Origin: a virus
Length of the DNA: 28,710 nucleotides
Reading direction: 5' to 3' (one strand)
IMG/VR virus record: IMGVR_UViG_3300017751_000150
Coordinates: 1-28,710 of that record
Shown: one piece after another, positions 1-28,710 of the stretch
How the letters are laid out: every line of letters begins with the position of its first letter
Numbering within the stretch: the first letter of the stretch is position 1
Notes under the pieces: model-generated
What the model was told of the DNA's origin: nothing
The model's input: the letters and a program-made list of their open reading frames with translations, nothing else
Database searches by the model: none
Made by a program: the position numbers and the translations under genes

Positions 1-126
1 TGAATGACAAGTATGAATATGTTCATAGCTGTTATATCTAGAAACAATAACACGTTTGCTACCATTAGGTACACAAGTTAAGAACTCTGCTAAAGCACAG
101 CCTATACGACATGATAAATTTTTCAT
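1..126 (-). CDS. Partial small protein, running off the left edge
   Basis: A leftward reading frame opens at an ATG (126-124) and stays open for 42 codons to the window edge, so only the N-terminus is visible (MKNLSCRIGCALAEF...). I do not recognise it. The visible part has three cysteines in the first 18 residues (positions 6, 10 and 18) and a basic stretch after them, and ends in a His-rich segment. There is no obvious Shine-Dalgarno; the upstream 20 bases are A/T rich, as for the other genes here. It is the last visible member of the leftward gene group. Coding status is likely but not proven because the 3' end is missing. Confidence 0.5.
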   Translation of the reverse strand, partial: MKNLSCRIGCALAEFLTCVPNGSKRVIVSRYNSYEHIHTCHS

Positions 127-167
127 AGGTTTATTTTAAAAGAATAATTAATTAGAAGACTTTGTGT

Positions 168-190
168 GTACCCACTTAATGGCAGGGTAC
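168..190 (-). other. Intergenic inverted repeat (GTACCC/GGGTAC)
   Basis: A six-base perfect inverted repeat GTACCC...GGGTAC with an 11-base loop lies just after the stop of the 62-aa gene, reading leftward. The bases after it are not a clear U tract, so it may stabilise an mRNA end rather than terminate. Confidence 0.35.
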
Positions 191-207
191 TACTCCATAT
201 CTTTAGT

Positions 208-396
208 TTAATCTTCAACTACAGTAGTAGTAATGAAGAAATTAACATCTAATCCGTCCCATTTTTGTTTTCCTTTTTCAGATGCAATTTTATTTACAGC
301 TCCCTCCATTGTTTTATGGTAAGAAAGTATGTCAGAACCATCATCATGATATTCCGTCATCATGATAAATTGCGTATGAACAATGTATAGTTTCAT
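208..396 (-). CDS. Small acidic hypothetical protein (62 aa)
   Basis: I do not recognise this 62-residue protein. The reading frame extends further upstream, but there it crosses the tRNA gene and starts at a TTG, so I choose the ATG at 396, which lies 33 bases past the tRNA 3' end. The product starts MKLYIVHTQFIM and has a mixed pattern compatible with a small alpha/beta domain: hydrophobic strand, D/E/H-rich loop (MTEYHDDGSD), a helix with SEKGKQKW, and a final strand FFITTTVVED. No membrane segment or signal peptide. It sits directly downstream of tRNA-Arg and may share its transcript. Confidence 0.6.
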   Translation of the reverse strand: MKLYIVHTQFIMMTEYHDDGSDILSYHKTMEGAVNKIASEKGKQKWDGLDVNFFITTTVVED

Positions 397-428
397 GTCC
401 TTTATGTTTTTAATGTTAATTAAATTAG

Positions 429-502
429 TGACTCTGACAAGATTCGAACTTGTAACCTCCTGATTCGTAGTCAGGTGCGCTATCCAATTGCGCCACAGAG
501 CC
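429..502 (-). tRNA. tRNA-Arg (anticodon ACG)
   Basis: On the minus strand a full cloverleaf can be read: seven-pair acceptor stem GGCTCTG/CAGAGTC (one G-T pair), D arm GCGC...GCGC with a GG in the loop, anticodon arm CCTGA-CTACGAA-TCAGG giving anticodon ACG, and a T arm ACAAG-TTCGAAT-CTTGT. The discriminator is A and the CCA end is not encoded. Anticodon ACG (read as ICG after deamination) decodes CGU, CGC and CGA. The late genes use CGT and CGA alongside many AGA codons, so the tRNA could supplement CGN decoding. It is the only complete tRNA I see in the window. Confidence 0.95.
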
Positions 503-679
503 ATAAAATTACCCAGTACAACAATAATAAGTGCTATCAACTTAATGTTATGCATATCCTCATCGAAATACTTAACAATCAATTAAGCTCTGTTGCACTA
601 GGTAAAATGACTAAACACTTCATAACCTTTGTCAAAGGGTTACTCACTGCTGATTAAGCAATAGTGTTATGGTAAATTA

Positions 680-829
680 TTAAGTTGTTTCTTCAGGTAA
701 CATAGGTGCTAACATACATCCCCAAAAACAATAACAAAGTATAAAGCCCATTAACTCTCCACCTCCACACAATGCTGTGAAGGTTCCAAGTAATAGGGTA
801 GACCATAGGTAATAGATAATAGATTTCAT
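680..829 (-). CDS. Small hydrophobic membrane protein (49 aa)
   Basis: This short gene starts at ATG 829-827 and ends at TAA 682-680. It overlaps the stop of the upstream 79-aa gene by four bases (ATGA), a translational coupling that supports both. The 49-residue product (MKSIIYYLWSTLLLGTFTAL, then CGGGELMGF...) is almost wholly hydrophobic, with one or two predicted membrane segments separated by a Gly-rich turn (CGGGE), several cysteines and aromatic residues, and a short acidic tail (PEETT). No family recognised. A membrane role, such as effects on host permeability or superinfection, is only a guess based on size and hydrophobicity. Confidence 0.6.
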   Translation of the reverse strand: MKSIIYYLWSTLLLGTFTALCGGGELMGFILCYCFWGCMLAPMLPEETT

Positions 830-1065
830 GATTTATAATTTTCTTTAATAGAATATTTAATCTCTTTGCAGAACTCTAGTACCACTATTAGCGCTACAAG
901 CATGCCCGTCATAAACATAAACGAATCAGACACATAATTACTAGGTGTTGATTCATAGATCATTGTATACTGTATTAATAGTATAAATGCTAAGCATAAT
1001 CCTTGAACTACTCTGATACCTGTGATATCTCTTTTTCTATTTACTTCTTCAATATTTTTATTCAT
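826..1065 (-). CDS. Two-pass membrane protein (79 aa)
   Basis: Start ATG at 1065. The protein has a charged N-terminus (NKNIEEVNRKRD), a first hydrophobic segment around residues 18-39 (VVQGLCLAFILLIQYTMIY), a short polar loop (ESTPSNYVSD), a second segment around residues 48-64 (SFMFMTGMLVALIVVLE), and a basic C-terminus ending KENYKS. This is a helical-hairpin topology with both ends probably cytoplasmic. Its stop overlaps the start of the 49-aa membrane protein (ATGA), and it follows the 59-aa lipoprotein gene by 31 bases, so three envelope-directed small proteins form one leftward unit. Function unknown; holin-like or superinfection-exclusion roles are possible but not shown. Confidence 0.7.
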   Translation of the reverse strand: MNKNIEEVNRKRDITGIRVVQGLCLAFILLIQYTMIYESTPSNYVSDSFMFMTGMLVALIVVLEFCKEIKYSIKENYKS

Positions 1066-1096
1066 GATTGTATATGTATATATTAATAATTTCTTT

Positions 1097-1276
1097 TTAC
1101 CACGCTGCTATGCAATCTGGAGTTTTACTTTCCTTAGTTATCTTACCATGCTTTACTTGGTAATGACTTCTAGATGTTGCACAACTAGATAGTGACGTTA
1201 TTACAAACATTACTGCTGCTATTGCTATCAGTAATATTCTTGGTTCTCTTAGAATAGCTTTCTTTATTTTCTGCAT
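1097..1276 (-). CDS. Small lipoprotein (59 aa)
   Basis: Start ATG 1276, stop TAA 1099-1097. The N-terminus is basic (MQKIKKAILREPR), followed by a hydrophobic stretch (ILLIAIAAVMFVITSL) and a lipobox-like LSSC with the lipidated cysteine expected at residue 32. The mature part is only 28 residues (CATSRSHYQVKHGK..., ending CIAAW). No acidic residues follow the cysteine, so the Bacteroidota surface-export signal is absent and a periplasm-facing anchor is more likely. Its size and lipobox resemble an outer spanin (Rz1-like), but no paired inner spanin is evident; it could instead be a host-modifying lipoprotein. It is first in a unit with two membrane proteins. Confidence 0.65.
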   Translation of the reverse strand: MQKIKKAILREPRILLIAIAAVMFVITSLSSCATSRSHYQVKHGKITKESKTPDCIAAW

Positions 1277-1310
1277 TTGTATATTATTTAGGTAATGATT
1301 TGATTATTTG

Positions 1311-1438
1311 TACTCTCACAAGGTTGCAACCCTTGATAACACATAGAAGTCTATCCAGACTCGCTTTCTGTTACTTACATAGGAAGTCAGCCACTGATAG
1401 TTTCGCTACTAGTTCACACCTGCAATTGGATGAGAGTA
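1311..1438 (-). ncRNA. Candidate structured RNA, closed by an 8-bp helix
   Basis: The 198 bases between two genes hold a 128-base segment whose ends pair perfectly over eight bases (TACTCTCA/TGAGAGTA). Directly inside the 3' side (minus strand) is a hairpin CAAGG-GTTGCAA-CCTTG, placed as a tRNA T arm would be relative to an acceptor stem, although the loop does not match the T-loop consensus. Another hairpin AGTCT-GGAT-AGACT lies next to it, and TAGT/ACTA pair near the 5' side. No open frame explains the segment. It may be a phage small RNA, a decayed tRNA-like element, or the leader of the lipoprotein unit. Orientation is assumed from the flanking genes. Confidence 0.35.
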
Positions 1439-1445
1439 TATAAAT

Positions 1446-1469
1446 GAGAGGACTTGAAGGTGTCCTCTC
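1446..1469 (-). terminator. 8-bp hairpin after the 75-aa gene
   Basis: GAGAGGAC and GTCCTCTC form a perfect eight-base stem with an eight-base loop, five bases past the stop codon of the 75-aa gene. The following minus-strand bases (ATTTATATA) are A/T rich but not a strong U run, so it may be a weak terminator or an mRNA-stabilising hairpin. The loop closely matches that of the hairpin at 1722-1745. Confidence 0.5.
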
Positions 1470-1474
1470 TTGAC

Positions 1475-1702
1475 CTAGCACTCCGCCAGTAGCTTTTGCA
1501 ACTGAGTCCGCCTAGCACACTTAAATGCTACACAACCATCATAAGGAGTGGTTATGCGATAGTACACTCTAGTACTAGGCGACGGAAGTCTTGCAATAAA
1601 GTCATCTAATGACCCTACTGTTTTCAAGCCATAATGCTCAGCTATCTTAACTAAGACAGGATTAAGCTTGTTGACTTGGGTATTGATATGTAATCTACGC
1701 AT
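1475..1702 (-). CDS. Hypothetical basic protein (75 aa)
   Basis: Start ATG 1702, stop TAG 1477-1475. The product (MRRLHINTQVNKLNPVLVKI...) is basic, with no membrane segment or signal peptide. The first half looks helical (LNPVLVKIAEHYGL), followed by SLDDFIARLPSPS, a strand-rich section (RVYYRITTPYDG), and a final VAFKCARRTQLQKLLAEC with two cysteines. I recognise no family. It is bracketed by two hairpins with the same stem length and nearly the same loop (1446-1469 and 1722-1745), which suggests it is a separate expression unit. Base composition is richer in G+C than the A/T-rich genes around it. Confidence 0.6.
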   Translation of the reverse strand: MRRLHINTQVNKLNPVLVKIAEHYGLKTVGSLDDFIARLPSPSTRVYYRITTPYDGCVAFKCARRTQLQKLLAEC

Positions 1703-1721
1703 GTTAATGAGTTGAAAGAAT

Positions 1722-1745
1722 GGGAGAGCTTACAGGTGCTCTTCC
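1722..1745 (-). terminator. 8-bp hairpin upstream of the 75-aa gene
   Basis: GGGAGAGC pairs with GCTCTTCC (one G-T pair) around an eight-base loop. On the minus strand the loop reads ACCTGTAA; the partner hairpin at 1446-1469 has ACCTTCAA. The bases that follow (ATTCTTTC) are U rich. It ends 19 bases before the start codon, so it could terminate an upstream RNA or regulate the 75-aa gene. Confidence 0.4.
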
Positions 1746-1903
1746 TTAACCTAAACGTTTATACTCTGTCATAAGAGTGCATGACTTATGCGTTTGGATT
1801 AACGCACCAGTCCTGAATGGTAAACATACCATGCTCAGAGATGATGTAATTTTTCACTTTAAAAGAAAATAAAAGAACAAATGCCTGTTGTTGGTCATAG
1901 GCA
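1746..1903 (-). ncRNA. Inverted-repeat-rich leader or small RNA
   Basis: This gene-free stretch holds several inverted repeats: CTAAACG/CGTTTGG (1751-1757 with 1791-1797) enclosing ACTCT-GTCATA-AGAGT (1763-1778) or, alternatively, CATAAG/CTTATG; then a perfect ATGGTA-AACA-TACCAT hairpin (1817-1832); then TGCCT...AGGCA (1882-1903), followed on the minus strand by a U-rich run. The nested stem resembles a three-way junction. It lies between the terminator of the 148-aa gene and the start of the 75-aa gene, so it would be the latter's leader or an independent RNA. No riboswitch class recognised. Confidence 0.35.
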
Positions 1904-1949
1904 GAAAATACCATACAGATATATCTTATCTGATGAGAGTGAACACAAA

Positions 1950-1969
1950 ACCCACCCCGAAGGGTAGGT
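1950..1969 (-). terminator. Intrinsic terminator with UUCG loop
   Basis: On the minus strand ACCTACCC and GGGTGGGT pair over eight bases around a UUCG tetraloop, followed by UUUUGUGUU. It lies 14 bases past the stop of the 148-aa gene, as expected for a rho-independent terminator. Confidence 0.8.
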
Positions 1970-1983
1970 AAGTGCTTAGCAGC

Positions 1984-2430
1984 TTAGACAGCTAGCATAA
2001 GCGTGCCAGAGGACTTGTGCTGTCCTACGAATGCCTTAGCTAGCAGTGGTAAGCATAGACGAAGAGCCTCTTGAGCACCGTTTGGCTGAGACCTGAAGTC
2101 CGTGTCTCCGCAAAGGCTAAGCATACGTTCGCTTAGACTAGAGCTAACAGTAATATTGTTCTGTACTGTTTCAGAGCCTCTTGTCCACTCGAACCAGATA
2201 GAAACACGACCGTTCTCTGACTGACGAACAGTACCTCCGTTAGCAACAGAGTCTAGACCGAGAGAAGAGACGAAGTCTCCTTTCTCACGTAGCTTGTGAA
2301 GAAAGTCAAGAACAGGAAGCTTGTTCTTAAAGTACTCGCCAGATGATAAAGTTTCAACCTTTTTCGCTCCGTTGTCGAAGTCATTGAATAAAGAGTTAAA
2401 AGCACGTGTAGATGTTGCAGAATTTTGCAT
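1984..2430 (-). CDS. Hypothetical protein (148 aa)
   Basis: Start ATG 2430 (MQNSATSTRAFNSLFNDF...), stop TAA at 1984-1986. No signal peptide or membrane segment. A Ser/Thr/Asn-rich N-terminus leads to a probable helix (YFKNKLPVLDFLHKLREKG), a strand-rich middle (RVSIWFEWTRGSETVQNNITVSS is amphipathic beta), and a helical C-terminus (AQEALRLCLPLLAKAFVG). No family recognised. It is monocistronic: a structured 5' region (2458-2581) precedes it and a strong terminator (1950-1969) follows. Codon use and G+C are higher than in neighbouring genes (CGT, GAG, CTT common), hinting at strong expression or separate origin. The upstream 25 bases are A/T rich with no Shine-Dalgarno. Confidence 0.7.
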   Translation of the reverse strand: MQNSATSTRAFNSLFNDFDNGAKKVETLSSGEYFKNKLPVLDFLHKLREKGDFVSSLGLDSVANGGTVRQSENGRVSIWFEWTRGSETVQNNITVSSSLSERMLSLCGDTDFRSQPNGAQEALRLCLPLLAKAFVGQHKSSGTLMLAV

Positions 2431-2457
2431 AGTATTGAAATTATAAATTAAATTGAA

Positions 2458-2581
2458 ATCCCCTCAAAATTTACGAACAGTCGGTGGGGGATAGAACCCG
2501 ACTGCCCAAGATATTGCCGGGGTAACTTAAGGTAGTAACAGCTGTCTCTTCCACAAGAGTTTTAACTCCAGATGGGGGGAT
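2458..2581 (-). ncRNA. G+C-rich structured non-coding segment
   Basis: The segment is closed by ATCCCC/GGGGAT and contains a seven-base hairpin CAGTCGG...CCGACTG (2478-2504) whose loop, on the minus strand, includes GGGTTCTATCCC, close to a tRNA T arm. Further 5' on the minus strand are GAGTT/AACTC and CTCTT-GTGG-AAGAG, the latter resembling a D arm. I could not complete a cloverleaf: no anticodon stem and no acceptor pair fit. It may be a decayed or intron-bearing tRNA, or the leader of the 148-aa gene. It is clearly more G+C rich than the surrounding intergenic DNA. Confidence 0.4.
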
Positions 2582-2583
2582 AC

Positions 2584-2612
2584 AAAAAACCCCCACGGAT
2601 TAGGAGGGGGTT
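2584..2612 (-). terminator. Intrinsic terminator of the 184-aa lipoprotein gene
   Basis: On the minus strand AACCCCC...GGGGGTT forms a seven-base stem followed directly by six U residues (2589-2584). It lies 26 bases past the lipoprotein gene's stop codon. Confidence 0.85.
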
Positions 2613-2637
2613 ACAAAAGAAAACGTATTAATATGTT

Positions 2638-3192
2638 CTAGTAAGAAGGAGGGTTAGAATTATTTATAAAGTGGTAGACTATTTCGTTACCTCCTGCACT
2701 TAATGGGATCATAATAGTAAAAGACTTATGTGGTTCTGGGCTAGATGAGACTCCTGCTTCCTCATCCCATTTTGTACTATTGGCGTCAATGAATCCTACA
2801 TTAGGACTGTAGCAGATTGTCCCATGGCTATTCCAAAAGCTTTTATATATCGTATCTAAGTCTATGAAGTAGTTCTGACCAAATGCAGATAGGTAGTTAT
2901 TATAGTCTGATATTGTCAGTGTATCTCTAAAGCCGTCGGTAAAGCTAGTAGTATCTTGACCTAGATTACTCAGAACTTTGTTCAGTATGTTAGTATTACA
3001 GAAGTACTCTACACTAGCTACTTGATACCCTTCGATATGCTCAATCTTATGAATACTGTAGTTAGTGCCCCATAGGTCTGCCAAGCTTTCTGTTTCTTGT
3101 GAGCGCCTGATAAATTCATTTGGTTCTAAATTTATCTTTGTGCAGCTAATTGCTAATAGTATAACGAGTGATAATAGGGTAGATTTTTTCAT
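2638..3192 (-). CDS. Lipoprotein (184 aa) in its own transcription unit
   Basis: Start ATG 3192. The N-terminus has a basic start (MKKS), a hydrophobic core (TLLSLVILLAIS) and a lipobox AISC, so Cys17 should be lipidated. The mature protein of 168 residues is acidic and Ser/Asn-rich, with a beta-type pattern (YQVASVEYF, FTIMIPLSAGGNEIVYHF) and two further cysteines. There is no acidic run after Cys17, so surface export is not predicted. No family recognised. It has its own Bacteroidota-type promoter (3288-3318) and a strong terminator (2584-2612), a moron-like layout. A role at the host envelope, such as superinfection exclusion, is an inference from localisation and context only. Confidence 0.8.
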   Translation of the reverse strand: MKKSTLLSLVILLAISCTKINLEPNEFIRRSQETESLADLWGTNYSIHKIEHIEGYQVASVEYFCNTNILNKVLSNLGQDTTSFTDGFRDTLTISDYNNYLSAFGQNYFIDLDTIYKSFWNSHGTICYSPNVGFIDANSTKWDEEAGVSSSPEPHKSFTIMIPLSAGGNEIVYHFINNSNPPSY

Positions 3193-3287
3193 CTTGTTTA
3201 TATGCTAAAAAAAGAAAGTAACAAAGAAAAAAAGCAGGTAGAAGAAGATTTTGATTAGCTACGAATATTTAACGTAACAGAATAGCG

Positions 3288-3318
3288 CAAAGCTACGAAA
3301 TTATTTCTGGAAAGTCAA
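3288..3318 (-). promoter_or_regulatory. Bacteroidota-type promoter for the lipoprotein gene
   Basis: On the minus strand TTG (3318-3316) is followed after 20 bases by TAGCTTTG (3295-3288). This matches the known Bacteroidota primary sigma consensus TTG-N19-21-TAnnTTTG. Transcription would start near 3282, leaving a leader of about 90 bases before the ATG at 3192. Confidence 0.65.
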
Positions 3319-3320
3319 GT

Positions 3321-3542
3321 CTACACATCCTCACCTACTACTGTTAACTTATCTTCGTCTATAATTAAAGTTTTCCATAAGTCTAAATCTAAACCCTTAA
3401 TCTCATCAAGGATCTCCTGCCATCTTGCATTAGCAGCCTCTTTAGTTTTTAAGTCTTTTCTACTGCTTGTACCTAGGTTAGCCCATATACCTGCGTTCTC
3501 TGCTAGTAATTCGTTTACTTTGTCTGTGTATCTTAATGCCAT
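3321..3542 (-). CDS. Hypothetical helical protein (73 aa)
   Basis: Start ATG 3542, stop TAG at 3321-3323. The 73-residue product is largely helical and acidic: YTDKVNELLAENAGIWANLG, then a Lys/Ala-rich helix (KTKEAANARWQEILDEIKGL) and a short C-terminal strand (KTLIIDEDKLTVVGEDV). No membrane segment, no recognised family. It follows a hairpin/terminator (3558-3590) and its stop codon lies directly next to the -33 element of the promoter at 3288-3318. Small soluble phage proteins of this kind often bind host proteins, but nothing here identifies a partner. Confidence 0.65.
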   Translation of the reverse strand: MALRYTDKVNELLAENAGIWANLGTSSRKDLKTKEAANARWQEILDEIKGLDLDLWKTLIIDEDKLTVVGEDV

Positions 3543-3557
3543 AGTTATAAAAATTTT

Positions 3558-3590
3558 AAAAAAAACTAGGGACAGTCTCCCAGCCCTAGT
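3558..3590 (-). terminator. Intrinsic terminator after the 87-aa gene
   Basis: On the minus strand ACTAGGG and CCCTAGT pair over seven bases around a 12-base loop, followed by eight U residues. It lies 20 bases past the stop of the 87-aa gene and 16 bases before the next start codon. Confidence 0.75.
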
Positions 3591-3609
3591 AATAGATAGT
3601 ACCTCCTTT

Positions 3610-3873
3610 TTAATTATTACTGTGTAATCGTCTAATGATGTCTCCTAAGTAATGCTCGTCTAGAAGCTCTTGAATTTTATCTCTCATGTCCGAGCTAGTA
3701 GCTCCATGCAGATCTTGTTCGTCAAGTTTCTTAGTCCATTCAATAAACTCTGCAATAACAAGTACAAAGTGCGGACCATGTACGCTACATAGATATTCAA
3801 ATTCTTCTTCTGGTAAAGGAAAAACAATTAAACCTCTAGTTTCTTCTTCTATAGGGTGTCTCATTTCTGACAT
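3610..3873 (-). CDS. Hypothetical acidic protein (87 aa)
   Basis: I take the ATG at 3873 as start; the frame continues two codons to a TTG, but ATG fits the other genes better. The product starts MSEMRHPIEEETRGLIV and is acidic, with a segment PLPEEEFEYLCSVHGPHFVLVIAEFIEWTK- that looks like two helices with one hydrophobic face, then KLDEQDLHGATSSDMRDKIQELLDEHYLGDIIRRL, again helical. No signal peptide; the hydrophobic segment is too short and interrupted for a clear membrane span. No family recognised. A TATATTTG lies only three bases before the ATG, too close to be an ordinary promoter. It lies 51 bases after the exonuclease gene. Confidence 0.65.
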   Translation of the reverse strand: MSEMRHPIEEETRGLIVFPLPEEEFEYLCSVHGPHFVLVIAEFIEWTKKLDEQDLHGATSSDMRDKIQELLDEHYLGDIIRRLHSNN

Positions 3874-3924
3874 ATTCAAATATACGATTTATACAAAGAG
3901 GTTGATAATATAATCAAGTAAAAA

Positions 3925-4683
3925 CTATTGTTGATTTCTAATTTTATACTCTAGAAACTTGCTATATTGTTTAGTTGTAACCCTGTAGCAGCGATTGCAA
4001 GACTTACATTTCATTTTTTGACTTTCAGTTCCTGCTCTAGTAACATCAGTACCATTACGTACAATGTGTTTACTACCACAATTTGGACAACTCCATTTAG
4101 GCCCTCCATTAGATACACCTACATGAGTCTTGAGAGGTACAATACCAATAATCTTTTTATAGATCTTTTGTAGTAAGACAACGTCCTGTTCGCAATAAGC
4201 AATCATTTCGTCCATACGACTAGCGTCTCCAAAGACAATGTTCTGCCAGAGACTACCGTCTACCTGTATCTTTTCTCCTAAATTAAAGTACTGTCCAATA
4301 TCTGTTAATCTGTTAGAAGGTAATTTTAAATTAGAACGGACTGACTTTAATGTGTCTAATGTTCTCCAGCGGGGTACATTGTTGATACCATGATAAAGGG
4401 CTCTTGTTCTGACCCAGGGTACATCGAAACGATCTCCATTATGTCCTACAATTTCATCAGCCTTATTCATAATTTTAACAAATTCTTTAATCAGCTTCTT
4501 GTCTTCTTTCTCAGGTCCCCAATCTAAAGTATGAACTTCTTTTTTGTCTTCCCATTTATATGACACGCAAATAATTTTTGCATCTTCTATAACATTATTG
4601 TAACTTAGTCGAGTTTTCCATCCAGGGCGCCAAAACCAACCTACGCATGGACTAGTTTCAATGTCAAAGAATAATCTTTTCAT
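3925..4683 (-). CDS. DEDDy 3'-5' exonuclease with C-terminal zinc ribbon
   Basis: This 252-residue protein has the RNase H-like DnaQ/PolB-type exonuclease fold. Exo I is FDIETSP with Asp7 and Glu9; Exo II is GHNGDRFDVPW (residues 80-90) with Asp84 or, more likely by alignment, Asp87; Exo III is YCEQD with Tyr163 and Asp167, giving the DEDDy set that binds two metal ions. After residue 195 comes a zinc ribbon: Cys199/Cys202 (CPNC) and Cys226/Cys229 (CKSC), like the ribbons of transposase and helicase accessory domains. It probably degrades or proofreads DNA during phage replication or degrades host DNA. It is the first leftward gene at the divergent boundary. The exonuclease call is firm; the substrate is not known. 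Confidence 0.88.
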   Translation of the reverse strand: MKRLFFDIETSPCVGWFWRPGWKTRLSYNNVIEDAKIICVSYKWEDKKEVHTLDWGPEKEDKKLIKEFVKIMNKADEIVGHNGDRFDVPWVRTRALYHGINNVPRWRTLDTLKSVRSNLKLPSNRLTDIGQYFNLGEKIQVDGSLWQNIVFGDASRMDEMIAYCEQDVVLLQKIYKKIIGIVPLKTHVGVSNGGPKWSCPNCGSKHIVRNGTDVTRAGTESQKMKCKSCNRCYRVTTKQYSKFLEYKIRNQQ

Positions 4684-4862
4684 AATAAAATATTTTAGTT
4701 TAAATTAAGTGTGTTAACAGTAGTAGAACCAGAAGGAGAAGAAATAGTTAGGATTATATCTGATGATCTTCTTAGTATTATTTTGTTATCCGATGAGGTA
4801 CAATGTTGTTTAGAATGGATATCAAGCATTAACACAAATCTAGGGATAAATTTTCACACATC

Positions 4863-4894
4863 TTGTTATGTAAGTCAATCTTTTTATATATTTG
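4863..4894 (+). promoter_or_regulatory. Bacteroidota-type promoter for the packaging/virion genes
   Basis: TTG (4863-4865) is followed after 21 bases by TATATTTG (4887-4894), matching TTG-N19-21-TAnnTTTG. The first ATG of the rightward region lies 24 bases beyond it (4919). This sits in the only divergent intergenic region of the window, which supports it as a main rightward promoter. Confidence 0.6.
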
Positions 4895-4918
4895 CTCTTG
4901 AAAAGTCACAAGAGAGCA

Positions 4919-5515
4919 ATGAAATCCTACCCTTTACAGGTTCCAACAAATAAGGATAAAATCTATGATCAATTTTTAGCGATCATAAATTTTTTAATAT
5001 ATGAAGAAGACAAAGGTAGTACAAAACTTAGTCCTCTTACAAATAAGGAACTATCTGCATTAGCTGCTGTAATGTATTACAACGACAAGTATCGTAAATT
5101 ACCACAGCCTGAAAGATCAGAATATATTATGTCTACAGACATTCGTAAAAAAATCAGGAGTAGATTAGGCTTAAAAGCTAACCATCTTAATAATATTATA
5201 GCTAGACTAAAACAAAAGTATTATTTAGGAGAACCTGTTCTAAATAATTCTCAACTAGCTTCTACTTTAGATATTTATTTAGATACTGATATATCCATAG
5301 AGTTTAAGTTAAATTATGCAGAATTACCAAAGAAGTCAGAAAATTCTAATACAGAATCTAGCAGAGAAGTACGATCTAACTCCGGAGAGAGTGAACAACC
5401 TATTAGCAATGATGGGCAAGTTTACAGTAGCGAAGATGGCGGAGATACAGAAGGGGGAGGACAATCTGTTCGATCCGGAGACAGCTCTGACAATTCACAT
5501 AGGCCTATTCGGTAA
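4919..5515 (+). CDS. Helix-turn-helix-like protein with disordered tail (198 aa)
   Basis: I choose the ATG at 4919 over an in-frame TTG nine codons upstream because the TTG lies inside the promoter element at 4887-4894. Residues about 10-115 form a helical domain, including SPLTNKELSALAAVMYYN and a likely recognition region RKKIRSRLGLKANHLNNII followed by ARLKQKYYL, which looks like a winged or plain helix-turn-helix. The last 60 residues are a Ser/Glu/Gly/Asp-rich low-complexity tail; that part is overlapped in another frame by the 97-aa gene. Position two genes before TerL makes a DNA-binding packaging role (small terminase) or a late regulator plausible. Family not recognised with certainty. 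Confidence 0.7.
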   Translation: MKSYPLQVPTNKDKIYDQFLAIINFLIYEEDKGSTKLSPLTNKELSALAAVMYYNDKYRKLPQPERSEYIMSTDIRKKIRSRLGLKANHLNNIIARLKQKYYLGEPVLNNSQLASTLDIYLDTDISIEFKLNYAELPKKSENSNTESSREVRSNSGESEQPISNDGQVYSSEDGGDTEGGGQSVRSGDSSDNSHRPIR

Positions 5516-5609
5516 ATTTATTCCTAAAAAAGCTAGGATGAATAAAGTACGCCAGACTATGGCTACACTTAAGAAAAAAAATGCTATCAAGAAGAACAGA
5601 AATATTTGA
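5316..5609 (+). CDS. Small basic protein overlapping its neighbours (97 aa)
   Basis: Start ATG 5316, inside the preceding gene in a different frame; 200 bases are shared. The product looks like a folded domain: NLAEKYDLTPERVNNLLAMMGKF is helix-turn-helix-like, FDPETALTIHIGLFGKFIPK is a strand-rich segment, and the C-terminus (KKARMNKVRQTMATLKKKNA) is strongly basic, suggesting nucleic acid binding. The IHIGLFGKF type of motif is one I associate with small proteins near terminase genes in Bacteroidota phages, but I cannot name the family. Its stop lies 29 bases inside the next gene. The hydrophobic pattern makes this frame the better-conserved candidate in the overlap. Confidence 0.65.
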   Translation: MQNYQRSQKILIQNLAEKYDLTPERVNNLLAMMGKFTVAKMAEIQKGEDNLFDPETALTIHIGLFGKFIPKKARMNKVRQTMATLKKKNAIKKNRNI

Positions 5610-6096
5610 CACAGAGCGTAGTTATTGGGAGACGTATCCTGAGATAAGGCTACACCCACAGTTTTCTCCTACGTATAGGAAAGATAAGACTAAAAAGAAA
5701 ACTACTTCTTCTAATATGATGTGGGCTTTTCATTTAGTATCCCACCCAAAGTCTTTAATGTACTACGATCCAAACAAGCTAGAGAATGTAAAAGGATTAC
5801 TACCTAAGTCCTGGGATTGGGAGGGTTCTTCTGAGAGTAGTATGTTAGAGACTTATAGGGGGCTTATGCTAAGTGAAGCACAGCGTGCCTTGACTGATTG
5901 GGACGAGATGATTAAAAAGAGATCATCGTATCTTAAAAACCAAGACTATAATCTAGAGACAGGTAATGATTTAGATAAACTCCATAAGAACACATACTCT
6001 ATTTATAAAGACTATCAAAAGATCTGTGAGGAGCTAACCAACGAAGAAAATTCTAATATTAATTCCGTATCTCTATCTGAGAGCGGAGAAATTTAA
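5581..6096 (+). CDS. Hypothetical protein upstream of terminase (171 aa)
   Basis: Start ATG 5581, overlapping the previous gene by 29 bases. No signal or membrane segment. The product is rich in aromatic residues in its first half (ERSYWETYPEIRLHPQFSPTY, MMWAFHLVSHP, YYDPNKLENV, LPKSWDWEG) and helical in the second (MLETYRGLMLSEAQRALTDWDEMIKKRSSYL), ending with a Ser/Asn/Glu tail. The position between small DNA-binding-like proteins and TerL suggests a packaging or terminase accessory role, possibly the small terminase. I do not recognise the family; the suggestion rests on context only. Confidence 0.7.
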   Translation: MLSRRTEIFDTERSYWETYPEIRLHPQFSPTYRKDKTKKKTTSSNMMWAFHLVSHPKSLMYYDPNKLENVKGLLPKSWDWEGSSESSMLETYRGLMLSEAQRALTDWDEMIKKRSSYLKNQDYNLETGNDLDKLHKNTYSIYKDYQKICEELTNEENSNINSVSLSESGEI

Positions 6097-6100
6097 ACAA

Positions 6101-6433
6101 ATGAGTAAACAAAAAAACCCACCAGCTAGTCATCAAAAGACACTGCAGAAGATTAATACTATTCAAAAAGAAGTACAAGAGTTTAATACTCAGTGTGTGC
6201 AAAGTGTAAATTATAATCATGGTAAAATCAAAGTGCTTGAAATGATCCTAGAACAAATGCTAGAGGATTCAGTAAAGGAACATGAGTTTACAGATTTTGA
6301 AGAGAGCGTATTTAATAAAGAGTACGGATTCTTATTTGCAAAATTTTTTATTCATCTAGAATCAAAGAACATTATTAAAGTTAACTTCCCTGAAGAAGAA
6401 GAAGAGGATGAACTTCTGGACGACAGTAAATAA
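6101..6433 (+). CDS. Coiled-coil protein just before TerL (110 aa)
   Basis: Start ATG 6101, four bases past the previous stop. The protein begins with a basic, Gln-rich part (SKQKNPPASHQKTLQKINTI), has a long helical, coiled-coil-like middle (QKEVQEFNTQCVQSVNYNHGK, KVLEMILEQMLEDSV), a FAKFFIHLESKNIIKV segment, and an acidic end (EEEEEDELLDD). It overlaps the TerL start by 26 bases, so translation of the two is probably coupled. A basic N-terminus plus a helical oligomerising core plus an acidic tail, directly before TerL, fits a small terminase subunit or a packaging accessory, but I recognise no family motif. Confidence 0.7.
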   Translation: MSKQKNPPASHQKTLQKINTIQKEVQEFNTQCVQSVNYNHGKIKVLEMILEQMLEDSVKEHEFTDFEESVFNKEYGFLFAKFFIHLESKNIIKVNFPEEEEEDELLDDSK

Positions 6434-8588
6434 TTCTTCATTTATTCTACCTGAGATCCCTAATCTCCATCCTATAGCTGACCGCTATGAGTATCGAGAT
6501 TTCTGGAAACAGGAGAAGAGAAGAATAATTGAAGGGCATTGGGAGTCCTGTAAATGGATTCCCGGCCCTTTATATTATTATATTAACTTCCATAACATTC
6601 TTGTAGAGGATCCTAAGACTTTAGCTCAAAGACCTGGCAAGCCATGGTTAAGAGATATAGACTGGGAACTCTTTTTAATATATGAAGAATGCAGAGGGTT
6701 CTCAGGATTCTCTGATGATACTGAAAAAACATGTAATAGATTCTTAGGGCCAGAAAGAGCTGCTATAGAAGAGATGGGTATGTTACCGCAATACTTATCA
6801 TTAGGTGTAATCAGGGAAGAAGATTTAAAAAAAGAGTACGTACCTGCTAGACATTACTTAAGAACAATTCATGATAAGAATTTAGGTAAGCCCTTATACC
6901 AAAACGCTGCAAAAAATCTTATGTCTATTCAAGCCCGTGGTGGAGGTAAGTCCTATGCATCTGCAGGTATTGGAGCACACAACTGGTTAACAGGAGGAGC
7001 TATTAACTATGATGAATATCTACTAGCTAAAAGAGATAAGAAGCCTCTTACATCTGATACTATTATAGGAGCTATAGATTCTAAATGGTCTGGGCCTCTT
7101 TTAGATAAAATACTATTTGGTTTAAATAATCTACCTGGAGAGTTTGAGTACGAGTCTTCTATATTCCCTAGCCCATTATTTAAGTCTTGGTCAGGTTCAA
7201 AGAAAGAAGGATCGTTTCTTAAAAACATAGACGGGTCATATCTATACCACAGAACATTTAGAAATAACCCTCTTGCAGGTAACGCAGGTCGTCCTAACTT
7301 AGTAATGCTAGATGAGGTCGGTTTCTTCGATATACTAGTAGAAACAATTGGTGCCTTAGAAGGAGCTGAAGCATCTAAGATGTTTAAACGGCAGGTTATA
7401 TGGATGTTAGGTACAGGAGGATATACTCAAGGAGGTTCTGTATTATTTGCAGAGAATGTATTCCGTAACCCAGATCAATACAACTGTTTAACATTTGATG
7501 ATACGTTTGAGTCTAGAGGTACTATAGGATATTTTGTACCTGTTACACAGACTCGTAATAAACATAAGAAGGGGCCTAACCTTATTACAGACAATAACTC
7601 TGCAATGTTAGAGGAGGATGCGAATAGAGATAAAAAACGTAAAGACTTAACTAGGTATCAGGTACATATAATTAACAACCCGATCCTACCTTCAGAAGCA
7701 TTCCTTGTAACAGAAGGTACAAGATTCCCAACTGTATTATTAAAAGACCAGCTGTCAGAAGTACTAGGAGGAAAGAAGAAAAGATTTTTAGATGCTACCT
7801 ATAAAGGGTGGTTAAAGTTTAATGAGAAAGAAGAAGTATACTTTGAGACAGTGCAGGATCAATTACCTATACGTACATTTCCATTAGATAGAACGGAGAA
7901 AAAGCAGGGCTTAGTAGAGCTATTTCAAAAGCCTAAAAAAAATGATGAGAATGAAATAGACTCTAGAAGATACATAGCAGGTATAGATGTCGTAGATAAA
8001 GCAAAAGCTACTACAGACTCTTTGCCTTCTATAATAGTATTTGATAGATTAACTCGAACTATTGTAGCAGAGTATACAGGACGTACAGATGACCCAAAGT
8101 TTTTCTACGAAGTGTGTAGACGTTTACTAATGTATTATAAAGCTACAGGAATGTACGAGCAAAACTTTATTGGACTGTTTAATTACTTTGTTCAGAACAA
8201 TTGTACGTTCTTGCTTGCAGAAACTCCGTACCAGCTTAGAAACTCTGATACATATAAAATAGGTAGTAATACATCAAAAGGGATTTATAACTCTGGTAGA
8301 ATTAACGATACAGGATTAGATTACATTAACTCTTGGCTTATGAGTCCTATTTCTGTCAACAACGATAACCTTGTGCTAAGTACAGTATTGTCTCCTTCTA
8401 TACTAAAAGAATTGATCAGATGGAACCCAAAAGGAAACTTTGATAGAGTTTCTGCGTTAATTATGTTATTTTGGTACGACGAAACAATGCATAAAGCGAA
8501 AAAAGAAAAAACAGAACAAAGAAATACCTTCCTAGAGAACAAATACTTTACAAAACGTAAAGGAAGTAGTGGGAGAAGATTTTTTTGA
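6408..8588 (+). CDS. terL: Terminase large subunit (TerL)
   Basis: The 726-residue packaging motor. The ATPase domain carries Walker A at residues 177-182 (RGGGKS) and Walker B at 299-303 (VMLDE, with the catalytic Glu). The C-terminal RNase H-like nuclease has a first acidic position in YIAGIDVVDK and a second in FLLAETP, with a later Asp/Glu in FWYDET. Length is typical for crAss-like TerL. The protein cuts concatemeric DNA and drives it through the portal. Start ATG 6408 lies inside the preceding gene; the next internal Met is over 100 residues later, so this start is secure. The portal gene follows after 13 bases. Confidence 0.95.
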   Translation: MNFWTTVNNSSFILPEIPNLHPIADRYEYRDFWKQEKRRIIEGHWESCKWIPGPLYYYINFHNILVEDPKTLAQRPGKPWLRDIDWELFLIYEECRGFSGFSDDTEKTCNRFLGPERAAIEEMGMLPQYLSLGVIREEDLKKEYVPARHYLRTIHDKNLGKPLYQNAAKNLMSIQARGGGKSYASAGIGAHNWLTGGAINYDEYLLAKRDKKPLTSDTIIGAIDSKWSGPLLDKILFGLNNLPGEFEYESSIFPSPLFKSWSGSKKEGSFLKNIDGSYLYHRTFRNNPLAGNAGRPNLVMLDEVGFFDILVETIGALEGAEASKMFKRQVIWMLGTGGYTQGGSVLFAENVFRNPDQYNCLTFDDTFESRGTIGYFVPVTQTRNKHKKGPNLITDNNSAMLEEDANRDKKRKDLTRYQVHIINNPILPSEAFLVTEGTRFPTVLLKDQLSEVLGGKKKRFLDATYKGWLKFNEKEEVYFETVQDQLPIRTFPLDRTEKKQGLVELFQKPKKNDENEIDSRRYIAGIDVVDKAKATTDSLPSIIVFDRLTRTIVAEYTGRTDDPKFFYEVCRRLLMYYKATGMYEQNFIGLFNYFVQNNCTFLLAETPYQLRNSDTYKIGSNTSKGIYNSGRINDTGLDYINSWLMSPISVNNDNLVLSTVLSPSILKELIRWNPKGNFDRVSALIMLFWYDETMHKAKKEKTEQRNTFLENKYFTKRKGSSGRRFF

Positions 8589-8601
8589 TTAATTTTGCAA
8601 C

Positions 8602-11028
8602 ATGGCTAAAAACTATACAGGAGGAATTGACGAGAATATCAAACACACTGGTTATAACTTTCCTAATCAAAAAGTATCAGACTCTAAGAAGACTGAAAAA
8701 TGGTACAAGAAGTGTGTTGATTTCGCAGAAGGCTTAGTAGGGAGTAACGAATATTATAGAGGAGAGTTTGGTAATAAAACTGAGAATTATAATCTTAGAG
8801 CAAATGTTATCGATGTAAAAAACTTTGAAAAATATATTAATCCTGCACAACTAGAGCTAGATAACTTCCCCGCTAAGTTCCAACATGTTGGTATAGGTAA
8901 TGCTAAAATTGATTTACTTATAGGAGATTACATCTCTAGAAAAAGAGAGTTTAAGGTTTACATATCTGGTAAAGACGAAGACTCTAATACTAGAAAGGAA
9001 GAAGAGTTAAAAGAAAGACTATTCGAGAAGACTTTAGCTATTCTGGCTAAACGTCCTGACGATGCTTCTGTAAAAAAAGAAGTAGAAAAGGTCAAAGAGT
9101 TTATGACCTACGACTATCAAGATCTTGCAGAGAAGACAGCTAATCTTATTTTAACAAGAGAGTACAAAGAAAATAACTTTGAGTTCTTATTCCGTAGAAC
9201 ATTTGAAGATCTTTTAGTATCAGGAGAACAAGTCATACAGTGCGATGTCCTAGGAGGCAAGCCGGTCATGAGAAGGATTGATCCTCGTAATGTCTTTAGT
9301 ATGGGAGGCGGATCTTCTCTATACCTACATGAAAAAGATATTATTGTAATCTACCAGTACCGTTCTATAGGACAGATTTTAGATGATTACTGGGATAAGC
9401 TTACAGATGCAGATGTAAAGATACTAGAAGAAAAAAACAACTACCGTACTGACTCTTCTGGGTCTAACAGAGGAGACCTAGCTACGCTAGTATCTAATAC
9501 AGGGCAGATTACTGGGCCAGACAACGGGTCTACAACTGACGACAATATAAAACTTATCTCCCCTGACCAGGTTCAAAATCATGCCTTTGGTGGAGATATT
9601 AATGACAAAGGAGAAGTTAGAGAGGTTACAGTATATTGGAGATCTAGACGTAAGATAGGAAAGCTTACATATATAGATGAGTTAGGAGACGAGCAAATTA
9701 CATATGTAAATGAATACTATAAGCCTAATAAAGAAGAAGGCGAGGTTGTAAAATACATGTGGGTTAATGAATGGCTACGTGGTACTAAGATTGGCCCAAG
9801 CATTTATACAATGATGGAGCCTGTAGCACATAGTTCTAAGTCTATGACTAACCTTTCATCAGGTACTCCTCCTGTTATAGGAATGACTACTAACACAAAT
9901 GGCTACAAGGTTCAGTCTTGTATGGACTTACTTAAGCCGTTTGACTATGCATATGATATTGGTTTTTGGAAACGAGAACTTGAAATAGCTACATTTAAAG
10001 GAACAGCTACTGCAGTAAATACAGCTTTAATACCATCTGGTTGGGATCCAGCAGAATGGTTACAGTATACTGCAGTCGATAAGATAATGTTTCTTGATCC
10101 TACACAAGAAGTAATGAAAGGGCCTGCTCAAGGAAAAGCAGCCGGTTCGTTTAATACCTTTATTACTCAAGAGGTTTCTATGGGAGCTAATCAAACTGGT
10201 ATTCAAATGTTGACTAACTACCTTGCCAACATTGAAGCTACTATGGGTAAGATAGCAGGTGTACAAGGAGCCAGAGAAGGGGAGATAGGCACACGAGAAG
10301 CTGTTAGAAATGTACAAGCAGAGATTACTCAGTTTGCTAAAGTAACAGAGCGTTGGTTCCAGCTTGATTCTGAGTTTCGTAGATTAGTATTATCTAAGTA
10401 TTTAGAAGCCTGTAAAATTGCTTATAAAGATAACCCGCAGAGGGGATCTTTCTTACTCGATGACTTAGGACAACAGTTTGTACAACAGTACAGCGAATTC
10501 TCAGAGACTGAGTTTGATATCCATGTGACTGATTCTAATAGCGATACCCAGTTATTCAATGACTTAAGACAGCTAGCACAGGCAGCTATCCAAAACGGTA
10601 ACGCACAGATAGCAGATCTTGTATCTATATATACGTCAGGTTCTTCTCAGAATATTGCACGTAAATTAAAAGACTCTTCAGAGCGTATAGCTCAACAGCA
10701 GAAAGAAATGCAACAACAACAGCAGCAGTCGGCTCAACAGATGCAGCAAGCAGAAATGCAGAACAGTCAAGCTGATCGAGAGTTTAAAGCTGCAGAGAAA
10801 CAAAAAGACAGAGAGTCTCAAGAAAGAATAGCAGAGATGAGAGCTAATGCAATGTCTTTAAGAGGGGATGCAGATAGAGACGGCATACCAGATATGTTAG
10901 AAGTAGAGAAAGCAAGACAAAAAGGCCTTCTAGATAACAAAAAGCTAGAGTTAGAAGAAAGAAGGCAGTCTGAAAAAGAAAGAAGTAATCTAGCAAAAGA
11001 AGAATTAACTAGAAATAAACAAAATTGA
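8602..11028 (+). CDS. Portal protein with extended C-terminus (808 aa)
   Basis: Position after TerL, length and overall sequence (NLILTREYKENNFEFLF, then DLLVSGEQVIQCDVLGGKPVM with RRIDPRNVF) identify the dodecameric portal through which DNA enters and leaves the capsid. The core spans about residues 1-680. Beyond it is a Gln-rich helical stretch (QQQKEMQQQQQQSAQQMQQ, about 700-720), a charged coiled coil, and at 756-764 a D-x-D-x-D-G-I-P-D loop like a thrombospondin type 3 calcium-binding repeat, followed by another charged helix to the end. The last 110 residues are probably inside the capsid or in contact with cargo proteins. No Shine-Dalgarno; the start is preceded by TAATTTTGCAAC. Confidence 0.9.
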   Translation: MAKNYTGGIDENIKHTGYNFPNQKVSDSKKTEKWYKKCVDFAEGLVGSNEYYRGEFGNKTENYNLRANVIDVKNFEKYINPAQLELDNFPAKFQHVGIGNAKIDLLIGDYISRKREFKVYISGKDEDSNTRKEEELKERLFEKTLAILAKRPDDASVKKEVEKVKEFMTYDYQDLAEKTANLILTREYKENNFEFLFRRTFEDLLVSGEQVIQCDVLGGKPVMRRIDPRNVFSMGGGSSLYLHEKDIIVIYQYRSIGQILDDYWDKLTDADVKILEEKNNYRTDSSGSNRGDLATLVSNTGQITGPDNGSTTDDNIKLISPDQVQNHAFGGDINDKGEVREVTVYWRSRRKIGKLTYIDELGDEQITYVNEYYKPNKEEGEVVKYMWVNEWLRGTKIGPSIYTMMEPVAHSSKSMTNLSSGTPPVIGMTTNTNGYKVQSCMDLLKPFDYAYDIGFWKRELEIATFKGTATAVNTALIPSGWDPAEWLQYTAVDKIMFLDPTQEVMKGPAQGKAAGSFNTFITQEVSMGANQTGIQMLTNYLANIEATMGKIAGVQGAREGEIGTREAVRNVQAEITQFAKVTERWFQLDSEFRRLVLSKYLEACKIAYKDNPQRGSFLLDDLGQQFVQQYSEFSETEFDIHVTDSNSDTQLFNDLRQLAQAAIQNGNAQIADLVSIYTSGSSQNIARKLKDSSERIAQQQKEMQQQQQQSAQQMQQAEMQNSQADREFKAAEKQKDRESQERIAEMRANAMSLRGDADRDGIPDMLEVEKARQKGLLDNKKLELEERRQSEKERSNLAKEELTRNKQN

Positions 11029-11073
11029 TAGGTAAAAACCATAGACCTTGAGAAAATCTGTGAAAACCTATTA
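11026..11073 (+). other. Long stem-loop at the portal stop codon
   Basis: TGATAGGT, beginning at the portal stop codon, pairs with ACCTATTA (one G-T pair), and inside it CATAGA pairs with TCTGTG (one G-T pair). No U tract follows. It may protect the mRNA end or mark an RNA processing site between portal and scaffold genes. Confidence 0.4.
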
Positions 11074-11094
11074 GAAAGTTTGTGTTAAGTATAT

Positions 11095-11102
11095 TAAATT
11101 TG
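11095..11102 (+). promoter_or_regulatory. Possible -7 element before the scaffold gene
   Basis: TAAATTTG matches TAnnTTTG and ends 19 bases before the ATG at 11122. No TTG lies at the usual 19-21 base spacing, so this is a half match. The same element at the same distance precedes the gene at 19496. Confidence 0.35.
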
Positions 11103-11121
11103 TAAACGAATAAAAAGAGCT

Positions 11122-12279
11122 ATGGCTAAAAACCCATTTGAAGGAGTTCAGTTGGTTACACCAAATACACCAACAGAGAACTCTAATGAAACACCAAAAA
11201 CAGAAGAAACTCCTACACAGGAAACTTCTTCTACTCCTCCTCCAGGGATCATTGACCTTTCAGGTCTTGAAGATGAGAGACCGTTCCTTGAAAAAGTTAG
11301 AAAAGAATCTAACGATATTCCTGAAAGTACATCAAGTAGTGATACTAATAATACGGAAGAGCCGGACACTGTCTACTCTGCTTTAGTTAAAGAACTACAA
11401 GATAAAGGTATATTAGAAATTAAAGACGGAACAAGAGTTGAATCAGCAGATGAGCTTGCCGCTCTTTTTGATGAAACTCTTAATACTCGTTTAGAGGAAA
11501 ACGTAAACGGATTTGTACAAAACTTCTCAGGACATAAAAAAATGTTCTTAGAAATTGAAGACGCATTCGACGATGAGCTTGTAGCAATGAGAGTTGCTAG
11601 AGACATAGAGTATTACAATCAAGTAACTCCTGACGTTCTTAATGCTGAAGAAAATGTGCAGAAAGATATTTTTGCAAGGTATCTTAGAGCTAAAGGCATG
11701 AACGAAAGTGAAGTTGCTGAATCTATTGAAGAAGCAACTACTCTTGCAAAGCTTAGTGAAAAAGCACAAGCAGCTCTTCCTCAACTAAAAGCACAAGCAA
11801 AGAAATTTGTTGATACTAAAAGAAGAGAAAAAGAAGAACGTACACAACGTCAGACGCTGAAAGAAGAGGAGTCTTTTAAAACTTTAATTGATTCTGTAGA
11901 TGGGCTAACTGAAATACTACCAGGAGTTGAGCTAACTACTCGTCATAAAACTGCTATGAAAAAAGCAATGACAGATATAGCTTATACTGATCCTGATTCA
12001 GGAGCTCAGTTTACTGAGTTAGGGCATAAACAATATAGTAATCCACAAGGATTTGAAAAACTTATTCAGTTTTACAATATACTTGGTCTTTTCAATACTG
12101 ATAAAGAAGGAAACTTTAAGCCAGATATGGCCAAGGTTTCTAAGATGTCAGAAAAGCAAGTAAAGCGTAAACTGGATGAACTAATACGAGAACAACAACA
12201 AACCTCTATACCGGGTCAAAAAAGTTCTGCTGGTACAAAGCTGAACCTTTCATTCTGGGATGAAGCGTTTGGAGAATAA
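11122..12279 (+). CDS. Putative capsid scaffolding protein (385 aa)
   Basis: The protein lies between portal and major capsid genes, the usual place of a scaffold. Residues 1-75 are a disordered Pro/Thr/Glu/Ser-rich segment (PNTPTENSNETPKTEETPTQ); the middle and C-terminal parts are strongly helical and charged (for example RLEENVNGFVQNFSG, ESIEEATTLAKLSEKAQAAL, KKFVDTKRREKEERTQRQTL), as in other scaffolds; the last 25 residues (GTKLNLSFWDEAFGE) form a short amphipathic element that could bind the capsid protein. No protease motif is visible, so maturation cleavage is not supported. The scaffold identity rests on position and composition, not on a recognised family. Confidence 0.65.
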   Translation: MAKNPFEGVQLVTPNTPTENSNETPKTEETPTQETSSTPPPGIIDLSGLEDERPFLEKVRKESNDIPESTSSSDTNNTEEPDTVYSALVKELQDKGILEIKDGTRVESADELAALFDETLNTRLEENVNGFVQNFSGHKKMFLEIEDAFDDELVAMRVARDIEYYNQVTPDVLNAEENVQKDIFARYLRAKGMNESEVAESIEEATTLAKLSEKAQAALPQLKAQAKKFVDTKRREKEERTQRQTLKEEESFKTLIDSVDGLTEILPGVELTTRHKTAMKKAMTDIAYTDPDSGAQFTELGHKQYSNPQGFEKLIQFYNILGLFNTDKEGNFKPDMAKVSKMSEKQVKRKLDELIREQQQTSIPGQKSSAGTKLNLSFWDEAFGE

Positions 12280-12310
12280 ATAATAATTTAATTAATTAAC
12301 TTTTGTAAAA

Positions 12311-13813
12311 ATGCAAAAACTTTTCAACACTCAACTTTATCGTCCAAAGGATTTTAAAGGGCTGATTGCTGACAATCACTTTTACGAGTTGTACCAGCAG
12401 AGACCTCAACTCCTTGACAAAGCGATTCAGCAAATTTATCAAACGAACCTACAAGGATCAATGGTAAACTTCGTTAATAGATTTCCAGAAATGGAAGTAG
12501 ATCTAGAAAACGGATTCTACCAATGGATGCTTAAAGGTCAAGAAGACAAAAATGTACCTCTTGTGGATATCACAGATGAAGGTGGTACTACTTTAACAGG
12601 AGCACAAGGTTCCAACCGTCAAAGAATTAGACTTGTATTCTCTGAGCCAATGTTCGAAAGAACTAACGTTCTTAAAGGAGAAACTGACGACTACCACTTC
12701 CTTGTAAAAGAAGTACATGAAGAAGGATCTAGATACTCATATGAATGTGAGCTTCTAAATGATGACCTTAACATTTCATTCGTAGTTGGACAAGACATCT
12801 CTGTAGGAGATCGTTTCTCTAAGTTCTACGACCTTGTACCTGGTACTCTTTCTTACGAAGGTGCTGAGCCTTACTTTACTTCTCCATTCAAAATGCAGAA
12901 CCGTCTGTCTATGTGCAGAATGCAGTACAAAGTACCTGGTTCAAGTATTGAGAAAGGACAGAACGAACCATTAGAGTTCCCGTTCATGTACAGAGGACAA
13001 ACTGAATCTGTATGGATTAACTACATCGATCTTGTAGTAATGTACCAAGCCGAAGAAATGATGGCTCGTGCGTCTTTATATGGTAAGAAAAACTGGACAG
13101 TTGATTCAGGTTACTTAAACAATGACGACGTAAACGGATTCGAAATAGGTGCAGGTTCTGGTTTCTTCGAGCAAATTGCTCCAGCTAACCGTCACTTGTA
13201 TAACACATTCGATCTTGATTACTTAATGGAAGTTGCTCTTGATATGTCTATCGGTAAGATAGGTAGAGGAGATCGTCACTTACACATCATTACTGGTGAA
13301 AGAGGTGCTATCGAAATTCACAAGCAAATTCAAGCTAAAGCTAACGGCGATTCTATTTATAGCAATGTTACTACAGGTAACCCTGCTTATGGCGCTGGAG
13401 CTGCTAACAATACAGGAGCAATCAACCCAATGAGTTTTGGATACCAGTTCGTAGAGTATAACTACTACAATGGTATTAAATTAACTGTTGAGATTGCTGA
13501 CTTTATGGATGATGATGTTTACTTCCCTAAGCGTCACCCAGAAGGTGCTGGTATTGCTGAGTCACACAGAATGATCGTAATGGGCTTCGGCGAATCTGCA
13601 GAAGTTTACAAAGTTCGTCCAAAAGGGCGTGACGATATTTACGCTTATATTGCTGGTCTTCGTGATCCATTTACTGCAGGTGGTAAAGGTAAAACTTCTC
13701 CTAAGATGGTATCTTCACCAATCGACGGATATGAAGTACACTCTGCTAAGTTCGGCGGATTGGTAATGAAAGATCCTACTAAGGTTCTTGACTTCCAGTT
13801 AAACGTATCTTAA
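12311..13813 (+). CDS. Major capsid protein
   Basis: The 500-residue product opens MQKLFNTQLYRPKDFKGL and has the length and sequence style of crAss-like major capsid proteins (HK97-type fold), with a helical N-arm (residues 1-60), a beta-rich core, and a long central helix region. The N-terminus shows no cleavage motif. Codon use differs from neighbours, with more C-ending codons (TTC, TAC, AAC, ATC), the pattern of very highly expressed genes. It is followed within 12 bases by a G+C-rich terminator, so it can be made in excess over the downstream genes. Its start context is TTAACTTTTGTAAAAATG. Confidence 0.88.
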   Translation: MQKLFNTQLYRPKDFKGLIADNHFYELYQQRPQLLDKAIQQIYQTNLQGSMVNFVNRFPEMEVDLENGFYQWMLKGQEDKNVPLVDITDEGGTTLTGAQGSNRQRIRLVFSEPMFERTNVLKGETDDYHFLVKEVHEEGSRYSYECELLNDDLNISFVVGQDISVGDRFSKFYDLVPGTLSYEGAEPYFTSPFKMQNRLSMCRMQYKVPGSSIEKGQNEPLEFPFMYRGQTESVWINYIDLVVMYQAEEMMARASLYGKKNWTVDSGYLNNDDVNGFEIGAGSGFFEQIAPANRHLYNTFDLDYLMEVALDMSIGKIGRGDRHLHIITGERGAIEIHKQIQAKANGDSIYSNVTTGNPAYGAGAANNTGAINPMSFGYQFVEYNYYNGIKLTVEIADFMDDDVYFPKRHPEGAGIAESHRMIVMGFGESAEVYKVRPKGRDDIYAYIAGLRDPFTAGGKGKTSPKMVSSPIDGYEVHSAKFGGLVMKDPTKVLDFQLNVS

Positions 13814-13825
13814 TACTAACTAACA

Positions 13826-13853
13826 GGAGGGGGAGTAAAATCTCCCTCCTTTT
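13826..13853 (+). terminator. Terminator after the major capsid gene
   Basis: GGAGGGGGAG pairs with CTCCCTCC (two G bases bulged) around a TAAAAT loop, followed by TTTT. It lies 12 bases past the MCP stop. Read-through must occur if the downstream genes lack their own promoter. Confidence 0.75.
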
Positions 13854-13867
13854 ATACTTTCTATATC

Positions 13868-14170
13868 ATGATGAAAAAAAAGAAAATGTACGGAGGGGCT
13901 AAGAAAACAATGGGTCCTGGAGGTAAAGCTAAAAAAGCTAATAGAAAAACTGCTAATAAAAATAATCTAGCCTTTGGGTCTAACGACCTTTACATGAAAG
14001 CAGGAGGTAGTTATAAAAAAGCTAAGATGTCTGACGTAGCTAAATATGCAGCTGGAGGTGCAAAACCTAATACAGGCGCTATTAAAATGGCTAAAGGTAT
14101 TATTAAAAAAGCAGGTATGAAAGTAGTTTCTGCTGCTTATGGTAAGAAGGTTATACGTAAGAAGAAATAA
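13868..14170 (+). CDS. Very basic small protein, Gly/Lys/Ala rich (100 aa)
   Basis: Two consecutive ATG codons open the frame (13868, 13871). The protein is about one quarter lysine and nearly one fifth glycine with few acidic residues: a Lys run at the start (MMKKKKMYGG), GGKAKKANRKTANK in the first third, then a short segment NNLAFGSNDLYMKAGGSYKKAKMSDVAKYAAGGAKPNTG..., and a basic end (YGKKVIRKKK). It is probably a DNA-binding or virion-internal protein that neutralises packaged DNA. It follows the MCP terminator and precedes the 309-aa gene by 26 bases. Similar short basic proteins occur at 18109 and 18261. No family name known to me. Confidence 0.7.
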   Translation: MMKKKKMYGGAKKTMGPGGKAKKANRKTANKNNLAFGSNDLYMKAGGSYKKAKMSDVAKYAAGGAKPNTGAIKMAKGIIKKAGMKVVSAAYGKKVIRKKK

Positions 14171-14196
14171 TTTATTAAACAAAAGAATAGAGAAAA

Positions 14197-15126
14197 ATGG
14201 TATTTAATCACCCTTATTTAAAAGATAAGATTATCGACGTTAAGCCCGTAGAGGCTGGACAAAAATGGAAAGGAATTGTATCTAACTATAGAGAGAAAGA
14301 GAATGATCCATTCTTATTCAAGAAAGTAGTTAAGTCATTTGAGCTTCCTTTAAACTCAGCTTCAAAAGGAGGAGGAGTAGCAATTATTATGGACTCTGTA
14401 ACTAAGTCTGTTTGTCCTGATGTCATGAATGACGCTGGAAAGCCAGAAGAACTTACAGAACAAGAGTACTTTGAAAAAATTATTGGTAAACCTTTAAACC
14501 CATATCTTCCAAAAGAAACAAACTTTTGGAGAGCAGATTCTAGAGCAAGGGTACAGATTAGAGACGCACGTCTTCGTCTAGACCTTAAAAATCCAATGGA
14601 TATGCTAAAGTTTAAAATCTTATCTGCTAATGATTCAAAGTTTGCAGCATCTCCTCAAGCATACCGTACTATCCGTAGAGCTAGTTACGAATATGTATTT
14701 ACTAACGTAGATGAAATGAGAGATGAAACACTAGAACGTTTAGAACTAGAAGCAAAAGCTTACTCACTGTTTGATTCAGTATGTAAGTCTGAATCTGATA
14801 TGAGAGACTTCTTAAGAGTAGCAGGAAAATCTCCTTCTGATTCTTCTAATATTAAACAATTAAAAGCTAGTGTAGGTAAGCTTATGGAAGACGACAGAGA
14901 GATTTTTGTCGCTATCCTAAATGACCCTCTTTACGAAGACAAGCTATTTATTGCAGACGGACGTAGAGCTGGTAATATAGAATTAAATAGAAATATTTAC
15001 ACACTTGATTCAGGCGTAGAACTAGGCTCGTTAACTGATACTATTCACTGGTTTAACAGAGAAGAGAATCAAGAGACTAAGCTTAGAGTACAAGCTATGA
15101 TTGATCAACTTAGAGAAGTAGAATAA
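14197..15126 (+). CDS. Virion-associated protein of unknown function (309 aa)
   Basis: Start ATG 14197. The first third is strand rich (VVKSFELPLNSASKGGGVAI with IMDSVTKSVCPDV), followed by a Pro-rich linker (GKPLNPYLPKETNFW), a basic region (RADSRARVQIRDARLRL), and long helices with alternating charges (MRDETLERLELEAKAYSLFDS, RDFLRVAGKSPSDSS). No signal or membrane segment. It sits between MCP and the next structural gene, and its stop overlaps that gene's start (TAATG). In crAss-like phages genes of this size in this place encode capsid-associated or cargo proteins; I cannot assign which. Confidence 0.75.
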   Translation: MVFNHPYLKDKIIDVKPVEAGQKWKGIVSNYREKENDPFLFKKVVKSFELPLNSASKGGGVAIIMDSVTKSVCPDVMNDAGKPEELTEQEYFEKIIGKPLNPYLPKETNFWRADSRARVQIRDARLRLDLKNPMDMLKFKILSANDSKFAASPQAYRTIRRASYEYVFTNVDEMRDETLERLELEAKAYSLFDSVCKSESDMRDFLRVAGKSPSDSSNIKQLKASVGKLMEDDREIFVAILNDPLYEDKLFIADGRRAGNIELNRNIYTLDSGVELGSLTDTIHWFNREENQETKLRVQAMIDQLREVE

Positions 15127-15842
15127 TGACAGCAAACGAAATGGCAGACAAACTTGAGTTCCTATTAGATAGGGCTAATGCATTTGGTTCCCCAGGGTAC
15201 ACAGATGCAGAGCTTTCGTCTGTTCTTTCGTCCGCTCAAATTCAGTATACTAAAAGGTTTTACAGCTATAAAGGTAATGCCCATCAAACTGGATTTGAAG
15301 AAACTGAAGCAAGAGGTCAAGGACTCAGTGCCCTAATACAGGACTCTGGAGCCTTGACTATCTCTGCTGATCAGGAAGGAGTACTACCAAATGGAACATT
15401 CTTTGATTTGCCTGAAGATTTTATGTTTACTATATATGAGTTAGCTAACATAGATAGACCGGACTGTACTAAAGATACAGAAGCAGATGTACGAGTAGTA
15501 TCCCATGATGAGTACGGCAAGTTAAAAGGCAATCCTTATAAAAGACCCGTTGCAGATAATCTAGGTGCTTCAGTATTTAGAATGTACTTTAATGCAACTC
15601 AAGCTGCTAAACGACATGAAGTCCTAACAGACGGTACGTTTTCAGTAACCTCGTATAGAATGAGATATCTCAAAAATACGGTAGACATTACAGTCGACAG
15701 AGCAACTCCTGATGATCAGGTAAGTTGTGAGTTAGATGAGTTTACCCATGAAGTCATTGTTGACTTGGCGAGGGATTTAATGCTAGAAACTGTTAAAGAA
15801 CAGAAACTAGATAACGAAATCGACATAGAAACTTTTGAATAA
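15126..15842 (+). CDS. Virion-type structural protein (238 aa)
   Basis: Start ATG 15126, sharing one base with the previous stop (TAATG). The N-terminal 40 residues form helices with the pattern MADKLEFLLDRANAFGSPGY then TDAELSSVLSSAQIQYTKRF, as in the ring/adaptor-like proteins of this phage group; the rest alternates strands and turns (GVLPNGTFFDLPEDFMFTIYE, TSYRMRYLKNTVDITVD), with a final helical, acidic segment (VDLARDLMLETVKEQKL). It has no cysteine motif like that of the 23632 protein. Helix-then-beta layout and similarity in style to the ring proteins at 23632 and 24905 suggest a connector or head-completion role, which is an inference. Confidence 0.7.
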   Translation: MTANEMADKLEFLLDRANAFGSPGYTDAELSSVLSSAQIQYTKRFYSYKGNAHQTGFEETEARGQGLSALIQDSGALTISADQEGVLPNGTFFDLPEDFMFTIYELANIDRPDCTKDTEADVRVVSHDEYGKLKGNPYKRPVADNLGASVFRMYFNATQAAKRHEVLTDGTFSVTSYRMRYLKNTVDITVDRATPDDQVSCELDEFTHEVIVDLARDLMLETVKEQKLDNEIDIETFE

Positions 15843-15875
15843 TTTTTTAATCATAAATAAATAAATAAGTACATC

Positions 15876-17267
15876 ATGATGTATACAAACAACAACAACA
15901 ATAACTTCGCATTTGTATGTGGGGTTAATACCACAAACATAAGCGCCTTGGCAGGTACTACTTTAGAAGTAGGAGACATTGCTGCTGGCGACGTTGTACT
16001 GGTAAATTCGGAAAATGAAGTTCTTGCAGACTCTAATAGATTGACTGGAGGTGAGGATTTTAAAGTAGCTACTAGACTTAACGATGAGTCAGGTGTTGCT
16101 AGACTTTACTACAGCCCTCTTTTTAACATGACTAACACTACTGTTACTTATGGAAAGAGTACAGCTGCAGCTCAACAAGTAACTAATATTGGTGGAACTA
16201 CTGCTGGAACTGGAGGATATCTTCTCCCAGACGTAGCTTCTGACGATACTGCAGCAGCTGCTCAAGTAGGAAATAGTTTTTACGCTCTTATTGAAAAGCA
16301 AGATAATGATGAAGCTAATCGTTCAGGTTATGCTCCAGCTATTACTGCTCAAGTAAAAATGAAATCTACTAGTGGATCAGGTACTTTTACTTTTACAACA
16401 GCTGAAGAGCTTCAATTAAATTTAGCTGCTCAACTTCGTGAAGCTATTGCTAAGAACGATGCCCTTGAAGTTGATAGACCATCAGTAGCAGGTCCTAAGT
16501 ATTTACGTGCTAAAGTTGTAGCTAATGTTGCAACTCAAGCTGACTGTTGTACTTCTGACAATATTACTCTTACACATGGTTCTAAAACTGTAACAGCTGC
16601 AGGAGCTTTTATAGCAGGTATTGTAGTAGGAGACTACTTAAATGTAGCTGGAGATCTTTACAAGATTACAGCTGATCCTGCAACAGGTACAACAATGACT
16701 TTAGAAGATGCTTATAGAGGACCATCTGAAGTTATTGTCTCTGGTACAAGTGCAGCTCAAGTAGGTTTTAGTACTGCTGCTCAAGTTAATGCTGCAACTG
16801 CAATTGGAGTTCAGTTAGAAGGACAAGCTCAGCACTCATTCAGTGTATCTAAAGATCGTATCCACTCTGAATCTAGATTTAATGTTCGTTTTGCAAAAGA
16901 CGGCGAAAATGTAGGAGCTACTATTACTAGAACAACAGCTGCTGATGAAGGACTTGGATCTTACGAACAAGTTGCTTCTGAAGAGTATCACTCAATGGGT
17001 CAATTAGGTCTTCGTTGGGTATCTGATATTCCAGGACAAGTTAGACCAGGTAATGCTGTTGTAGATGCAAACTATGGTTGTATTCGTCTTTCTGAAGTCA
17101 CAACTGTGAATAGAGGATTAGTTAGTGGATTTACTGGTAGAAAACAGTGTAACATTTGGGTTCAACTTGAAGCTGATGGTACTACTGAAGCTACAGGAAA
17201 CAGTGTACAAGATGTTCTTGTAACACAAATTGTTGCAGCAACTCCAGGTAACATTGACCGAAGCTAA
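15876..17267 (+). CDS. Large beta-rich structural protein (463 aa)
   Basis: Two ATGs open the frame, followed by six asparagine codons (MMYTNNNNNN). The protein is rich in Ala, Thr, Gly and Val with few Lys, as virion surface or tail proteins are. Residues about 229-288 (ITLTHGSKTVTAAGAF, VGDYLNVAGDLYKI, TMTLEDAYRGPS) match a beta module that I know from many phage virion proteins. A strong terminator with a preceding GAAA-loop hairpin follows, so it is probably made in large amounts, like the capsid protein. It could be a capsid decoration/head-fibre protein or the main tail-associated protein. High copy is inferred from the terminator, not seen. Confidence 0.75.
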   Translation: MMYTNNNNNNFAFVCGVNTTNISALAGTTLEVGDIAAGDVVLVNSENEVLADSNRLTGGEDFKVATRLNDESGVARLYYSPLFNMTNTTVTYGKSTAAAQQVTNIGGTTAGTGGYLLPDVASDDTAAAAQVGNSFYALIEKQDNDEANRSGYAPAITAQVKMKSTSGSGTFTFTTAEELQLNLAAQLREAIAKNDALEVDRPSVAGPKYLRAKVVANVATQADCCTSDNITLTHGSKTVTAAGAFIAGIVVGDYLNVAGDLYKITADPATGTTMTLEDAYRGPSEVIVSGTSAAQVGFSTAAQVNAATAIGVQLEGQAQHSFSVSKDRIHSESRFNVRFAKDGENVGATITRTTAADEGLGSYEQVASEEYHSMGQLGLRWVSDIPGQVRPGNAVVDANYGCIRLSEVTTVNRGLVSGFTGRKQCNIWVQLEADGTTEATGNSVQDVLVTQIVAATPGNIDRS

Positions 17268-17283
17268 TAATGTAAACTAAAGT

Positions 17284-17305
17284 CTTGAGGTAGAAATACC
17301 TTAAG
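17284..17305 (+). other. GAAA tetraloop hairpin before the terminator
   Basis: CTTGAGGTA pairs with TACCTTAAG over nine bases (one G-T pair) around a GAAA tetraloop. It lies between the 463-aa gene and its terminator and could shield the mRNA 3' end or act as a processing/binding element. Confidence 0.6.
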
Positions 17306-17325
17306 CTCTAGCTCTTTTGTTTACT

Positions 17326-17364
17326 GGGGGAGGGGTTACTCCTCTCCCCCTTTTTTATTTTTTT
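17326..17364 (+). terminator. Strong intrinsic terminator after the 463-aa gene
   Basis: GGGGGAGGGG pairs with CCTCTCCCCC over ten bases (one G-T pair) around a TTACT loop, followed by TTTTTTATTTTTTT. It is the strongest intrinsic terminator in the window. Confidence 0.9.
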
Positions 17365-17378
17365 AAAACTAATATATA

Positions 17379-17669
17379 ATGTCAAAAATTAGAGATTTTT
17401 TTCTAGGAGAGATTGCTAAGTCTCACGATGAATCTTTAGGACAATGTGGGTCTATTATCATTGATGATACTGTAGAACACACAGGTCCTTTTATAGCTAT
17501 TACTGTTATCGGCACAGAAGATGCTGTCATTGATACTTCAGAATGTGATTTAGGAGCCCTCGAAGATCAGCCAGCTACTATTACTATCCCAAAGGGAGGG
17601 ACAATTTTTGGTAACTTTACATCTATTGAGTTAGATTCAGGGACTATCATTGCTTATAGAGAATCCTAA
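17379..17669 (+). CDS. Small beta-rich protein (96 aa)
   Basis: Start ATG 17379, 15 bases past the terminator's T tract. A short helical N-terminus (SKIRDFFLGEIAKSHDESLGQ) leads to a beta-rich body: SIIIDDTVEHTGPFIAITVI, then ATITIPKGGTIFGNFTSIEL and SGTIIAYRES. The GNFTSIELDSGTIIAYR-type ending is common in small phage virion proteins that I have seen in marine Bacteroidota phages, probably as trimers or decoration proteins, but no name is assigned. Two cysteines (QCGS and SECDL). No signal peptide. It may be a capsid decoration or fibre-base protein; the role is inferred. Confidence 0.7.
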   Translation: MSKIRDFFLGEIAKSHDESLGQCGSIIIDDTVEHTGPFIAITVIGTEDAVIDTSECDLGALEDQPATITIPKGGTIFGNFTSIELDSGTIIAYRES

Positions 17670-17689
17670 CTTAAATAAAAATTAACATA

Positions 17690-17899
17690 ATGGATATGAT
17701 AAGCATATATGAGGGGATAATACTATTAGCAGGTATTATTGGAGTCTATGTAAAATTACAGACTGAGATGGGTAAGTTAAAAAGCAGAGTCCATGTCCTC
17801 GAACAAAGCAAAAACAGTGTCACAGAGATGCTTCAAAAGCTATCTGAAGATATACAAGAAATTAAACTTTTATTAGCTAGAAAACAAATAGACCAATGA
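17690..17899 (+). CDS. Single-pass membrane protein with coiled coil (69 aa)
   Basis: Start ATG 17690. The first 20-25 residues are a membrane segment (ISIYEGIILLAGIIGVYVKL), followed by a long charged helix with a heptad-type pattern (QTEMGKLKSRVHVLEQSKNS, VTEMLQKLSEDIQEIKLLLA). This N-in membrane anchor plus coiled-coil layout is like the XhlA family of holin-associated proteins. Its stop overlaps the next gene start by four bases (ATGA), and a putative lysis enzyme lies about 1 kb downstream, so a role in host lysis is plausible. No catalytic residues. Confidence 0.7.
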   Translation: MDMISIYEGIILLAGIIGVYVKLQTEMGKLKSRVHVLEQSKNSVTEMLQKLSEDIQEIKLLLARKQIDQ

Positions 17900-18105
17900 T
17901 TTGGATAATAACATTAATAATCGTACTATTAGTACTCGTCGGATATTTTTTATTCCTTCATCTAGAAAAGATTAAAGATAGAGATAAAGACTTAATACCT
18001 GATGGAATAGAAGAAGCTGCTAAAGAGATTTCAAAAAGAATTGACGCAGTAGCTGAAGAGATTTCAGAAGCTATTGATGCAGCAAAAGGTAAAGAAAAAA
18101 AGTAA
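17896..18105 (+). CDS. Single-pass membrane protein with acidic D-rich loop (69 aa)
   Basis: Start ATG 17896 within the preceding stop (ATGA). Residues 2-22 form a strong membrane segment (IWIITLIIVLLVLVGYFLFL). Directly after it is a D-x-D-x-D-L-I-P-D loop (28-36) like the one in the portal C-terminus, then a helical tail with alternating acidic and hydrophobic residues (GIEEAAKEISKRIDAVAEEI) and a basic end (KGKEKK). It could be a holin or spanin-like partner of the preceding membrane protein, with a calcium-binding loop at the membrane face. Function not shown. Confidence 0.7.
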   Translation: MIWIITLIIVLLVLVGYFLFLHLEKIKDRDKDLIPDGIEEAAKEISKRIDAVAEEISEAIDAAKGKEKK

Positions 18106-18108
18106 AAG

Positions 18109-18261
18109 ATGAAAATAAAAGCACCAAAAGGATACCACTGGATGAAGTCTGGGAAAAATGTTCCAAAGCTTATGAAAAATCCTCCAGGAGGATATAAAGC
18201 ACATACAGGTGCTAGTCAATCTTTTAATTTTCCTATTCAAAAAGTACATAAGAAAAAATAA
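18109..18261 (+). CDS. Small basic protein (50 aa)
   Basis: A short gene: ATG 18109, TAA 18259-18261, which shares a base with the next start (TAATG). The 50 residues (MKIKAPKGYHWMKSGKN, then NPPGGYKAHTGASQSFNFPIQKVHKKK) are rich in Lys, Gly and Pro with no acidic residue at all. Similar small KAPKGYHWM-type proteins are frequent in phages next to the gene type that follows. Probably a virion or DNA-associated protein. The coupling on both sides (three bases after the previous stop, one-base overlap after) supports it as real. Confidence 0.7.
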   Translation: MKIKAPKGYHWMKSGKNVPKLMKNPPGGYKAHTGASQSFNFPIQKVHKKK

Positions 18262-18554
18262 TGGCAGAAAAAAAGAGAGCACGGAAAACGATGCCTGCAA
18301 GAAATAAAAAGAACTTTAGGTCTACAAAGTCTGGAGCAGGTATGACTAAAGCAGGAGTTAAAGCTTATAGAAGAGCTAACCCTGGATCTAAGCTTAAAAC
18401 TGCTGTTACAGGAAAAGTAAAAAAAGGATCTAAATCTGCTAAAAGAAGAAAATCATATTGTGCTAGATCAGCAGGACAGATGAAGAAGTTTCCTAAAGCA
18501 GCAAAAGACCCTAACTCAAGATTACGTCAAGCTAGAAGACGTTGGAAATGTTAA
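18261..18554 (+). CDS. Very basic protein with conserved RRKSYCARSAG motif (97 aa)
   Basis: Start ATG 18261 (TAATG coupling). About one third of its residues are Lys or Arg. After a basic lead (AEKKRARKTMPARNKKNFRS) comes a conserved-looking core: KSGAGMTKAGVKAYRRANPG, then KLKTAVTGKVKKGSKSAKRRKSYCARSAGQM in sections, ending PNSRLRQARRRWKC. I recognise this as a small family found in many phages and large DNA viruses; I recall it as DUF6321 but am not certain of the number. Its two cysteines, one in SYCARSAG and one at the very end, are part of the family pattern. Function is not known; a nucleic-acid-binding, virion-internal role is plausible. Confidence 0.8.
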   Translation: MAEKKRARKTMPARNKKNFRSTKSGAGMTKAGVKAYRRANPGSKLKTAVTGKVKKGSKSAKRRKSYCARSAGQMKKFPKAAKDPNSRLRQARRRWKC

Positions 18555-18557
18555 TCT

Positions 18558-18920
18558 ATGAAAACATTATTATTATTTAGAATACAGGAGGTTGACTCTT
18601 CAACAGGCGCAAGAAGTACCGGCGGTAAAATGCATATAGGTGCTTTTGACTTTGATGCTTTAGAAAGTTATTCTGTAAGTTTAAATAACATAGACCTTGT
18701 TTTTAATGACACTCAAACATTAGTAACTACAATCTCAAAAGTTTCTACCGAAAAACCAAAAGTTAGTCTTAAAATTAGACCAGGGTTTGAGTATAAAACA
18801 TTAGTAGCTCTACAAAAATTTCTTTCAGCATCTAACGCAGTTATTATACATTTTGATAATGTAAGAAAAAACTTTCCTGTAGAGAATATTCAAGAAGTAA
18901 CAGTTATTAATAGTACATAA
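18558..18920 (+). CDS. Hypothetical protein (120 aa)
   Basis: Start ATG 18558, three bases past the previous stop. The product is beta-rich: KTLLLFRIQEVDSS, KMHIGAFDFDALESYSVSL, TLVTTISKVSTEKPKVSLKI, then a helix (KTLVALQKFLSASNAVIIHF) and a final strand (VENIQEVTVINST). The first strand plus Gly-rich turn is like small beta-barrel virion proteins. No signal or membrane segment. The start of the putative lysis gene follows after two bases, so they are probably co-translated. I recognise no family. Confidence 0.7.
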   Translation: MKTLLLFRIQEVDSSTGARSTGGKMHIGAFDFDALESYSVSLNNIDLVFNDTQTLVTTISKVSTEKPKVSLKIRPGFEYKTLVALQKFLSASNAVIIHFDNVRKNFPVENIQEVTVINST

Positions 18921-18922
18921 AT

Positions 18923-19372
18923 ATGAAACTAGAAGTATTAAGATATAAGTCTGACGACAATCATACCCTTGGTGCATTATTTGAAGTTAAAGAAGACGGT
19001 AGCAGAGAATTTATGTGCTACACTTTAGAAGACGAACATAGAGAAGAGAAAGTTAGATCGGAAACTCGAATCCCAGCTGGAGAGTATGAAATTAAACTCA
19101 GAACTGTTGGAGGGTTCCATAGTAAGTATTCTAGAAGGTTTAGAGATATTCATAAAGGAATGCTATGGTTACAAGATGTCCCAAACTTTAAATGGATACT
19201 TATCCACTGTGGGAACACTGACCAAGATACTGCAGGATGTCTACTTGTAGGACAAACTCAACAAGATAATTTTATAGGTAGATCTACCCAGGCTTATCTA
19301 GATATATACCCACGTATTGCAGAAGCAGTTAAATTGAATAAAGTGACTATTAACTACATAAACTATGCTTAA
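18923..19372 (+). CDS. DUF5675-like putative lysis enzyme (149 aa)
   Basis: The sequence fits the DUF5675 family: R-I-P-A-G-E-Y (residues 49-55), a LWLQDVPNFKWILIHCGN strand-turn, and D-T-A-G-C-L-L-V-G at 102-110. His95 and Cys106 in the IHCGN...AGC arrangement resemble the catalytic His/Cys of L,D-transpeptidase (YkuD) domains, so a peptidoglycan-active function is likely. The family is found next to holin-like genes in phages that lack a classical lysozyme. It lies downstream of two single-pass membrane proteins. No signal peptide, so export or membrane lesions would be needed. Catalysis is inferred from the motif. Confidence 0.8.
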   Translation: MKLEVLRYKSDDNHTLGALFEVKEDGSREFMCYTLEDEHREEKVRSETRIPAGEYEIKLRTVGGFHSKYSRRFRDIHKGMLWLQDVPNFKWILIHCGNTDQDTAGCLLVGQTQQDNFIGRSTQAYLDIYPRIAEAVKLNKVTINYINYA

Positions 19373-19463
19373 CGTTACAGAATTTAAAAAATCTAACAAA
19401 AACAGTAATCAAACAGAAGAAAAGGAAAACGAAGTTACACACATCTTTATATATTGGGATTAA
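19365..19463 (+). CDS. Very small hydrophilic protein (32 aa)
   Basis: An ATG at 19365, eight bases inside the end of the lysis gene, opens a frame of 32 codons ending TAA 19461-19463. The product (MLNVTEFKKSNKNSNQTE...) is Asn/Glu/Lys rich and ends in a short hydrophobic IFIYWD. The overlap with the preceding stop is typical of translational coupling. It could be a chance frame in a spacer, but the spacing and A/T-rich codons fit its neighbours. Confidence 0.4.
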   Translation: MLNVTEFKKSNKNSNQTEEKENEVTHIFIYWD

Positions 19464-19468
19464 TTATG

Positions 19469-19476
19469 TAACTTTG
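19469..19476 (+). promoter_or_regulatory. Possible -7 element before the fibre/decoration genes
   Basis: TAACTTTG matches TAnnTTTG and ends 19 bases before the ATG at 19496, the same distance as at 11095-11102. A TTG lies 12 bases upstream, not the usual 19-21, so this is a half match. Confidence 0.35.
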
Positions 19477-19495
19477 TAATATAAAATTACAGATA

Positions 19496-19939
19496 ATGGC
19501 AACAACAACATTAAGTTTAGGAATTACTAGCGATATTTCTTCTAATCCCTTAGATATTTCTACATCTATGACTGTGACAACAGACGGTACATCTGGTGTT
19601 ACAGAGACATCGGGTATAGCAAGAAAGATTATAGGAGCATCAGATACAATGCTTATTGATATCTCTGCAGAACCCGTAACACTTATTGCAAAAAAAGCAG
19701 TTCTTTATATTAAGAATTGTGATGGCACTTTTACAGACTATGTAGATCTTAAAATAGGTACTGCTCCAACAGCAGATCAACACGCAGAAGTTCTTAGAAT
19801 TTATGGAGGACAGTTTGCAGTCTTACCTCTTGTTAACTCAACAAGTATTGATGCTGATGGAGGTATTGATGGAGATGTTATGGTAAAAGCTGCTTCTGCT
19901 GACACTCTTATTGAATACGCACTCTTTTACGAAGCATAA
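19496..19939 (+). CDS. Beta-rich virion protein, first of a tandem pair (147 aa)
   Basis: Start ATG 19496. The protein is Thr/Ser/Ala/Ile rich and mostly beta: TTTLSLGITSDISSN, then TSGVTETSGIARKIIGASD, AVLYIKNCDGTFTDYVDLKI, AEVLRIYGGQFAVLPLV, and a final TLIEYALFYEA. It aligns by eye with the 128-aa protein that follows (MAT start, TSG.., [AV][VY]L[YF]I[KN]N, T[IV]EY.LF end), so the two genes are paralogues. Low Lys and no signal suggest a virion surface protein such as a capsid decoration or fibre base. The gene opens a new coupled block after a small gap. Confidence 0.75.
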   Translation: MATTTLSLGITSDISSNPLDISTSMTVTTDGTSGVTETSGIARKIIGASDTMLIDISAEPVTLIAKKAVLYIKNCDGTFTDYVDLKIGTAPTADQHAEVLRIYGGQFAVLPLVNSTSIDADGGIDGDVMVKAASADTLIEYALFYEA

Positions 19940-19949
19940 TACTTAAAAA

Positions 19950-20336
19950 ATGGCAACTATTACAGCTAAAATTACACTCTCAAGCTCTGACTTAACTTCA
20001 GACATATTGAGCCTTACAAAAACTTTTAATCTAACAAGTACTGCAGGAGCAGGTATTAATCAAACTTCTGGTCTTAATAGATTAAACGGTCTTAACTCAC
20101 TCACTACTATTTTTGCTGCTGCAGACTATAGTGCTGATGAAGCTTATCTTTTTATAAATAACACGGATACTACTAAGGGTAATCAAGTAACTCTTACATT
20201 AGGATCTCAAAAAACAGCGGTACTACAAGGAGGAGACTCAGTGTTTATGGCAATTGACCCATCAGCTTTAGATATTAAACTAACAGCAGATCAGGCTTCA
20301 ACTACTGTAGAGTACCAACTGTTTCATAACGGATAA
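19950..20336 (+). CDS. Beta-rich virion protein, second of a tandem pair (128 aa)
   Basis: Start ATG 19950, ten bases past its paralogue's stop. The chain ATITAKITLSSSDLTSD, FNLTSTAGAGINQTSGLNR, AYLFINNTDTTKGNQVTLTL, GSQKTAVLQGGDSVFMAI and STTVEYQLFHNG shows the same order of strands as the 147-aa protein, which supports duplication. It lacks the 19-residue longer loop of its partner and has no cysteine. Probably part of the same surface structure or a hetero-oligomer with its partner. The next gene follows after five bases. Confidence 0.75.
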   Translation: MATITAKITLSSSDLTSDILSLTKTFNLTSTAGAGINQTSGLNRLNGLNSLTTIFAAADYSADEAYLFINNTDTTKGNQVTLTLGSQKTAVLQGGDSVFMAIDPSALDIKLTADQASTTVEYQLFHNG

Positions 20337-20341
20337 AAACT

Positions 20342-21025
20342 ATGGCAATTGTACCAGTAGGATTTAATGGGGCAATAAGCCCTAAACTAGATGTATGTGT
20401 TTCCCAGGATTGTAATACTATTACTTTCTCGGATGTTACATTATTGTCTAGTATAGCCAACCCGTATGGGTGGACTACAGATCTTTCAGAAGTTCCTAGA
20501 CCTAGAATCTTAACTGCGTTTAAAGAAATTAGAGTCATAGCTCAGGACAGTTCTGGAAATGAAATTTTAAATCTTATAGTTTATAACTCGCCAGCCATTA
20601 ATTTTTTTCCAAGTGTTGCTGACTTTAATGATAACATGCCATTATCTACAGCAGTTTGGGGACAAGATGATGGTCTTTACTCTTTTACGTATCAGTTTAC
20701 TTATCAAGACTCTCCTGGATTAATAGGAGACGGCGCTAATCAGTTAGCTCTTGCAGGTAATGTTGTTGAACAAAAGTTTAATAAACTAATATCTTGTAAT
20801 GCTGCAAATACGGTTAAAGATCTTTGGTTAAAATATTTAAATAATTGCTGCTCTTCTAACAGAGATGAAGCTCTAGAAGCAGAAGCTTTACTCTTTGCTG
20901 TAGAGGCAGCTGGAGCTTGTGCTGATGAATTTAGCGCTGGTAAAATAAAAGAAGCACTAGATAAGATTCTTACAATAGGATCTAGCTCGTGTAATTTGTG
21001 TAAATCTACAAAATGTAAATGCTAA
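20342..21025 (+). CDS. Structural protein with cysteine-rich C-terminus (227 aa)
   Basis: Start ATG 20342. Residues 1-125 are beta-rich (MAIVPVGFNGAISPKLDVCV, TITFSDVTLLSSIANPYGWT, FKEIRVIAQDSSGNEILNLI, YSFTYQFTYQDSPGLIG), followed by a helical C-terminal part (AANTVKDLWLKYLNNCCSSN, EALEAEALLFAVEAAGACAD, AGKIKEALDKILTIGSS) ending in CNLCKSTKCKC, a probable metal site. A beta head plus helical tail with cysteines suggests a fibre or adaptor subunit. The next gene starts within its stop (TAATG). No family recognised. Confidence 0.75.
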   Translation: MAIVPVGFNGAISPKLDVCVSQDCNTITFSDVTLLSSIANPYGWTTDLSEVPRPRILTAFKEIRVIAQDSSGNEILNLIVYNSPAINFFPSVADFNDNMPLSTAVWGQDDGLYSFTYQFTYQDSPGLIGDGANQLALAGNVVEQKFNKLISCNAANTVKDLWLKYLNNCCSSNRDEALEAEALLFAVEAAGACADEFSAGKIKEALDKILTIGSSSCNLCKSTKCKC

Positions 21026-22005
21026 TGGGAGCTTGCGGATGTACTAAAAAAGGAACTGTTTCAATGACTAGTCAACTTCCTCCAGGATGTGACTCTATTC
21101 TATCTATAGATACTAATGAAGTAGGAACAGAAACAATTATAACTATTACATTCTGTAGTGGGGCTATACAACAATTTAGTATTCCTCATGGCGAGGACGG
21201 ATCAGATGGTGCCCCAGGAGGCACTGGGGGTTCAGGAACTGATGGAAACGGTATTAGCGATATTACTGCAGAACAAGATGGTACTGAAGTTACATTGATT
21301 GTAACTCTTAATGATGGAGAAAATATTACCCTAACGTTTAACGTACCTACAGCTTCAGGTGCTTATATTGTGCAACATCTTAGTAACGGTAGTAACTCTC
21401 CTGAAGTTCTTAATGAATTTAGCACACTAGTTCTTAATGACATAACTGGTATGTTCTCCGCTATTAGAGGAGTTATTCCCGGTAATACAATTGTAAATGC
21501 AGGAGATACAATGCACTGGGATGCTGTATTTAATATAACTGCAAATAATCTTAGTCAAGTCCATGATGTTTTTAAACTTCTATATTTATGTGTAGGAAAC
21601 AATGACAATGAAGATGATAAAATCAGTAACCTATCTGGAAATCCTTCTAACATTACTATAAGTCCTGTCAAAAGTATTAATATAAATAACAGTTTGTCTA
21701 GCTTAAGCGTTCATGTTAATGTAGAAATGTCTAAAACAAACAGTACTACTAGAGATGAACTGATGGTAAAAGGAACAATGACTGTCTATGACAAAGGGGT
21801 AAGTACCCGTGCCAGTCATCTACTAACAGATTATGATGCTCCTACACAGGAAGTAGCTACAGTAGGAATTTACACTCTAACACTTTTTAATAGGGGAGTA
21901 GAAAATTATATACAATTAATAGGAACATCAGGTGGATTTGGGGACGAAGTAGCTATTCAACTTTCTCCTATTTACATGACAGTTACTAAAATACCAAAAA
22001 TCTAA
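21025..22005 (+). CDS. Collagen-like fibre protein (326 aa)
   Basis: I take the ATG at 21025, overlapping the previous TAA as TAATG, as for several neighbours; another ATG two codons upstream is possible. After a Cys-rich start (MGACGCTKKG) and an N-terminal beta part, residues about 56-76 form seven G-X-Y triplets (GED GSD GAP GGT GGS GTD GNG), a short collagen-like triple-helix segment. The rest is beta-rich (LIVTLNDGENITLTFNV, SINSLS-type strands) and Asn/Thr/Ser rich. Such trimeric layout is typical of phage tail or head fibres and appendages. It probably binds the virion with its N-terminus and projects outward. Receptor unknown. Confidence 0.75.
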   Translation: MGACGCTKKGTVSMTSQLPPGCDSILSIDTNEVGTETIITITFCSGAIQQFSIPHGEDGSDGAPGGTGGSGTDGNGISDITAEQDGTEVTLIVTLNDGENITLTFNVPTASGAYIVQHLSNGSNSPEVLNEFSTLVLNDITGMFSAIRGVIPGNTIVNAGDTMHWDAVFNITANNLSQVHDVFKLLYLCVGNNDNEDDKISNLSGNPSNITISPVKSININNSLSSLSVHVNVEMSKTNSTTRDELMVKGTMTVYDKGVSTRASHLLTDYDAPTQEVATVGIYTLTLFNRGVENYIQLIGTSGGFGDEVAIQLSPIYMTVTKIPKI

Positions 22006-22925
22006 TGATACAAAGACCAGCCATAATTACATTAAAATCAGCTGATATAGAGTTAAATTCTGACTCTAGAGGTACTAGTCTTTCATTAGGTTCTTCTAAA
22101 GCCGTTGACTACTTTCTTATTAAAGGTACTGCAACTCTTACAAGTAGTCTTACTATTTCATTTGATACTAGAACAGCATCTGAGGGTACTAGGCTTATAT
22201 TGGAATACCATGCTAATGTTACTTTAAATAGTCAGACTCTTACTATTGCTGGAAAAAGTATTCCAGCTAGACAGGCAAACAAGCCTATGACTATTGTAGT
22301 ATTGTTTGACGGTACTAATACAGTTGTTAACCTATTAAGTAGTGTAGAAGATAATCAAGAAACTATTAGTAATACTAACATTGTTGCTGACTCTATTACA
22401 GCGGCAGAAATTGCATCAGGAGCTATTACTTCTGCTGAGCTTGCTTCAACCTCTGTAACTACTGATAAGATAACAGATGTCAATGTTACAGCAGCTAAGC
22501 TAGCTACAAATTCTGTAACTACTGCTAAAATTGTAGATGGAAGTGTTACTGTAGAGAAGTTGGAAAACGAAGCTTTAGAGTCCTCAATATTTATACCTGT
22601 TCATTTTGATTATGCTAGTAAGGATACATTTTATTTTGCAATGCCTACTAAATGTGAAATTATTACTCTTATAGCTACTATTTCTGGGACAGCAATTGGG
22701 GCTACTCATGCGGCTACAATGACTATTACTAACGCTACTGCTGGAACTACTTTACTTTCAGCAGGTACACTTGCAGCAGCATCAGCAGCAGAAGGGTCAG
22801 AAACTTTAGTAAGTCTCTCTAATACTACTATAGCTAAAAGAGCAGTTTTAACATTTACCCCAGATGGATCACAGGGTACGGGAAAACTATTTATTACAAT
22901 AGGAGTACGAAGACTTGCTGATTAA
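22005..22925 (+). CDS. Fibre protein with repeat stalk (306 aa)
   Basis: Start ATG 22005 (TAATG). Residues 1-110 are a beta domain (AIITLKSADIELNSDSRG, TLILEYHANVTLNSQTLTI-type strands, MTIVVLFDGTNTVVNLL). Residues about 125-187 carry six to seven short repeats of the type S-V-T-T-x-K-I or A-I-T-S-A-E-L (for example ITAAEIASGAITSAELAS, VTTDKITDVNVTAAKLAT), the stalk repeat of many trimeric phage fibres. The last 115 residues (IFIPVHFDYASKDTFYFAMP to ITIGVRRLAD) form a beta-sandwich tip. It follows the collagen-like protein and may attach to it. Specificity cannot be read from sequence. Confidence 0.8.
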   Translation: MIQRPAIITLKSADIELNSDSRGTSLSLGSSKAVDYFLIKGTATLTSSLTISFDTRTASEGTRLILEYHANVTLNSQTLTIAGKSIPARQANKPMTIVVLFDGTNTVVNLLSSVEDNQETISNTNIVADSITAAEIASGAITSAELASTSVTTDKITDVNVTAAKLATNSVTTAKIVDGSVTVEKLENEALESSIFIPVHFDYASKDTFYFAMPTKCEIITLIATISGTAIGATHAATMTITNATAGTTLLSAGTLAAASAAEGSETLVSLSNTTIAKRAVLTFTPDGSQGTGKLFITIGVRRLAD

Positions 22926-22942
22926 TTTATTAAATTAATTTT

Positions 22943-23638
22943 ATGCAGGCAACAACAGGTTCTATATCAAAGATTAATATACCTCTCGTTTACAACAATG
23001 TTGTAGATGGTGACATTACTTTATCTGAATTTAATCAGAAAGCATATCATCTACAGTGTCAGTATAAAGACTTAGTTTATAAAATTACTAATAAGTGGAG
23101 ATATGGGATTTTCTGCCCAGAAGACAGCGAGACTATTATTGAAATAAAAGCTCTATTAAGAATTCTTATATGTTATGGTATAGAAACTGTTGGAATAGAA
23201 GCAGGGTCTACTTCTGAATTACCAGAAGCATATCAAGACTATTTAACCTTTAACGGTACAAACTTAAATGATAACTTTGGAGGAGTTCAATTATCTTTTC
23301 CTTCGCCTGTAAGTACAGGAGATTACTTCTTTCTTACAAGCCCTTTTACTAGTCAGTATTATGTATTAAAAGTAACTGAAGGTTTTTATTTAGGAGAAGG
23401 ACTTCTACCTCTTGATCTATTAGTATATCAACTTGATCAAGGAGATCCTATAATTCAATTTGGTACAGAAGGAATGCTTGAAGGATATATAGTTTTAGAA
23501 GTATTAGCAACAGGTAATCAAGAAGATTTAAATGATGCTATTACTGCAGAAGCAGGAGTAGAAATTATAAGCTCAGGCTTAACAGATGCTCAAATTATTA
23601 AAGTTGTTAAACGTATTGAAAAACTATTACAATGTTAG
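22943..23638 (+). CDS. Tail or fibre-associated protein (231 aa)
   Basis: Start ATG 22943, 17 bases past the fibre stop. The first half is helical and strand mixed (SISKINIPLVYNNVVDGDIT, FNQKAYHLQCQYKDLVYKIT), includes a Cys-rich section (FCPEDSETIIEIKALLRILI), and the middle is a beta part (NGTNLNDNFGGVQLSFPSPV, FFLTSPFTSQYYVLKVTEGF). The C-terminus is a helix (TDAQIIKVVKRIEKLLQC). Its stop overlaps the next gene by seven bases. Position between fibre and tail-ring genes suggests a fibre attachment or tail component. No family recognised. Confidence 0.7.
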   Translation: MQATTGSISKINIPLVYNNVVDGDITLSEFNQKAYHLQCQYKDLVYKITNKWRYGIFCPEDSETIIEIKALLRILICYGIETVGIEAGSTSELPEAYQDYLTFNGTNLNDNFGGVQLSFPSPVSTGDYFFLTSPFTSQYYVLKVTEGFYLGEGLLPLDLLVYQLDQGDPIIQFGTEGMLEGYIVLEVLATGNQEDLNDAITAEAGVEIISSGLTDAQIIKVVKRIEKLLQC

Positions 23639-24384
23639 CATTAGAAAAGATGATAGGGCAGCTTGAAGAAGCTATTAATGTAAACTCTGATGATACAGTA
23701 TTTAGTGATCGTTTACTTATAGATTTAATCAATCAAGCAAGAGCTGTTTTTATTCGCCAAGATTTAAATAAAAATAGAACTGCTGACCCTACAATTATAC
23801 AGGAACTACCTTGTGTAGAAATGGAGCCTACAACTGCAGCTCTTTGTGGTTGTTTAGATATTCCAGGAAACTGTCAGTTATTAAGATCTAAAGAAAAAAT
23901 TCCAGATACTATCGAGCTCAGCCACAATGATGGGATCTTATCTGTACGTCCAGTTCAGATTATCCAAGCTCCTTTTAGCTATGTAGACTATAAGAGAATC
24001 CCTCATATACACTATTCTAGGTTTACTAAAAATGTTATTTACGCCTTCTTGCTAGACGACTATATGTATTTATATTCTCCTGGACAAGAGCATTATGCAT
24101 TAATAGAACAAATACATATTAGAGGAATTTTTGAAGATCCTACAGAGGTAGGTAACTTTGTAAATAGCTGTGGAGACTCTTGCTTTACACAAAAAAGTAA
24201 TTACCCTGTAGCAACCTGGATGTTTGAAGCAGCTATCAAACCTCATGTCTTACAGCAAATGGCGTTAAAGACTCAGTCCATACTAGATAAAGATAATAAT
24301 GCTAATGATGATACAATTACAAAGCCTTCGCCTAGATTGTCTTCAGCAGCAAGAGCTCCTCAACAACAAGTTAAAAGCAAATGA
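23632..24384 (+). CDS. Ring/adaptor protein of the tail connector (250 aa)
   Basis: Start ATG 23632. The N-terminus is a helical ring-protein pattern (LEKMIGQLEEAINVNSDDTV, FSDRLLIDLINQARAVFIRQ), followed by a Cys cluster (PCVEME..., LCGCLDIPGNCQLL), a beta middle (SHNDGILSVRPVQIIQAPFS, NVIYAFLLDDYMYLYSPGQE) and a helix (MFEAAIKPHVLQQMALKTQS) before a disordered tail. This arrangement is that of crAss-like ring/adaptor proteins, which bind the portal and form the short tail. It precedes the IHF-like gene (ATGA overlap). The family level call rests on order and helix pattern, so is moderately sure. Confidence 0.75.
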   Translation: MLALEKMIGQLEEAINVNSDDTVFSDRLLIDLINQARAVFIRQDLNKNRTADPTIIQELPCVEMEPTTAALCGCLDIPGNCQLLRSKEKIPDTIELSHNDGILSVRPVQIIQAPFSYVDYKRIPHIHYSRFTKNVIYAFLLDDYMYLYSPGQEHYALIEQIHIRGIFEDPTEVGNFVNSCGDSCFTQKSNYPVATWMFEAAIKPHVLQQMALKTQSILDKDNNANDDTITKPSPRLSSAARAPQQQVKSK

Positions 24385-24908
24385 ACAGGAAGAAAGGAGC
24401 ACAAGGAAAAAATAATGCAAATGTAACGTCTCAAGACTTTTACAGATTTTATTATGACAATCAGCGTAAGCCGATACCTTATAGTAAAGTAAAAAATTTG
24501 TATAAAGATTTAATGGCAGGGATTATGGAAGTTATGCTAGAAGGAGATGATGCTATTATTCCTAGCTTAGGTACCTTTTCTATTAAATCTTATAAGCCAA
24601 AAATGTTTGATAAAGATGGTAACTTTATTAAACCTAGTATAGACTTTGGTAGAACTTGGAAATACTGGCGAGAGATATACCCTGGTAAGACAGACGAAGA
24701 AATTGTTGATTTAGATAATAAACCAGTTCTTCGATATGAAAATAGACATTCAAAAGGTTTAAAGTACATGTTCTACTGGGATCATAGTACTTTAGCTATT
24801 CGTGGAAAACAGGTTTATTCATTTAAGTCTGCTACTCAATATAACAGAAAGCTTAGTAGAGTTATAAAAAGCGACACTGAGGTTTCATTTCAATCTATAA
24901 CTTTATGA
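24381..24908 (+). CDS. IHF/HU-like protein, tail-associated (175 aa)
   Basis: Start ATG 24381 (ATGA overlap). Residues about 17-75 match the HU/IHF fold: helices TSQDFYRFYYDNQRKPIPYS and VKNLYKDLMAGIMEVMLEGD, then IIPSLGTFSIKSYKPK, the equivalent of the conserved IPGFGTF strand. The remaining 100 residues (WKYWREIYPGKTDEEIVDLD, then a basic end) go beyond normal HU length (about 90). An IHF-like gene at this place is a hallmark of crAss-like phages, where it is known as a structural ring component rather than a chromosome protein. Here it sits between two ring genes, which supports the structural role. Confidence 0.88.
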   Translation: MNRKKGAQGKNNANVTSQDFYRFYYDNQRKPIPYSKVKNLYKDLMAGIMEVMLEGDDAIIPSLGTFSIKSYKPKMFDKDGNFIKPSIDFGRTWKYWREIYPGKTDEEIVDLDNKPVLRYENRHSKGLKYMFYWDHSTLAIRGKQVYSFKSATQYNRKLSRVIKSDTEVSFQSITL

Positions 24909-25663
24909 GAAACGGAAGACTTGTATCATACAGAACTATAGCATCTAGCCTTCAAAGAGACTTTCCATTTGTTACTGAAACAATTAGCGATGAAGAAGTT
25001 ATAGAATGGCTAGGAGCATTTATGGGGCTTACTAATGCTCCGATAATGTTGTCAGACCAAACAGCTTTTCTTGAGCTATGTGACGGTAAGGCTCCATTAC
25101 CTTGTGACTTACATTTAATTATGCAGGTAGCAAAAACAAATGCAGAGACACTTGCAGATGGGCCTTGTGCTACTCTTAGTCCAATGAGATGGACTACAGA
25201 CAAGTTCCATAGGAGGTACCATGATAGTGAAAAAGATTTTCAAGTAAACTCTCCATACACATATACAGTTAATGATAACTATATTTTTCCTAATTTTAAT
25301 GATGGCATTTTAGCTATAGCTTACAAAGCGTTGCCTACAGACGATGAAGGGTTTCCTATGGTTCCTGCAGATGAACAATGGGTACAAGCTGCTATACATG
25401 ATATTGCATGGAAGTCTGCAAGAAAACTATGGTATTCAAATAAGATATCTACAGATAAGTTTCAAAAACTAGAACAGGATAGAGATTGGTATTTCTCTCA
25501 AGCTGTTACTTATTCTAGAATGCCATCTATAGATCAAAGAGAAGGAATTAAGAACCATAGACTACGATCAGTTACTGATGTAAATTATCATAATGATTTT
25601 TTCCGTAACTATCAATTACCCGAACATAGATATTTTAGAGGACAGTATCTCAATAACTCATGA
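24905..25663 (+). CDS. Second ring/tail tubular protein (252 aa)
   Basis: Start ATG 24905 (ATGA). The layout is helical at the N-terminus (SYRTIASSLQRDFPFVTETI, DEEVIEWLGAFMGLTNAPIM), a strand-rich middle (CDGKAPLPCDLHLIMQVAKT, YTYTVNDNYIFPNFNDGILA), then helices (QWVQAAIHDIAWKSARKLWY, ISTDKFQKLEQDRDWYFSQA), and a basic C-terminus rich in Arg/His/Tyr. This follows the pattern of tail tubular or ring proteins that surround the exit channel below the portal. It is directly coupled to the muzzle gene, sharing four bases (ATGA). Family level is inferred from order and pattern. Confidence 0.8.
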   Translation: MRNGRLVSYRTIASSLQRDFPFVTETISDEEVIEWLGAFMGLTNAPIMLSDQTAFLELCDGKAPLPCDLHLIMQVAKTNAETLADGPCATLSPMRWTTDKFHRRYHDSEKDFQVNSPYTYTVNDNYIFPNFNDGILAIAYKALPTDDEGFPMVPADEQWVQAAIHDIAWKSARKLWYSNKISTDKFQKLEQDRDWYFSQAVTYSRMPSIDQREGIKNHRLRSVTDVNYHNDFFRNYQLPEHRYFRGQYLNNS

Positions 25664-28600
25664 CAAATCAGAAGCCACATATAAATGATTATAAGGACGG
25701 ACTAAATAAAGACTTCAATGCGGAGTCTTTTCCTAGTTCCGCTTATGAGGATGCTCAAAATGTCCGCATATTTACAGATGGAGATGGATCAAGCCTTGGG
25801 GCTATACAAAATGTTTCAGGTAATAAACTGATAGCAAACATTTCAAGTATTATACCAGAGGTACCAGATGAAGCAGGAATCATAGGTATATGTCAGTTAA
25901 GAGATTCTATTGTAGTATTCTTAACAGAGAGCTCTGATCAAGAAGGAGGCCATGGTTATATTGTAGAAGTTGACTTTAACTTTCAAACTACTAGCGAGTC
26001 TCAGACTTCTGCAACCCTTATATATGACGATGAGGATTTAAGACTATCAAAACTATTTCCAATAGAAGCTATTGGTATGTTTGAGAATCCCAACTTTGAG
26101 AGAATATATTTTACAGACTACCAGAACCCGACTAGATCTATTAATATTAGAGATGCTCAAGTTAATACATATGATCCATCTGCTTTAAGCTTCTTTCCTA
26201 ATCCAGGTATCGATAGACCTGTTGTAGATAATATAAGTATAGGAGGGTCGCTAACTCCAGGTGTCTACTCTTACGCTTACTTCTTTACATCAGGAGGAGG
26301 AAACACTACAGTGCTCTCTTCTATGTCTCAGCAGATTCATATTATAACAGACGACGATAATCAAGAGGCTACTACAAATACTTATAAAGGTATCCCAGAA
26401 ATAACAGACGATGATTTTGTCACAACTAAGCAGGTGTCTGTTAGAATTCCTCTTAATAACCTACCTGCAGGTACTTATGAAACTGTAAGTCTAGTAGCTT
26501 TTCAAGTTAACGACTTTGGAGAACTTCCTATAGTTACTAAGGTAGGCGAAGCTGCTATTGGAGGAAATTTAACTGAGATATTTATGACTCACTCAGGTCT
26601 CGAAACTGGAGCTGAGATTGTTGTATTTGAAGAGTTTGTTACAGAGAACGTACCTTTTAAAACAAATAAGACATTTGGTATTAAAGATAATGTGCTATTC
26701 TGCGCTAACATAAAAGGATACGATGTTCAGGTTCCTACAGATATTAAAGAAGGATTAAAAGCATATAGGTATAAGCAAAGCAGTGATATTACGCATACAG
26801 ATGCAGACGGACTTCCTGATATATATAATAACCCATTCAATGATGAGTCTGGTTCTAAATTCGGTATGGAAGACGCTGAGTACAATACCTGGAAAAATGA
26901 ATACCAGTTTAAGTACCAACAAAACAGTGAGATTCTAGGAGGATCAGGTCAGTACATAAGCTACAAGTTTAGCCTAGAACGAATGGCGGGAGATGACTCT
27001 ACCAACAACGGCTCTAGTTTTTTTAATGTCTTTAATGCGAATCAACCTTTTGAAACTATAGATATTGATGACGAAGTTTCTTATGTAAATAGATCTTTTA
27101 GAAACTTAGCTAGCCCTTATAAAAGATTTCTTAGAGGATATAAAAGAGGAGAAACTTACAGATTCGCTATTGTATTTATTAATAAAGCAGGAGCAGCATC
27201 TACTGCTCAGTATATTGGAGATATTAAATTTCCAGAAATATCAGATACATGTGCATCAGTAGTAGGAGAGACACGGAATGGAACTCCTTTAAATCACTTT
27301 CCAGTATCATTGTCTAGAGGATATGCTGATAGCGGTACTATGCAATACAGTGACTTATTTTCTCTTGGGCTTGAGTTTAATCTAACACTGCCTGATGAAT
27401 TTATTCTTGATAATGAAATATCTCATTACCAAATCGTAAGATGTAAGCGTAAAGAAACTGATAAGACTAGACTAGCTCAAGGAGTTATTAGTAAATGGTA
27501 TGTGCCTTCATTTGGACAAGACGGCTTTGGTGAAGGGGCTGAAATCTCTACTGATATTCAAGATGATCCAAAACTATTTTATCCTATAGCTGAGTTACAA
27601 GATATTCCTGGACACCTAAATAGATATACAATTCATGATGATGATGAATCAGGAGATGGTATTAGCCCAAAGTTTGGGGAAAGAGCTGATTCTTTTGAAT
27701 ATAATTCAGAACAGAATCCTAATGTTGGAGGTATAGACGGATCAGACGAAATTTTATCTCCAAATGCTGCCCTAGGGTTTGATTTCACTTTAGATCCTGA
27801 TCTTAACTCAGATAATAAATCTGGTATTGGATACTCCGGTTCTAGAAGAAATCTAGTGGAGACCTCTGTAACATATCAATCTGCTGCTTCTGCTACTAAT
27901 ATAGTATCATTCTTTTGTCCTGAAATGACTTACAATCATTTTGTACCTCAGTTTAGAGACGGCATTGATTTTTTAAAAACAGTAGGATTTCTTACATATA
28001 CTTCAAAGTATAATACAAGTATTACACATGTTCCTTGGGGAACAGCAGAAGGAAGTAATAGGTTCAACTTTCCTTCTATACTTGTAAAGCCTTATACCCA
28101 GTGGGGCCACACGTTTTATTCTAATGATGATGATTCAGATTTTGGTACTATAGAAAACGGAACAGATGAGTTTGGTTTGGATAATAGAAGATACTTTAGA
28201 CCTAGATTAGGAGAAACTGGGAATAACTCGGCAGCCCGTGCAAACTATCCTGGATATGATGCTACAGAAGATAGTTACAGACAAATGATAACTAAAGCAA
28301 GACAAACTTCTAGATTAAACTGTCTTACTTTACACGAGTCAACTCATGATGATATTCATTTAAGTGAATTCAATTATGAGAAAATTTCATCTATGAAAAT
28401 AATGGCTCCAAAAACGTATTCTAATACTCCTACTACTAATTTAGGAGACTACAGATGTAGGAATTTAGCATACGAAGTAGGAAACGTTCATGTTGAAGGA
28501 GCTGAAAGAACTAGAATGGCTAGACACGGTACTCACTTACTATGTGAGTTAGGACGACTATCGGAAACCGATGCTTGGGGAACTGATACTGGAACTACTG

Positions 28601-28710
28601 GTAATGGTAAGTTTATAGCAAATGATTCTAGATTTGCAGCATTAGCTGGGCCAGCCTCTTCAAATCTTGCGGGCTCTACTTTTCTTATTGACTATACTCG
28701 TAGAATTACA
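25660..28710 (+). CDS. Large muzzle/tail stabilisation protein (partial, at least 1017 aa)
   Basis: The frame opens at ATG 25660 (ATGA overlap) and has no stop to the window edge, so at least 1017 residues are present and the C-terminus is missing. The N-terminus (INDYKDGLNKDFNAESFP, then YEDAQNVRIFTDGDG and LGAIQNVSGN) is the characteristic opening of crAss-like muzzle or tail-stabilisation proteins, which form the end of the short tail and contact the host surface. The body is beta-rich with Gly/Asn/Asp loops (LTPGVYSYAYFFTSGGGNTT, LPAGTYETVSLVAFQVNDFG). No enzymatic motif was noticed in the visible part. Confidence 0.85.
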   Translation, partial: MTNQKPHINDYKDGLNKDFNAESFPSSAYEDAQNVRIFTDGDGSSLGAIQNVSGNKLIANISSIIPEVPDEAGIIGICQLRDSIVVFLTESSDQEGGHGYIVEVDFNFQTTSESQTSATLIYDDEDLRLSKLFPIEAIGMFENPNFERIYFTDYQNPTRSINIRDAQVNTYDPSALSFFPNPGIDRPVVDNISIGGSLTPGVYSYAYFFTSGGGNTTVLSSMSQQIHIITDDDNQEATTNTYKGIPEITDDDFVTTKQVSVRIPLNNLPAGTYETVSLVAFQVNDFGELPIVTKVGEAAIGGNLTEIFMTHSGLETGAEIVVFEEFVTENVPFKTNKTFGIKDNVLFCANIKGYDVQVPTDIKEGLKAYRYKQSSDITHTDADGLPDIYNNPFNDESGSKFGMEDAEYNTWKNEYQFKYQQNSEILGGSGQYISYKFSLERMAGDDSTNNGSSFFNVFNANQPFETIDIDDEVSYVNRSFRNLASPYKRFLRGYKRGETYRFAIVFINKAGAASTAQYIGDIKFPEISDTCASVVGETRNGTPLNHFPVSLSRGYADSGTMQYSDLFSLGLEFNLTLPDEFILDNEISHYQIVRCKRKETDKTRLAQGVISKWYVPSFGQDGFGEGAEISTDIQDDPKLFYPIAELQDIPGHLNRYTIHDDDESGDGISPKFGERADSFEYNSEQNPNVGGIDGSDEILSPNAALGFDFTLDPDLNSDNKSGIGYSGSRRNLVETSVTYQSAASATNIVSFFCPEMTYNHFVPQFRDGIDFLKTVGFLTYTSKYNTSITHVPWGTAEGSNRFNFPSILVKPYTQWGHTFYSNDDDSDFGTIENGTDEFGLDNRRYFRPRLGETGNNSAARANYPGYDATEDSYRQMITKARQTSRLNCLTLHESTHDDIHLSEFNYEKISSMKIMAPKTYSNTPTTNLGDYRCRNLAYEVGNVHVEGAERTRMARHGTHLLCELGRLSETDAWGTDTGTTGNGKFIANDSRFAALAGPASSNLAGSTFLIDYTRRIT

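Follow-up and report, generated by a model that had tools for sequence, protein, structure and literature searches.

The window analyzed here, an entire IMG/VR record of 28,710 bases that is probably a genome fragment, carries on its minus strand a gene for a 184-aa protein with a lipobox, preceded by a promoter and followed by a terminator. Phage morons are, in general, extra genes with their own promoter and terminator that are missing from close relatives, and an earlier reading, made from the sequence alone, had proposed that this locus is such a self-contained, moron-like unit with a host-modifying role. The locus raises two questions: whether the gene and its control signals arrived together or the gene entered signals that the phage already possessed, and what the protein might do for the phage. 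Although they do not form lysogens, crAss-like phages persist with their hosts, and to our knowledge the ways in which they modify infected cells are poorly known.

Judged from its structural genes, the window is a crAss-like phage contig. Cellulophaga phage phi14:2 (Crassvirales, Steigviridae) has a terminase 33% identical to that of the window over 98%. The portal and major head protein of the window also find matches among phage families, and these three genes, with a crAss-type terminase, follow one another in the same order as in phi14:2. From about 6.4 kb on, the structural genes point rightward, and the lipobox gene belongs to a leftward block. Through the terminase we identified close relatives, the closest being L029 (94% identity; the same contig as L003), followed by L004 and L005 (91% each) and, at a greater distance, L011 (79%). 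Support in a terminase tree of these relatives was weak to modest, and phi14:2 was uninformative as its root because the outgroup branch was too long.

Control signals of the slot

The features of the locus, in window coordinates, are as follows.

1984..2430, minus strand: downstream neighbor, 148 aa, no assigned function; the other border of the slot in the window, L029, L004, and L005
2584..2612, minus strand: intrinsic terminator, a 7-pair stem and then T6 (from folding; kept in relatives)
2638..3192, minus strand: ORF for the 184-aa putative exported protein with a lipobox, predicted to be mature from Cys17 (ORF with five- and six-member alignments)
3142..3192, minus strand: predicted signal peptide and lipobox, MKKSTLLSLVILLAIS-C (pattern test)
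3193..3282, minus strand: pyrimidine-rich leader (alignment with relatives)
3288..3318, minus strand: promoter of the Bacteroidota sigma-A type, TTGACTT-N14-CGTAGCTTTG (read directly)
3321..3542, minus strand: upstream neighbor, 73 aa, truncated relative to the 103-111 aa of its counterparts in L029, L004, and L005
3564..3590, minus strand: hairpin and T-run just before the neighboring ORF 3542-3321 (kept in relatives with changed sequence)

The Bacteroidota-type promoter lies where the sequence-only reading had placed it, with TTG separated by 20 nt from TAGCTTTG (3318-3288, minus strand; full sequence TTGACTTTCCAGAAATAATTTCGTAGCTTTG), and the conserved block extends as CGC to 3285. Its -7 box agrees with the consensus TAnnTTTG mapped for flavobacterial sigma-A promoters in F. 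psychrophilum (PMC9723704). The motif TTGACTT-N14-CGTAGCTTTG occurs once in the window. TAnnTTTG alone is not enriched there (26 observed versus 33 expected), the pattern TTG-N19-21-TAnnTTTG is found 7 times versus 1.8 expected (the maximum among 200 shuffles was 6), and when the 138 nt preceding the ORF were shuffled 5,000 times, the latter pattern arose in 47 cases. The best evidence for this candidate promoter is comparative, in that all 20 box positions are invariant across five phages, as against 6 of the 14 spacer positions. Furthermore, the stop codon of the preceding gene falls within the TTGAC of the promoter in L029, L004, and L005, implying that the promoter is part of the phage backbone. 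At such sites the promoter pattern was seen only in relatives of the window phage, and a wider scan of 109 stretches disclosed no additional slot. In the window itself, the preceding ORF (3321-3542, minus strand) has lost the C-terminal ...CLSCGA end and with it the stop codon that overlaps the promoter in the relatives. Elsewhere in the window, a TTG-N21-TATATTTG motif (4863-4894, plus strand) stands directly before the rightward operon and is kept in seven relatives; it sits in a reading frame (Y-I-F codons) and may be coding, so that its conservation proves little.

The leader is about 90 nt long, as had been claimed, and much of it, TCGTAGCTAA...TCTTCTACC...TTTTTTCTTTG, is common to the window and to relatives that lack the ORF. 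A structured leader RNA was rejected (8 pairs, no compensatory change), as was pairing of the leader with the GGAGG site before the neighboring ORF, which reached at best rank 70 among 1,290 windows. An Rfam search over the region returned nothing at gathering thresholds and only chance-level matches below them.

The terminator is likewise present, but "strong," as it had been described, is more than the window warrants: its stability there is moderate (-11.8 kcal/mol, z = -2.2), and the relatives, with other stem sequences at this site, reach -15 to -17 kcal/mol. It is kept, with changed stems, in L029, L004, L005, and L011, and all of these fold (-11.8 to -17.1 kcal/mol). The further claim that other leftward genes are packed differently holds only in part, since a similar conserved hairpin with a T-run precedes ORF 3542-3321. 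As a consequence, the slot is flanked on both sides by a terminator-like hairpin.

Other features of the minus strand outside the protein genes were also noticed. Between the terminator and ORF 2430-1984, a conserved, GC-rich intergenic stretch (2435-2575) contains the blocks GAAGAGACAGC..TACTACC..CCCCGGCAAT..TTGGGC; its consensus fold has some compensatory pairs with an unfavorable covariation term, and no Rfam match was found for it. A long intergenic gap at 1277-1474, with blocks nearly identical to L011 (1306-1336, 97%; 1419-1477, 83%), is a possible RNA element, and a tRNA-Arg (ACG) lies at 428-502.

The gene in relatives and in unrelated phages

In L004 and L005 the slot has the same neighbors on both sides as in the window (homologues of ORFs 3542-3321 and 2430-1984), and L011 retains a further neighbor, 3879-3610. 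In none of the three does a gene-sized ORF separate the promoter and leader start from the terminator that follows, and no copy of the gene was found elsewhere in the compared sequence of their contigs. The slot of L029 holds a 174-aa homologue, and the end of its leader beside the ATG is the same as in the window. Since L004, L005, and L011 have both promoter and terminator but no ORF, the control signals appear to be older than the gene, which by this comparison seems to be cargo that the window and L029 carry between leader and terminator. That L011, the more distant relative, lacks the ORF favors one gain over two losses, to the extent that the modest tree support allows; the ORF may instead have been lost in two lineages.

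Profile searches recovered four further homologues beyond the window and L029. They lie in phage contigs (L030, L031, L032, and L046) that are otherwise unrelated to the window: over the stretches compared, the 184-aa gene is the sole match, apart from one short basic protein in L031. The contigs have a different type of terminase, along with ERF proteins, nucleases, cytosine methylases, or a lysis cassette. There the homologues sit inside operons, and the promoter motif of the slot does not occur upstream of them. No entry in Pfam, PHROG, NCBIfam, or the PDB matches the protein, neither phi14:2 nor any other phage record yielded a homologue, and the searches of phage, plasmid, and genome collections gave no relative (each genome scan relied on two short peptide patterns, so that diverged relatives may have escaped it). 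By these comparisons the protein founds an unnamed family, of which we found six members, 60-80% identical. Its presence in otherwise unrelated phage contigs supports moron-like lateral spread. Synonymous sites are mostly saturated across the six members and dN is 0.16-0.35, which indicates strong purifying selection; the gene thus appears constrained and its transfers not recent.

In the protein tree, the L029 protein clusters with that of L032 (93/91), apart from the window protein, hinting at separate insertions in the window and L029. We did not adopt this explanation, because the leader end at the ATG is common to the two and the stretch 1837-3327 is evenly diverged (70% DNA identity, with similar divergence throughout). 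Since the next gene has diverged about as much as the 184-aa gene (60% and 62% identity, respectively), one ancestral insertion with a subsequent transfer or allele swap suffices.

The proposal of a self-contained moron-like unit therefore survives in part. Promoter, ORF, and terminator do form one unit in the window, and the distribution of the gene, absent from the corresponding site in three relatives and present in four otherwise unrelated phage contigs, is that of a moron; what fails is joint travel because, unlike in phage morons generally, relatives lacking the gene retain the promoter and terminator, and in other phages the gene occurs without them. A classic moron, in which all three parts arrived jointly and the ORF-less relatives are deletion remnants, could still produce the identical pattern through two or more losses. 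We regard it as rather unlikely, given that the promoter motif precedes none of the four non-crAss homologues, that the promoter is embedded in the backbone and confined to the relatives of the window phage, and that even the more distant L011 is without the ORF. We favor, at roughly even odds (about 0.5), the explanation that a mobile cargo gene for an exported envelope protein entered a conserved promoter-leader-terminator cassette that a crAss-like phage lineage already had. This suggests that a moron need not bring its own promoter and terminator, which can be part of the phage backbone instead.

What the cassette did before it held the gene is a matter for more tentative proposals. It is possible, although we would not count on it, that it was ancestrally a small-RNA gene that serves as a docking site, where envelope cargo inserted before the terminator gains expression by the host polymerase independently of the virion RNA polymerase. 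It seems quite improbable that the cassette is still primarily a small-RNA gene, or an attenuator of the next gene, with the ORF as a passenger under little selection. In L004, L005, and L011 the promoter would yield an RNA of ~100-150 nt ending at the terminator, and the leader is partly conserved, but the purifying selection on the ORF, the lack of a supported leader structure, and the unremarkable complementarity to the nearby GGAGG all speak against this proposal.

A precedent for the spread, if not for the cassette, is Ltp of Streptococcus phage TP-J34, also a scattered, laterally acquired phage lipoprotein gene, which its authors propose to be a moron (PMC3952083). The phage that encodes Ltp is temperate and infects a Gram-positive host, whereas here the phage is crAss-like and the cassette is apparently older than the gene.

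Export and lipidation of the protein

All six members have a signal-peptide-like N terminus, whereas the lipobox cysteine is found in four of them, the L029 and L032 proteins having a signal peptide without the cysteine. What the members share is thus export and not lipidation. The window protein itself has the signal peptide, lipobox, and cysteine of a bacterial-type lipoprotein, and its LAISC17 passes a PROSITE-type pattern, making lipidation at Cys17 probable; the earlier claim of lipidation can be upheld for this protein, but not as a family trait. A surface export signal, C-x-K-(D/E)2, has been described for Capnocytophaga lipoproteins (PMC5080379). This signal is absent after the cysteine of the window protein (CTKINLE), and only the L030 member (CYKEE) matches it, which suggests that the window protein faces the periplasm. 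It is most likely, on these sequence features, a periplasm-facing outer-membrane lipoprotein.

The C-terminal half of the protein is highly conserved. AlphaFold, run once with 2 and once with 6 sequences, reached a pLDDT of 36-37, too low for a usable model, and a PDB sequence search with E up to 10 gave no meaningful match to any chain. The same leftward block of the window contains a second small lipoprotein-like ORF (1097-1276, minus strand; 59 aa, LSSC) with a weak match to phrog_301, "secreted protein," and in the corresponding block L005 has a lipoprotein-like ORF of 75 aa.

Possible roles in the infected cell

In Crassvirales, early genes are assigned to the virion RNA polymerase, and the host polymerase is credited with late genes (PMC10136315); a time course is available for crAss001 (PMC8375218). 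In the cassette, the host RNA polymerase would read the unit, and the hairpins on both sides, together with the host-type promoter, would uncouple the gene from the virion-RNA-polymerase program of the phage. The protein would be exported, lipidated at Cys17, and kept on the periplasmic side of the outer membrane, where it might bind a host envelope protein, possibly the phage receptor or a partner in DNA entry, and so protect the infected cell from further phages in the manner of T5 Llp. That protein, the nearest working model, is a lipoprotein of the periplasm and jams the receptor FhuA (PMC9586334). The gene resembles cargo for modifying the host envelope, and superinfection exclusion along the lines of T5 Llp, a role that the sequence-only reading had suggested in general terms, fits as a hypothesis. 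The window protein resembles exclusion lipoproteins of the Llp and Cor type in being phage-encoded and, like Llp, it is predicted to face the periplasm. However, Llp is much smaller, two members of the present family lack the lipid anchor, and no meaningful similarity to the Llp/Cor family emerged from the PDB (E up to 10), PHROG, or Pfam, these being library searches rather than pairwise comparisons with Llp.

The main rival to an envelope role in exclusion is an accessory role in lysis, in which the protein, much like an accessory spanin, would help to disrupt the outer membrane, or to couple it, as infection ends. It owes this rank to the gene context in L031, where the next genes after the homologue are a weakly Rz-like ORF, an M15 endolysin, and another lipoprotein-like ORF, and a host-type promoter would suit late expression. 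However, the L030, L032, and L046 homologues lie among replication, nuclease, methylase, or ERF genes, and two members have no lipid anchor. Known outer spanins are short lipoproteins, whereas the present protein is larger, with high conservation in its C-terminal half. Taken together, these points make a lysis function unlikely, if less so than the joint arrival considered above.

That the product is a virion or structural protein seems very improbable. Being a phage gene with no assigned function, it could in principle have such a role, but in the window it lies away from and opposite to the structural operon, its homologues in L030 and L046 are in replication clusters, a lipobox is present, and the protein matches no virion PHROG. 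Cargo acting on the host envelope is the role that we prefer, and a new exported protein family, common to unrelated phages and held here in a conserved host-type expression cassette, offers a compact candidate for host-envelope modification.

The region of L031 that combines the homologue with lysis genes spans 5001-6828, and the contig also carries GroEL.
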